DNA of 57,177 nt from Burkholderiales bacterium. Its GTDB lineage: Bacteria > Pseudomonadota > Gammaproteobacteria > Burkholderiales > Burkholderiaceae_C. The translations under genes were made by a program, and so were the position numbers. Positions within the stretch are counted from its first letter, which is position 1, and each line of letters starts with the position of its first letter. The notes beneath the pieces were generated by a model. That model searched no databases, was not told where the DNA came from, and saw nothing but the letters and a program-made list of their open reading frames with translations. Positions 1 to 57,177 of the stretch are shown here, one piece after another. The stretch spans positions 1 through 57,177 of the forward strand of contig CANCFV010000010.1 in the NCBI GenBank assembly GCA_947377275.1, read 5' to 3'.

Positions 1-1
1 A

Positions 2-127
2 CACAACATCCGCCTGCTGCTGAGCCTGTTGAGGCTTTTTGTTGCCCATTTGCTGGCCATGACGCTGGCTTGGCCGGGGCAATCTGACGGTGACCACGGT
101 TGCCAGGTCGAACTGGCCGCAGCTTGA
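2..127 (+). other. Possible C-terminal tail of a gene entering from the left edge
   Basis: An open frame enters from the left edge and stops with TGA at 125-127. It gives about 41 residues, hydrophobic and leucine-rich at first, then a short polar tail. Codon choice (CTG, GCC) is like that of the GC-rich host, and the sequence turns AT-rich right after the stop, as expected at a gene end. The minus strand is also open here (a Gln-rich reading from an ATG near 47), so the strand is uncertain. I do not recognise a family; the end of a transposase or membrane protein is possible. Confidence 0.25.
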
Positions 128-449
128 GTCAATTGTTCAGGGCGGACTATTTAACTACCATTCGGAAATGCTCACGCACTTAATATTCGGTATATCCATT
201 ATCGAAAACATTGTTTGCGTCAATGTCGCGTTATTTTTGAGGGGGAACAACACAGATGGGCCCAAGGGCCGAGCCGCCCTTAAAGTGTCTAGATAGATGG
301 GAAAATGCTTGTGCCTACCCCTTTAATGTGAACGCTGGCATGGCCTTGTCGCTCCATTTGCAACGCACTGACGGGCAGCACCGTGCCCAAGACCAGGCCC
401 TACAGGCCGATGAGACCGGTCAGGATCCAGTAGTCGGTGCGGTCACGGT
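128..449. other. Intergenic region with AT-rich stretch and decayed coding sequence
   Basis: Positions 128-245 are clearly more AT-rich than the rest of the window and hold no convincing gene. From about 475 down to 290 the minus strand reads like real coding sequence (YLNRDRTDYWILTG, then a stop at 402-400, then a further stretch in the same frame) with normal GC-rich codon use. This looks like the remains of a gene downstream of the glycosyltransferase-like gene. No inverted repeats of an intact insertion sequence were found. Confidence 0.4.
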
Positions 450-3802
<3,353 letters not shown>

Positions 3803-3841
3803 CTAGGTGAGTGTGGGACCAGCGTGGAAGGGCCCAAAAAT

Positions 3842-3876
3842 GGAAAAGGGTCCCAGCATGTGACCATGCGGGACCC
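3842..3876 (-). terminator. Intrinsic terminator between dnaN and gyrB
   Basis: A 12-bp stem with one bulged A (GGGTCCC-A-GCATG at 3848-3860 against CATGCGGGACCC at 3865-3876) around a 4-nt loop. On the minus strand it is followed by TTTTCC and then ATTTTT. It should end or attenuate dnaN transcription before gyrB. Confidence 0.75.
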
Positions 3877-3920
3877 CCATTCTAGCCCCTGTGACAAGGG
3901 GGCATTTTTGACCGTTCAGG

Positions 3921-5048
3921 TCAGATCCGCATGGGCATGACCACGTACTTGAACCCCTCGTACTCGGGGTTGGTGATCAAGGCCGAGCTGTTGGCGTCCT
4001 GCAGCGACACGGTCACCATGTCCTGGCTCATGTTGGCCAGCACGTCCATCAGGTAGCCCACGTTGAAGCCGATCTCGAAGCTGTCGCCGCCGTAGTCGAT
4101 TTCAAGTTCTTCCTTGGCCTCTTCTTGCTCGGCGTTGCTCGAGGCAATGCCCAGCACGCCAGGGGCGAAGTTCATGCGCACGCCCTTGAACTTTTCGCTG
4201 GTCAAAATCGCCGCGCGCTGCAGCGAGGCCAGCAAGGTGGTGCGGCCCAGGGTGATGTGGTTTTTGTGGTTCTTGGGGATGACGCGGTTGTAGTCGGGGA
4301 ACTTGCCCTCGACCAGCTTGGTCACGAACTCCAGGCCACCGAAGGTGAACTTGGCTTGGTTGCCGGCAAAACGCATCTCGATGAGCTGTTCAGCCTCGTC
4401 TTTGCCCTTGCCATCGTCCTTGAGCAGACGTTGCAGCTCCAGCACCGTCTTGCGCGGCAGGATGACTTCCTGCTTGGGCATGTCGACATCCAGCGTGGCC
4501 TGCGAGAACGCCAGGCGGTGGCCGTCGGTGGCCACCAGGGTCAGGCTGTTGCCTTCGGCCACGAACAAGATGCCGTTGAGGTAGTAGCGGATGTCGTGCA
4601 CCGCCATGGCGAAGTGCACCTGGCTGATCAGCATCTTCAGCGTCTTTTGCGGGATGCTGAACGCGGGGCCGAAGTCGGCCGCCTCTTGCACCAACGGGAA
4701 GTCTTCAGCCGGCAGTGTTTGCAGCGTGAAGCGGCTCTTGCCACCTTGCAGCGTCAGCTTGTTCTGGTTGGCCGTGAGCGACACGGTTTGGTCAGACGGC
4801 AGGCTTTTGAGGATGTCGCCCAGCTTTTTGGCGCCAACGGTGATGGCGTAGTCGCCTTCGTCACCGTCGAGTTGTGCTTGGGTGCGGATCTGGATTTCCA
4901 GGTCGCTGGTGATGAGTTCGAGTTGAGCGCCACGCTTGCGCAGCAGCACGTTGGCCAAGATCGGCAAGGTGTGGCGGCGTTCCACGATGCCGCCAACAGA
5001 TTGCAAGGCCGCGAGGACTTTTTCTTGGGCTGCTTTCAACACAATCAT
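3921..5048 (-). CDS. dnaN: DNA polymerase III sliding clamp, beta subunit
   Basis: Protein of 375 residues, the dimeric ring that tethers the replicative polymerase to DNA. Three repeated clamp domains fill the whole length. Family signatures include VERRHTLPILANVLL near the N-terminus, VATDGHRLA in the middle, and the C-terminal YVVMPMRI, part of the hydrophobic cleft that binds partner proteins. Its ATG at 5048 lies only 16 bp beyond the left DnaA-trio-like element of oriC, so its promoter must lie within or overlap the origin. Gene order dnaA-dnaN-gyrB on one strand is classical. Confidence 0.98.
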   Translation of the reverse strand: MIVLKAAQEKVLAALQSVGGIVERRHTLPILANVLLRKRGAQLELITSDLEIQIRTQAQLDGDEGDYAITVGAKKLGDILKSLPSDQTVSLTANQNKLTLQGGKSRFTLQTLPAEDFPLVQEAADFGPAFSIPQKTLKMLISQVHFAMAVHDIRYYLNGILFVAEGNSLTLVATDGHRLAFSQATLDVDMPKQEVILPRKTVLELQRLLKDDGKGKDEAEQLIEMRFAGNQAKFTFGGLEFVTKLVEGKFPDYNRVIPKNHKNHITLGRTTLLASLQRAAILTSEKFKGVRMNFAPGVLGIASSNAEQEEAKEELEIDYGGDSFEIGFNVGYLMDVLANMSQDMVTVSLQDANSSALITNPEYEGFKYVVMPMRI

Positions 5049-5101
5049 CTTAGTCTTTCAAATTAGTCGTTGTAGTAGAGGACGACTTTTTCTGTGAACA
5101 A
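5041..5101 (-). promoter_or_regulatory. Left basal unwinding module of oriC, mirror image of the right one
   Basis: Read on the minus strand: the box-like TTGTTCACA (5101-5093), a 14-nt spacer, the triplets CTA CTA CAA CGA CTA (5078-5064), then a moderately AT-rich stretch running into the dnaN start. It matches the right module almost base for base, except for one extra triplet. The box differs from TTGTCCACA by one base, so it may be weaker. Confidence 0.6.
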
Positions 5102-5571
5102 CGCTATTTTGTCCTGATCCATCAAGGATTTAGCCCCGGGACAAGCCTGTGGATGCTACCCGCCTTCGCGATGGGGACAACAGACAACAACTTCAGAAAA
5201 CGCGCCTGCCCTGTGGACAACCGGGTGCTTGTTCCGTTTTTGTCCACAGCTTTGTTGGCTTGACGGCGCACCCTCGATTCTGGCAGGGGTTCTGGCAGCC
5301 TGAAAAAGGCCATTGCACGGCCCAGATCAAGGCCTGCCGCCTGGGGACAAGTCTGTTCATGGAAAAAGGACAAATGCCTGTTTGTCCACAGGGAGAGCCT
5401 TTGCGCCGAAGTTGTTGTATGGCATGCCGCAAGCACACAAGGGTGCTGTCCACAGGCTTTTCATTCGCTCATGTGCTTGATCTCATGGCAAAAAATGGCG
5501 TTGTCCACAGAACAAGGCCCCCTCTACTACGACTACCAATCAAATAAAAGAAGAATAGGAATGTGGGTGCA
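5049..5571. other. oriC: Chromosomal replication origin (oriC) between dnaA and dnaN
   Basis: This 523-bp gap between dnaA and dnaN contains at least six DnaA-box-like 9-mers: 5093-5101 (minus, TTGTTCACA), 5212-5220 (minus, TTGTCCACA), 5240-5248, 5382-5390 and 5501-5509 (plus, TTGTCCACA), and 5446-5454 (plus, CTGTCCACA). A degenerate one is at 5149-5157. An AT-rich stretch lies at 5536-5561 beside the dnaA stop. Boxes in the left part point left and those in the right part point right. No protein-coding frame here is credible. Confidence 0.9.
5501..5561 (+). promoter_or_regulatory. Right basal unwinding module of oriC (DnaA box, spacer, trios, AT-rich)
   Basis: TTGTCCACA at 5501-5509 is followed by a 14-nt C-rich spacer, then the triplets CTA CTA CGA CTA at 5524-5535, then the AT-rich run at 5536-5561. 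This is the order of the bacterial basal origin unwinding system known from Bacillus subtilis: DnaA box, GC-rich spacer, then DnaA-trios whose complement reads 3'-GAT-5'. The assignment is by pattern; unwinding was not shown. Confidence 0.7.
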
Positions 5572-7116
5572 TCACCCTTTGAGCGTTTGCTCCAGCACGT
5601 GCAACTGCTGGTTCAGCTCGGTGTCTTTGCCACGCTCGCCCATCACCTTGCGCACGGCGTGCAGCACGGTGGTGTGGTCGCGGCCACCGAACAGCTCGCC
5701 GATTTCAGGCAGGCTCTTTTGCGTCAGCTCTTTGGCCAGGTACATGGCGATCTGGCGGGGGCGGGCGATCGAAGCCGGGCGCTTCTTGCTGTACATGTCA
5801 GCGACCTTGATCTTGTAGAAATCGGCCACCGTTTTCTGGATGTTTTCGACGCTGATCTGGCGGTTCTGGATGCTCAGCAAGTCTTTGAGCGCTTCGCGGG
5901 CCAGCGTGATGGTGATTTCTTTGTGGCTGAACCTGGCAAAGGCCAGCACCTTGCGCAGCGCGCCTTCGAGTTCACGCACGTTGGCGCGCACGTTCTTGGC
6001 CACGAAAAAAGCCACGTCTTCGGGCATCTCGATGGCCTCCAAGGCGGCCTTTTTGATCAAGATGGCCACGCGCATTTCCAGCTCGGGGGGCTCAATCGCC
6101 ACCGTCAGGCCCGCGTCAAAGCGCGAAGTCAGGCGTTCATCGATGTTGGCCAGACCCTTGGGGTAGGTGTCTGACGTCATGATGATGTGGGCCTTTTTCG
6201 CCAGCAGCGCTTCGAAAGCGTTGAAGAACTCTTCCTGGGTGCGGTCTTTCCCGGCGAAGAATTGCACGTCGTCGATCAGCAGCAAATCGAGCGAGTGGTA
6301 TTTGGCCTTGAGCTCGTCAAAGGTCTTGCGCTGGTAGTTCTTGACCACGTCCGAGATGAACTGCTCGGCGTGCAGGTACAAGATCCGGGCATCGGGCTTG
6401 TCGGCCAGCAGGGCGTTGCCCACGGCGTTCATCAAGTGGGTTTTGCCCAGGCCCACGCCGCCGTAGATGAACAATGGGTTGTACATCTGGCCAGGCGCGC
6501 CGGCCACGTGCAGCGCCGCGGTGCGGGCCATCTGGTTGGCACGGCCGGGCACGAGGTTGTCGAAAGTGAGCGCGGTATTCAGGCCCATGACCTGAGGTTG
6601 CCCACGTTGCGTGCGCAGCCCTTCGTGGGCCTGTGGGTAAGTGCCCGCGGCTGGGCCGGGGCTGCTGTGGCTGCCATGGCCTTGGTAAGGGCTGGGGCCG
6701 GCCGGGTGCATGGCCGGTGTCTCTGAGCCGGGCTGGCCGTGGGCCTGTGCGTTGGCTGGCAGGGCGCGACTGGGCATGGCCATGCCGGGGCGCAAGGGGG
6801 CACCCATGGGGGCGGCCACGCGAGGCGCCAGGCTGAGCTCCATGCGGATGGGGCCGCTTTGCTGCTCGCCCAGGATGGCTTCGAGGCGGCCGCTGTACTG
6901 CGTGCGGATCCAGTCGAGCTTGAAACGGTTGTCCACGCGCACGCTGACCACGGTGGTGTCGCCTTGCTGGATCACTTCGGCCGCGGCCAGGGGGCGGATC
7001 CAGGTGTTGAACTGTTGCTCGGGCAGCTCGGTGGCCAGCTGCTCACAGGTGCGCTGCCAGAGGGTGCTGGGCTCGTTCAATGGGCTGGGGCTGGCGGTCA
7101 AATCGGCGGCACTCAT
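5572..7116 (-). CDS. dnaA: Chromosomal replication initiator protein DnaA
   Basis: Protein of 514 residues that binds DnaA boxes and, as an ATP filament, melts oriC. Domain I ([23 protein letters not shown], about 20-42) mediates self-association and DnaB contact. Domain II (about 100-180) is an unusually long Pro/Gly/His-rich linker. The AAA+ domain has Walker [10 protein letters not shown] (219-227), Walker [11 protein letters not shown] and sensor motifs. C-terminal domain IV carries the helix-turn-helix and signature [11 protein letters not shown]. It ends 11 bp from the AT-rich part of oriC. A DnaA box lies just upstream of the start codon (7119-7127) and another, perfect one at 7180-7188, which suggests autoregulation. 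Confidence 0.98.
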
Positions 7117-7118
7117 GT

Positions 7119-7127
7119 TGTGGACAA
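7119..7127 (-). promoter_or_regulatory. DnaA box abutting the dnaA start codon
   Basis: TTGTCCACA on the minus strand, two bases upstream of the dnaA ATG. A box in the leader or ribosome-binding region fits DnaA repressing its own synthesis. Confidence 0.6.
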
Positions 7128-7146
7128 GTCCTTCCTTGGGAGGCGA

Positions 7147-7188
7147 ATTCTAAGCGTCATCCACTGGTTTTCAGGCAGGTTATCCACA
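7147..7188 (-). promoter_or_regulatory. Putative dnaA promoter with upstream consensus DnaA box
   Basis: On the minus strand, CTGAAA (7174-7169) and TAGAAT (7152-7147) are 16 bp apart and form a plausible -35/-10 pair. A perfect box, TTATCCACA at 7180-7188 on the plus strand, sits immediately upstream of the -35. The box is seen directly; the promoter is inferred. Confidence 0.45.
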
Positions 7189-7263
7189 GATTTTTACCCA
7201 GGGGTTCTGGGCCCGGGGGCAGAGCTTGGCGCGGGCTTGGCGACCCACAAAACGCAAAGGGCA

Positions 7264-7292
7264 TTGACCAGCGCGATAAAAGCTGTTGTAAT
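7264..7292 (+). promoter_or_regulatory. Putative sigma-70 promoter of rpmH-rnpA
   Basis: TTGACC (7264-7269) and TGTAAT (7287-7292) are separated by exactly 17 bp; each matches five of six consensus bases. Start of transcription near 7299 would give a leader of about 130 nt before rpmH. The rest of 7117-7431 holds no gene. Confidence 0.6.
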
Positions 7293-7431
7293 TGCGGGTT
7301 CCTCCGGTTGGCTGCGGTTTTTTGCAGCACGCTGGTTGGCCCCTGGTGGCAATAGCATCGCCAGGGAGACATCACAAGATTGACAAGATTGAGGCTTCTT
7401 TGCTTTCGGGCAAGCCTCATGAAGGACCATC

Positions 7432-7566
7432 ATGAAACGTACTTACCAGCCTTCCAAGACCCGCCGCGCCCGCACCCATGGTTTCCTGGTGCGCATGAAG
7501 ACCAAGGGTGGCCGCAGGGTCATCAACGCCCGTCGCGCCAAGGGCCGCCAACGTCTGGCCGTCTGA
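7432..7566 (+). CDS. rpmH: 50S ribosomal protein L34
   Basis: A 44-residue, very basic protein of the large ribosomal subunit, starting [18 protein letters not shown] and rich in Arg and Lys throughout, exactly the L34 family length and pattern. AAGGA lies just upstream of the ATG. It opens the conserved rpmH-rnpA-yidD-yidC cluster diverging from dnaA. A hairpin at 7676-7703 between rpmH and rnpA would let L34 mRNA exceed rnpA mRNA, as is usual for this pair. Confidence 0.97.
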
Positions 7567-7675
7567 TCACGCTTCACAGCGTGGTCGGTGGGGTTTGGCA
7601 TTGACCAAACCCACTGCCCGTCTTGTGCCTGTGATGGCCGGCCACTTTGGCCAAGCACAGGTTCAAGACACGAAC

Positions 7676-7703
7676 AAGGCCGGGACCATCCCGGCTTTGT
7701 TTT
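7676..7703 (+). terminator. Terminator or attenuator between rpmH and rnpA
   Basis: Stem GCCGGGA (7679-7685) with TCCCGGC (7689-7695), a 3-nt loop, A/T pairs extending the base, then TTTGTTTT. It probably terminates most rpmH transcripts with partial readthrough into rnpA. Confidence 0.7.
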
Positions 7704-7726
7704 GACTTGATTTCCCCGGATACACC

Positions 7727-8236
7727 GTGCGCCCACAGAGCCTGAAAGCAGCTGATTTTCAGAGGGCTTTGGGCTTGCGTCCGCTCGCGCGCACGGCGCA
7801 CTTCGTGCTGCACAGCCTGCCGCGCGTGACCCAGACCGCACCTCTGCCCGTTTGCACCGATCCGGTCGCAGACGGCGCTGTTGCGCCTGTCTGTGTCGCT
7901 GCAGACACCGAGTTGTCAACAGACGACCAAGGCCTGTCCTTGCTGCCTGTGGATGACTTGCCTTGGCGCCTGGGCCTGGTCCTGCCCAAAAAGCAGGCCC
8001 GCCGTTCGGTGACCCGGTCTTTGATCCGCCACCAGGCGCGTGAATCGCTGCGCCGCCATGGCCCTGCAGTGCATGCCTTGGGCGTGCATGCGCCAGCCGT
8101 GGAAGGCTGGGTGCTGCGCTTGAGAGCGCCTTTCGATCGGCAACTATTCCCCAGCGCCGCCTCCAAGGCCCTGGGCGCCGCCGTGCGCCGGGAGCTCGAC
8201 GAGCTCTGGGGGCGTTTGCTCAAAGGTAAGGCATGA
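7727..8236 (+). CDS. rnpA: Ribonuclease P protein component
   Basis: Protein of 169 residues from a GTG start; binds RNase P RNA and helps it cleave the 5' leader of pre-tRNA. The conserved core is LGLVLPKKQARRSVTRS...HQARESLR, equivalent to the family RNR motif region, although the usual R-N-R-x-K-R core is altered. Between the first strand and this core lies an acidic insertion of about 40 residues (around 38-78), making the protein longer than the usual 110-130. Its stop overlaps the yidD start, so the two are translationally coupled. Position between rpmH and yidD supports the call strongly. Confidence 0.92.
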   Translation: MRPQSLKAADFQRALGLRPLARTAHFVLHSLPRVTQTAPLPVCTDPVADGAVAPVCVAADTELSTDDQGLSLLPVDDLPWRLGLVLPKKQARRSVTRSLIRHQARESLRRHGPAVHALGVHAPAVEGWVLRLRAPFDRQLFPSAASKALGAAVRRELDELWGRLLKGKA

Positions 8237-8559
8237 TGCGCGCGGTACGGCTGTGGCTGTGTGCGCTGCTGACAATGGCCTCTCAGGCCATCAACGCGGT
8301 GCTGATGACCACGGTGCGTGCTTACCGTTTGCTGCTCAGTCCTTGGTTGGGTTCGGCTTGCCGGTTCACGCCCACCTGCTCTCAATATGCTTTGCAGGCG
8401 CTCGGTGACCATGGCCCAGCCACTGGCTCTTACCTGGCTGCGCGGCGTTTGCTGCGTTGCCATCCGGGTTGCCCAGGTGGCCCGGACCCGGTGCCCACGT
8501 CGGCACCGCGCTTGTTCTCTCGTTTTTGCAACCCCTCGTCGGATTCACCTCGCTCATGA
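8233..8559 (+). CDS. yidD: Membrane protein insertion efficiency factor YidD
   Basis: Protein of 108 residues with the YidD core LLLSPWLGSACRFTPTCSQY, followed by HG, RRLLRCHPGCPGGPDPVP, including the conserved cysteines. It is a small inner-surface membrane-associated protein helping YidC-dependent insertion. Its start overlaps rnpA (ATGATG at the rnpA stop; the second ATG at 8236 is an alternative), and its TGA overlaps the yidC ATG. The Ser/Pro-rich tail after the core is not conserved in the family. Confidence 0.94.
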   Translation: MMRAVRLWLCALLTMASQAINAVLMTTVRAYRLLLSPWLGSACRFTPTCSQYALQALGDHGPATGSYLAARRLLRCHPGCPGGPDPVPTSAPRLFSRFCNPSSDSPRS

Positions 8560-10244
8560 ATGATCTGCGTCGCACCCTGCTGTGGTCGGTGTTTGCCGTC
8601 TCGCTGCTGATGTTGTGGGATGGCTGGCTGCGTCACACCGGTCAACCTTCTTTGTTCACCCCAGCAGCCACGGCCCCGGCCAGCGCAGCGGCTTCGGCGG
8701 CGGGTGGCACCTCGGTGCCCCAGGCCAGCGCGGCCTTGGGTGGTGCGGCGCCTGCCCCCGTGGCGGCGGCGGGCAGTGCGCCGGCTGCGGCCAAGGGCGA
8801 GCTGATCACCGTGCGCAGCGACGTGCTGGCACTGACCTTTGACACCTTGGGTGGCTCGGTCGTGAAGGCCGAATTGCTCAAGCACCGCGACCAAGACGAC
8901 ACCAGCAAGAACATGCTGGTGCTCAACCAAACGCCGTCGCACATCTACCTGGCCCAATCGGGTCTGGTGGGTCAAGTGGCTGGCGATGCCGGTTTGCCCA
9001 CGCACAAAACCCTGTTCGTGCCCGCCGCTGGCGAGCGCACGCTGGCCGATGGCGCCGAGCAAGTTGTGTTCAAGCTCGAATCGCTGCCCGTGGGCGGCGT
9101 CAAGTTGGTCAAGACCTTCACGCTCAAGCGCGGTGATTACGCGATCGACGTCAAGCAAGAGGTGGTCAACGCTTCTGCCGCGGCGATCAAGCCGCAGTTG
9201 TACGTGCAGATCGAGCGCGACGGCACTCCACCGGCCGCACCGAGTGGCCCCGCTTTCATGGGCGGCCCTCAGGCGTACACGGGCATGGCCATTTACTCGG
9301 CCAAGGGCAAGTACCAGAAGATCGACTTCAAGCACATCGAAGAGAACAAGGCCGAGTTCGAGAAGGCCGACAACAACGGTTGGGTGGCGATGGTGCAGCA
9401 CCATTTCGCCACCGCCTGGTTGCAAAACGACGCCGTGAACCGCGAGTTTTTCGTGCAGAAGGTCGACACGAACCTCTACGCCACGGGCATGTTGTTCCCC
9501 CTCGGTGAAGTGGCCGCCGGCCAGACCAAGGTGCTGGACACCAAGCTGTTCGTGGGTCCACAAGACGAATCTCGCCTGAGTGAGCTGGCCCCTGGCCTGG
9601 AGCTGGTCAAGGACTACGGCTGGACCACCATCATGGCCAAGCCTTTGTATTGGTTGCTCAAGCACCTGCACGGTTTGATCGGCAACTGGGGTTGGGCGAT
9701 TGTGGCCTTGGTGGTGCTGCTCAAGGCGGCCTTTTACTGGCTGAACGCCAGCGCCTACCGCTCGATGGCCAAGATGAAGGCCTTGAACCCACGCATCCAG
9801 ACGATGCGCGAGAATCTCAAGGACGATCCGCAGAAGATGCAGCAGGAGATGCTGAAGATCTACCGCGAAGAGAAGGTCAACCCGATTGGCGGCTGCCTGC
9901 CCATCTTGATCCAGATCCCGGTGTTCATTGCCCTGTACTCGGTGCTGTCGTCGTCGGTTGAAATCCGCAACGCACCCTGGATTGGCTGGATCACCGACCT
10001 GTCGGTCAAGGACCCGTTCTTTGTGCTGCCGGCCCTGATGACGGCTTCGACGATGTTGCAAACCTGGCTGAACCCCACGCCACCGGACCCCATCCAGGCC
10101 AAGATGATGTGGATCATGCCGCTGCTGTTCAGCGTGATGTTCTTCTTCTTCCCGGCCGGCCTGGTGCTGTATTGGTTCACCAATAACGTGTTGTCGATCG
10201 CACAGCAGTGGATGATCAACAAACAGTTGGGTGTGAAGAACTGA
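8556..10244 (+). CDS. yidC: Membrane protein insertase YidC
   Basis: About 562 residues from the ATG at 8556, which overlaps the yidD stop (ATGA) and gives the expected N-terminus MNDLRRTLLWSVFAVSLLML, the first membrane helix. An Ala/Pro-rich linker is followed by the large periplasmic beta domain (about 85-345). The C-terminal insertase has the remaining helices, with WGWAIVALVVLLKAAFY, GGCLPILIQIPVFIALY and the final LYWFTNNVLSIAQQWMINK. It inserts proteins with or without Sec. A strong terminator follows. Confidence 0.97.
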   Translation: MNDLRRTLLWSVFAVSLLMLWDGWLRHTGQPSLFTPAATAPASAAASAAGGTSVPQASAALGGAAPAPVAAAGSAPAAAKGELITVRSDVLALTFDTLGGSVVKAELLKHRDQDDTSKNMLVLNQTPSHIYLAQSGLVGQVAGDAGLPTHKTLFVPAAGERTLADGAEQVVFKLESLPVGGVKLVKTFTLKRGDYAIDVKQEVVNASAAAIKPQLYVQIERDGTPPAAPSGPAFMGGPQAYTGMAIYSAKGKYQKIDFKHIEENKAEFEKADNNGWVAMVQHHFATAWLQNDAVNREFFVQKVDTNLYATGMLFPLGEVAAGQTKVLDTKLFVGPQDESRLSELAPGLELVKDYGWTTIMAKPLYWLLKHLHGLIGNWGWAIVALVVLLKAAFYWLNASAYRSMAKMKALNPRIQTMRENLKDDPQKMQQEMLKIYREEKVNPIGGCLPILIQIPVFIALYSVLSSSVEIRNAPWIGWITDLSVKDPFFVLPALMTASTMLQTWLNPTPPDPIQAKMMWIMPLLFSVMFFFFPAGLVLYWFTNNVLSIAQQWMINKQLGVKN

Positions 10245-10282
10245 ACAAGCGATGGACCGGGTACCCACCCGGTTGCGCCGAC

Positions 10283-10320
10283 AAAAAAGCCGCCTGGCAG
10301 CATGCCACGGCGGCTTTTTT
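10283..10320. terminator. Bidirectional terminator after yidC
   Basis: Perfect 12-bp stem (AAAAAAGCCGCC at 10283-10294 with GGCGGCTTTTTT at 10309-10320), with an inner TGGCA/TGCCA pairing. The A-run and T-run allow termination from both directions; it ends the rpmH-yidC unit and possibly the minus-strand 42-residue gene. Confidence 0.9.
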
Positions 10321-10390
10321 CATGGAGAGGCGGGCGTTTTGAAGTGAACGCACCGGTGCCCGCGGCACAGCGCCGCTCACCAAGCAGGCG

Positions 10391-10519
10391 TCACTGGGCG
10401 CTTTGGCGGCGCAGCAAGATGCCTGAGGCCCAGGCGGCAGCAGCGCCCAGCATCCAGGGGGATGCAGCGCCAGAAGTGTCGGCGCCCAGCATCAAGTAGG
10501 TGTTGATCAGGTCCAGCAT
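10391..10519 (-). CDS. Small membrane protein, 42 residues
   Basis: A short frame starting MLDLINTYLMLGADTS with a good ribosome-binding site (GGAG 8 nt before the ATG). It encodes 42 residues with a hydrophobic Ala-rich stretch (WMLGAAAAWASGILL) capped by RRQSAQ, consistent with a single membrane helix and a basic cytoplasmic end. It lies about 105 bp downstream of the desaturase-family gene on the same strand, and ends at the bidirectional terminator. I do not recognise a family. Confidence 0.5.
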   Translation of the reverse strand: MLDLINTYLMLGADTSGAASPWMLGAAAAWASGILLRRQSAQ

Positions 10520-10624
10520 GGTTGTTCTCCGGTGAATCACGATGCACGCATGTTGCATTGCAACAATGATGCCACGGTGTTTACCCGAGTGAGCCGTTTG
10601 GCTCAGAAGACTTTTTTGATCCAA

Positions 10625-11587
10625 TCACGCCAAAGGGGGGCGTGCATGCGCCAAGTTGGTGTCGGCAGACTCAGGGTTTGCCCCAAATGAGGTCTGGTCG
10701 ATCAGGGCCTGTTGCTTGGCTTTCATCGCCTTCCAGTGCCAAGGCAGCGTCAATTGGCCCAGGTAGCGGTGCACGGGGTAATGGTGTTCGTTGAACAGAC
10801 CCATTTGTGCGGGGCCGCTCTGGCCGGGCTTGTAGACGAAGGTGCCAAACAAGTGGTCCCACAGCAGGAAGATGCTGTAGTTTTTGGCCTCTTCGAGCTT
10901 GTTCGAGTGGTGCCAGCGGTGGATTTCGTTGGTGCCGATCAGGTAGTTGAGCGGGCCGAATTTGAAGTCCACGTTCATGTGGGTGATGGTGGCCAGCACG
11001 CTGCCGATCACGCCGCTCATGATGAAGGCCTCTTGGCTGATGCCGGTCTGGAAGGTCACAAACACCGGCACGATGCGGCGCCAGACCAAATCGAGTGGGT
11101 GGGCGCGGCTGGCGTTGAGCACGCTCAGGCGGTGGGCGCAGTGGTGCACGCTGTGCAGGCGCCAGAAGAATTCGATCTCGTGGCCCATGCGGTGGGTCAC
11201 GTAGAACATGAAGTCAAAGGTGAGGTAGGCCACCACGACCTGGCCCCACAAGGGCAGGTTGCCGGCCGCCCAACTGGCGGGCAAGACGCCGTACTGGAAC
11301 AGCAGGCCCGAGCCGGTCAGGGCGATCAGCGCGTGGATCAGGAAGTTTTGGATGCCCGTGATGCCGACCAGCGCGGCGTTGTGCAGCACGTCGGTGGTGA
11401 CTTCGCCTTGCTCGAACTGGTTGGGTTTGTAGGGCCAGACGTACTGCATCAGCACGCACACCCCGTAGTAGGGGAACAGGAAGTGGCTGGCGATGGCGCC
11501 AGGGTCAAAGCCGAAATGCAGCACCGTGCCGACCCCGAAGGCGACCGAGCCGAACAGAAAACCCCAACTGGCAAGCAACTTCAACAT
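10625..11587 (-). CDS. Sterol desaturase / fatty acid hydroxylase family protein
   Basis: Integral membrane protein of 320 residues with about four hydrophobic segments in its first half. It carries the diiron histidine clusters of the superfamily: HRMGH, HSVHH and a later HRWHHS, spaced as in membrane-bound fatty acid hydroxylases. The likely reaction is O2-dependent hydroxylation or desaturation of a lipid; the substrate is unknown. It interrupts the common yidC-mnmE adjacency. A second family member lies at 27238-28236, but the two differ in length of histidine spacing and flanks, so a recent duplication is unlikely. Confidence 0.85.
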   Translation of the reverse strand: MLKLLASWGFLFGSVAFGVGTVLHFGFDPGAIASHFLFPYYGVCVLMQYVWPYKPNQFEQGEVTTDVLHNAALVGITGIQNFLIHALIALTGSGLLFQYGVLPASWAAGNLPLWGQVVVAYLTFDFMFYVTHRMGHEIEFFWRLHSVHHCAHRLSVLNASRAHPLDLVWRRIVPVFVTFQTGISQEAFIMSGVIGSVLATITHMNVDFKFGPLNYLIGTNEIHRWHHSNKLEEAKNYSIFLLWDHLFGTFVYKPGQSGPAQMGLFNEHHYPVHRYLGQLTLPWHWKAMKAKQQALIDQTSFGANPESADTNLAHARPPLA

Positions 11588-11740
11588 GAATGGACCCCGT
11601 GATACGCCGCAGGATACGGACCGGGCGCGCCGGCGTCATCGGGGTTTGCGCCGGTTCTCCCGCAGGTGAGGGTGTCCCGGAGGACAATGGCGCTTTCTTG
11701 ACCTCGCTGTGTGGTGGGATGAGCGTGAAAGTGGCAGAGC

Positions 11741-13171
11741 ATGTCTTGGGGTGATCGCAATGCGCCCATCGTGGCGGTGGCCACGGCCACGGGCCGGGGC
11801 GCGGTGGGCATCGTGCGGGTGTCGGGCAAAGGCCTGATGCCCTTGGCGCGGGCGCTGTGTGGCCGCGACCTTCAGCCACGCCTGGCCACCTACGGCCCCT
11901 TCAAAGACGCCCAGGGCGAGGCCCTCGACCAGGGCTTGGCGCTGTACTTCCCCGGGCCACACAGCTTCACGGGCGAAGACGTGCTGGAGCTGCAAGGCCA
12001 CGGCGGCCCGGTGGTGATGCAGCTGCTGCTGGCCCGCTGCCTGGCGGCGGCCCAAGAGGTTGACCCGGTCACGGGCCGCCCGGTGCTGGCGGGCTTGCGC
12101 CTGGCCGAGCCGGGCGAGTTCACCCAGCGTGCCTTTTTGAACGACAAGATCGACCTGGCCCAGGCCGAGGCCATTGCCGACCTGATCGACGCGAGCACCG
12201 AGGCCGCGGCCCGGTCGGCCACGCGCTCGCTGGGCGGGGTGTTTTCGAAGCTGATCGAAACGCTGCGCGACCAGTTGATCAACCTGCGCATGCTGGTGGA
12301 AGCCACGCTCGACTTCCCGGAAGAAGAGATCGACTTTCTGGAAAAAGCCAATGCCCGCGGCAAGCTCGATGCGCTGGCCGACACGCTGGATGGCGTGCTG
12401 TCGCAGGCGCGCCAGGGCGCTTTGCTGCGCGAAGGCCTGCAGGTGGTGTTGGCTGGTCAGCCCAATGCGGGCAAGAGCTCGCTGCTCAATGCGTTGGCGG
12501 GGGCCGAGCTGGCCATCGTCACGCCGATTGCTGGCACCACGCGCGACAAGGTCAGCGAGACCATCCAGATCGAGGGCGTGCCCTTGCACGTGATCGACAC
12601 GGCCGGTTTGCGTGCCGACCAAGACGCGTCTGACGAGGTCGAGCGCATTGGCATGGCGCGCAGCTGGGAGGCCATTGCGCAGGCCGACGCCGTGCTGTTT
12701 TTGCACGACCTCACGCGCTTGAATGAGGCCGCCTACGCCGAGTTGGACGCGGCCATTGCGCTGCGCTTGCCGGAGGGCGTGCCGGTGGTGCACGTGTTCA
12801 ACAAGGCCGATGCCGGTGCTTTGCGGCCCGAGGTGGCCGCCGCCGCGCAGCCGACGGGGCCGCAGCTGGCCTTGTCTGCCAAAACCGGCGAAGGCTTGCA
12901 GGCGCTGCGCCACACCTTGCTTGAGATCGCTGGTTGGCAGGCTGCGCCCGAGGGCGTGTTCATCGCCCGCCAACGCCATGTGCAGGCCTTGCGAGAAGCC
13001 CGTGAGCACCTGCAGGGCGCGCAAGCGCACGCCGCTTTGAGCGATGGCGCCCTGGACCTGCTGGCCGAAGAGCTGCGCCTGGCGCACAACGCGCTGGGCC
13101 GCATCACTGGGGCGTTCTCGGCCGACGATTTGTTGGGTGAAATCTTCACGCGTTTTTGCATCGGCAAGTGA
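11741..13171 (+). CDS. mnmE: tRNA uridine-5-carboxymethylaminomethyl modification GTPase MnmE
   Basis: Protein of 476 residues. N-terminal tetrahydrofolate-binding domain ([22 protein letters not shown]), helical domain, and an inserted G domain with G1 GQPNAGKSS (about 241-249), TRDK, DTAGLR and NKAD, then the C-terminal FCIGK with the catalytic cysteine. With MnmG (28856-30913) it installs the cmnm5 group on the wobble uridine of certain tRNAs. The two partners sit about 15 kb apart here. The upstream region 11588-11740 is shared with the divergent desaturase gene. Confidence 0.97.
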
Positions 13172-13352
13172 AGGCGTGACAAATTCACGATCTCGGTGGG
13201 AGAGGGGTGAATCCATCGCCCTGTCAGCTGCGTAAAGTAGGCGAGCAGACCGGTTCCGCCTTTTGTGTTTCGTCACCAGGGACGTGGTCAATCGGCTAAA
13301 TTGACGGCTGCGTCGCCAGCACGTGCCGGCATGCATGCGAACCGAGGCCCAG

Positions 13353-13820
13353 ATGACCACCGACGAGTTGATTCAGGCTGTACTCACCTTGCAGGCGGAA
13401 GACGCCTTCAGGCCGCGTTTGGATGCCCAGCAGTGGCGCACCTTTTGCCAGTACCTCACGCGTCACGAGGTTCGCTCGGGTGACCTGCTGGTCAAGCAGG
13501 GTGATCATGATCGCGCGGTGTATTTCTTGGGACAAGGCTCTTTGCAGGTCTACGTCAGTGGCGCGGCGCCGGGCGCGGCCCGCATTGCCATCTTGCGCCC
13601 CGGCGCCGTGTGTGGCGAGCCTGGCTTGTTCAGCGACGGTTTGCGCATGGCCAACGTCGAGGCCATGACGGCGTGTGTGGTCTATGCTTTGCGCCTGCCT
13701 CGTTTCGAAGAATTGGCGGCCCGGGTGCCGTCCGTGGCGGTTGAGGTGGTGCGAGCGGCCGGCGCGGTGATGGCGCAGCGCATGCGCGCCAACCTCACCC
13801 GCCAGATCCCTTCGGCGTGA
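13353..13820 (+). CDS. Cyclic-nucleotide-binding-domain protein without DNA-binding domain
   Basis: About 155 residues from the ATG at 13353, chosen because GAGG sits 7 nt upstream; in-frame ATGs at 13323 and 13335 lack one. The centre is a Crp-like cNMP beta barrel: GDLLVKQGDHDRAVYFLGQGSLQVY, then LRPGAVCGEPGLFSDGLRMANVEA. The phosphate-binding cassette looks degenerate (GEPGLFSDGLRMA), with no obvious Arg-Ala/Thr pair of cAMP binders, so another ligand or none is possible. It ends in a helix and has no helix-turn-helix. It lies 47 bp before a REC-HD-GYP gene on the same strand, probably co-transcribed. Confidence 0.75.
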   Translation: MTTDELIQAVLTLQAEDAFRPRLDAQQWRTFCQYLTRHEVRSGDLLVKQGDHDRAVYFLGQGSLQVYVSGAAPGAARIAILRPGAVCGEPGLFSDGLRMANVEAMTACVVYALRLPRFEELAARVPSVAVEVVRAAGAVMAQRMRANLTRQIPSA

Positions 13821-13867
13821 CGCCGAGGCCGGGTCCTCAACACAAAAATCAGTGGAGTTGCCAAGAG

Positions 13868-14932
13868 ATGTCTGCCAACCTTGGATTGCGTCGACCGACC
13901 ATTTTGGTGGCCGACGATTCGCCCCAGAACATCGAGCTGTTGTCGCGCGTGCTGGGGCAGGACCACCGCATCAAGGTGGCCACCTCGGGCGACAAGGCGC
14001 TCAAGATCGTTTACTCAGACGAGCCGCCCGACCTGATCTTGCTTGACATCATGATGCCCGACCTCAGCGGGCACGAGGTGTGCCGGCGCATCAAGGCCAA
14101 CCCCGACCGGCGCCGCATCCCCGTGATTTTCGTGACGGCGCTGGGCACCATCGAAGACGAAAGCCTGGGCCTGAGCCTGGGTGCGGTCGACTACATCACC
14201 AAGCCCATCAGCCCACCGCTGGTGCAGGCCCGCGTGCGCACGCATCTGGCGCTGTACGACCAGTCGCGCGAGCTTGAACGCATGGTGGCGCAGCGCACCA
14301 GTGAGTTGGTGGCCACGCGCCAGCAGTTGATTCGCCGCCTGGGCCGTGCGGCCGAGTTCAAGGACAACGAGACGGGCAACCACGTGGTTCGCATGAGCCA
14401 CATCGCTCGCTTGGTCGCTCTGCAAGCGGGGTTGGGCCCCGAGGCGGTGCAGTTGATTTTCCAGACGGCGGCCATGCATGATGTGGGCAAGATCGGCGTG
14501 CCAGACCATGTGTTGCTCAAGCCCGGCCCTTTGACGCCGGACGAGCGCCGACTGGTGCTACTGCACCCGCAGATTGGCGCCGACATCATCGGCAAGCACG
14601 ACAACGAGTTGCTGGCCACGGCCCGCACCATCGCCCTGACGCACCATGAGCGTTGGGACGGCACGGGCTATCCGCAAGGGCTCAAAGGCGAGCAGATCCC
14701 GCTGGTTGGGCGCATTGTGGCCATTGCCGATGTGTTCGACGCCTTGATGAACCGGCGGCCCTACAAGGAGGCGATGAACGCATCGCAAGCCTTGAGCACG
14801 ATGGCGCAAGAGCGTGGGCTGGCGTTCGACCCGGCCTTGCTGGAGGCCTTCTTCCAGCAGCAGTTCGAGATCCTGCGGGTGATGGACCTGTACGCCGACG
14901 CGCGTGGCACCGTGGCCGACGTGGCGGCCTGA
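13868..14932 (+). CDS. Response regulator with HD-GYP phosphodiesterase domain
   Basis: About 354 residues from the ATG at 13868 (GGAG 10 nt upstream). N-terminal receiver: TILVADDS, phospho-acceptor Asp in LILLDIMMPDLSG, FVTAL and the late Lys in YITKP. A coiled linker leads to an HD-GYP domain with NHVVRMSH, AMHDVGKIGVPD, HHERWDGTGYPQGLKG and a late NRRPYKEAM. The HD and GYP-type residues (GTGYP) are intact, so active cleavage of cyclic di-GMP is expected. It is convergent with a hybrid kinase ending in an Hpt domain, a likely phosphate donor. Confidence 0.92.
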   Translation: MSANLGLRRPTILVADDSPQNIELLSRVLGQDHRIKVATSGDKALKIVYSDEPPDLILLDIMMPDLSGHEVCRRIKANPDRRRIPVIFVTALGTIEDESLGLSLGAVDYITKPISPPLVQARVRTHLALYDQSRELERMVAQRTSELVATRQQLIRRLGRAAEFKDNETGNHVVRMSHIARLVALQAGLGPEAVQLIFQTAAMHDVGKIGVPDHVLLKPGPLTPDERRLVLLHPQIGADIIGKHDNELLATARTIALTHHERWDGTGYPQGLKGEQIPLVGRIVAIADVFDALMNRRPYKEAMNASQALSTMAQERGLAFDPALLEAFFQQQFEILRVMDLYADARGTVADVAA

Positions 14933-14940
14933 GCCACCCT

Positions 14941-14958
14941 CACGGGGGCATGCCCGTG
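14941..14958. terminator. Hairpin between convergent HD-GYP and hybrid kinase genes
   Basis: CACGGG (14941-14946) pairs with CCCGTG (14953-14958) around GGCATG in the 31-bp gap between two converging genes. There is no clear T-run on either side, so it is at best a weak bidirectional terminator. Confidence 0.4.
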
Positions 14959-14963
14959 GCGTG

Positions 14964-17900
14964 TCAGCTTGATGCGCCAGGCTCGGCGCTGAGTGCGCTC
15001 AATGCACTCAAGGCTTGCGCCGCGGCTTCGAAGTCATACACCGACAAGGCTTGCTTGAGGTCGTTCACGCCTGGGTTGTGACGCAGGCTGGGCCAGTCGC
15101 GCAAGAGGTCTTGCAGCAACTCGCGCGCATGGGCGTCGTCGTCGGCCACGAGGGTCTGGATGCGTTGCAGCTGTGTGCGCAGGCCTTCGTCGCTCAAGGC
15201 CTGGTGTTGGCGCTCGGCCAGTGCCGCCGACGGTCTGTTGAGGCGCTCGATGTCGGCCAGCACGGCTTGGAGGGCACTGAGCGTGAGCGAGCGTTCGCCA
15301 TGGATGCGGGCTTTGCGCTGCGCGGCGGGCTCGGCGGGGTTGTGCACGTGCAGGGCCACTTCGAGTTGGGTCACGGCCTCCAGCAAGGGTGTGGCGCCGA
15401 TGTTGCCTGCCAGCCCTTTGAGGGTGTGTGCCAGGGCCAGCGCGGGCTCGCCATCGCCACCGCAGGCGTCGAACTCGGCACCGAAATCACATTGGGTTTT
15501 GGCAAAGCCTTTGAGCAGGCGCTGGTACAGCGCCATGTTGCCCATGCAGCGGCTCAGGCCGTCGGCCGTGTCGATGCTGCCCACGGTGTGCTGGTTCATG
15601 GCAGCAGCAGCCTGCGCGGAGTCCGGGCCGGCGTTGCCTGAGGCGCTGATCCAGCGGGCCATGATGGTGAACATCTGCCCCAGGTCCAAAGGCTTGGTGA
15701 TGTGGTCGTTCATGCCGCATTGCATGACGCGTTCACGGTCGGCGGCCATGGCGCTGGCCGTCATGGCGATCACCGGCAGGTTCTGCCATTCGGGCCGCGC
15801 GCGGATGCGTGCGGTGGCGGTGTAGCCGTCCATCACGGGCATCTGGCAGTCCATCAGCACGCCGTCGAATGGCCCCAGTTGGTGGAGTTTGTCCAGGCAC
15901 TCCTGTCCGTTGGTGGCGGTGACCACGGTCATGCCGGCGCGCTCCAGCAGGTCGCAGGCCAATTCTTGGTTGAGCGCTTGGTCTTCGACCAGCAACACGC
16001 GGGCACCGGCGAGTTGCCGTTGGGCTTGTTCCAGCACCCGGCTGGTTTTCCGCGGGCGGGGTGGTGCACTGACTTCGTGGCCTAGCACGCGTGAGAGGCT
16101 GTCGAGCAAGGTGGACGGCGTCACGGGCTTGTTGATCACCCCGGCCAGGCCGATGCCGTGGGCGGCTTTGAGCGCTTCTTCACGCGCAAATGCCGTCACC
16201 AGCAACACGCAGGGGCGGTGTTCTGGCGGCACCGACAGGGCTTGTCGTGCGAAGGCGATGCCGTCCATGCCCGGCATCTTCCAGTCGGTGAGCAGCACCT
16301 GGTGCGGGCGGCCCTCGTTGACGGCCTGTTGCAGGCGGGCCAGCGCGTGTTCGCCGCTTTCGGCCACGTCCACGTCCAGGCCCAAGCGGCGCGCCATGTC
16401 ACCCAGCACCTCGCGCGCCGTCGCGTTGTCATCGACCAGCAGGACGCGTTTGCCTTGCAGTTCGGTGGCCAGCAAGGCGCGGCGTCCTTGAGGTTGGGCC
16501 TGCAGGCCGAACCGCGCCGTGAAGTGGAAGGTCGAGCCCTTGCCCGGTTGGCTGTTGACCCAGATGCGGCCGCCCATGAGGTCAACCAGTTGGCGTGAGA
16601 TCGTCAGTCCCAAGCCGGTGCCGCCGTATTGGCGTGTGGTGGAGCTGTCGCCCTGCGTGAAGGGCATGAACAGGCGGTCGATGAGTTCGCTGTTCATGCC
16701 GATGCCGCTGTCGCGCACCCAGAAGTGCAGCACGACGTTGGCCGCGTCTTGGCGCTGCACTTCGCAGCCAATGAGGATCTCGCCTTGCTCGGTGAACTTG
16801 ACGGCGTTGGTGCCCAGGTTGATGAGGACTTGGCCCAGGCGCATGGGGTCGCCGACCAGCGCCGTGGGGATGTCGGGTGGCGAGGTGAACAGCAGCTCCA
16901 GGCGCTTTTCTTCGGCGCGCATGCCCAGCACGTCGGACATGTGGCTGATCACACTTTCGAGCTGGAAATCGGTGTGTTCGAGTTCGAGCTTGCCCGATTC
17001 GATCTTGGAGACGTCCAGCACGTCGTTGAGGATTTGCAGCAAGTTGTTGGCCGAGCGGTGGGCCTTGTCGATGTAGTTGCGTGCCTTGTCGGGCAGCTCG
17101 TCGAGCAAGGCCAGGTGCGTCATGCCCATGATGGCGTTCATGGGCGTGCGGATCTCGTGCGACATGTTGGCCAGGAAACGGCTCTTGGCGACCGTGGCGG
17201 CCTCTGAAGCGGCTTGGGCATGGCGCAGGGCCGCCTCGGTTAGCTTGCGCGCGGTGATGTCCTGCACGATGGCGCAGAAGTGCTGGCGGCCGTCTTGTTC
17301 GAAGGGGATCAGCACCACTTCGGCGTCAAAGGCCTCGCCATCCAGCCGCGTGTGGCGCCATTCGATGGTGCCGGCTTGGTGCGTGCTGCGGATCTGTTCA
17401 AGCTGGGCTTGTGTTTCGGCCGAGACGAGACCTGTGGGCGACATGGGTGGGCGCGAGGGCATCAAGCCCATCAACTCGGTGCTGCTTTGCGCGCCAAACA
17501 GCTCGACGGCCCTTGGGTTGCACCGGATGATGCCGGTTTCATGCGTGTAGAAAATGAAGGCCACAGGCGCGTGGCGGAACACGGCCATCGACCGTGCCTC
17601 GACTTGCTTGCGCTCGGTGATGTCGGCCCAATAGCCGTTGTAGGTGAGGGTGCCGTTGGCATCTTGCGTGCACAGGCTTTCACAGCGGATCCAGCGCACG
17701 CCTTGACCTGAGGGCACCGGGAAGTCCACCGCCTTGCGCGGCGGCACCGAGGCATCGGGCGTGCCCATCAAGGCCCAAGCCAGGTGAGGCTGTTCCTGCA
17801 GGCTTTGCTCGCTCAGGCCCAGCAGTGGTTGAACGCCTTGCCCGATGAAGCTGAAGTAGCCGTCGGCGTACTCGGGCTGTCGGTAGCGGAAGACCGTCAA

Positions 17901-19049
17901 TGGCAAGGCGTGCGCCATCTCTTGCAGCTCTTGCTGACGTTGTTGAACCGCTTGTCGCTTGCGCTGGCTTTGTGTGCCCAAGCCCAGCAAGCCCCAGCCA
18001 CTGAGCATCACCACGCAGATGCCGCCGGTCCATGCGGCCACCAAGGCGCCTTCGCCACTGAGGGGCACCAGGGCCCAGGCTCGCAGGTTCATTTGCTCAA
18101 TGGGTTTGGACACGGCCATGAACCTGCCGTCGTCGCGCTCTACCAGAGGCACCGTGCGATCTCCGAACTGCATGGTGCTCAGCCGCCATCCCAGGTCGTT
18201 GGGCAAGCGTGTGTAGATCTGGCGCTGGACGGCGTCAGAGGGCATGTCTTCGGCCATCAAAGGCGTTCGACCCAGCAATTGGCTGACGCGGTTGCCCAGC
18301 ACGATCACGCCGTGCGCGTCTGTCACGAACAACTGTTGAACGGGGTCTTCAACCAGGTGGCTCAGGGTGGCCGAGTGGTACGAGGTGACGATCACCCCCA
18401 GCGGGGCTTGCGCCGTGCCAATGCGCGCAGAGAGCCGAAAGCCGGGCTGGCGGCTCAAGCGCCCAACGATGAATTCATTGCCTCTCCCGGTGTCGATGGC
18501 TTGGGTGAAGTAAGCGCGGTGCGAGGCGCCCTGGCCGATCAGGCTGGTGGCGTCGTGGACGTTTGCATCGGCCACGACCGTGCCCCAGCGGTCGATCAGG
18601 TAGAGGCCGTTGAGCAGGAAGTCTTGGGCCGCGTCAGCCAGGTTCGCGCTTTGTTGCTGCACGGCGGCTTGCCCTGACAGCGACATGCGGGCCTGCTCTG
18701 CAGGGAGTTTGTCGCTCAGCTCCTGGGTGGACGTGAGGTTCTGCAGGTAGCTGCCGATGCTGGCCTGACGGCTCAGTGCTTTGGGCACCGCGGCAAATTG
18801 TGCGAAGGTGACTTCGAGGTTGCTGTGCAGCGTGTTGAGCCGTTGTTCTGCGGTGCCGAGCGTGTCAAGGCGGTGTTGCGCCAAGGCCCGATCGGTGAGC
18901 CAGGCCCCTGTGCCCGCCACCATCACGGCCCAGCCCAAGGCCATCAGCCAGATGCGCTGGTTCAGCTTCTGGGATTGCCGCATGAGGGTGTCGTCCGTAC
19001 CCGGTGGCACGCTGTGGGGGGCGGTGTGGTCGGCGGACGAGGCGTCCAT
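14964..19049 (-). CDS. Large hybrid sensor histidine kinase (Cache, PAS, HisKA, two receivers, Hpt)
   Basis: About 1361 residues from the ATG at 19049, which has GGAG upstream; an ATG at 19064 lacks one. Order: TM helix near 32-55, periplasmic dCache-like domain to about 330, second TM near 345, two PAS domains (first ending WADITERK, second ending QDITARK), H-box SHEIRTPMNAIMG near 630, ATPase with GTNAVKFT and GTGLGLTISR, receiver 1 (Asp in LLTDWKMPG), receiver 2 (Asp in LMDCQMPVMDG), and Hpt (AHTLKGLAGNIG near 1205). All catalytic residues look present. It lies downstream of the Kef-type gene on the same strand and faces the HD-GYP regulator. Confidence 0.93.
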   Translation of the reverse strand: MDASSADHTAPHSVPPGTDDTLMRQSQKLNQRIWLMALGWAVMVAGTGAWLTDRALAQHRLDTLGTAEQRLNTLHSNLEVTFAQFAAVPKALSRQASIGSYLQNLTSTQELSDKLPAEQARMSLSGQAAVQQQSANLADAAQDFLLNGLYLIDRWGTVVADANVHDATSLIGQGASHRAYFTQAIDTGRGNEFIVGRLSRQPGFRLSARIGTAQAPLGVIVTSYHSATLSHLVEDPVQQLFVTDAHGVIVLGNRVSQLLGRTPLMAEDMPSDAVQRQIYTRLPNDLGWRLSTMQFGDRTVPLVERDDGRFMAVSKPIEQMNLRAWALVPLSGEGALVAAWTGGICVVMLSGWGLLGLGTQSQRKRQAVQQRQQELQEMAHALPLTVFRYRQPEYADGYFSFIGQGVQPLLGLSEQSLQEQPHLAWALMGTPDASVPPRKAVDFPVPSGQGVRWIRCESLCTQDANGTLTYNGYWADITERKQVEARSMAVFRHAPVAFIFYTHETGIIRCNPRAVELFGAQSSTELMGLMPSRPPMSPTGLVSAETQAQLEQIRSTHQAGTIEWRHTRLDGEAFDAEVVLIPFEQDGRQHFCAIVQDITARKLTEAALRHAQAASEAATVAKSRFLANMSHEIRTPMNAIMGMTHLALLDELPDKARNYIDKAHRSANNLLQILNDVLDVSKIESGKLELEHTDFQLESVISHMSDVLGMRAEEKRLELLFTSPPDIPTALVGDPMRLGQVLINLGTNAVKFTEQGEILIGCEVQRQDAANVVLHFWVRDSGIGMNSELIDRLFMPFTQGDSSTTRQYGGTGLGLTISRQLVDLMGGRIWVNSQPGKGSTFHFTARFGLQAQPQGRRALLATELQGKRVLLVDDNATAREVLGDMARRLGLDVDVAESGEHALARLQQAVNEGRPHQVLLTDWKMPGMDGIAFARQALSVPPEHRPCVLLVTAFAREEALKAAHGIGLAGVINKPVTPSTLLDSLSRVLGHEVSAPPRPRKTSRVLEQAQRQLAGARVLLVEDQALNQELACDLLERAGMTVVTATNGQECLDKLHQLGPFDGVLMDCQMPVMDGYTATARIRARPEWQNLPVIAMTASAMAADRERVMQCGMNDHITKPLDLGQMFTIMARWISASGNAGPDSAQAAAAMNQHTVGSIDTADGLSRCMGNMALYQRLLKGFAKTQCDFGAEFDACGGDGEPALALAHTLKGLAGNIGATPLLEAVTQLEVALHVHNPAEPAAQRKARIHGERSLTLSALQAVLADIERLNRPSAALAERQHQALSDEGLRTQLQRIQTLVADDDAHARELLQDLLRDWPSLRHNPGVNDLKQALSVYDFEAAAQALSALSALSAEPGASS

Positions 19050-19166
19050 GCGGTGGGTCTCCATTGACGCGATGCGCCAATGGACTGCCGGCGCTCAGCT
19101 GGAGTTCCAGTGTGCCCGCAGTTGCTGAGGCGAGCCAGTGGGGCTTTGCCGCAGGCCGTGCATTTT

Positions 19167-21182
19167 TCAGCCTTTGAGCAACAGCCCTTCGGCCCGCGCC
19201 AAGGCCTGAGGCCGCCCAGACAAAACCAGCGTGTCACCGACTTCCAGCACCAGACCAAGGTCGGGCAGTAGCACCTGGCCTTGCGCGCGTCGAACCGACA
19301 CCACCGCCACCTGCACATCGCGCTGGTCCAATGCCGCATCCAGCGTCTGCCCGACGCACACGGCGTTGGCGTTGAGCGTGACCGACAGCAAGCGTTGCAG
19401 TTCGCGTTCATCGACGCTGTCGTCATCGGCGCCGTGGAAATAGCCGCGCATCAGGCCATAGCGCGCCATCCGTTGCTCTTGCACCAGGCGGAACACGCGG
19501 CGCATCGGCACGCCCACCAGCGCCAGGGCTTGTGAGGCCAGCATCAGCGAGCCTTCGATGGCCTCGGGCACGATGACCGTGGCGCCGGCACCTTGCAGCT
19601 CGTCCAGGCTGGCGTCGTCGATGGTGCGCACGACCACGGGCACCTGCGGCGCGTGCTCATGCACCAGGCGCAAGATCTTCTTGGCCGACGGTGTGTTGGG
19701 GTAGGTCACCACCACGGCCGAGGCGCGCGACAGGCCCGCGGCCACCAGGCTTTGCAGGCGCGAGGCATCGCCAAACACCACGCTCTGGCCAGCGGCGGCG
19801 GCCTGGCGCACGCGGTCGGGGTCGAGGTCGAGTGCCATGTAGGGGATGTGCTCTTGCTCGAGCAAACGCGCCAGGTTCTGGCCGCTGCGCCCGTAGCCAC
19901 AGATCAGCACGTGCTTGTCGGTGTTGATGGACTTGGTCGCGATCTGGGTCATGGCCAGCGACTGCATCAGCCAATCGGTCGAAGACACCCGCATCACGAT
20001 GCGGTTGCTGTAGACGATGATCAGTGGTGTGGCCAGCATCGACAGCACCATGGCCGCCAGCAGCGGGCTTTGCACGTGGTGCGGGATGAGCTGGTTGTCG
20101 GTGGCCAGGTTGAGCAGCACAAAGCCGAATTCACCGGCTTGCGCCAGGTACAGGCCGGTGCGCAAGGCCACCCCGGTGGGGGCACCAAACAGCTTGGCCA
20201 AGGTGGTGACCAGGCCCAGCTTGAACAGCACGGGCAGGGTGCCCAGCAAAAGCACCAGCGCCCATTGGTCGACCAGCGAATGCCAGTCCAGCTTCATGCC
20301 GATGGTGATGAAAAACAGCCCAAGCAGCACGTCGTGGAAGGGGCGGATGTCGGTCTCCACCTGGTGCTTGTATTCGGTCTCGGCAATCAGCATGCCGGCT
20401 ATGAAGGCCCCCAGGGCCAGTGACAGGCCTGCGTGCTCGGTCAGCCAGGCCAGGCCCAGCGTGACCAACAGCAGGTTGAGCATGAACAGCTCTTCGCTCT
20501 TGCGTCGAGCCACCAGGTCGAGCCACCAGTGCATCACCTTTTGGCCGCCCGCCAGCAGCACGATCAGCAAGCCGGCCGCTTTCAAGCCGGCCAAGGCCAG
20601 CGTGCGGGTCAGCTCGCTGGCGCTGTCGCCCAGCGCCGGTATCAGCACCAGCAAAGGCACCACAGCCAAGTCCTGGAACAGCAAGATGCCCATGACGCGG
20701 CGCCCGTGCTCGCTTTCAAGCTCCAGCCGCTCGGCCATCATCTTGACCACGATGGCGGTTGAGCTCATGGCCAGCGCACCACCCAAGGCCACGGCGCTTT
20801 GCCAGTTCAAGCCCCAGCCCAGCAGGCCGCCTTGGTGCCCCATCCAGGCCAAGGTCGCGCCCAGTGCCACATGGCCAGCCAAGGTGGCCAGCATGGTCAG
20901 CCCGACCTGACTCAAGCCCAGCCCAAACACCAGCGACCGCATGCTCTTGAGCTTGGGCAGGTTGAACTCCAGCCCGATCACGAACATCAAAAAGACCACG
21001 CCAAACTCGGCCAGGTACTGCACGCCGGCCGAGTCCTTGGCCAGCGCCAAGGCATTGGGTCCGATCACCACGCCCACGACCAAGTAGCCCAGCATGGGCG
21101 GCAGTTTCATCAGGCGGCACAGCACCACGCCAATCACGGCGGCAAACAGGTATAGCAGTGTCAGGTCAAGCGTGGTGGCCAT
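19167..21182 (-). CDS. Kef-type monovalent cation:proton antiporter (CPA2 with RCK domains)
   Basis: Protein of 671 residues. The N-terminal two thirds form the 12-13 helix CPA2 exchanger (LPPMLGYLVVGVVIGPN, FLMFVIGLEFN, GGALAMSSTAIVVKMMAE). From about 415 it has a TrkA-N/RCK domain with a Rossmann ICGYGRSGQNLARLLE, then a TrkA-C-like regulatory domain. Such KefB/KefC-like proteins export K+ in exchange for H+, gated by nucleotides or glutathione adducts. No ancillary kefF/kefG gene is adjacent, so glutathione control is not established. Divergent from kdsD with an 84-bp shared upstream region; divergence with LPS genes is common in betaproteobacteria. Confidence 0.9.
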   Translation of the reverse strand: MATTLDLTLLYLFAAVIGVVLCRLMKLPPMLGYLVVGVVIGPNALALAKDSAGVQYLAEFGVVFLMFVIGLEFNLPKLKSMRSLVFGLGLSQVGLTMLATLAGHVALGATLAWMGHQGGLLGWGLNWQSAVALGGALAMSSTAIVVKMMAERLELESEHGRRVMGILLFQDLAVVPLLVLIPALGDSASELTRTLALAGLKAAGLLIVLLAGGQKVMHWWLDLVARRKSEELFMLNLLLVTLGLAWLTEHAGLSLALGAFIAGMLIAETEYKHQVETDIRPFHDVLLGLFFITIGMKLDWHSLVDQWALVLLLGTLPVLFKLGLVTTLAKLFGAPTGVALRTGLYLAQAGEFGFVLLNLATDNQLIPHHVQSPLLAAMVLSMLATPLIIVYSNRIVMRVSSTDWLMQSLAMTQIATKSINTDKHVLICGYGRSGQNLARLLEQEHIPYMALDLDPDRVRQAAAAGQSVVFGDASRLQSLVAAGLSRASAVVVTYPNTPSAKKILRLVHEHAPQVPVVVRTIDDASLDELQGAGATVIVPEAIEGSLMLASQALALVGVPMRRVFRLVQEQRMARYGLMRGYFHGADDDSVDERELQRLLSVTLNANAVCVGQTLDAALDQRDVQVAVVSVRRAQGQVLLPDLGLVLEVGDTLVLSGRPQALARAEGLLLKG

Positions 21183-21266
21183 GTTGTCCCTAGAATCGCT
21201 TGATCCTACCCGGGCTCGCGGCCCTTGCTGCCAAGACCGCGCCCCCTTGTTGACTTCTTTGCATCC

Positions 21267-22265
21267 ATGTCCATTCCTTCACTCACCCAAGACGCCATCG
21301 TGGCCCTGGCCCAGCAGGCGCTGCAGATCGAGGCCCAGGCCTTGCTCGAGATGCGCGAACGCCTGTCTGGCCCGGCCGGCGAAGCCTTTGCCCGCGCGGT
21401 TCAAACCGTGCTGGCCTGCAAGGGCCGCCTGGTGGTGATGGGCATGGGCAAGAGCGGCCACGTGGGCCGCAAGATGGTGGCCACCTTGGCGTCGACCGGC
21501 ACCCCGGCCATGTTCGTGCACCCCGCCGAGGCCCACCATGGTGACCTGGGCATGGTGCAGCCCGGTGATGTGGTGCTGGCCATTTCCAACTCGGGCGAGA
21601 GCGAAGAGCTCACCGCCTTGCTGCCCGTGCTCAAGCGCCAAGGCGTGGTCTTGCTGGCCATGACGGGCAAGCCCGCGTCGTCATTGGCCCGCCATGCCGA
21701 CATCGTGCTCGACAGCGCCGTCTCGCTCGAAGCCTGTCCCTTGAACCTGGCGCCCACCGCCAGCACCACCGCACAAATGGCCTTGGGCGATGCGCTGGCC
21801 GTGGTGCTGCTCGATGCCCGCGGCTTCAAGGCCGAAGACTTTGCCCGCTCACACCCCGGTGGCTCGCTGGGCCGCAAGCTGCTCACGCACCTGCGCGATG
21901 TGATGCGCGCCGGCGAGGCCGTGCCCCGTGTGCTGCTGGACGCGCCCTTTGGCGACGTGATGCGCGAGATGAGCGCCAAGGGCCTGGGCGCGGCAGCCGT
22001 GGTTGACGCCCAGGGCCATTTGCAGGGCGTGTTCACCGATGGCGATTTGCGCCGCAAGATCGAAGCGGGCATCGACCTGCGCAGCACCACTGCACTCGAG
22101 CTGATGAGCCCCAAACCCCGCACCATCCGCGACGACGTGCTGGCCGCCGAGGCCGTGTCCCTCATGGAAGCCCATCGCATCAACACCTTGCTGGTGGTCG
22201 ACGCTGCTGGGCAACTGGTGGGTGCGGTCAGCACCAACGACCTGATGCGCGCGAAGGTGATTTGA
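21267..22265 (+). CDS. kdsD: D-arabinose 5-phosphate isomerase
   Basis: About 332 residues from the ATG at 21267 (MSIPSLTQDAIVALA), preferred over an upstream alternative since it gives the family N-terminus. SIS domain with GMGKSGHVGRKMVATLASTG and SNSGESEEL, the conserved APTASTT, then a tandem CBS pair (ending NTLLVVDAAGQLVGAVSTNDL). It converts ribulose 5-phosphate to arabinose 5-phosphate, the first dedicated precursor of the LPS sugar KDO. The stop overlaps the kdsC start (TGATG), beginning a tightly coupled four-gene run. Confidence 0.95.
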   Translation: MSIPSLTQDAIVALAQQALQIEAQALLEMRERLSGPAGEAFARAVQTVLACKGRLVVMGMGKSGHVGRKMVATLASTGTPAMFVHPAEAHHGDLGMVQPGDVVLAISNSGESEELTALLPVLKRQGVVLLAMTGKPASSLARHADIVLDSAVSLEACPLNLAPTASTTAQMALGDALAVVLLDARGFKAEDFARSHPGGSLGRKLLTHLRDVMRAGEAVPRVLLDAPFGDVMREMSAKGLGAAAVVDAQGHLQGVFTDGDLRRKIEAGIDLRSTTALELMSPKPRTIRDDVLAAEAVSLMEAHRINTLLVVDAAGQLVGAVSTNDLMRAKVI

Positions 22266-22852
22266 TGCGAGCCTTGACCCCCACCCTGCAATTCGCGCCC
22301 GAGCGCCGAGCCCAGGCGCAAGGCGTCCGCGCCGTCATCTTTGACGTCGATGGTGTCTTGACCGATGGCACCTTGTTCATCAGCGAAGCCGGCGAAACCA
22401 TCAAGGCCTTCCATGCCCTCGATGGACACGGCATCAAGCTGCTCGCCCAGGCCGGCATCACGCCCATCGTGATCACGGGCCGTGACTCGCCCGCGGTGCG
22501 CCGCCGCCTCAAAGACCTGGGCGTGCAACACGCCGCGTTTGGAGCGCACGACAAGCTGGCCGTGGCCGAGCCCTTGCTGGGCGAGCTGGGTTTGACCTGG
22601 GACCAAATGGCCGTGATGGGCGACGACTGGCCCGACTTGCCTTTGCTGTTGAGCGCCGCCTTTGCCGTGGCGCCGGCCAATGCGCACGCCGAGGTCAAAG
22701 CGGCAGCGCACCACGTCACCACCACCGTGGGCGGGCAGGGCGCCGCGCGCGAATGCTGTGACCTGATCCTGTGGGCCACCGGCTGTTATGAAGCCATGCT
22801 GCGCGGCCACTTGCAGACACTGGACACCACCGCCGACGGGGTGCGCCGGTGA
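22265..22852 (+). CDS. kdsC: 3-deoxy-D-manno-octulosonate 8-phosphate phosphatase
   Basis: About 195 residues, a class C0 HAD phosphatase that removes the phosphate from KDO-8-P. Motif I is FDVDGVLTDG, motif II ITGRDSPAVRRR, and the acidic motif IV is MGDDWPDLPLL. There is no cap domain, as expected for the tetrameric KdsC family. It overlaps kdsD at its start and lptC at its end, so the three are translated as a unit. Confidence 0.95.
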   Translation: MRALTPTLQFAPERRAQAQGVRAVIFDVDGVLTDGTLFISEAGETIKAFHALDGHGIKLLAQAGITPIVITGRDSPAVRRRLKDLGVQHAAFGAHDKLAVAEPLLGELGLTWDQMAVMGDDWPDLPLLLSAAFAVAPANAHAEVKAAAHHVTTTVGGQGAARECCDLILWATGCYEAMLRGHLQTLDTTADGVRR

Positions 22853-23490
22853 GCGCCCGCCTGTGGCTGTGGGTCGAGCGGGCGCAGGCCACGCTGCCCT
22901 TGCTGGCCGTTGCCTCGCTGGCCGGCTTCAGCTGGTGGCTGGTGCAGTCGTCGCCCCACGACAGTGGGCCGTCCGCGCCACGCCGCGCCTCGTCGGCACC
23001 CGATTACGAACTGCACAGCGCCCGCGTGGTGCGCGTCGATCCGCAAGGCCGCCTGGAGGCCGTGCTCGACGGCCAGGTCATGCGCCATTACCCCGACACC
23101 GACCGCTTGCTGATCGACCAGGTGGTGCTGACCGCCCGTGACGCCCAAGGCCAAGGTCTGCGCGCCGTGGCCCGTGAAGGTGAGGCCGACCAGCGCGCCG
23201 AGGTGGTGACCTTGCGCGGTGGCGCGAAAGTGGTGGCCACACCGCCGCTGGTGGGGGACGCCGACACGGCCGTGGGCGGCAAGGGCCTGCGCGGTGGCCC
23301 GGTGCGTTTTGCGGGCGAAGGCCTGCGCATCGACACCCTGGGCCGCACCGTCACCTCTGAGCTGCCTGTGCGCATCACCCAGGACCACAGCCAGATCGAT
23401 GCCCAGTCGCTGCGTTACACCGAGCAAACCGGCGTGACCGAGCTGGGTGGCCGCGTGCGTGGGCATTACCTGGCCGCTGGCAAGCCATGA
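22849..23490 (+). CDS. lptC: LPS export protein LptC
   Basis: Protein of 213 residues from a GTG whose GTGA overlaps the kdsC stop. A single N-terminal membrane anchor (LPLLAVASLAGFSWWLV) is followed by a periplasmic beta-jellyroll with the family features DYELHSARVVRVDPQGR, LRAVAREGEAD and a late SQIDAQSLRYTEQTGVTELGGRVRG. LptC links the LptBFG transporter to LptA. Its usual downstream partners lptA and lptB are absent here; an SDR gene follows with ATGA overlap. Confidence 0.9.
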   Translation: MSARLWLWVERAQATLPLLAVASLAGFSWWLVQSSPHDSGPSAPRRASSAPDYELHSARVVRVDPQGRLEAVLDGQVMRHYPDTDRLLIDQVVLTARDAQGQGLRAVAREGEADQRAEVVTLRGGAKVVATPPLVGDADTAVGGKGLRGGPVRFAGEGLRIDTLGRTVTSELPVRITQDHSQIDAQSLRYTEQTGVTELGGRVRGHYLAAGKP

Positions 23491-24275
23491 AGGCCGCTGG
23501 CCTGGTCTTCATCACCGGGGCCTCCAGCGGCATTGGCCAGGCCTTGGCCGCGCGTTATGCGCAGGCCGGATGGCGACTGGCTTTGGTGGCCCGCCGCGTC
23601 GATGCCATGCGGCAGTGGGCCCAAGCCCAAGGTTGGCCGGCAGACCAATGGGCTGTTTACGAAGCCGACGTGCGCCTTGAGTCGCAGCTGCTGGCCGCGG
23701 CGCAAGCCTGCTTGAGCCAGCAAGGGCTGCCCGATGTGGTGGTGGCCAATGCCGGCATGAGCATCGGCATCGACCTCAGTTATACCGAAGACCTGGCCGT
23801 GCTGCGCGACCTGCTGGACACCCATGTGGTGGGCCTGGCCGCCACCTTCCAGCCCTTCATCGGGCCCATGAAGCAGCGCGGCAGTGGCACCTTGGTGGGC
23901 GTGGCCAGCGTGGCCTCCGTGCGAGGCTTGCCTGGCCATGCCGGTTACTGCGCGGCCAAGGGCGCTGTGGTGCAGATGTGCGAAACCCTCCGCGGCGAAC
24001 TGCAAGCGCATGGCGTGAAGGTGGTGACGCTGGCTCCGGGCTACATCGACACACCCCTGACCCGCGAGAACGCTTACCCCATGCCCTTTTTGATGGCCCC
24101 CGAGGTGTTTGCCGACAAGGCCTTTGTGGCCATTGGGGCCGGGGTGCGCTGGCGTGTCATTCCGTGGCAAATGGGCGTGGTCGCCACCGTCATGCGCTTC
24201 ATGCCGCGGTGGCTGTTCGACGCCGTGGTGGGCTCACAGCAGCACCGCAAGAAGCCCCGCCGCAGCGCGCCCTGA
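23487..24275 (+). CDS. Short-chain dehydrogenase/reductase
   Basis: Protein of 262 residues with the classical SDR fold: TGASSGIG (about 10-17) for the nucleotide, NAG after strand 4, the catalytic Ser in the SVASVRG region and the Tyr/Lys pair in GYCAAKGA. Arg residues after strand 2 (VARRVDAM) suggest NADP preference. The tail (about 205-262) has a hydrophobic patch and a basic end (QQHRKKPRRSAP), compatible with membrane association. It overlaps lptC by ATGA and closes the kdsD-kdsC-lptC unit, so a role in lipid or envelope metabolism is plausible, but the substrate is unknown. Confidence 0.85.
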   Translation: MKAAGLVFITGASSGIGQALAARYAQAGWRLALVARRVDAMRQWAQAQGWPADQWAVYEADVRLESQLLAAAQACLSQQGLPDVVVANAGMSIGIDLSYTEDLAVLRDLLDTHVVGLAATFQPFIGPMKQRGSGTLVGVASVASVRGLPGHAGYCAAKGAVVQMCETLRGELQAHGVKVVTLAPGYIDTPLTRENAYPMPFLMAPEVFADKAFVAIGAGVRWRVIPWQMGVVATVMRFMPRWLFDAVVGSQQHRKKPRRSAP

Positions 24276-24308
24276 GCAGGGCCGCGTGGGCGGTGTGTGT
24301 CGTTGGGC

Positions 24309-24758
24309 TCAGTCGTGTCCGTGCCCATGGCCGTGACCACGGCCTTTGCCACGGTCACCGCGCTCACCTCGGCGGTCGTCGTCTCGGTCGCCGTGATCGT
24401 GATCGTGGCGATCGTCGCGGCCCCGGCTGGGTTCATCGCGCACGAAGTACACCGGTTGGCCGCAGGCGCGGTACACGCCGCAGTAGCGCTTCCAGTCCTT
24501 CGAGTGGCCTGGCGGCACGCGTAGGTAGATCGGGCGTTGTTCGTAGCGACCTTGCTCGATGATCACGGGCTGCGGGTAGATCACCTGGGGCGGTTGCTGG
24601 CCGATGTCGATCCGGCCATAAAAGCCGGGTTGCGACACGTTGACGCTCACGCCCACTTGGGTAGACGCGGCCTGTGCTGAGACGCCGACCAGGGCGACCA
24701 TGGCCAGAAAGCCAGCGCGTGTGAGACGCAAGGTGCTGCGGTGTGGGAACTGCTTCAT
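24309..24758 (-). CDS. Exported protein with His/Asp/Arg-rich tail
   Basis: Protein of 149 residues with a signal peptide (LTRAGFLAMVALVGVSAQA, cleavage after AQA near residue 30). The mature part has a small folded region (about 31-110) with two cysteines in RYCGVYRACGQPVYFV, perhaps a disulfide, and motifs such as GFYGRIDIG. The last 40 residues are low-complexity, built from Arg, Asp, His and Gly, ending HGHGHGHD. The tail may bind metal ions or polyanions, but this is inference. It converges with the SDR gene 33 bp away. Family not identified; short exported proteins of this shape are common in Comamonadaceae. Confidence 0.7.
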   Translation of the reverse strand: MKQFPHRSTLRLTRAGFLAMVALVGVSAQAASTQVGVSVNVSQPGFYGRIDIGQQPPQVIYPQPVIIEQGRYEQRPIYLRVPPGHSKDWKRYCGVYRACGQPVYFVRDEPSRGRDDRHDHDHGDRDDDRRGERGDRGKGRGHGHGHGHD

Positions 24759-24886
24759 GTGGGTTCAGGGCGCTGCGTGGCGCCACCGTTTGTGGTGCCC
24801 CATTGTGGGCCGCTGCGTGGGGGCTGTGCCCTGAAGGGGTTACCAGATGTCTCAGTGCGCATGAAGCCGCGATGGGGCGCCCATGA

Positions 24887-24921
24887 AAAAAGGCGACGCC
24901 GTGGGGCATCGCCTTTTTTTC
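24887..24921. terminator. Strong terminator downstream of the RRM gene
   Basis: A 15-bp stem with one mismatch: A6-GGCGACGCC (24887-24901) with GGCATCGCC-T6 (24906-24920), loop GTGG. T-runs in both directions; it should stop the RRM transcript on the minus strand. Confidence 0.9.
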
Positions 24922-24958
24922 GAGATCCGGGGATGCGGGCCGTGGGGCCCGCTGTGGA

Positions 24959-25456
24959 TCAGTAGCCGCCGCCGTAGCCGCCGCCGTTGCCACGGCCACC
25001 GCCGTAACCGCCGCCGCCGCCTTCACGACGACCGCCGCCGCCACCACCGTAGCCGCCACCGCCGCCGCCGCCTTCACGGCCACCGCCGTAACCGCCGCCG
25101 CCACCGCCGCCGCCTTCACGACGACCGCCGCCGAAGCCGCCACCACCACCGCCGCCACCGCCAGCACCGCCGCCGCCGTAGGGGCTGCGGAAGCCAGCAG
25201 GACGCTCTTCACGTGGGCGAGCTTCGTTCACGACCACAGCGCGACCGGCAACGGGCTGACCGTTCAGACCGTTGATCGCGGCTTGTGCTTCTGGGTCAGA
25301 GCCCATTTCGACGAAACCAAAGCCCTTGGAGCGACCGGTGTCGCGGTCCATCATGACCTTGGCGGAGCTCACGGCCCCAAATTGCGAGAAAGCATCTTGC
25401 AGATCCTGATCGCGCACGGTGTAGGCCAGATTGCCCACGTAAAGTTTGTTGCCCAC
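24959..25456 (-). CDS. Glycine-rich RNA-binding protein with one RRM
   Basis: Protein of 165 residues from a GTG with AAAGGGG upstream. The first 80 residues are an RRM with RNP2 LYVGNL and RNP1 KGFGFVEM, aromatic residues in place for RNA stacking. The rest is almost only Gly with Tyr, Arg and Glu in GGGYGGGRREGG-type repeats, an RGG-like disordered tail. Bacterial members resemble cyanobacterial and plant cold-induced glycine-rich RNA-binding proteins. The DNA of the tail (24961-25185) is a CCGCCGCC-rich imperfect repeat. The upstream gap 25457-25731 probably holds its promoter (CATAAT on the minus strand near 25555) and a leader of about 90 nt. Confidence 0.92.
   Translation of the reverse strand: MGNKLYVGNLAYTVRDQDLQDAFSQFGAVSSAKVMMDRDTGRSKGFGFVEMGSDPEAQAAINGLNGQPVAGRAVVVNEARPREERPAGFRSPYGGGGAGGGGGGGGGFGGGRREGGGGGGGGYGGGREGGGGGGGYGGGGGGRREGGGGGYGGGRGNGGGYGGGY
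24961..25185. repeat. Low-complexity CCGCCGCC / CCGTAGCC repeat inside the RRM gene
   Basis: Imperfect triplet and hexanucleotide repeats (CCGCCG, CCGTAG, CCTTCACGACG) encode the Gly/Tyr/Arg tail. Each length change by a multiple of three would keep the frame, so the tract is likely to vary in length between strains. Confidence 0.75.
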
Positions 25457-25731
25457 GGAGAGCCCCTTTCAAAGTACAAAGTAACCATGTGGAGCTTCAA
25501 CGCATCAGGACCCATTCCATCGACGGTGCCGCTTCCAGACACAGACCGAACCATTATGTGTGATCCAGCCACGTTCGGCCAGCATTTTCAACCCTTACAT
25601 TCGCCGAGATGTCAACCATCTGCCTGTGGTGTTGCGACTTCCCCTCAAGAATCTCTAAGGGCAAGCCCCTATGATCAGTGCGCATATAGCCCCCCGCATC
25701 CAGCCTGCGCCACCCCCTGTTTGTTTCTCAC

Positions 25732-26709
25732 ATGCCCTTTCCAGCCACTTCGTCTGAATCCCTGGTGACCCAGCCTGCGTCTCGTTTCGATTGGTGGGGG
25801 GCTCTGGGCCGCGTGCTGTCGAGCATCGAGGCCGTGCGCGAGGGGCGTGCCATGTACATCTTGTTGGCGGCATTTGCGGGTGCCGGCTTGGCGCTGGCGT
25901 GTGCGCAGCGCTCTTCGGTGCGAGGTGAGACGGTGTGGGTCATCTTGCAAGGGGCCGGGGCTTTGTTCATTGCGTTTTATGGCTCCAATGCGGCCGGCCT
26001 GATCATGATGGACCGTGCCATGGGCCGGCCCGTGCGCGAGGTGCCACAGGCGGTGGAAGACGCCCTGCTCATGGGGCACCGGGTGTTGCTGACCCTGTTG
26101 ACCATGGCGCTGATCGCGGCGGCGGGTGTGGCCGCGATGTGGGGCTTGTACGCGCTGTGCGCCTTTCCCCAATGGGGCCCTTGGTTGTTCATCTTGGTGG
26201 CGCCTGCCACCGTGCTGGTGGCGGGAGCGGCGTTGCTGGTTGGCGCTGCCGTGGTCGCACCCTTGACTGGGCCGGTGGTGTGGGCCGGGTTTGGCACGCG
26301 CCAGGCCGTGGCTGAAGTGCTGCGCTTGATCCGCACACGCTTGCTGCAGGCCGGCGTGCTGGTGGCCGGCCTGGGTGTGGCGACCGCCCTGACTGGCGCC
26401 GCTGCCAGCTTGATGGTGCTGATCGGCGGTCAGGTGATGGCTTTTGCCTCGGTGCTGGTGCTGGGTGTGGACGTGCAACCCCAGGTGCTGATGGCAGGCT
26501 TGTTTGGTTACGGGTTGCACGCCATCAACGCCGCGGGCATTCCCAAAGAGGCCTTGCCTTACATCTCGTCGGCCACCGTCGGCGGGGGCATGGTGTTTGC
26601 CTTGGCGTTGGTGTTGCCCACCTTGGTCTACCTGCGTGGGGTGTGCGAGGTTTACCTGGCTTTGTGTGCCGCTGACCGCCTGGCGGGCTCTGAGGTGCCA
26701 GGCCCATGA
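25732..26709 (+). CDS. Multi-pass membrane protein of unknown function
   Basis: Protein of 325 residues with an N-terminal cytoplasmic region of about 40 residues and roughly six to seven hydrophobic segments (for example MYILLAAFAGAGLALA, LLTLLTMALIAAAGVAAMWGL, VLVAGAALLVGAAVVAPL). No transporter or enzyme motif is recognised. It ends with ATGA overlap into the SEC-C gene, so the two are co-translated. A leader region of up to 275 bp separates it from the divergent RRM gene. Confidence 0.7.
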   Translation: MPFPATSSESLVTQPASRFDWWGALGRVLSSIEAVREGRAMYILLAAFAGAGLALACAQRSSVRGETVWVILQGAGALFIAFYGSNAAGLIMMDRAMGRPVREVPQAVEDALLMGHRVLLTLLTMALIAAAGVAAMWGLYALCAFPQWGPWLFILVAPATVLVAGAALLVGAAVVAPLTGPVVWAGFGTRQAVAEVLRLIRTRLLQAGVLVAGLGVATALTGAAASLMVLIGGQVMAFASVLVLGVDVQPQVLMAGLFGYGLHAINAAGIPKEALPYISSATVGGGMVFALALVLPTLVYLRGVCEVYLALCAADRLAGSEVPGP

Positions 26710-27101
26710 GCGAGCCCCAGCACGAGGGTGCTTGTCCCTGCGGCTTGCCTGCTGCCTACGGCGATTGCTGCGGCCGCTATCACGAGGGGCCTTTGGCCTT
26801 GTCGGCGCCCAGCCCAGAAGCCTTGATGCGCTCGCGTTACAGCGCCTTTGTGCTCGACCTGCGTCCCTACTTGTTGCAAACCTGGCATGCCAGCACCCGG
26901 CCTGATCTCATTGAGCCGCCAGAGCCGGGCCTGCATTGGTTGGGGCTCCAAGTCAAACGTGCCACCTTGATTTCGCCCGACCGCGGTGTGGTTGAGTTCG
27001 TCGCACGCAGCAAGCTGGGTGGCCGCGCGCACCGCCTGCACGAGGTCAGTGAGTTTGTTTGCGAGGCCGGGCGCTGGTACTACACCCAAGCGCAGGTTTG
27101 A
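26706..27101 (+). CDS. YchJ-family protein with SEC-C zinc motif
   Basis: Protein of 131 residues. The N-terminus CPCG...YGDCCGRYHEG is a SEC-C motif with four likely zinc-binding Cys. The following PSPEALMRSRYSAFV and TWHASTRP are the hallmark of the YchJ (UPF0225) family, an NTF2-like fold. The biochemical role is unknown in general. It overlaps the membrane protein gene by ATGA and is followed by a hairpin at 27129-27147. Confidence 0.88.
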   Translation: MSEPQHEGACPCGLPAAYGDCCGRYHEGPLALSAPSPEALMRSRYSAFVLDLRPYLLQTWHASTRPDLIEPPEPGLHWLGLQVKRATLISPDRGVVEFVARSKLGGRAHRLHEVSEFVCEAGRWYYTQAQV

Positions 27102-27128
27102 GCCAGGCCAACAGGCGCAGGGTTTTGA

Positions 27129-27147
27129 CCCCTCACCCGAGGGGTTT
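27129..27147 (+). terminator. Short terminator after the ychJ-like gene
   Basis: CCCCTC (27129-27134) pairs with GAGGGG (27139-27144) around ACCC, followed by TTTAA. A modest intrinsic terminator that closes the two-gene unit. Confidence 0.6.
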
Positions 27148-27237
27148 AACGCGCTACGGAAGGGCTTCCCCGGACGACAAAAAGGGGGAGACGGCCTAAG
27201 GTGCTGTCAATTCCATTGCGCCGCACCGAAGTACACC

Positions 27238-28236
<999 letters not shown>

Positions 28237-28251
28237 CTTTGCGGCGCGCCC

Positions 28252-28512
28252 TCAGGCCTTGGGGGCCGTGAGCGCTTCCAGCTCACCCAGCCACACCATC
28301 GCTTGTTCGCGGCTGTCGCCACACATGCTGGCTGACGCTTGCAGTGAGCCGCACACCGCCGGCCGCTCGGGCAGACCAAACAGCATGCATCGCAAAGCCT
28401 CGTCGAGGTGAGGGCAGGGCATGCCGGCGGGTTTGCCGTGCGGCAGGCCGGGCATGGGCGATGAAATGGAAGGCGCCGTGCAGCAGGCGGCGCAATGTGG
28501 GCGACAGTTCAT
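28252..28512 (-). CDS. YkgJ-family cysteine cluster protein
   Basis: About 86 residues from the ATG at 28512 ([11 protein letters not shown]); a GTG at 28524 is an alternative. The Cys pattern CRPHCAACC, then [18 protein letters not shown] and MCG matches the short YkgJ family, thought to bind a metal cluster. The conserved [18 protein letters not shown] segment is present. Converges with the desaturase gene 16 bp away. Role unknown. Confidence 0.85.
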
Positions 28513-28855
28513 GGGGCTCCGCACAAGGGAGCCCCATTGTCGCCGCTGGTTGGCGCGTGGCTTGGTGCCGCGCCCGGAGGCTGAGCCTCTGTTGTGACTT
28601 CGATGACAGCTTCTGCGGAGAGTCTATGACGGCCCCGGCTGACCCACCATCCCTAGTTTGTCAGCCCTCGTTTGAGGTGATTTGGCGCGCCAGCGGTCGG
28701 GGCTTGGCCCCAAGAGCGCCCCCAGGCCGGGGTGATCTCAGTACAATGGAAGGTTGCACAAAAATGTGGCAGATGCGAGCCGGCCGTTGGGGCCGCTTGG
28801 CCTGCCCGCACCAGTCGCCCCGCAGGCGCGGCATGGCGCAGAAAGGCGCATCCCC
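28513..28855. other. Upstream region of mnmG
   Basis: A 343-bp gap without a convincing gene. It holds a small hairpin (GAGGC/GCCTC at 28577-28589) and a -10-like TACAAT at 28742-28747, about 108 nt before the mnmG ATG; no good -35 is seen 16-18 bp upstream. A short frame at 28627 runs into mnmG in another phase and has no family features. Confidence 0.4.
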
Positions 28856-30913
<2,058 letters not shown>

Positions 30914-31066
30914 TCGGCGCACGGTCTGGGGCGTCTCGCGCCGTGCATCGGCGGCTCGATCTGAGTGAGGCCCGCGGGGGCAGGGCAGCCCACGTGTGGC
31001 GGCCCTGAGTCCCCGATTCATCACAACAACAGGCGGTGCCCAGAGGCGCCCCAAGACAGGAACACC

Positions 31067-31876
31067 ATGGCGTTTCAACCCAAAGCAGGCGGTGCGCGTC
31101 ACGGCCAGGGCGCAAAGCCCAAGCCAAAATCTGGCACGCAGGCTGCACCCAAAACCGCGCCCAGGCCGCCACAGGCCAAGGTCGTGCCGTGGACCCTCGA
31201 GCAATGGCAGGTCGCCTTGCCCGATGCGCTGGCCGCACTGGGCTTGGTCGTGAGTGCGACCCAGCAACAGCAGTTGGCCGACTACATGGTGTTGCTGGCG
31301 CATTGGAACAGCACATTCAACCTCACCGCTTTGCGCGACCCGCGCGACATGCTGAGCCACCACCTCATGGACTGCCTGACGGTGCTTGCGCCTTTGCGCG
31401 CCCACCTGGACGGGGCAGGGCTTGCGGCTCGCACAGTGCCGCCCAAGGTGCTGGACGTGGGCAGTGGTGGTGGGCTGCCCGGGGTGGTGTTGGCCATTTG
31501 CTGTCCGGCCATCCAGGTGACCTGTGTGGACACGGTGGGCAAGAAGGCGGCCTTCATCCGCCAGGTGGCGGCTGAACTCAAGCTGCCCAACCTGCGCGCC
31601 GAGCATGCCCGGGTCGAGCAACTCAAGGGCCAGTTCGATGTGATCACCTCGCGCGCTTTTGCGTCGCTGCAAGATTTCGTGACCCTGACCGGCGCACTCT
31701 TGCCGGCCGGCGGCGTGTGGATGGCCATGAAGGGCAAGCAGCCTGACGACGAGGTGTCGGTTTTGCCACACGACGTGTCGGTGTTTCACGTGGAACAATT
31801 GACGGTGCCGGGCCTGGATGCCCAGCGTTGCCTGGTGTGGATGCGTCCTGTGGATGCCGACCATCGCCCTGTTTGA
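31067..31876 (+). CDS. rsmG: 16S rRNA (guanine-527 N7) methyltransferase RsmG
   Basis: About 269 residues from the ATG at 31067 with AGGA upstream. An N-terminal basic, Pro/Lys/Gln-rich extension of about 45 residues precedes the methyltransferase fold: HWNSTFNLTALRDPRDMLSHHLMDCL, SAM-binding motif VLDVGSGGGLPGVVLAI, and DVITSRAFASLQDF. It methylates G527 of 16S rRNA with SAM. The extension is longer than in typical homologues. A one-mismatch parS lies in its 3' part. It follows mnmG, the usual arrangement. Confidence 0.93.
   Translation: MAFQPKAGGARHGQGAKPKPKSGTQAAPKTAPRPPQAKVVPWTLEQWQVALPDALAALGLVVSATQQQQLADYMVLLAHWNSTFNLTALRDPRDMLSHHLMDCLTVLAPLRAHLDGAGLAARTVPPKVLDVGSGGGLPGVVLAICCPAIQVTCVDTVGKKAAFIRQVAAELKLPNLRAEHARVEQLKGQFDVITSRAFASLQDFVTLTGALLPAGGVWMAMKGKQPDDEVSVLPHDVSVFHVEQLTVPGLDAQRCLVWMRPVDADHRPV
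31782..31797. promoter_or_regulatory. parS: parS-like site 3 (one mismatch), inside rsmG
   Basis: TGTTTCACGTGGAACA, differing from the consensus at one position (G for A at 12). It is in a third gene-internal place, about 1.2 kb from parA. Confidence 0.75.
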
Positions 31877-31890
31877 CAAGGACCTCCCGC

Positions 31891-32928
31891 ATGCAGCCAT
31901 CTGCTCTTTTTCGGCGCCCAGTTCAATCTGCACTGCGCCCTGTTGCCATCGCTTGCTGCTGGTTGATGGGCGCGGCAGCCTGGATCGGCCAGGCTCAGGC
32001 GGCCGAACCGCTGTTCGCTCCCGTGCCGCCAACGCCCCCAGTGGTGCAGCAACCGGCGCCGGTGCAGGCGCCCGGTGCTTTGTCTGAGCAAGCGCGCCAG
32101 CGCCTGTCTGAACAAGCACCTGCGTCGCGCGCGAAGGCCATCTCGGGCCGTGTGTCCAACGAGCCTGCGCCTGCGAACAAAGTGCCTGTGGCGCAGCCGG
32201 TCACGTCGACCGCGCGACAAGTGCCCCCGAATCACCTCGAACCCTTGTGGGGCAACGATGCGTTGCCAGCGGGCCCGATGCCCGGCAACAAGCCGTTGGC
32301 GGCTCGCAAAGCCGAACAGCCTGCCGCAGCCAAAGTCACGCCCGTGGCCGATGCCCAGCCCGTCAAGGCCGACAAGGCCGACAAGGCGGTGACGCAGTCG
32401 GCGCCCCCAAAGCGAACGGTTGCGGCGTCTGACCGCCACGCAGAGCGTCGTCGTGCCGCCAAGGCCGATCGCCAGCCTCTGAAGGTGGCGAAGGCCACGC
32501 CCGCGGGCAAGACTGCTGTCAAGGCACGCGCCCACGACAAGGTGGGCACGGCCAAGTTGGCCGCCACCCATGAGGTGATGAAGCGCGGCAGCGCCGGCAA
32601 GGGGGTGAGCACAGGCAAGGGCAAGGTCGTCGCACGTGGCAGCAAGGCTCGTGCGTCCGCCCGCGTGGCGGTCGATCCCACCGCCCGTCGCACGAAACAC
32701 GCGGCCGTCAACAAGCCCAAGGTCTCGGCCAATTCAACGGCCTCATCCCGCAAAGACCGGGCGGTTGCTCACCCCGTCAGCGCAAAAACCTCAGCCAAAG
32801 CGGCCGGCAAGGCCCCGGCCAAAACAGCCACGTCCCATGCCCATGTCGACAAGGCCAAGTCGACCCGGGCCAAGCCGAAGGCGGCTGCACCCCACGCGCC
32901 ACACGCACCTGCCAAGCGCGCGGCTTGA
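31891..32928 (+). CDS. Exported Ala/Lys/Pro-rich low-complexity protein
   Basis: About 345 residues from the ATG at 31891. A signal peptide-like start (basic FRRPVQSALRP, hydrophobic VAIACCWLMGAAAWIG, cleavage after QAQA near 39) precedes a mature part almost without structure: Pro/Gln-rich to about 75, then Ala, Lys, Arg, Thr and Ser repeats (KADKADK, AKAAGKAPAKTA, RAKPKAAAPHAP). Composition is like eukaryotic histone H1 or bacterial Lys-rich DNA-binding tails, yet it seems to be exported, so a cell-surface or peptidoglycan role is as likely. No family recognised. It sits between rsmG (14 bp) and parA (27 bp). Confidence 0.7.
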   Translation: MQPSALFRRPVQSALRPVAIACCWLMGAAAWIGQAQAAEPLFAPVPPTPPVVQQPAPVQAPGALSEQARQRLSEQAPASRAKAISGRVSNEPAPANKVPVAQPVTSTARQVPPNHLEPLWGNDALPAGPMPGNKPLAARKAEQPAAAKVTPVADAQPVKADKADKAVTQSAPPKRTVAASDRHAERRRAAKADRQPLKVAKATPAGKTAVKARAHDKVGTAKLAATHEVMKRGSAGKGVSTGKGKVVARGSKARASARVAVDPTARRTKHAAVNKPKVSANSTASSRKDRAVAHPVSAKTSAKAAGKAPAKTATSHAHVDKAKSTRAKPKAAAPHAPHAPAKRAA

Positions 32929-32943
32929 TGCCCTTGCCTCGGG

Positions 32944-32956
32944 GATAATGGCCACA
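32944..32956 (+). promoter_or_regulatory. Possible -10 element just before parA
   Basis: GATAAT at 32944-32949 lies seven bases before the parA ATG, the spacing that would start transcription at the start codon. No convincing -35 is present at 16-18 bp. Speculative. Confidence 0.3.
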
Positions 32957-33741
32957 TGCCACACATTTTCTGCATCGCGAACCAAAAGGGTGGGGTGGGC
33001 AAAACCACCACCACCGTGAACCTGGCCGCCGGCCTGGCCCAACTGGGGCAGCGCGTGCTGATCGTGGACCTGGACCCCCAAGGCAACGCCACCATGGGTT
33101 CTGGTGTGGACAAACGCACCATGGCGCACAGCGTCTATGACGTGCTTCTCGAAGACGCGACCATCGCCGAGGCGCGCTCGCGCAGCCCCAAGGGCGGCTA
33201 CGACGTGCTGGGCGCCAACCGCGAATTGGCCGGTGCCGAAATCGAACTCGTCACCCTGGAGCGGCGCGACCGCCGCCTGAAAACCGCCCTCGAGTTGGCT
33301 GCCAACGATTACGACTTCGTCCTGATCGACTGCCCGCCCTCACTGAGCCTGCTCACCCTCAATGGGCTGACCTGCGCGCACGGCGTGATCGTGCCCATGC
33401 AGTGCGAGTACTTCGCCCTCGAAGGGTTGACCGACCTGGTCAACACCGTCAAGCAGGTGCACGCCAACCTCAACCGCGAGCTGCAGCTCATTGGTTTGTT
33501 GCGCGTGATGTTCGACCCGCGCATCACCTTGCAGCAGCAGGTGAGCGAGCAGCTCAAGGGCCACTTTGGCGACAAGGTGTTCGACACGGTCATTCCGCGC
33601 AACGTGCGCCTGGCCGAGGCGCCCAGCTATGGCGTGCCAGGCGTGGTGTTCGACGCCAGCTCCAAAGGCGCCCAGGCCTTTGTGGCCTTCGCACAAGAGC
33701 TGGTCACCCGCGTGAACCAGGGCCTCAAGCCCGCAGCCTGA
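32956..33741 (+). CDS. parA: Chromosome partitioning ATPase ParA (Soj)
   Basis: Protein of 261 residues with the deviant Walker A KGGVGKTTTTVNLAA (about 11-25), LIVDLDPQGNATMG (Walker A' motif) and FVLIDCPPSLSLLTLNGL. This is the chromosomal Soj-type form without an N-terminal helix-turn-helix. It binds DNA nonspecifically as an ATP dimer and moves ParB-parS complexes toward the cell poles. No ribosome-binding site is obvious upstream. parB follows after 47 bp. Confidence 0.96.
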   Translation: MPHIFCIANQKGGVGKTTTTVNLAAGLAQLGQRVLIVDLDPQGNATMGSGVDKRTMAHSVYDVLLEDATIAEARSRSPKGGYDVLGANRELAGAEIELVTLERRDRRLKTALELAANDYDFVLIDCPPSLSLLTLNGLTCAHGVIVPMQCEYFALEGLTDLVNTVKQVHANLNRELQLIGLLRVMFDPRITLQQQVSEQLKGHFGDKVFDTVIPRNVRLAEAPSYGVPGVVFDASSKGAQAFVAFAQELVTRVNQGLKPAA

Positions 33742-33788
33742 TTGCGCGTTTTCGGGGCCGTCCCTGAATCGGGTGACAATCACGCCCT

Positions 33789-34691
33789 ATGGCGACCAAA
33801 AAACCAAAAGGCCTGGGGCTGGGCCTGGAGGCCCTGCTGGGCCCCAAAGTCAGCGACACCCCTCTGAACGCACCCGAAGGCGCACCGACCACGCTGCGCC
33901 TGGACCTGCTGCAGGCTGGCAAATACCAGCCTCGCACGCGCATGGACGAAGGCTCGCTCTACGAGCTGGCCGAGAGCATCAAGGCCCAGGGCATCATGCA
34001 GCCCATCTTGGTCCGCCCCATCGGGCAGGGCCGCTACGAGATCATTGCCGGTGAGCGCCGCTCGCGTGCCGCCAAGTTGGCTGGCCTGCACGAGGTGCCC
34101 GTGCTGGTCAAGGACGTGCCCGACGAGGCCGCCGCCGCCATGGCGCTGATCGAGAACATCCAGCGCGAAGACCTCAACCCGCTGGAAGAAGCCCAGGGCT
34201 TGCAGCGCCTGACCCAGGAATTCGGACTCACCCACGAGCAGGCCGCCCAGGCCGTGGGGCGCTCGCGCAGCGCCGCCTCCAACTTGCTGCGCCTGCTGAA
34301 TTTGGCCGAGCCCGTGCAAGGCATGCTCATGGCCGGTGACATTGACATGGGCCACGCCCGTGCCTTGCTGCCTTTGGACAAGGCCGTGCAGATCACCTCT
34401 GCCCACGAGATCGTGGCCAAGAAGCTCAATGTGCGCGAGGCCGAAAAGCTGGTCGCCAAGGCCCAGGGGGCAGGGCGCCAGACGCCCCTGCTGCGCGCCC
34501 CGCAAGACAAGACGCGCGACGTGGTTCGCCTCGAAGAAGAGCTGTCTGACCTGCTCACCGCCCAGGTCGACATCCGCATCAAGCGCAAGAACCTGCGCGG
34601 CATCCAAGGCGAGGTCACCATCCAGTTCGGCGGCCTCGACGAGCTCAATGGCCTGATCGACAAGCTGCGCGCCGGCACGGCCCCGCAGTAA
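33789..34691 (+). CDS. parB: Chromosome partitioning CTPase ParB (Spo0J)
   Basis: Protein of 300 residues. Short basic N-terminus with GLGLGLEALLG (the ParA-stimulating segment), then the CTP-binding domain with QPILVRPIGQGRYEIIAGERRSRAAKLAG, the helix-turn-helix around THEQAAQAVGRSRSAASNLLRLL, and a C-terminal dimerisation domain with GEVTIQFGGLDELNGLIDKL. It loads at parS (three sites upstream) and slides to form the kinetochore-like complex. Preceded by a 47-bp gap. Confidence 0.96.
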   Translation: MATKKPKGLGLGLEALLGPKVSDTPLNAPEGAPTTLRLDLLQAGKYQPRTRMDEGSLYELAESIKAQGIMQPILVRPIGQGRYEIIAGERRSRAAKLAGLHEVPVLVKDVPDEAAAAMALIENIQREDLNPLEEAQGLQRLTQEFGLTHEQAAQAVGRSRSAASNLLRLLNLAEPVQGMLMAGDIDMGHARALLPLDKAVQITSAHEIVAKKLNVREAEKLVAKAQGAGRQTPLLRAPQDKTRDVVRLEEELSDLLTAQVDIRIKRKNLRGIQGEVTIQFGGLDELNGLIDKLRAGTAPQ

Positions 34692-34709
34692 GCCCGCGCC
34701 TGCCGAGCC

Positions 34710-35516
34710 ATGGGTGGTTTCGCCTCTAACGTGTCTAACGGCCCCAACGCCACCAAAGCCCTCAGATGGCCTTTGCCGGCCTTGTTGACCTGGGTGGCGG
34801 CATGGGCCTTGGCCATGGGCTTGCGCAGCGTACAGGCCCCTTTGTGGGCCTCTCTGGGCCTGCCGGTGGTGCTGGGCGCGCTGGTGACCTGGCTGCCTGG
34901 GGTGGCCGACACGGCCTGGCGCCGCGTGTTCGTGGCCGCGGGCTTTCCGCTCAGCCTGATTGCGCTGGGGCAGGGTGCGGCCTTGCCTGGCTGGGTCTGG
35001 CTGGCGCCGCTGGCTTTGCTGCTGCTGGCCTACCCGGTGCATGCCTGGCGCGACGCTCCGGTTTTCCCAACGCCGAAGGGGGCTTTGCGCGAGCTGGCCA
35101 CGCGTCTGCCCCTGCCGTCCGCAGCCCAGGTGCTGGACGCCGGTTGCGGCATGGGTGATGGCCTGATCGCCCTGCGCGAGGCCTACCCTCAAGCCGAGCT
35201 GCAAGGCATTGAGTGGAGCCGTTTGTGGCGCGTGGTGGCCGCCTTGCGCTGCCCCTGGGCCCGTGTGCAGCGGGGCGACATGTGGGCGCCCAGCTGGTCG
35301 CCCTACGCGCTGGTTTATGTGTTCCAGCGGCCCGAGTCCATGGCCCGTGCCTGGGACAAGGCGCAGCGTGAGATGCGCCCTGGCACCTGGCTGGTCAGTC
35401 TGGAATTCGCGGTGTGCGACGAGCACGGCCAGCCGCGTCCAGCGCATGACCAGCTCATGTTGCCGGGTGGACGCCCGATATGGGTGTACCGGGTAGGCAA
35501 GGGTCAAGCCGCCTGA
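34710..35516 (+). CDS. Membrane-anchored class I SAM-dependent methyltransferase
   Basis: Protein of 268 residues. The first 115 residues contain three to four hydrophobic segments (LLTWVAAWALAMGL, ASLGLPVVLGALVTWLP, WVWLAPLALLLLAYPV). The rest is a methyltransferase-like Rossmann domain with AQVLDAGCGMGDGLIALREAYP and ELQGIEWS. The motif after strand 4 (GDMWAPSWSPYALVYVFQRPESM) is unusual. The target is unknown; the anchor suggests a lipid, quinone or membrane protein. Located 18 bp after parB, likely co-transcribed. Confidence 0.8.
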   Translation: MGGFASNVSNGPNATKALRWPLPALLTWVAAWALAMGLRSVQAPLWASLGLPVVLGALVTWLPGVADTAWRRVFVAAGFPLSLIALGQGAALPGWVWLAPLALLLLAYPVHAWRDAPVFPTPKGALRELATRLPLPSAAQVLDAGCGMGDGLIALREAYPQAELQGIEWSRLWRVVAALRCPWARVQRGDMWAPSWSPYALVYVFQRPESMARAWDKAQREMRPGTWLVSLEFAVCDEHGQPRPAHDQLMLPGGRPIWVYRVGKGQAA

Positions 35517-35551
35517 GCCCTACACTCCTCGCACCTTCCGTGAAAGCTTTT

Positions 35552-36058
35552 ATGTCGTCGACTGCGCCCGCCTCCGCCCCTTTCTCTCCCGATGAGTTTC
35601 GCGCCGCGTTGGGCCAGTTCGCCACCGGGGTGACCATCGTCACGGCGCTTGATGCGCAGGGCAAGCTGGTGGGCCTGACGGCCAACTCGTTCAACTCGGT
35701 GTCGCTGTCGCCACCTTTGGTGCTCTGGAGCCTGGGCCGGCACTCGTCGTCGATGGCGGGCTTTTTGTCGGCCACCTCGTACGCCGTCAACGTGCTGGCG
35801 GCCGATCAGCGCCAACTGGCCGAGCGCTTTGCCAGCAAAGGCATCGACCGCTTCGAGGGCGTGCGCTGGCGCGCGGGCCTGACGGGCGCGCCTTTGATTG
35901 AGGGCGCTGTGGCCACCTTCGAGTGCAGCCACCGCAGCCAGCACGACGAGGGCGACCACGTCATCTTCGTGGGCCAGGTCGAGCACTGCGGTCGCCGCCT
36001 GGGTGTGTCGCCGCTGGTCTTCCACGGCGGGCGCTTTTTCACCGATCTGGCCATGTGA
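35552..36058 (+). CDS. Flavin reductase-like FMN-binding protein
   Basis: About 168 residues from the ATG at 35552 (MSSTAPASAPFSPDEFRAALGQFATGVTIVT). Matches the flavin reductase family: FATGVTIVTA, GLTANSFNSVSLSPPLVLWSL, ATSYAVNVLA and the late HVIFVGQVEHC and FHGGRF. Such proteins reduce FMN or FAD with NAD(P)H, often for a monooxygenase partner. No monooxygenase gene is adjacent. The hybrid kinase converges from the other side 17 bp away. Confidence 0.9.
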   Translation: MSSTAPASAPFSPDEFRAALGQFATGVTIVTALDAQGKLVGLTANSFNSVSLSPPLVLWSLGRHSSSMAGFLSATSYAVNVLAADQRQLAERFASKGIDRFEGVRWRAGLTGAPLIEGAVATFECSHRSQHDEGDHVIFVGQVEHCGRRLGVSPLVFHGGRFFTDLAM

Positions 36059-36075
36059 GGCCCGACACGCTCCGC

Positions 36076-37710
<1,635 letters not shown>

Positions 37711-37841
37711 TTGGGGCACCACCTCCACTGCATCCACCGGGGGGTGGTGCACCCCAGCTGACAAATGTCAATGTCTCACATTTGGCGGGCGGCGCACAGA
37801 GGGGCAGGGGCTGCGCAAACCCGGCCTTGTGGGCGATGGAC

Positions 37842-39041
37842 TCAAGCGTGCAAAGCCGCATGTTGGGCTGTGGAGGGCGCCGCAGGGGCGCCGACAGTGC
37901 TGGGTTGCGCTTGCGCTTGGCCCGTGTCCGCGCGGATCACGGTGCAGTTGCGGCCACTGGCCTTGGCCAGGTAGAGCGCGCGGTCGGCGCGGTCGATGCA
38001 CACGTCCAAGGGCTCGTTGTCGTCGTAGGGCGTCAAACCCGCCGAGAACGTGGCTTTGACTTCGGGCAGGCCCATCACCAGGCAGGTTTCGTTCAGCAGC
38101 GTGCGGGCGCGCTCCAGGCCCATGTTGGCCAGTTCGGGCGAGGTGTCGTTGAGCAGCACCAGGAATTCTTCGCCACCCCAGCGGGCCAGCACGTCGGTGT
38201 CGCGCAAGGCGCGTTGCACGGCGGCGGCAAAGCCGCGCAGCACCTCGTCGCCCACGCCATGGCCGTGGGTGTCGTTGATGCGTTTGAAGTGGTCGATGTC
38301 GAGCAGGGCCAGGCAGAAGCGGTGGTGGCCGGTGCGGTCCAGGCGCTTGCGGTGCTGGCCCAGCACTTCGATCATGTGACGGCGGTTGAGCAGGCCGGTG
38401 AGGTCGTCGCGCGTGGCCAGGATCTGGATGCGCACCAGCGCGTTGGCCAGCTCGTCTTTCTGGGCCTGAAGGCGCGAGCGCAGGCTGCTCAATTGGGCGG
38501 CCAGCGAAGAGATGGTGGGCACGATGGCCGCGGTCAGCGCGAAGTGCGCGAACTCCAGCTTGAGCGGGTAGTTGACCGGGTCGGTGTCCATTTTGTAGAG
38601 GATGGTCAGGCCCATCAACACGACCGTGTAGCCCGCGGCGATGCGCGACCCCTTGGGGCGCATGTTGAAGATGCCGAACACCAGCACCAGGGTCAGCAGC
38701 ATCATGGTTGAGCCGTGCACAGGACCGGTCACGGCGTAGCCGCCCACGATGATGGTGATCGCCGAAATGATCTGCGGCAGCGTCATGGCCGGGTCTTCAA
38801 AGCGCAGGTTCAGACCCGATCGCATGACCGCATACCAGACCACGATGTTGATCACGATGGCCGTGGACACGTGCCACACTTCCTCGGGTTCCATGAACCC
38901 TGCCCAAGCCGCATAAATCTGCAGCGCCACGCAAGCCACGAACACATTGGCAGCCATCAGCGAGCGCCAGATGCGCAGTCGCTGCTTGCGTTCGGTGCCC
39001 AAAAGCACATTGCCGGCGGTTCGGATGAATGAGGCTTGCAT
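37842..39041 (-). CDS. Membrane-bound diguanylate cyclase (GGDEF)
   Basis: About 399 residues from the ATG at 39041 (MQASFIRTAGN). Six hydrophobic segments in the first 190 residues (for example VACVALQIYAAWAGFM, STMMLLTLVLVFGIFN), a coiled linker, then a GGDEF domain with DDLTGLLNRR, LLDIDHFKRINDTHGHGVGDEVL and the active site RWGGEEF near 289. GGEEF is a functional variant for c-di-GMP synthesis. The inhibitory I-site RxxD is represented by RDTD four residues upstream. The tail is Pro/Ala-rich. It precedes the hybrid kinase gene with a 131-bp gap. Confidence 0.92.
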   Translation of the reverse strand: MQASFIRTAGNVLLGTERKQRLRIWRSLMAANVFVACVALQIYAAWAGFMEPEEVWHVSTAIVINIVVWYAVMRSGLNLRFEDPAMTLPQIISAITIIVGGYAVTGPVHGSTMMLLTLVLVFGIFNMRPKGSRIAAGYTVVLMGLTILYKMDTDPVNYPLKLEFAHFALTAAIVPTISSLAAQLSSLRSRLQAQKDELANALVRIQILATRDDLTGLLNRRHMIEVLGQHRKRLDRTGHHRFCLALLDIDHFKRINDTHGHGVGDEVLRGFAAAVQRALRDTDVLARWGGEEFLVLLNDTSPELANMGLERARTLLNETCLVMGLPEVKATFSAGLTPYDDNEPLDVCIDRADRALYLAKASGRNCTVIRADTGQAQAQPSTVGAPAAPSTAQHAALHA

Positions 39042-39157
39042 GGTCAAGGTCAATGCAACATGATGGGTTTTCGGACGACTCCGTGCGCGCTTGAGCGGTT
39101 TAGGCGGGTGGGCCTCACTTTGACGCCTGTTTTGCACGCGGCAGCCCGGGGCGAGAC

Positions 39158-39225
39158 CTTCAAAAAATTTGAAGCGAGGCGTGAAGTGGCTTCAACCCGT
39201 TTCGCATGGTGATCAGTAACCATGC
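39158..39225. promoter_or_regulatory. Two dyad elements between the GGDEF gene and cytochrome b561
   Basis: CTTCAAA-AAA-TTTGAAG at 39158-39174 and GCATGGT-N8-ACCATGC at 39204-39225 are perfect-arm inverted repeats in the divergent intergenic region. The second ends 36 bp before the cytochrome b561 ATG. Either may be an operator; no regulator is adjacent. Confidence 0.35.
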
Positions 39226-39260
39226 ACACCATGCCCCAAGGGCTCAGGAGCCACTCGATC

Positions 39261-39824
39261 ATGAAAACGTCCATCCCGACCGCCGTTTCGCGCTACACCC
39301 TCACGGCCATCGCCTTGCACTGGGTGTTGGCGCTGGCCATCGTGACGGCCTTCGGCGTGGGCCTGGTGCTCGAAGACATGGCCTTGTCGCCCGCCAAGAT
39401 CAAGCTCATCAACTGGCACAAGTGGGCTGGCGTCAGCATCCTAGCCCTCTCTGCTCTGCGCCTGATTTGGCGCCTCACGCACCGCCCGCCCGCGCTGCCC
39501 GCCCGCATCCACAACGCCATGCCCGCCTGGCAGCGCGCCGCCCACCACGGCACCCACCACCTGATGTACCTGCTGTTCTTCGTGGTGCCGCTGCTGGGCT
39601 GGGCTTACAGCTCGGCCAAGGGCTACCCCATCGTCTGGTTTGGTGTGCTGCCCTTGCCCGACCTGTTGCCCGCCAACAAAGAACTGGCCGAAGCCATCGA
39701 GCCCTTGCACGGGCTGGCCGCCTGGACGCTGATGGCCTTGGTCGGCCTGCACGTGGCCGCCGCCCTGAAACACCAGTTCATTGACCGCGACGGCCTCATC
39801 GACCGCATGCGCCCTGGCCGTTGA
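39261..39824 (+). CDS. Cytochrome b561
   Basis: About 187 residues from the ATG at 39261 (MKTSIPTAVSRYTLTAIALHW) with GGAG upstream; an earlier in-frame ATG at 39222 lacks one. Four hydrophobic helices carry the heme-ligand histidines (ALHWVLA, NWHKWAG, HHGTHHLMYL, PLHGLAAW), the fold of bacterial b561. It moves electrons between quinol and periplasmic acceptors. Followed closely by two YceI genes, a pairing typical of betaproteobacteria, so one operon is likely. Confidence 0.92.
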   Translation: MKTSIPTAVSRYTLTAIALHWVLALAIVTAFGVGLVLEDMALSPAKIKLINWHKWAGVSILALSALRLIWRLTHRPPALPARIHNAMPAWQRAAHHGTHHLMYLLFFVVPLLGWAYSSAKGYPIVWFGVLPLPDLLPANKELAEAIEPLHGLAAWTLMALVGLHVAAALKHQFIDRDGLIDRMRPGR

Positions 39825-39848
39825 GCCTTGCCCCACCGGAGTTTTGTC

Positions 39849-40427
39849 ATGACCTTGCGACCCCATTGGCTCGCCGCCGCCACCTTTGCCTTCGGCCTGG
39901 CCGGCTGGGCCCCCCCCGTTTTTGCTGCCGACCAGACCCTGGTGCCTGCGCAGAGCGAAGTCACCTTCGTGGCCAAGCAGCTGGGCGTGCCCTTGCAAGG
40001 CCGCTTCAAGGCCTTTGCCGTGCAAAGCCGCTTCGACCCCAAGGCCCCGCAAACCAGTCAGCTGGCGCTGCAGATGGACCTGGGCAGCGTGGCCGTCAAT
40101 GCCGACAGCGAAGCCGAGCTGGCCAAGCCCGATTGGTTCAACACCGCCAAGTTCCCCAAAGCCACCTTCCAGTCTGGGGCCATCAAAGCCCTGGGCGGTG
40201 GCAAGTTCGAAGTGGCTGGCAAGCTGAGCATCAAGGGCAATGTCCGTGACTTGGTCGTGCCGGTGCAGGTCACGCAGGCCGGCGCCCTGAGCACGGCCAC
40301 CGGCACCTTTGCTCTCAAGCGCCTGGACTTCAAGGTGGGCGACGGCGATTGGGCCGACACCTCCATTGTTGCCAACGACGTTCAGGTCAAGTTCAAGCTG
40401 GTGCTGCAGGGCATGCCGCCCTTGTGA
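39849..40427 (+). CDS. YceI-family periplasmic lipid-binding protein (first)
   Basis: About 192 residues from the ATG at 39849. Signal peptide (LAAATFAFGLAGWAPPVFA, cleavage before ADQ). The mature domain is the YceI beta barrel: QSEVTFVAKQLGVPLQGRFKAF, NTAKFPKATFQSGAIK, GKLSIKGNVRDLVVPV. Such proteins bind polyisoprenoids or quinone-like lipids. Only about a third identical by eye to the second copy, so an old duplication. Downstream of cytochrome b561 by 24 bp. Confidence 0.92.
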   Translation: MTLRPHWLAAATFAFGLAGWAPPVFAADQTLVPAQSEVTFVAKQLGVPLQGRFKAFAVQSRFDPKAPQTSQLALQMDLGSVAVNADSEAELAKPDWFNTAKFPKATFQSGAIKALGGGKFEVAGKLSIKGNVRDLVVPVQVTQAGALSTATGTFALKRLDFKVGDGDWADTSIVANDVQVKFKLVLQGMPPL

Positions 40428-40501
40428 GCCCCATGCCGTTGGCCTTGCTGACCCCCCTTTACCTTTTCAACCCCGTTCCCCCTTTTCACTGGAGATCCCT
40501 C

Positions 40502-41080
40502 ATGCGCACCTTCAACCAAGTCTTGTCTGCCGCCGCTTTGACCGCTGCTTTTGCCACGTCGGCCTTCGCTGCCCCCGTGACCTACGGTGCCGAGCCCAAC
40601 CACACCTACGCCAACTTCTCGTACAACCACCAGGGCCTGTCGACCCAGATCAGCAAGTTCAGCAAGACCTCGGGCACCGTGGTGTACGACAAGGCTGCCA
40701 AGACCGGCTCGGTGGACATCACCATCGACATGACCTCGGTGGACACGGGCTCCGGTCTGTTCAACGGCCACATCCAGGGTGCCGACTTCCTGGACACCGC
40801 CAAGTTCCCCACCGCCACTTTCAAGTCCACCAAGGTGGTGTTTGATGGCGACAAGCCCGCTGCCATCGAAGGCAACCTGACCATCAAGGGCATCACCAAG
40901 CCCGTGACGTTGAAGGTCACCCACTTTGTGAACATGGAACACCCAATGGCCAAGAAGGACGCCATCGGCGCCAACGCCAGCACCGTGATCAAGCGCACCG
41001 AGTTCAACGCTGGCAAGTACGCGCCTTACGTGGGCGACGAGTTGACCATCACCGTGTCACTCGAAGCCATCGCTCAGTAA
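40502..41080 (+). CDS. YceI-family periplasmic lipid-binding protein (second)
   Basis: About 192 residues from the ATG at 40502 with GGAG upstream. Signal peptide ends ATSAFA before APVTYG. YceI core: EPNHTYANFSYNHQGLSTQISKF, DTAKFPTATFKSTKVV, GNLTIKGITKPVTLKV, with a late GANASTVIKRTEFNAGKY, the most conserved family segment. Last gene of the b561-yceI-yceI unit; a strong terminator follows. Confidence 0.94.
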   Translation: MRTFNQVLSAAALTAAFATSAFAAPVTYGAEPNHTYANFSYNHQGLSTQISKFSKTSGTVVYDKAAKTGSVDITIDMTSVDTGSGLFNGHIQGADFLDTAKFPTATFKSTKVVFDGDKPAAIEGNLTIKGITKPVTLKVTHFVNMEHPMAKKDAIGANASTVIKRTEFNAGKYAPYVGDELTITVSLEAIAQ

Positions 41081-41094
41081 GGCGCACGCAGCAA

Positions 41095-41118
41095 AAAGCC
41101 CGGCTTTTACCGGGCTTT
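41095..41118. terminator. Terminator after the second yceI
   Basis: AAAGCCCGG (41095-41103) pairs perfectly with CCGGGCTTT (41110-41118) around CTTTTA. The short A- and T-tracts permit termination in both directions, also for the minus-strand PhlG-like gene. Confidence 0.85.
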
Positions 41119-41143
41119 GAGGCTCATCCGGACAGCTCGGTCT

Positions 41144-42355
41144 TCACAGGCCGAGCTGTTCGCGCTTGTACAGGCGCGGCAAGAAGTAGGGCAGCATCTG
41201 GAACTCGCGCAGGGCGTGAGAGCCCAGGTCGTCGAAGAAGCTGCTGCTCAAAATGCGCACCAGGCTGGTGTTCATGAAGTGAGAGGTGAGCAGCACCCCG
41301 TCGCCCGTGGCATTGGGCTTCCACTGGTGGACCAGGCTGTTGTCCGGCAGGATGCCGCTGAGCAGCGAGAGGTTGGTGCGCGCATAAAAGAAGCCCAAGT
41401 CGGTGATGGGCACCGGCGGGGCGATGGCCAGTGGGTCGGCACCGGTGATGTCCAGCGTGAAGGCGATCTTGCCCACGTATTCTTTGACCTTTTGCTTGGC
41501 GCCCACGTCGTAGTGCGCATCGGGCTGGGTGGGGGCTTTGGCCCATTCGAACGAGACGTGGTCTTGTGGCTGCCACAGGCGGTAGCGCTCGGTGTTGCCG
41601 ATGTGGTCCCACCACCAGTTGAGCATCTCGGGCGTGATGCCCTTGATCTCTTGCGTGATGGTCAGTGGCACGTTGAGCTTGCTGTCCATCTTGCCGATGA
41701 CGTAGCTGCCACGGGTTTTGAGCACGGCGTTGAAGTAGCGCTCATTCAGCGCGGACATCAGCTTGGGCGCCAGGCCCTGCAGGTTGCGGCTCAGGTGGGC
41801 CACGTAGGCGGTGGCCAGCGGCGAGGGGCTGGCGTCCAGCAGGTCAATGCGCACGCTGCTGTCTGAGAAGGTGCTGCCTGTGGGCACGTACTGCACCAGC
41901 ACCGTGAATGGCCAGCCACCGTCGATGGACACGCGCTGTGCCAAGAAGCTGTAGGGCTTGGCGCCCAGGAAGTTGTCAGAGGCCACGCGGGCCTGGACGG
42001 TGTGGGGTTCGAGGTACTGGGCCACGACCTGGTGCGTGGCGCCGCCAAAGGTGGCCACGGTTTCGTTCACCGCGCCGGCGGAATAACCCAGGTGCTGCGG
42101 CGTGGCAGGGGCGCTGAGCCAGCGAAAGCTCAGCACCTCGGCGTTGGCGGCCTTGAGCAAGGCCTCGTCGGCGTTGTCCCACCACCAGCTCAGGGCTTCG
42201 GGGCGCACCTTGCCCAGGGTGAAGGCAGCGGCGCAGGGTGCGCTGGCCGTGGTGGCGCTGGTGCTGGTGCTGGTTTGCGCCAGCGCCATGGCAGGCAAGG
42301 CGCTGCCCAGCAGGCAGGTCAGCAGCAGGGCAGGGGGTGTTGTGCGGCGAGACAT
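41144..42355 (-). CDS. Exported PhlG-like (DAPG hydrolase family) protein
   Basis: About 403 residues from the ATG at 42355, with AGAGG upstream; a longer frame exists but has no site. Signal peptide ends at AMALA near 25. The C-terminal half matches the 2,4-diacetylphloroglucinol hydrolase/phloretin hydrolase-type domain: EMLNWWWDHIGNTERYRLWQPQDHVSFEW, then HYDVGA. The N-terminal half repeats a weaker version (ALSWWWDNADEALL), so this is a duplicated or two-domain form. These enzymes cleave C-C bonds of acylphenols with zinc. Substrate unknown; export is unusual. Divergent from a TetR regulator. Confidence 0.6.
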   Translation of the reverse strand: MSRRTTPPALLLTCLLGSALPAMALAQTSTSTSATTASAPCAAAFTLGKVRPEALSWWWDNADEALLKAANAEVLSFRWLSAPATPQHLGYSAGAVNETVATFGGATHQVVAQYLEPHTVQARVASDNFLGAKPYSFLAQRVSIDGGWPFTVLVQYVPTGSTFSDSSVRIDLLDASPSPLATAYVAHLSRNLQGLAPKLMSALNERYFNAVLKTRGSYVIGKMDSKLNVPLTITQEIKGITPEMLNWWWDHIGNTERYRLWQPQDHVSFEWAKAPTQPDAHYDVGAKQKVKEYVGKIAFTLDITGADPLAIAPPVPITDLGFFYARTNLSLLSGILPDNSLVHQWKPNATGDGVLLTSHFMNTSLVRILSSSFFDDLGSHALREFQMLPYFLPRLYKREQLGL

Positions 42356-42362
42356 GACGTCC

Positions 42363-42403
42363 TCTCTACATGAATAGAGACGCATTCTCTGCGGATGTAG
42401 AGC
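42363..42403. promoter_or_regulatory. Two tandem operator-like dyads between the PhlG-like and TetR genes
   Basis: TCTCTA-N6-TAGAGA at 42363-42380 is a perfect-arm 18-bp dyad overlapping the PhlG-like leader. A second related 18-mer (TCTCT-N7-TAGAG plus one base) is at 42386-42403, 23 bp further on. TetR-family regulators typically bind such spaced dyads in divergent intergenic regions. Confidence 0.6.
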
Positions 42404-42482
42404 GCTTGGCATGCGGGCTAACCCCCGGGCCGGGCCGCCAGAAGCTGGGTGACACAATCTCCTCCTGCCGCCACGCCACACC

Positions 42483-43073
42483 ATGATTTCAGACCGCAAG
42501 ACCCTGATCGCCGACACCGCCATTGCCCTGCTGGCCAGTGCGGGAGCGCGTGGCCTCACCCACCGCGCGGTCGACCAGCACGCCGGCTTGCCGCCGGGGT
42601 CCACGTCGTTTTACTGCCGCAGCCGCATGGACCTGCTCAGCTTGGCTTTGGTGCGCCACGGCACGCTGGACCTGGCCGATCTGGAGGCCGATGCCCACGC
42701 GCTGGTCGGCCACGTGGGCGACGACCCTCTGGGCCGCTTCATCGACAGCCTGGCCGCCCGCATCGCCCAATGGTTGTCGCCCGAGGGGCGTGACCGCATG
42801 GTGGCCCGCTTCGAGCTTTTCTTGATTGCATCGCACGAGCCTGAGCTGACGCCCGTGGTGCAGGGCCAGCGACAGCGCTTCCGCGACGCGGCCACCGCCG
42901 CTCTGCAAGGCCTGGGGCTGCCAGACGCCCAGGCCCTGGCGCCCGCGCTGCTGATGACGGTGGACGGCATTTTGTTGGCGCACGTGGCCCGCAGCGATGA
43001 CCCCCTGCCGCCGGCTCAGGTGCGCGCAATCTTGCGCCGGGCGGTGACCGTGGGCCCAGCCGTGTCGCGCTGA
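42483..43073 (+). CDS. TetR-family transcriptional regulator
   Basis: Protein of 196 residues. N-terminal helix-turn-helix: KTLIADTAIALLASAGARGLTHRAVDQHAGLPPGSTSFYCRSRMDLL, the TetR pattern with Tyr in the recognition region. The C-terminal ligand domain (about 60-196) is helical. Usually a repressor released by a small ligand. Its start is 127 bp from the divergent PhlG-like gene, the probable target. A perfect 16-bp palindrome (43086-43101) follows its stop and may act as a GC hairpin. Confidence 0.9.
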   Translation: MISDRKTLIADTAIALLASAGARGLTHRAVDQHAGLPPGSTSFYCRSRMDLLSLALVRHGTLDLADLEADAHALVGHVGDDPLGRFIDSLAARIAQWLSPEGRDRMVARFELFLIASHEPELTPVVQGQRQRFRDAATAALQGLGLPDAQALAPALLMTVDGILLAHVARSDDPLPPAQVRAILRRAVTVGPAVSR

Positions 43074-43123
43074 ACCGCTGCAGGTGGCGGGCATGCCCGC
43101 CCGCACCACCAAAGTCGGTGCAT

Positions 43124-43153
43124 GAACCGGTTCCATGAAAGTGCATGCACTTT
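43124..43153. promoter_or_regulatory. Dyads upstream of the ABC operon
   Basis: GAACCGGTTC at 43124-43133 and AAAGTGCATGCACTTT at 43138-43153 are perfect palindromes, 72-116 bp upstream of the sigma-54-like promoter. That distance suits an enhancer-binding activator, but the activator is unknown and the site does not match the NtrC consensus well. Confidence 0.45.
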
Positions 43154-43187
43154 TTGTATGCAATCTGTAGATCGTTTTGTATGCAAT
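43152..43187 (+). promoter_or_regulatory. Tandem TTTTGTATGCAAT repeat, likely GntR operator
   Basis: TTTTGTATGCAAT occurs twice, at 43152-43164 and 43175-43187, 23 bp apart (about two helix turns). TTGTATGCAA is a near-dyad like FCD-type GntR operators. The GntR gene of the same operon is the obvious candidate to bind. Confidence 0.55.
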
Positions 43188-43224
43188 TTGGTGCGGAAAG
43201 TGCCTGGAGTGGCCTGAAAAGGGC

Positions 43225-43240
43225 TGGCACACGCATTGCA
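43225..43240 (+). promoter_or_regulatory. Sigma-54 (RpoN) promoter of the ABC operon
   Basis: TGGCACACGCATTGCA: the -24 GG (43226-43227) and -12 GC (43238-43239) are separated by exactly 10 bp, and 15 of 16 bases fit TGGCACG-N4-TTGCW. Expected transcription start near 43251, 33 nt before the first ATG. Confidence 0.75.
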
Positions 43241-43283
43241 CTGTGAAACCCACTGGGCGCTGGCCCAGCTTGGGAGGTTTCAC

Positions 43284-44339
43284 ATGATTGCCGCGTCTTT
43301 GCCCGAGCAGCGCTCCGCCACGATGGCCGCGCGCGCTGACTTGGAGCTGCACCAACTGGTCAAACGCTACGGCGACGGGCCTGCTGCGCCGGTCGCCGTT
43401 GATCGCATCGACCTGACCATCCGTGCTGGCGCCTACTGCTGCCTGCTGGGCCCCTCGGGCTGTGGCAAGACCTCCACCCTGCGCATGATCGCCGGGCACG
43501 AGTCCATCAGCGATGGCGACATCGTGCTGGGCGGGCGCAACATCACCCAGCTGCCGGCTTCCAGCCGCGGCACGGCCATGATGTTCCAGAGCTACGCGCT
43601 GTTCCCGCACCTCAGCGCGCTCGAGAACGTGGCCTTCAGCCTCAAGATGCGCGGCGTCGACAAAGCAGCCCGCCACGCCAAGGCGCAAGACCTGCTGCAA
43701 CGCGTGTCGCTGGGCCACCTGGCCGAGCGCAAGCCCGCCGAGATGTCGGGCGGCCAGCAACAGCGCGTGGCCCTGGCCCGCGCCCTCATCACCGAGCCGC
43801 GCGTGCTGCTGCTCGATGAGCCCCTCTCGGCCCTCGACCCCTTCTTGCGCATCAAGATGCGCGCCGAGCTCAAGGGCTGGCAAAAGAGCTTGGGCATGAC
43901 CTTCATCCACGTCACCCACTCGCAAGAAGAGGCCATGGCCCTGGCCGACCAGGTGGTGGTGATGAACGCCGGCCGCATCGAACAAGAAGGCAGCCCGCAC
44001 ACCATCTTCAACGCGCCGCGCACCGAGTTCGTGGCGCGCTTCATCGGGGGCCACAACGTGATCCCGCTGGGCGACACCAAGGTGGCCGTGCGCACCGACA
44101 AGACCATGCTCTGCCGCGAGCCGCTCGTGCCCAAGGCCAGCAACCTCGAAGCCACCGTGACCGGCGTCGAGTACCAAGGCACCTATGTGCTCATCACCCT
44201 GCGCAACCCCAGCCTGCCTGGTGACGGCGAGATCAGCGTGATGTTGCCCGAGCACGTCTATGCCTACAACCCATGGCAGAGCGGCGACGTGCTGTGGGCC
44301 TATTGGCCTGAAGAAGACGTGCATTACCTCTCGGCCTGA
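43284..44339 (+). CDS. ABC transporter ATP-binding protein, PotA-like
   Basis: About 351 residues from the ATG at 43284 with GGGAGG upstream. Walker A GPSGCGKTS, Q-loop FQSYALF, signature MSGGQQQRVALARAL, Walker B VLLLDEPLSALD, H-loop THSQEEAM, and a C-terminal TOBE-type domain (about 245-351) where substrate or regulatory control sits. Closest group is polyamine/iron-type PotA importers. It powers the importer with the two permeases at 46901 and 47750. First gene of the operon, 44 nt after the predicted sigma-54 start. Confidence 0.93.
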   Translation: MIAASLPEQRSATMAARADLELHQLVKRYGDGPAAPVAVDRIDLTIRAGAYCCLLGPSGCGKTSTLRMIAGHESISDGDIVLGGRNITQLPASSRGTAMMFQSYALFPHLSALENVAFSLKMRGVDKAARHAKAQDLLQRVSLGHLAERKPAEMSGGQQQRVALARALITEPRVLLLDEPLSALDPFLRIKMRAELKGWQKSLGMTFIHVTHSQEEAMALADQVVVMNAGRIEQEGSPHTIFNAPRTEFVARFIGGHNVIPLGDTKVAVRTDKTMLCREPLVPKASNLEATVTGVEYQGTYVLITLRNPSLPGDGEISVMLPEHVYAYNPWQSGDVLWAYWPEEDVHYLSA

Positions 44340-44388
44340 TCCCCCCTCGTCCCCACTGTCCCCACCCCATCACCTTTGGAGCCCTCCG

Positions 44389-45723
44389 ATGACGACCTCA
44401 CAACGCCCATCTGACACCCACTGCGACCTGCCCAACGACACCGCCGTCGGCCCCGCCGATGAAGCCGCTGGCGTCAGCCGCCGCACGCTCATCAAAGGTG
44501 GCCTGCTGGGCGCCACCGGCATCCTGGCTTCAGGCTACGCCCCGGCCGTGTTCTCGTCCGACAAAATCGTGCTGCGCTACCTGGGCACCGCGGTCAACCA
44601 AGACAAGACCATTGGCGACAAGTTCGAAGCCGACACCGGCATCAAGGTGCAGTACATCCCCGTCACCACCGACGACGTGACCAAGCGCGCCGTGACCGCG
44701 CCCAACAGCTTTGATTTGATCGACACCGAGTACTTCAGCCTCAAGAAGATCATCCCCACGGGCAACCTCAAGGGCATCGACGTCAAGCGCATCAAGCACG
44801 CCGACAAGATCACCAGCCTGTTCACCAAGGGCGAGGTCAATGGCAAGAAGGTCGGTGACCAAGGCACTGCACCCAAGAAGGTGATGTACCTCGAAAGCGA
44901 GAAAAGCAAGAAGTTCTCGGCCACGCCCACGCAGTTCATGACCCTGATCCCCACGGTCTACAACGCCGACACACTCGGCATCCGCCCCGACCTGATCAAG
45001 CGCCCCATCACCTCGTGGGCCGAGCTGCTCAACCCCGAGTTCAAGGGCAAGACCGCCATCCTCAACATCCCCTCCATTGGGATCATGGACGCCGCCATGG
45101 TGGTCGAGGCCATGGGCATCTACAAGTACCCCGACAAGGGCAACATGACCAAGAAGGAGATCGACCTGACGATCAAGACCTTGATCGAAGCCAAGCGGGC
45201 AGGGCAGTTCCGCAGCCTGTGGAAGGACTTCAACGAGTCGGTCAACCTGATGGCATCGGGCGAGGTCGTGATCCAGTCGATGTGGAGCCCCGCCGTGACG
45301 GCCGTGCGCACCAAGGGCATCGCCTGCACCTTCCAACCTTTGAAGGAAGGCTATCGCGCCTGGGCGGCCGGCTTTGGCGTGCCCGCCACCGCCTCAGGCA
45401 AGAAGCTGGACGCGACCTACGAGTTCATCAACTGGTTCCTCGATGGCTGGGCTGGCGCTTACCTCAACCGCCAGGGCTACTACAGCGCCGTGCTGGACAC
45501 GGCCAAAGCCAAGATGGAAGCCTACGAATGGGCTTACTGGATGGAAGGCAAGCCCGCCACGCAAGACATCAAGTCGCCCACCGGCCAGGTGCTCGCCAAG
45601 AAGGGCGAAGTGCGCGACGGCGGCAGCTACGAAGCCCGCATGGGCGGCATTGCCTGCTGGAACGCGCTCATGGACGAGAACACCTACATGGTCCAGAAGT
45701 GGAACGAGTTCGTTGCCGCTTGA
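44389..45723 (+). CDS. ABC transporter substrate-binding protein, PotD-like, Tat signal
   Basis: About 444 residues from the ATG at 44389. The N-terminus carries a twin-arginine signal: VSRRTLIKGGLLGATGILASGYAP (about 26-49). The mature protein has the spermidine/putrescine binding-protein fold: IVLRYLGTAVNQDKTIGDKFEADTGIKVQYI, FDLIDTEYFSLKKI, SMWSPAVTAVRTKG, FINWFLDGWAG. Tat export implies folding in the cytoplasm. The acidic polyamine-binding residues cannot be judged, so the ligand is open. Between the ATPase and a porin gene. Confidence 0.9.
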   Translation: MTTSQRPSDTHCDLPNDTAVGPADEAAGVSRRTLIKGGLLGATGILASGYAPAVFSSDKIVLRYLGTAVNQDKTIGDKFEADTGIKVQYIPVTTDDVTKRAVTAPNSFDLIDTEYFSLKKIIPTGNLKGIDVKRIKHADKITSLFTKGEVNGKKVGDQGTAPKKVMYLESEKSKKFSATPTQFMTLIPTVYNADTLGIRPDLIKRPITSWAELLNPEFKGKTAILNIPSIGIMDAAMVVEAMGIYKYPDKGNMTKKEIDLTIKTLIEAKRAGQFRSLWKDFNESVNLMASGEVVIQSMWSPAVTAVRTKGIACTFQPLKEGYRAWAAGFGVPATASGKKLDATYEFINWFLDGWAGAYLNRQGYYSAVLDTAKAKMEAYEWAYWMEGKPATQDIKSPTGQVLAKKGEVRDGGSYEARMGGIACWNALMDENTYMVQKWNEFVAA

Positions 45724-45781
45724 TCACCCCATCCCAAAACACCCTCCCCAAACCATCCCCCCATCTGTTCGGAGTTTTGTC

Positions 45782-46855
45782 ATGACCCGCACCTCCTTCC
45801 GCTTCAACGCCCTGGCCCTGGCTGCTGGGCTGTCGCTCATCACCTCGGGTGCCCAAGCCCAAACCGCCACCGTGTACGGCGCCATCGGCCTGGACGTGAT
45901 CTATGCCACTGGCGTGGCCAAAACCGGTGGCGGCTCGGCCAACCTCACCAAGATCGATGACAACGCCATCGTCAACTCACGCGTCGGCATCAAGGGCGGC
46001 GAAGACCTGGGCGGCGGCCTCAAGGCCTTCTTCGACCTGGAGTCTTCTGTGAAGCCCGACACCGGCGCAGGCGGCGGCGGCACCTTCTGGAACCGCAATG
46101 CCTTTGTGGGCTTGGGCGGCGGCTTCGGCAAGGTGTCCCTCGGTCACCAATGGAACGTGGCCGACGACTACATGTGCGGCTACTTCGTGTGCGCCTTCTA
46201 CTCGCCCTTCTTGCTGACTGGTTACGGCGCCTTGAGCGACTACTACGACAACACCATCAAGTACACGACGCCCAACATGGGTGGACTGGAAGGCGGCGTG
46301 ATGTACTCGGCAGGCGAGGACAAGACGGGCAAGAAGAGCGCCGGGCAGAAGTTCCAGGGCGCTGTGAACTACAGTGCCGGCCCATTGGGCCTGGGTGCGG
46401 TGGTGTTCTCTGAGAAAGATCCCAGCGGCTTGGGCACCAACACCATGTATGCACTGGGTGCCTCGTATGACCTCGGCACCGCCAAGCTGCGTCTGGGCGT
46501 GGCCACGGCCGACGTGCGCTACGTCACCGACGCCACCAGCACGACCACGCCCAAGGCCAATACCACGGCCGGCGCGTTCAAGTCCAACCTGGTCAACGTG
46601 GGTGTTGACGTGCCTTTGAACGCGGCCACCGTGGTCTCTGCCGACTACGTCACCAAGAAGGTCTCCAGCGGCCCTGAGCCCGAAGTCAGCTTCTTGCGTC
46701 TGCGTGGCACCTACGCCTTGTCCAAGCGCACCAGCCTGAACGCCAACGTCGTCTACATCGACAACGGCACGGGCGGCACCGTGGGCTTTGCGGGCGCGAC
46801 CGAAGCGGGCAAGAGCCAGTCGATCTTCAGCGCTGGCATCACGCACAGCTTCTGA
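45782..46855 (+). CDS. Outer-membrane porin, Gram-negative trimeric type
   Basis: About 357 residues from the ATG at 45782. Signal peptide ends QAQ before TATVYG. Beta-strand pattern and signatures of Burkholderiales porins: TATVYGAIGLDVIYATG, SRVGIKGGEDLGGGLKAFFDLES, FWNRNAFVGLGGGFGKVSLGHQWN, and C-terminal aromatic SITHSF-type ending (ITHSF) used by the BAM complex. It lies inside the ABC operon, between the binding protein and the permeases, so probably supplies the outer-membrane step for the same solute. Confidence 0.93.
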   Translation: MTRTSFRFNALALAAGLSLITSGAQAQTATVYGAIGLDVIYATGVAKTGGGSANLTKIDDNAIVNSRVGIKGGEDLGGGLKAFFDLESSVKPDTGAGGGGTFWNRNAFVGLGGGFGKVSLGHQWNVADDYMCGYFVCAFYSPFLLTGYGALSDYYDNTIKYTTPNMGGLEGGVMYSAGEDKTGKKSAGQKFQGAVNYSAGPLGLGAVVFSEKDPSGLGTNTMYALGASYDLGTAKLRLGVATADVRYVTDATSTTTPKANTTAGAFKSNLVNVGVDVPLNAATVVSADYVTKKVSSGPEPEVSFLRLRGTYALSKRTSLNANVVYIDNGTGGTVGFAGATEAGKSQSIFSAGITHSF

Positions 46856-46900
46856 TCGGCCCTTGCCTGATCTGACCTGAGTGCATCACAAGGAAGTCCC

Positions 46901-47749
46901 ATGAAAAAAGCCCTGCCTGCCTGGTTGCAAGCCCTGCCCATGGGCGCCGTCTTCCTGGTCTTCTTTGTGATGCCGTTGCTGCTGGTGGCCACCGTGAGCT
47001 TTTGGCCCCAGAACGAATACACGCTTGAGCCCGGCTTCACGCTGGCCAACTACACGGCCCTGTTTGACGGTGACACCACGGTGCGCACCTACCTGTCCAC
47101 GCTCAAGTTCTGTGGCCTGGTGTGGGCCATCACCTTGGTGCTGGGCTTCACGCTCTCTTACTTCGTGGCCTTTCACGTGCCCAGCGTGGGCGCGCAGACG
47201 GTGCTGTTCACCATCATGACCATCCCGTTCTGGACCTCGAACGTGATCCGCATGATTTCGTGGATCCCGCTGCTGGGCCGCAACGGCTGGGTCAACACCA
47301 CGCTCATCGACCTGGGCCTGGTCAAACAGCCCATCGAATGGCTGCTGTACTCTGATTTCTCGGTGGTGCTGGCCTTTGTGCACCTCAACACCACTTTCAT
47401 GATGGTGCCGATTTTCAACTCCATGATGAAGATCGACCGCTCGCTGCTCGAGGCCGCCACCGACTGCGGCGCCAGCGCCTGGCAAACGCTGTGGAACGTG
47501 ATCGTGCCGCTGTGCCGCACGGGCATCTTGATCGGCTCCATCTTCGTCATCACCCTGGTCATGGGCGACTTTGTCACCGTGGGCGTCATGGGTGGTCAGC
47601 AAATTGCATCGGTGGGCAAGACCATCCAGGTGCAGACGTCCTACCTGCAGTTCCCGCTCGCCGCGGCCAACGCCGTCGTCTTGCTGGGCGTGGTGCTGTT
47701 GATCATCGTGGCGCTCAACCGCCTGGTTGACCTGCGCAAGGAGCTCTGA
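46901..47749 (+). CDS. ABC transporter permease, PotB-like
   Basis: Protein of 282 residues with six hydrophobic helices. The cytoplasmic EAA loop EAATDCGASAWQTLWNVIVPLCRTGI (about 185-210) binds the ATPase. The N-terminal helix and WISPQN-like periplasmic loop fit PotB. AAGGAAG upstream of the ATG. Ends exactly one base before the second permease start. Confidence 0.93.
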   Translation: MKKALPAWLQALPMGAVFLVFFVMPLLLVATVSFWPQNEYTLEPGFTLANYTALFDGDTTVRTYLSTLKFCGLVWAITLVLGFTLSYFVAFHVPSVGAQTVLFTIMTIPFWTSNVIRMISWIPLLGRNGWVNTTLIDLGLVKQPIEWLLYSDFSVVLAFVHLNTTFMMVPIFNSMMKIDRSLLEAATDCGASAWQTLWNVIVPLCRTGILIGSIFVITLVMGDFVTVGVMGGQQIASVGKTIQVQTSYLQFPLAAANAVVLLGVVLLIIVALNRLVDLRKEL

Positions 47750-48616
47750 ATGAAGCAACGTGGCTTTTGGCCTTTGGCCGTGGTGTTTGCGCTGTACGTG
47801 CTGTTTCTGTACGGCCCCGTCATCACCATCTTCGTGTTGAGCTTCCAAGGCCCTGAAGGCGGCTTGACCTTCCCCATGCGCGGGGCCTCACTGCACTGGT
47901 ACCACGAGCTGTTCAAGGGCCTGGGCGTGGTCGACATTGGCGCGGCCATCCAGCGTTCGCTGGGCCTGGGGCTGGTGGTGATGGTGCTCACCGTGCTCTT
48001 GTCGCTCATGGCAGGCCTGGCCTTTCGCAAAGGCTTCAAGGGCAGTGGCGTGTTGTTCTACAGCGCCGTGGCCAGCCTCATCATGCCGTCCATCATCATC
48101 TCGCTGGGCATTGGCCTGCAGTTCAGGTTGTTCGACACGGGCATCAAGGCCGTGCTTGAACAACTGCAGTGGCAAGACACGCTCGAGGCCTACACCACGC
48201 TGATGGGGCTCTACACCTCGGGCCTGGGCGCCCACCTCACGTGGACGCTGCCCTTTGGCATGCTCATCATGTTCGCGGTGTTCAACCGCTTCAACCCGGC
48301 CTATGAAGAGGCGGCGCGCGATTTGGGCGCCACGCCCTGGCAAACGCTGCGTCACGTGGTGCTGCCGCTCGTGGGGCCCTCGCTGGTGGGCGTGGGGATG
48401 TTCGGCTTCACCCTCAGTTGGGACGAGATCGCGCGCTCGTCGCAGGCCATTGGCGACGTCAACACCTTGCCGCTTGAGCTGCAAGGTCTGACCACCACCG
48501 TCACCACCCCGTCCATCTACGCCTTGGGCAGCATGACCACCATGGTGTCTTTGCTCGTGATCGTGGTCGCGCTGGCGGGTGTGGCCGTGATGCGCCGCCG
48601 CACCGGGAGCCGCTGA
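47750..48616 (+). CDS. ABC transporter permease, PotC-like
   Basis: Protein of 288 residues, six helices, EAA loop EAARDLGATPWQTLRHVVLPLVGPSL (about 184-209). Start ATG follows the first permease stop directly (TGAATG). C-terminus ends with RRRTGSR. The pair forms the membrane heterodimer. Confidence 0.93.
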   Translation: MKQRGFWPLAVVFALYVLFLYGPVITIFVLSFQGPEGGLTFPMRGASLHWYHELFKGLGVVDIGAAIQRSLGLGLVVMVLTVLLSLMAGLAFRKGFKGSGVLFYSAVASLIMPSIIISLGIGLQFRLFDTGIKAVLEQLQWQDTLEAYTTLMGLYTSGLGAHLTWTLPFGMLIMFAVFNRFNPAYEEAARDLGATPWQTLRHVVLPLVGPSLVGVGMFGFTLSWDEIARSSQAIGDVNTLPLELQGLTTTVTTPSIYALGSMTTMVSLLVIVVALAGVAVMRRRTGSR

Positions 48617-48619
48617 GCC

Positions 48620-49369
48620 ATGACCCTTTCTGACGACGACATCCACCAGCGCCTCATCGAGGCCATCATCGACCAGCGCCTGCCGCCCGGCACCCGCTTG
48701 GGCGAAGACAAGCTGGGCCAGGCCTTTGGCGTTTCGCGCACGCGCATCCGCCAGGTGCTGATCCGCCTGGCCCAAGAACAAGTGGTCACTTTGCAGCCCA
48801 ACAAAGGCGCCAGCGTGGCCGAACCCACGGTGGACGAGGCCCGCGAGGTGTTCGAGGCCCGCTGCGTCATCGAAGCGCTGTTGGTGCAGCGCTTTGTGGC
48901 GCGTGGTGCCGGCCCGCAAGCCGCGCAGTTGGAGGCCGACCTGCAGGCCCTGGCCGACTGCATCGAGGCCGAAGAAGCCGCGCGCCAGGGCGGTGACCAC
49001 GCCATGGCCCTGCGCCATTCGGGCAACTTCCACCTGCTGTTGGCCGACGCCAGTGGGCACCACACCTTCGCGGGCTTCCTGCGCAAGCTGGTGTCACGCA
49101 CCAGCCTCATCCTCATGAGCTATGCGCCGGTCAGCCTGAGCCGGCCCGTGGGGCAGGCCGCACCCGTGCGTTGGGTGCAAGCCTGCCGCTGCGACGAACA
49201 CCGTGGCCTGCTGGACGCCTTGCGCCAGGCCAGCACCGACGCTCGTGCCACGCCCAAGGCCGTGGCCTTGATGACCGAACACCTGGCCCACATCGAAGCG
49301 GGCTTGTGTTTCAGCCAGCCGCTCACGCCGCGCTGCGCGCTGGGCGAGGCCTTGGCCGAGCGCGCCTGA
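48620..49369 (+). CDS. GntR-family regulator, FCD subfamily
   Basis: Protein of 249 residues. N-terminal winged helix: LIEAIIDQRLPPGTRLGEDKLGQAFGVSRTRIRQVLIRLAQEQVV (about 14-58). The C-terminal FCD helical domain (about 75-230) has the metal/ligand-binding pattern EAR...EALL, H in HSGNFHLLLADASGHH and EH near the end. Likely ligand: the imported solute or a breakdown product. It lies 4 bp after the permease and overlaps the racemase-like gene by 1 bp. It is a good candidate to bind the repeats at 43152-43187. Confidence 0.92.
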   Translation: MTLSDDDIHQRLIEAIIDQRLPPGTRLGEDKLGQAFGVSRTRIRQVLIRLAQEQVVTLQPNKGASVAEPTVDEAREVFEARCVIEALLVQRFVARGAGPQAAQLEADLQALADCIEAEEAARQGGDHAMALRHSGNFHLLLADASGHHTFAGFLRKLVSRTSLILMSYAPVSLSRPVGQAAPVRWVQACRCDEHRGLLDALRQASTDARATPKAVALMTEHLAHIEAGLCFSQPLTPRCALGEALAERA

Positions 49370-50097
49370 TGCGCCACCTCCTCGTCCTCAACCCAAACAC
49401 GCGTGCCGACCTCACCGAGCGGCTGGTGGGGCATGCGCAAACGCAGGCCCAGGCCTGGGCGCAAGCGCAGCCCAAGCCGGTGTCCGCGCCCACCTTCATG
49501 GGCGCCACTGCGCCCTTTGGGGCCGACTACATCGCCAGCGAGCGCACCTACGTCGTGGCGGCGCACGCCGTGCTCGACGCCTGGCACCGCCATGTGCTTG
49601 AACACGGGCGCCCGCGCGCCGTGCTGGTGGCCTGCTTTGGCGACCCCGGTGTGTGGGCCCTGCGTGAAACCGCAGGCGTGCCCGTCATGGGCCTGGCCGA
49701 AGCCGCCATGCGCGAGGCCGAGGCCTTGGGGCCCTTTGGCATCGTCACCGGCGGTGCGGCCTGGGGCCCGATGCTCGAGCGCCTGGCCCGCGGCCTGCAA
49801 CTGGGCGGGCCTGGCCACTTGCGTTGGGTGCGCACGGTGGCTGCGTCGGGGGGCGAGATGGCCGCCAACGAAGACGCCGCGGTGCACGACCTGAGCCAGG
49901 TCTGTCACCAACTCTTGGCCGACGATGCGCAGTTCATGTCCTCGCCAGAGGCGCCATCGACCCTGGGCGCCGTGCGCAGCCTCATTCTGGGTGGTGCGGC
50001 CTTGGCGGGTTGGGCGCCGCGCATGGCGCCCCCGCCCGAGGTGCCCGTCATCGACAGCATGGCCGCGGGCGTTCGCTGGTTGCTGGCTCAGACCTGA
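49369..50097 (+). CDS. Asp/Glu/hydantoin racemase-family protein lacking the second catalytic Cys
   Basis: Protein of 242 residues. Family features: LLVLNPNTRADLTERLV at the start, VLVACFGDPGVWALRE with the first Cys (about residue 85), and GIVTGGAAW. The second Cys expected in LxLGCxG is replaced: SLILGGAALAGWAP. Hydantoin racemases use two Cys as acid/base, so loss of one suggests a different reaction, for example decarboxylation, isomerisation or hydrolysis, or no catalysis. It is the last gene of the ABC operon; the final 10 bp overlap the converging kinase gene. Confidence 0.75.
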   Translation: MRHLLVLNPNTRADLTERLVGHAQTQAQAWAQAQPKPVSAPTFMGATAPFGADYIASERTYVVAAHAVLDAWHRHVLEHGRPRAVLVACFGDPGVWALRETAGVPVMGLAEAAMREAEALGPFGIVTGGAAWGPMLERLARGLQLGGPGHLRWVRTVAASGGEMAANEDAAVHDLSQVCHQLLADDAQFMSSPEAPSTLGAVRSLILGGAALAGWAPRMAPPPEVPVIDSMAAGVRWLLAQT

Positions 50098-52007
50098 TCG
50101 GCTTCGGCGGGCGTTTGCGCCGCCACGCGGGCCAGTTGGGCGCGCAGCACGGCGTGCAACTCGTCTTGTCGGAATGGTTTGGCCAGGTGTTCGTCCATGC
50201 CTGCTGCCATGCAGCGCGCGCGGTCACCGGCCATGGCGTTGGCGGTCAGGGCGATCACGGGGATGCGGGGCATCTGGTTCGCCTGCTCCCACTGGCGCAA
50301 TCGCCGGGTGGCCTCGATGCCGTCGAGCACGGGCATCTGGCAGTCCATGAGCACCAGGTCATGGCGGCGGTCACGGCGCTGCAGGGCTTGCAGCGCCTGC
50401 ATGCCGTCTTCCACGCGGGTCACGACCACGCCCAGGTTGGCCAAAGTGGCCTCGGCCACCAAGGCGTTCACGGCGTTGTCTTCGGCCAGCAGCACATGGC
50501 ATTGCAGGGCGCCCAGCGGCGCCGGGGCCGTGTCCTGGTGGGTGGGCTCGTCCAGTGGCAGGGCCAGGTCCACGGCGTGCACGGCGGTGCTGGGCAAAGG
50601 CACGGTCAATGTGAAGGTGGTGCCTTGGCCTGGGGTGCTCTGGCATGAGATGTCGCCGTCCATGGCGCGGGCAATTTCGCGAGAAATGGTCAGGCCCAGT
50701 CCGGTGCCTTTGTGCTTGCGTCCAAAGCTGCCATCGACCTGGTGGAAGGCGTCGAACACCTGCGCCATCTGGTCGGCCGGGATGCCCTCGCCCGTGTCTT
50801 CGACGGTGATGACCATGGCGCCTTCCGAGCCGTTGGTCCCCGCTTGGCGACGTGCACGCACACGCACCTCGCCCTGGTCGGTGAACTTGATGGCGTTGCC
50901 CACCAGGTTGTGCAGCACTTGGCGCACACGGGCTGCGTCGCCGCTCACCCAACAGGGGCTGGGCAGGCGCAGGTCCTTGCGCATCTTCAGCCCCTTTTCG
51001 GTGGCCGTGACGTTGAGCAGGCTCAGCACGTCCTGCATCACCGTGCCCAGGTCAAACGGTGCGTTTTCAACGTGCAGCTTGCCCGCCTCGATGCGCGAAA
51101 AATCAAGCACGTCGTTGATGATCTCCAGCAGGTGCTCGCCCGTGCGTTCAATGAGCTCGAGCTGGTGGCGAGACTCATTGAACACCCCTGGCCGCTCGGG
51201 CAGGCGGCCTTGCACCAGCCTGGCCAGGCCCAAAATGCCGTGCAGCGGCGTGCGCATCTCGTGGCTCATGGTGGCCAAGAATTGGTCTTTGACCGCGCTG
51301 TGGCGTTGCGCCAGTTTCAGCGCTTCGGCCCGTTCGGTGGCGATGCGGTCGGTGGTGAAGCGCAACCACAACAGCTCGGTGATGCGGCGCTCGGCCCGTC
51401 CGCTCTCGAACAGCAGCAAGGCCAGCAAGGCCAACAAACCCATGCCGCCGTACACGCCATAGCTGTCTTGGCGACTCAACAACACCAAGGCGCCGGGCAA
51501 GAGCATGGGCACATTGATGACCACGTTGGTGCGCAGGTCGGCTTGCAAGGTGAAGGTGGCGATCGCGCTGGCGCCCACCAGGGTTGACACGATCATGGAC
51601 GACACCACGCGGTCGTCCATCGGCATCAGCAGCCCGGCGACGCCCCACACGGCGCCGTGCAGCCCACAGATCACGCTCAGGCTGTTGAACCAATGCTGGG
51701 CCGACTTGTCGGGCGCACGCAGGTACATGCGCATGTGGGCCACGCGCATCAAGGACATCAGCACGCCCAGCGCGGCCCACAGCAGGGCAGGGCGCTCGCC
51801 AATCTGGGGGCTGGTCACGTAGGCCATGACCATGCAGCACATCGCACTGACCACGGCCACTGGCACCGTGGGCGCAAACAGCATGCGGATGCGCTCTGCC
51901 CGTATCAGCCTCAGCAGCTCGGGGTCGTCAGGGGGGCTCTTCACCGCGTGGGGAGTCGGGAGCAGGTGGTCATTGAACTGGAACTGCATTGCGTCAATAT
52001 CGCCCAT
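50088..52007 (-). CDS. Membrane hybrid histidine kinase with receiver
   Basis: Protein of 639 residues. Six or seven hydrophobic segments in the first 200 (FAPTVPVAVVSAMCCMVMAYV, ALLWAALGVLMSLMRV, SVICGLHGAVWGVAGLLM), a short linker, H-box MSHEMRTPLHGILGLARL near 247, ATPase with NLVGNAIKFTDQG and GTGLGLTISREIA, receiver with LLAEDNAVN and Asp in LVLMDCQMPVLDG near 553, Lys in LAKP. The membrane part resembles MASE-type sensors. A later ATG at 51989 is also possible. Downstream of the HDOD gene. Confidence 0.92.
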   Translation of the reverse strand: MGDIDAMQFQFNDHLLPTPHAVKSPPDDPELLRLIRAERIRMLFAPTVPVAVVSAMCCMVMAYVTSPQIGERPALLWAALGVLMSLMRVAHMRMYLRAPDKSAQHWFNSLSVICGLHGAVWGVAGLLMPMDDRVVSSMIVSTLVGASAIATFTLQADLRTNVVINVPMLLPGALVLLSRQDSYGVYGGMGLLALLALLLFESGRAERRITELLWLRFTTDRIATERAEALKLAQRHSAVKDQFLATMSHEMRTPLHGILGLARLVQGRLPERPGVFNESRHQLELIERTGEHLLEIINDVLDFSRIEAGKLHVENAPFDLGTVMQDVLSLLNVTATEKGLKMRKDLRLPSPCWVSGDAARVRQVLHNLVGNAIKFTDQGEVRVRARRQAGTNGSEGAMVITVEDTGEGIPADQMAQVFDAFHQVDGSFGRKHKGTGLGLTISREIARAMDGDISCQSTPGQGTTFTLTVPLPSTAVHAVDLALPLDEPTHQDTAPAPLGALQCHVLLAEDNAVNALVAEATLANLGVVVTRVEDGMQALQALQRRDRRHDLVLMDCQMPVLDGIEATRRLRQWEQANQMPRIPVIALTANAMAGDRARCMAAGMDEHLAKPFRQDELHAVLRAQLARVAAQTPAEADQV

Positions 52008-52099
52008 GCTTGGCGCAGACTTGAATCATGGTCTGCCCGCTTGCAGCAATATGACACATTGAATGCGTTGGATGCAGCGCAAACGCCGCACGCCCCTTC

Positions 52100-52930
52100 T
52101 CACGCCCCTGATTGCGACACGTTCAGGCGCTCACACACGCGCTGGGTTGCCAATTGAAAGGCCTGGAAGTGCAGCCCGACTTGCGCCGCCACGGGTTCGA
52201 GTGCTGCCCACACCGCGGTGGGGTCGTTGGCCTTGATGGGGTTGAGCAACAGCGCGTCTACCGCGGCGCCAATGGTCAGCAGTTTTTGCACCGTCGGGCG
52301 CTCTTGCGTCCACTGGCTGGGGCTGTTGGGGCGCGCGCGCACGCTGTCGGCCACTTCGCGCGACAGGCCCCAAGACTGGCAAAGCGCCGCGCCCAAAGCC
52401 GAATGGCTCACGCCAAAGGCCTCGATCTCGGCGGCGCACAGCATGGCTTCGTCACTGTGGCCGGTGTCGAGTTCGGCGTAGCGCTGCCGGTCGTAGGCGT
52501 ACAACACGGCGCGACCGCTCTCGGCGAACAGGCCGGCCGTGTGCGCGGGCCATGGGTCTACGTCGAGCTGGCGGGCGATGCGGCCCATGGCCAGGCCGCG
52601 CACACCGGCGCGGTCCCAGATGCTTTGCAACAAGGGGCTGGGCGGGAAGGCGCCGCGCAGCCCGATTTCATAGGTCAAGCCCGAAACCTGTGCCATGCCC
52701 AGGTAGCGGATGCCCTCGTGCACTGTTTCCACCCGCTTGAGCAGGCCAAACAGCGCCGAGTTCACGGTGCGAACCACCGCCGACGACAGGGCCATGTCGG
52801 TTTCGATCAGGGCAGAGAGGTCATCGATCGCACTGTTCTCGTCTGCCATGAGCAGCGACAGCTTGACCAAGGTGCTGGGGCAGGCCGGCAGGTCGATGTT
52901 CAGGTTGCGAAGTTGCGGTGCGATGCTCAT
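52100..52930 (-). CDS. HDOD-domain protein
   Basis: Protein of 276 residues in the HDOD family: LPACPSTLVKLSLLMADENSAIDDLSALIETDMALSSAVVRTVNSALFGLLKRVETVHEGIRYLGMAQV. The true HD catalytic pair is absent, as usual for HDOD, so a signalling or scaffold role, not hydrolysis, is expected. The C-terminal helices contain the conserved SHSALGAALCQSWGL. Upstream of the hybrid kinase by 92 bp, downstream of the AraC gene by 155 bp. Confidence 0.88.
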   Translation of the reverse strand: MSIAPQLRNLNIDLPACPSTLVKLSLLMADENSAIDDLSALIETDMALSSAVVRTVNSALFGLLKRVETVHEGIRYLGMAQVSGLTYEIGLRGAFPPSPLLQSIWDRAGVRGLAMGRIARQLDVDPWPAHTAGLFAESGRAVLYAYDRQRYAELDTGHSDEAMLCAAEIEAFGVSHSALGAALCQSWGLSREVADSVRARPNSPSQWTQERPTVQKLLTIGAAVDALLLNPIKANDPTAVWAALEPVAAQVGLHFQAFQLATQRVCERLNVSQSGA

Positions 52931-53085
52931 GGCGTGCCTATGGATGAATGCACGCTCAGTCTAGGCAACGCACGCCCAGAGGTAAATGTGGATCAGACCA
53001 GCGAAGCGGCGGCATTCCGCTGCATTGCCGTGACCGATTCACGCATTGACCGATCGGTGCCACTTGGGGCCCCCGGGCGCCGGTA

Positions 53086-54174
53086 TCAGCGCGGCACGAA
53101 ACGGCGTCGTGCCACCCGGCCGGCTTCGGGCGAGACCCCGCGGCTGCGCCTGAATTCGCTGGGCGGCACGCCGCGCCAGCGCCTGAAGGCTTCGATGAAC
53201 GTGGTGACATCGGCATAGCCCAAGCGCTCGGCGATTTCGCCGTGGGTGATGCTGGCTGTCACCATCAGTTCCTCGGCCAGGGTCGAGCGCACTTCTTCGA
53301 GCAGCGCCCGGAAGGTGGCGCCCTCGGCCGTCAGGTGCCTGCGCAGGGTGCGCGAGGTCACGCTCATTTCGGCCGCGATCTCTTCCATGTCGGGGATGTG
53401 GCCTGGCGTGCTCATCAAGCGGTTGCGCACCGTGGCTGACACGCCTGTGCGGCTTTTGCGCCCCTCCACCAGCTGGCGACACATTTGCTCACACAGTTTG
53501 GCGGTGTGCGAGTCGGCCTGCGGCAGTGGTTGCTGCATCAGGTTGGCGTCGAACAGCGCGCAATCGCTGTCCTGCCCGAACTGGGGGCGCACGCCGAACA
53601 GGCTGGTGTAGGCCTCGGCCACCTCGGCGCTGGGCTCGGCACGGCGCATGCGAATGGTCCGAAACGGCAGGGGCCGGCCCAGGATCTCGCGCTGCAAAGT
53701 GATCACGGCCGCGCGGTCGCGGTCGACGATGAACTGGCGCACGTCAGGGGGCAGGTGGTCGCTGTGGAAGCTCGACGTGATGCAGTCTCCTTCTTGCTCC
53801 ACCTCACTGACCGTCAGCGAGAAGGTCAGGTTCAGCATGCGCGAGGCCATCGAAATGGCGCTGCCCAGGGTGGGGCTGCTCAGCACCGCATAGCCCCACA
53901 AACCATAGGTGGTCACGTGGTAGCGCGTGCCCGCTTGCAGGCCCAGCGTGGGCATGTGGGGCAGGGCGTTGACCAGGTTGCGGATCAGTTGCACCTCTTG
54001 GTGCGCCTCGATCTCGCCCTTGGGGTCGTCCAGCAAAGCGCGGGCGATGCCCGTGTGGCGCAGGGTGTCGTCCACGCTCAAGCCGTGGTCGGTGCCCAGT
54101 TGTGTGAGGACCCGTGCCGTGGCCACACCTCGGCGAAAATCCCACACATGAGGGGCACTGGATTTGTTGCGCAT
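53086..54174 (-). CDS. AraC-family regulator with PF12625-type N-terminal domain
   Basis: Protein of 362 residues. N-terminal domain (about 25-210) has TYGLWGYAVLSSPTLGSAISMASRML, the mark of arabinose-binding-like N-domains (OruR/ArgR-type regulators). C-terminal AraC helix-turn-helix pair: PDMEEIAAEMSVTSRTLRRHLTAEGATFRALL and GEIAERLGYADVTTFIEAFRRWRGVPPSEFR. Ligand unknown. The promoter region upstream has a strong dyad at 54251-54271 and a -10-like GATAAT at 54221-54216. Confidence 0.92.
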   Translation of the reverse strand: MRNKSSAPHVWDFRRGVATARVLTQLGTDHGLSVDDTLRHTGIARALLDDPKGEIEAHQEVQLIRNLVNALPHMPTLGLQAGTRYHVTTYGLWGYAVLSSPTLGSAISMASRMLNLTFSLTVSEVEQEGDCITSSFHSDHLPPDVRQFIVDRDRAAVITLQREILGRPLPFRTIRMRRAEPSAEVAEAYTSLFGVRPQFGQDSDCALFDANLMQQPLPQADSHTAKLCEQMCRQLVEGRKSRTGVSATVRNRLMSTPGHIPDMEEIAAEMSVTSRTLRRHLTAEGATFRALLEEVRSTLAEELMVTASITHGEIAERLGYADVTTFIEAFRRWRGVPPSEFRRSRGVSPEAGRVARRRFVPR

Positions 54175-54555
54175 GACTACCCCGAAACCGTCTGTTCGAA
54201 CAACATGAACGAACCATTATCAGGAGATCGCGTTGACAGCGCCTGCAAATTTTGTCATTGACCATGACAAATGTGCGCCCGTATCGTCCGAAAGGATGAG
54301 GTCTTGTGCGTCGACCCGGCCATTGGGATGAGCCCAGTCGTGCCTCACCGCAACGTCGCGCCTCGACGCGTCATGGCAAACCGTCTGTGATCAATTTTTG
54401 GACAAGACGGGTCTTTTCCTGAGCCAGATGCTGCCTGTGAGAGGGCCGTAAGGCCCATATCCCCCCCAATCACACAGCCAATTCAGGCCACCCCAGCCGC
54501 TAAACTGCCGCCATCGCGATGTTTTCACTGGCCAACAGGCTGCAATGGCTCACAC
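54175..54555. other. Divergent intergenic region between AraC gene and rmlB
   Basis: 381 bp without a convincing gene. It holds a palindrome TGTTCGAACA (54193-54202), the dyad at 54251-54271, and a small hairpin GGGCC/GGCCC near 54443-54456. Promoters of araC (minus) and rmlB (plus) must lie here; no firm -35/-10 pair for rmlB was found. Confidence 0.5.
54251..54271. promoter_or_regulatory. Perfect-arm dyad TTTGTCAT-N5-ATGACAAA
   Basis: Two 8-bp arms, exact inverted repeats, spacer TGACC. It is 30-50 bp upstream of the GATAAT of the AraC gene, in a position fitting activator or autoregulator binding. Confidence 0.55.
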
Positions 54556-55641
54556 ATGATCCTCATCACAGGCGGCGCCGGCTTCATCGGCGGCAACTTT
54601 GTCCACCACTGGTTTGAACGCGCAGCCAAGCTCGGCTTGGCGCCAGAGCCCGTGGTCGTGCTGGACAAGCTCACCTACGCGGGCAACCCAGCCACCATTG
54701 CCACGCACTTGAAGTCGGGCCAGGCCACCTTGGTGCAAGCCGACATCGCCGACCGCGACGCCGTGCGCGCCGCTTTGGCCACCTACCAGCCCCGCCTGGT
54801 GGTGCACTTCGCCGCTGAAAGCCACGTTGACCGCTCCATCAGCGGCCCCGGAGAGTTCATCCACACCAACATGGTCGGCACCTTCAGCCTGCTGGAAGAA
54901 AGCCGCGCCTACTGGAGCGGCCTGCAAGGCGAGGCCAAGGCGGCTTTTCGCTTCTTGCACGTCAGCACCGACGAGGTCTATGGCTCTTTGTCAAGCACCG
55001 ACGCCGCGTTTTCTGAGACCACCGCCTACGCGCCCAACAGCCCCTACTCGGCCAGCAAAGCCGGCAGCGACCACCTGGTGCGCGCCTACCACCACACCTA
55101 CGGCTTCCCCACGCTGACCACCAACTGCAGCAACAACTACGGGCCGTACCACTTTCCTGAAAAGCTGATCCCTTTGATGATCTTGAACGCGCTCGATGGC
55201 AAGCCCCTGCCCGTGTACGGCGATGGCCTGAACATCCGCGACTGGCTCTACGTGCGTGACCACTGCGAAGCCATTTGCCAGGTCCTTGAAAAAGGCACCC
55301 TGGGCGAGGTCTACAACGTGGGTGGCATCAACGAGATCAAGAACATCGACGTGGTCACCACCATCTGCCGCAAGCTCGACGAGCTGCGCCCGCGCGCTGA
55401 TGGTTCGACATATGAAAGCCTGATCACCTACGTGACCGACCGCCCTGGCCACGACCGCCGCTACGCCATCGACCCCACCAAGATCCAGCGCGACATTGGC
55501 TGGTCGCCGGCCGAAACGTTTGAATCTGGCATCAACAAGACCGTGGCCTGGTACCTGCAAAGCACCGAATGGATCGACACCGTTCGCTCGGGCGCCTACC
55601 GCGACTGGATCGCGCAGAACTACGCCGACCGCAGCGCTTGA
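54556..55641 (+). CDS. rfbB: dTDP-glucose 4,6-dehydratase
   Basis: Protein of 361 residues (RmlB), second step of dTDP-L-rhamnose synthesis. NAD-binding [10 protein letters not shown] at the start, [25 protein letters not shown], catalytic STDEVYGSL and Tyr/Lys in [20 protein letters not shown], and [18 protein letters not shown]. All active-site residues seem present. First gene of rmlB-rmlD-rmlA, for O-antigen or other surface rhamnose. Confidence 0.97.
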
Positions 55642-55655
55642 ACGAGGCCGCACGC

Positions 55656-56570
55656 ATGAACATCCTTTTGCTCGGCAAGGGCGGCCAGGTGGGCTGGGAG
55701 CTGCAACGCGCCCTGGCTCCCTTGGGCACCGTCAACGCCTTTGACTTCAACACCCCCGGCCCCGAGCAAGCGCCCGAATTGCGCGCCGACTTCAGCCAGC
55801 CCGAGCAAGTGGCCGCGCTGGTGCGCCTGCTGCGCCCTGACGTGATCGTCAATGCGGCTGCGCACACGGCGGTCGACAAGGCCGAATCAGAGCCTGACCT
55901 GGCGCGCGCCATCAACGCCACCACGCCCGGCCTCATCGCCCAAGAAGCTGCTGCCATCGGGGCCTTGCTGGTGCACTACAGCACCGACTACGTGTTCGAC
56001 GGCAGCGGCCACGCCCCGCGGGATGAAACCGCACCCACCGGCCCCTTGAGCGTCTACGGCCGCACCAAGCTGGAAGGCGAACAGGCCATCCAGGCCAGCG
56101 GCTGCCGGCACCTCATCTTGCGCACCAGCTGGGTCTACGCCGCGCGCGGCGGCAACTTCGCCAAGACCATGCTGCGCCTGGGCGCAGAGCGCGATCAGCT
56201 CAAGGTCATCAACGACCAGATCGGCGCCCCCACCGGCGCAGACCTGCTGGCCGACGTCACCGCCCATGCCATCCGCGCCACCCTGGCCAGCCCGGCGCTC
56301 AGCGGCCTGTACCACGCCGTCGCCGCCGGCGAGACCAGCTGGTTTGACTACGCCCGCTTCGTCATCGAATGGGCCCGCGCCAACGGCCAGGCCATCCAGG
56401 TGGCGCCAGAAGCCATCGAGGCCCTGCCCACCAGCGCCTACCCCACACCGGCACAACGCCCGCTCAACTCGCGCCTGTCCACCCAGCGCCTGCAACAGGC
56501 CTTTGGCCTCACGCTGCCGCACTGGCAAGTGGGCGTCGAGCGCATGCTCAGAGAAATCCACGGAAAGTGA
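55656..56570 (+). CDS. rfbD: dTDP-4-dehydrorhamnose reductase
   Basis: About 304 residues from the ATG at 55656 ([20 protein letters not shown]); an earlier in-frame start is within rmlB. RmlD motifs: [46 protein letters not shown]. It makes dTDP-L-rhamnose with NADPH. 14 bp after rmlB and 5 bp before rmlA. Confidence 0.96.
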
Positions 56571-56575
56571 ACACC

Positions 56576-57177
56576 ATGGCCCGCAAAGGCATCATCCTGG
56601 CCGGCGGTTCCGGCACCCGCCTGCACCCCGCCACCCTGGCCGTGAGCAAGCAGCTGCTGCCCGTCTACGACAAGCCCATGGTGTACTACCCGCTCAGCAC
56701 CCTCATGCTGGCCGGCATCAGAGACATCCTGGTCATCAGCACACCGCAAGACACCCCGCGCTTTCAAAGCCTGCTGGGCGACGGCAGCCAGTGGGGCCTC
56801 AACCTGAGCTACTGCGTGCAGCCCAGCCCCGACGGCCTGGCGCAGGCCTTCATCCTGGGCAAAGATTTTGTGGGCCACAACCCCAGCGCCCTGGTGCTGG
56901 GCGACAACATCTACTACGGCCACGCCCTGCAAGAACAGCTGCAGCACGCCGATGCCCGCAGCGGTGGTGCCAGCGTCTTTGCCTACCACGTGACCGACCC
57001 GGAGCGCTACGGCGTGGTCGACTTCGATGCGCACAAGCGCGCCCTGAGCATCGAAGAAAAGCCCAAGGCGCCCAAGAGCAACTACGCCGTCACCGGCCTG
57101 TACTTCTACGACGAACAGGTCTGCGACATCGCCGCCAGCATCCAGCCCAGCCCCCGTGGCGAGCTGGAAATCACGGA
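56576..57177 (+). CDS. rfbA: Glucose-1-phosphate thymidylyltransferase (partial at right edge)
   Basis: Open to the right edge, about 200 residues seen from ATG 56576: [20 protein letters not shown], then [51 protein letters not shown] and [19 protein letters not shown]. This is RmlA, which makes dTDP-glucose from dTTP and glucose 1-phosphate. The 3' part, and any rmlC, lie outside the window. Confidence 0.97.

Follow-up and report, generated by a model that had tools for sequence, protein, structure and literature searches.

The gap between dnaA and dnaN in a draft genome of a Burkholderiales bacterium carries two opposed modules, each made of a DnaA box, a spacer, and a run of CTA-type triplets, and the question which this locus raises is whether they belong to one replication origin or to two. 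A sequence-only reading of the 57,177-nucleotide stretch analyzed here (the window) had described them as two mirror-image DnaA-trio unwinding modules of oriC. According to our analysis, the modules are real, opposed, and outward facing, and each lies on its own easily melted stretch; however, judged from their sequence context, they are not two modules of one origin: each forms one end of a full origin unit, about 210 bp long, which the window carries twice, back to back in the dnaA-dnaN gap, with one copy inverted.

The window is taken from base 1 onward of contig C10, part of a 3.81-Mb draft genome (86.9% complete, 6.2% contaminated), whose closest dnaN relatives, at 94 to 95% identity, are mostly labelled Aquabacterium. 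Both dnaA and dnaN lie on the minus strand, 523 bp apart. The draft genome holds a gene for IHF-beta, which scores above the curated cut-off, and one for a DciA-type helicase loader, which scores above the cut-off but weakly (E 1.1e-5). With only about 5 kb of the window to the left of the gap, GC skew shows no clean switch and is uninformative as to the origin. Upstream of dnaA, at 7119-7188, there are two good DnaA boxes (TTATCCACA at 7180 on the plus strand and TTGTCCACA at 7119 on the minus strand), which perhaps serve dnaA autoregulation.

Two origin units in one gap

Both modules had been described exactly to the base, including the equal length of their spacers (Table 1), and the left one indeed runs up to the start of dnaN, since this gene starts at 5048 on the minus strand. 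The larger units were recognized from the gaps of relatives and from 49 units set side by side, of which four (those of G002, G004, G014, and G030) lie outside the common register and were left out of the column counts. Read backward from the triplets, each unit shows first the 14-nt spacer and the DnaA box, then an AAAAT block and, 19 nt ahead of that box, an IHF-like TAANNNNTTGAT site; weaker boxes follow, then a GTTGTTGT block, and finally two strong boxes in opposed orientation. The two units of the window, designated N (dnaN side) and A (dnaA side), are directly seen to be homologous and colinear, being 55% identical over 240 nt without gaps, while 300 other registers reach at most 36.5%. 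Unit A has lost one strong DnaA box, the counterpart that other units carry opposite 5382-5390. Of the 13 sites in the 57-kb window with at most one mismatch to the DnaA box, 4 cluster in the dnaA-dnaN gap. The putative IHF-like sites at 5120-5132 and 5470-5482 are named for their resemblance to the IHF consensus.

Table 1. Features of the dnaA-dnaN locus, in window coordinates
Feature	Position	Strand	Remark
dnaN	3921..5048	-	start at 5048
Easily melted end, unit N	5041..5080		third least stable separated 40-mer of the window
Origin unit N, ~210 bp	5055..5264	-	colinear with relatives' units
Triplets CTA CTA CAA CGA CTA, unit N	5064..5078	-	after the 14-nt spacer
Spacer GAAAAAGTCGTCCT, unit N	5079..5092	-	14 nt
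Module DnaA box TTGTTCACA, unit N	5093..5101	-	2 mismatches to TTATCCACA
Putative IHF-like site TAAATCCTTGATG, unit N	5120..5132	-	TTGAT 19 nt before box; conserved in relatives
DnaA-box-like site, unit N	5148..5156	-	2 mismatches
DnaA-box-like site, unit N	5172..5180	-	2 mismatches
DnaA-box-like site, unit N	5212..5220	-	1 mismatch
DnaA-box-like site, unit N	5240..5248	+	1 mismatch
Origin unit A, inverted copy towards dnaA end, ~210 bp	5338..5547	+	homology to unit N
DnaA-box-like site, unit A	5342..5350	-	2 mismatches
DnaA-box-like site, unit A	5382..5390	+	1 mismatch
DnaA-box-like site, unit A	5446..5454	+	2 mismatches
Putative IHF-like site CATGTGCTTGATC, unit A	5470..5482	+	poorer; TTGAT likewise 19 nt before box
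Module DnaA box TTGTCCACA, unit A	5501..5509	+	1 mismatch
Spacer GAACAAGGCCCCCT, unit A	5510..5523	+	14 nt
Triplets CTA CTA CGA CTA, unit A	5524..5535	+	after the 14-nt spacer
Easily melted end, unit A	5523..5562		second least stable separated 40-mer of the window
dnaA	5572..7116	-	gene end at 5572

A sequence-only model was built from an alignment of 52 cassettes, each 81 nt long, drawn from the window and its relatives. With a leave-out weight matrix of 46 cassettes, for which the window's 2 rows and the 4 belonging to loci L002 and L007 had been removed, the cassette of unit N (5055-5135) scores 118.6 bits and that of unit A (5467-5547) 63.8 bits, against -48.3 bits for the next best place on both strands of the window, which rules out a chance match. 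Across the whole draft genome, the full model, which includes the window's own two rows, finds only these two places (E 2.4e-22 and 1.2e-15). An artefact of assembly was likewise rejected, since the copies disagree at roughly 45% of their positions and since elsewhere an inverted pair lies inside a 4.87-Mb contig (G009) and a direct pair inside a 3.89-Mb contig (G005). Neither unit had a match at E 0.001 among 72,556 plasmid records searched for a source of the extra copy, and no known RNA element was matched in Rfam at the gathering threshold at 4900-5700.

When nearest-neighbour duplex stability was computed for the 40-mers of the whole window, the three least stable separated ones were found to start at 177, 5523, and 5041, so that, by this measure, weak duplex lies at the outer ends of both units. 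The least stable of all, 177-216, lies to the left of a 450-1247 frame. The same holds in the genus: in 12 of the 13 gaps with two cassettes, the unit ends are also the two weakest places of the retrieved locus (all 5 inverted pairs and 7 of the 8 direct ones, the exception being G031).

The units were also compared with the rule for the basal unwinding system (BUS) of Bacillus subtilis-type origins, as given in PMC8287927. Both have a DnaA box with at most two mismatches 0 to 16 nt before the triplets (TTGTCCACA with one and TTGTTCACA with two, each at 14 nt) and weak duplex adjoining the triplets (the 40-mers from 5523 and 5041). The rule further needs at least three consecutive strict trios, defined in the same text as NAN read 3'-5'. 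CAA and CGA are not strict DnaA-trios, which corrects the name given to the modules, and thus the CTA register holds only two consecutive strict trios in each module. No run of at least three was found in unit A, while unit N has a three-trio run only off the CTA register, at offset 6; in the CTA register, 3 of the 49 genus units have such a run. Triplets with CGA or CAA in place of CTA, as at 5064-5078 and 5524-5535, occur throughout the genus, for which reason we deem them candidate deviant DnaA-trios and probably the working form in this genus; deviant trios of this kind are suspected in PMC8287927. Other family members have strict-trio runs, of which we noted three examples. On these features the units resemble BUS origins with deviant trios, and strict BUS membership is not claimed.

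The unit in Aquabacterium and the wider family

The genus set comprised 42 Aquabacterium genomes, namely, the window's draft genome (G000) and 41 further ones, and the sequence model detected the cassette in 39 of them, including the single cassettes of G002 and G004, which have a 15-nt spacer and were missed by the ungapped matrix. A single intact cassette is present in 26 of the 39 gaps. The remaining 13 have two, in inverted orientation in 5 (G000, G009, G013, G020, and G022) and in direct orientation in 8 (G005, G006, G011, G023, G025, G031, G038, and G041); the idea that the right-hand module might be unique to the window was wrong. For the left-hand module, lack of conservation among relatives had been named as the observation that would count against the reading. 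The opposite was found, as the dnaN-side cassette is the conserved one, being present in 35 of the 39 gaps, and the stronger conservation of the dnaN-side unit is thus established directly.

In four genomes (G011, G023, G024, and G031) the dnaN-side unit has decayed while upstream units are kept, so that the units appear interchangeable. In the direct genomes, remnants resembling the dnaN start follow the upstream units (by eye; easiest to recognize in L013, more eroded in L012, L014, and L004 to L006), which suggests a tandem duplication that carried the dnaN start along. At about 2820-3500 of L012, L013, and L014, two tandem units are followed by a decayed third one adjoining dnaN, with worn dnaN-start remnants after the units, an arrangement that reads as origin turnover. 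A third cassette of G038 lies on a separate 4-kb contig (L123, G038:C118), where the fetched piece has no dnaA or dnaN match, and it may be contamination. A hairpin followed by a T-run lies 3' of dnaA in many relatives (e.g., L001 to L010, by eye); it is absent from the window at 5549-5571, where unit A begins directly at the dnaA stop, and is absent elsewhere too (e.g., L022 to L028).

At a cassette threshold of E 0.001 or better, 350 of 399 sampled family genomes contain the cassette, and 114 of the 399 contain at least two (table read by hand; 112 genomes searched again, plus G000 and G009), so that, for this family, the earlier statement of a single such module per known origin goes too far. 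The closest pair in the 112 genomes is less than 1.3 kb apart in 35, all outside Aquabacterium and all on the same strand; 1.3 to 6 kb apart in 44 (40 on the same strand, 3 outward, 1 inward); 6 to 30 kb apart in 20; farther apart in 7; and on different contigs in 6. Inspection of 11 of the 112 by eye revealed two units with upstream boxes in 10; L195 (G310), which covers one of two places, has none at the threshold. Inverted pairs within one gap were seen only in Aquabacterium. In the order-wide sample of 300 genomes, 38 match, and weak close same-strand pairs outside the family occur in G441, G489, G724, and G695.

The cassette adjoins dnaN in only 2 (G213 and G310) of 18 single-contig family genomes, and in the other 16 the nearest cassette is about 35 to 260 kb from dnaN. 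Complete family genomes (L197 to L203) carry tandem units far from both dnaA and dnaN (some 50 kb away in G044 and G229, for example), a placement suggestive of origins both doubled and displaced. The GC skew of G229 has a local minimum adjoining the cassette pair and a deeper one near 1,465 kb, and that of G044 has its minimum near 3,300 kb, between the cassettes and dnaN. In G374 and G312 (L194 and L196), one outward-facing unit lies on each side of dnaA, which is another mirror arrangement.

History and constraint of unit A

In a tree of 60 units, the A copies of the five inverted genomes form one group (support 94/88; 92% of bootstraps), which establishes that the inverted copy of these five species goes back to a single event. 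The window's own A copy sits on a long branch (0.48). In the dnaA-dnaN tree, which has an arbitrary root, the inverted genomes are found at two positions, with the single-unit genomes G034 (on a long branch of its own) and G012 as neighbours; a later loss of unit A would explain this, and G012 and G034 may have lost it.

Constraint was assessed by comparing columns at least 90% conserved in 21 single-copy units with variable ones. Between the A copies of G009, G013, G020, and G022, conserved columns are 0.85 to 0.92 identical and variable columns 0.53 to 0.67, and between the window's A copy and the others the contrast is weak (0.67 to 0.68 and 0.51 to 0.67, respectively). Within the module core, the window's copy matches the other A copies throughout (21 of 21 positions), whereas outside it the match extends to 91 of 136 (Fisher p 0.0005); the test is biased in the copy's favour, since the core is what drew notice to it. 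The pattern is consistent with constraint at the core of the window's unit A and fraying elsewhere.

Readings of the pair and its relation to known origins

Our preferred reading, to which we assign a probability of about 0.7, is that the gap is a naturally doubled oriC, with two complete homologous units back to back and their melting ends outward, the dnaN-side unit being probably the main origin and the dnaA-side unit a weaker second origin still constrained at its core. On the sequence comparisons above, unit N is probably the main origin, and unit A is probably redundant to it. The genes for IHF-beta and DciA in the draft genome are in keeping with this reading. What weighs against it is the window's A copy, with its long branch, missing box, poorer IHF-like site, and weak column contrast, together with the shortfall of strict trios and the single-unit neighbours G012 and G034, and GC skew lends it no support. 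By analogy with the published BUS origins (PMC8287927), DnaA would fill the box array and IHF would bend the DNA, after which DnaA at the last box would pass onto the triplet strand, stretch it, and open the adjoining stretch; over evolution, copies of the unit could replace one another.

Unit A could instead be a relic, that is, an old inverted duplicate of oriC in the course of decay, which has ceased to open DNA and to load helicase, as its long branch, its lost DnaA box, and its weak constraint outside the core would suggest. Decayed units also adjoin dnaN in the four genomes named above, and the neighbours of the inverted genomes, G012 and G034, have a single unit. We nevertheless hold this unlikely, because the core is kept in full, the melting end is among the three weakest 40-mers of the window, and the A copies of four other species are under clear constraint. 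Retention of the spacer, the triplets, and the weak end speaks also against a site that titrates or recharges DnaA and does not start replication, which would not need them; the DnaA boxes kept beside an IHF-like site would fit such a role, comparable to that of datA and DARS in E. coli, yet we deem it a remote prospect. That the left cassette is mainly a promoter or operator of dnaN and the right one a chance match is hardly credible: the left cassette does end at the dnaN ribosome-binding region, but in 19 of 80 relatives, with gaps of 14 to 182 bp, dnaN stands without the pattern, the nearest cassettes of the 16 single-contig genomes are far from dnaN, and the leave-out scores exclude chance for the right cassette.

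The opposed modules might also be one machine, as in the stronger version of the sequence-only reading, in which both outer flanks are opened in the same round and receive one helicase each, giving symmetric outward forks. Such a machine would suit the outward geometry and the weak duplex at both ends, and the loading of two helicases at one bacterial origin is called unclear in PMC10201434. However, among the 13 pairs of the genus the direct ones outnumber the inverted (8 against 5), all 35 close family pairs outside it are on the same strand, and two-thirds of the genus gaps (26 of 39) make do with a single intact cassette. Orientation therefore seems not to matter, and the commoner direct pairs do not support joint outward firing; coordinated outward firing is possible but unsupported, and we regard the one-machine explanation as highly unlikely. 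A broader proposal, which we advance as distinctly improbable, is that the family's origins are compact, self-contained units subject to copying, inversion, relocation, and loss, that many members run on at least two equivalent origins, and that in the inverted pair described here each unit would open its own outer flank and load one helicase outward, making a symmetric bacterial origin.

Bacterial chromosomes are normally taken to have a single origin. In E. coli oriC, the order runs from the melting element through a DnaA box and an IHF site to further boxes. These elements, as given for E. coli in PMC13220808, are shared with the units of the window; unlike them, that oriC is a single unit located away from dnaA, and its trio motifs are no more than putative. 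BUS origins, as described in PMC8287927, share with the window the DnaA box, the short spacer, the CTA-type triplets, and the weak duplex beyond, whereas the window has two whole units in one gap, one inverted, and has CGA and CAA among its triplets. For each origin, the survey published in PMC8287927 retained a single best candidate, so doubled units would hardly have shown. The bipartite oriC of B. subtilis and Helicobacter pylori, as described in PMC13220808 and PMC8235120, likewise has two DnaA-box clusters near dnaA, which in B. subtilis flank the gene, with strand separation at one site (PMC13220808); in the window, by contrast, dnaA has both units on the same side, each with a melting end of its own, so that it is not bipartite in that sense. 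The putative double origins of Gao 2015 (PMC4403523) resemble the window in having more than one origin-like region per chromosome; the named cases are two regions around duplicated dnaA genes or regions 150 to 882 kb apart, and a pair of units sharing one dnaA-dnaN gap is not described among them. No report of two origin units in one gap was found among the matches listed, by titles and starts of abstracts, in open-access literature on duplicated, tandem, multiple, or double origins, DnaA-trio origins, and the oriC of Comamonadaceae, Burkholderia, Betaproteobacteria, and Aquabacterium.

If both copies work, the locus would offer natural material for studying how firing is kept to once per cycle in a cell that has two origins side by side, and for asking whether the loading of two helicases depends on which way the unwinding module points. 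It would also be informative on how oriC can move away from dnaA, with a second copy taking over before the first decays.
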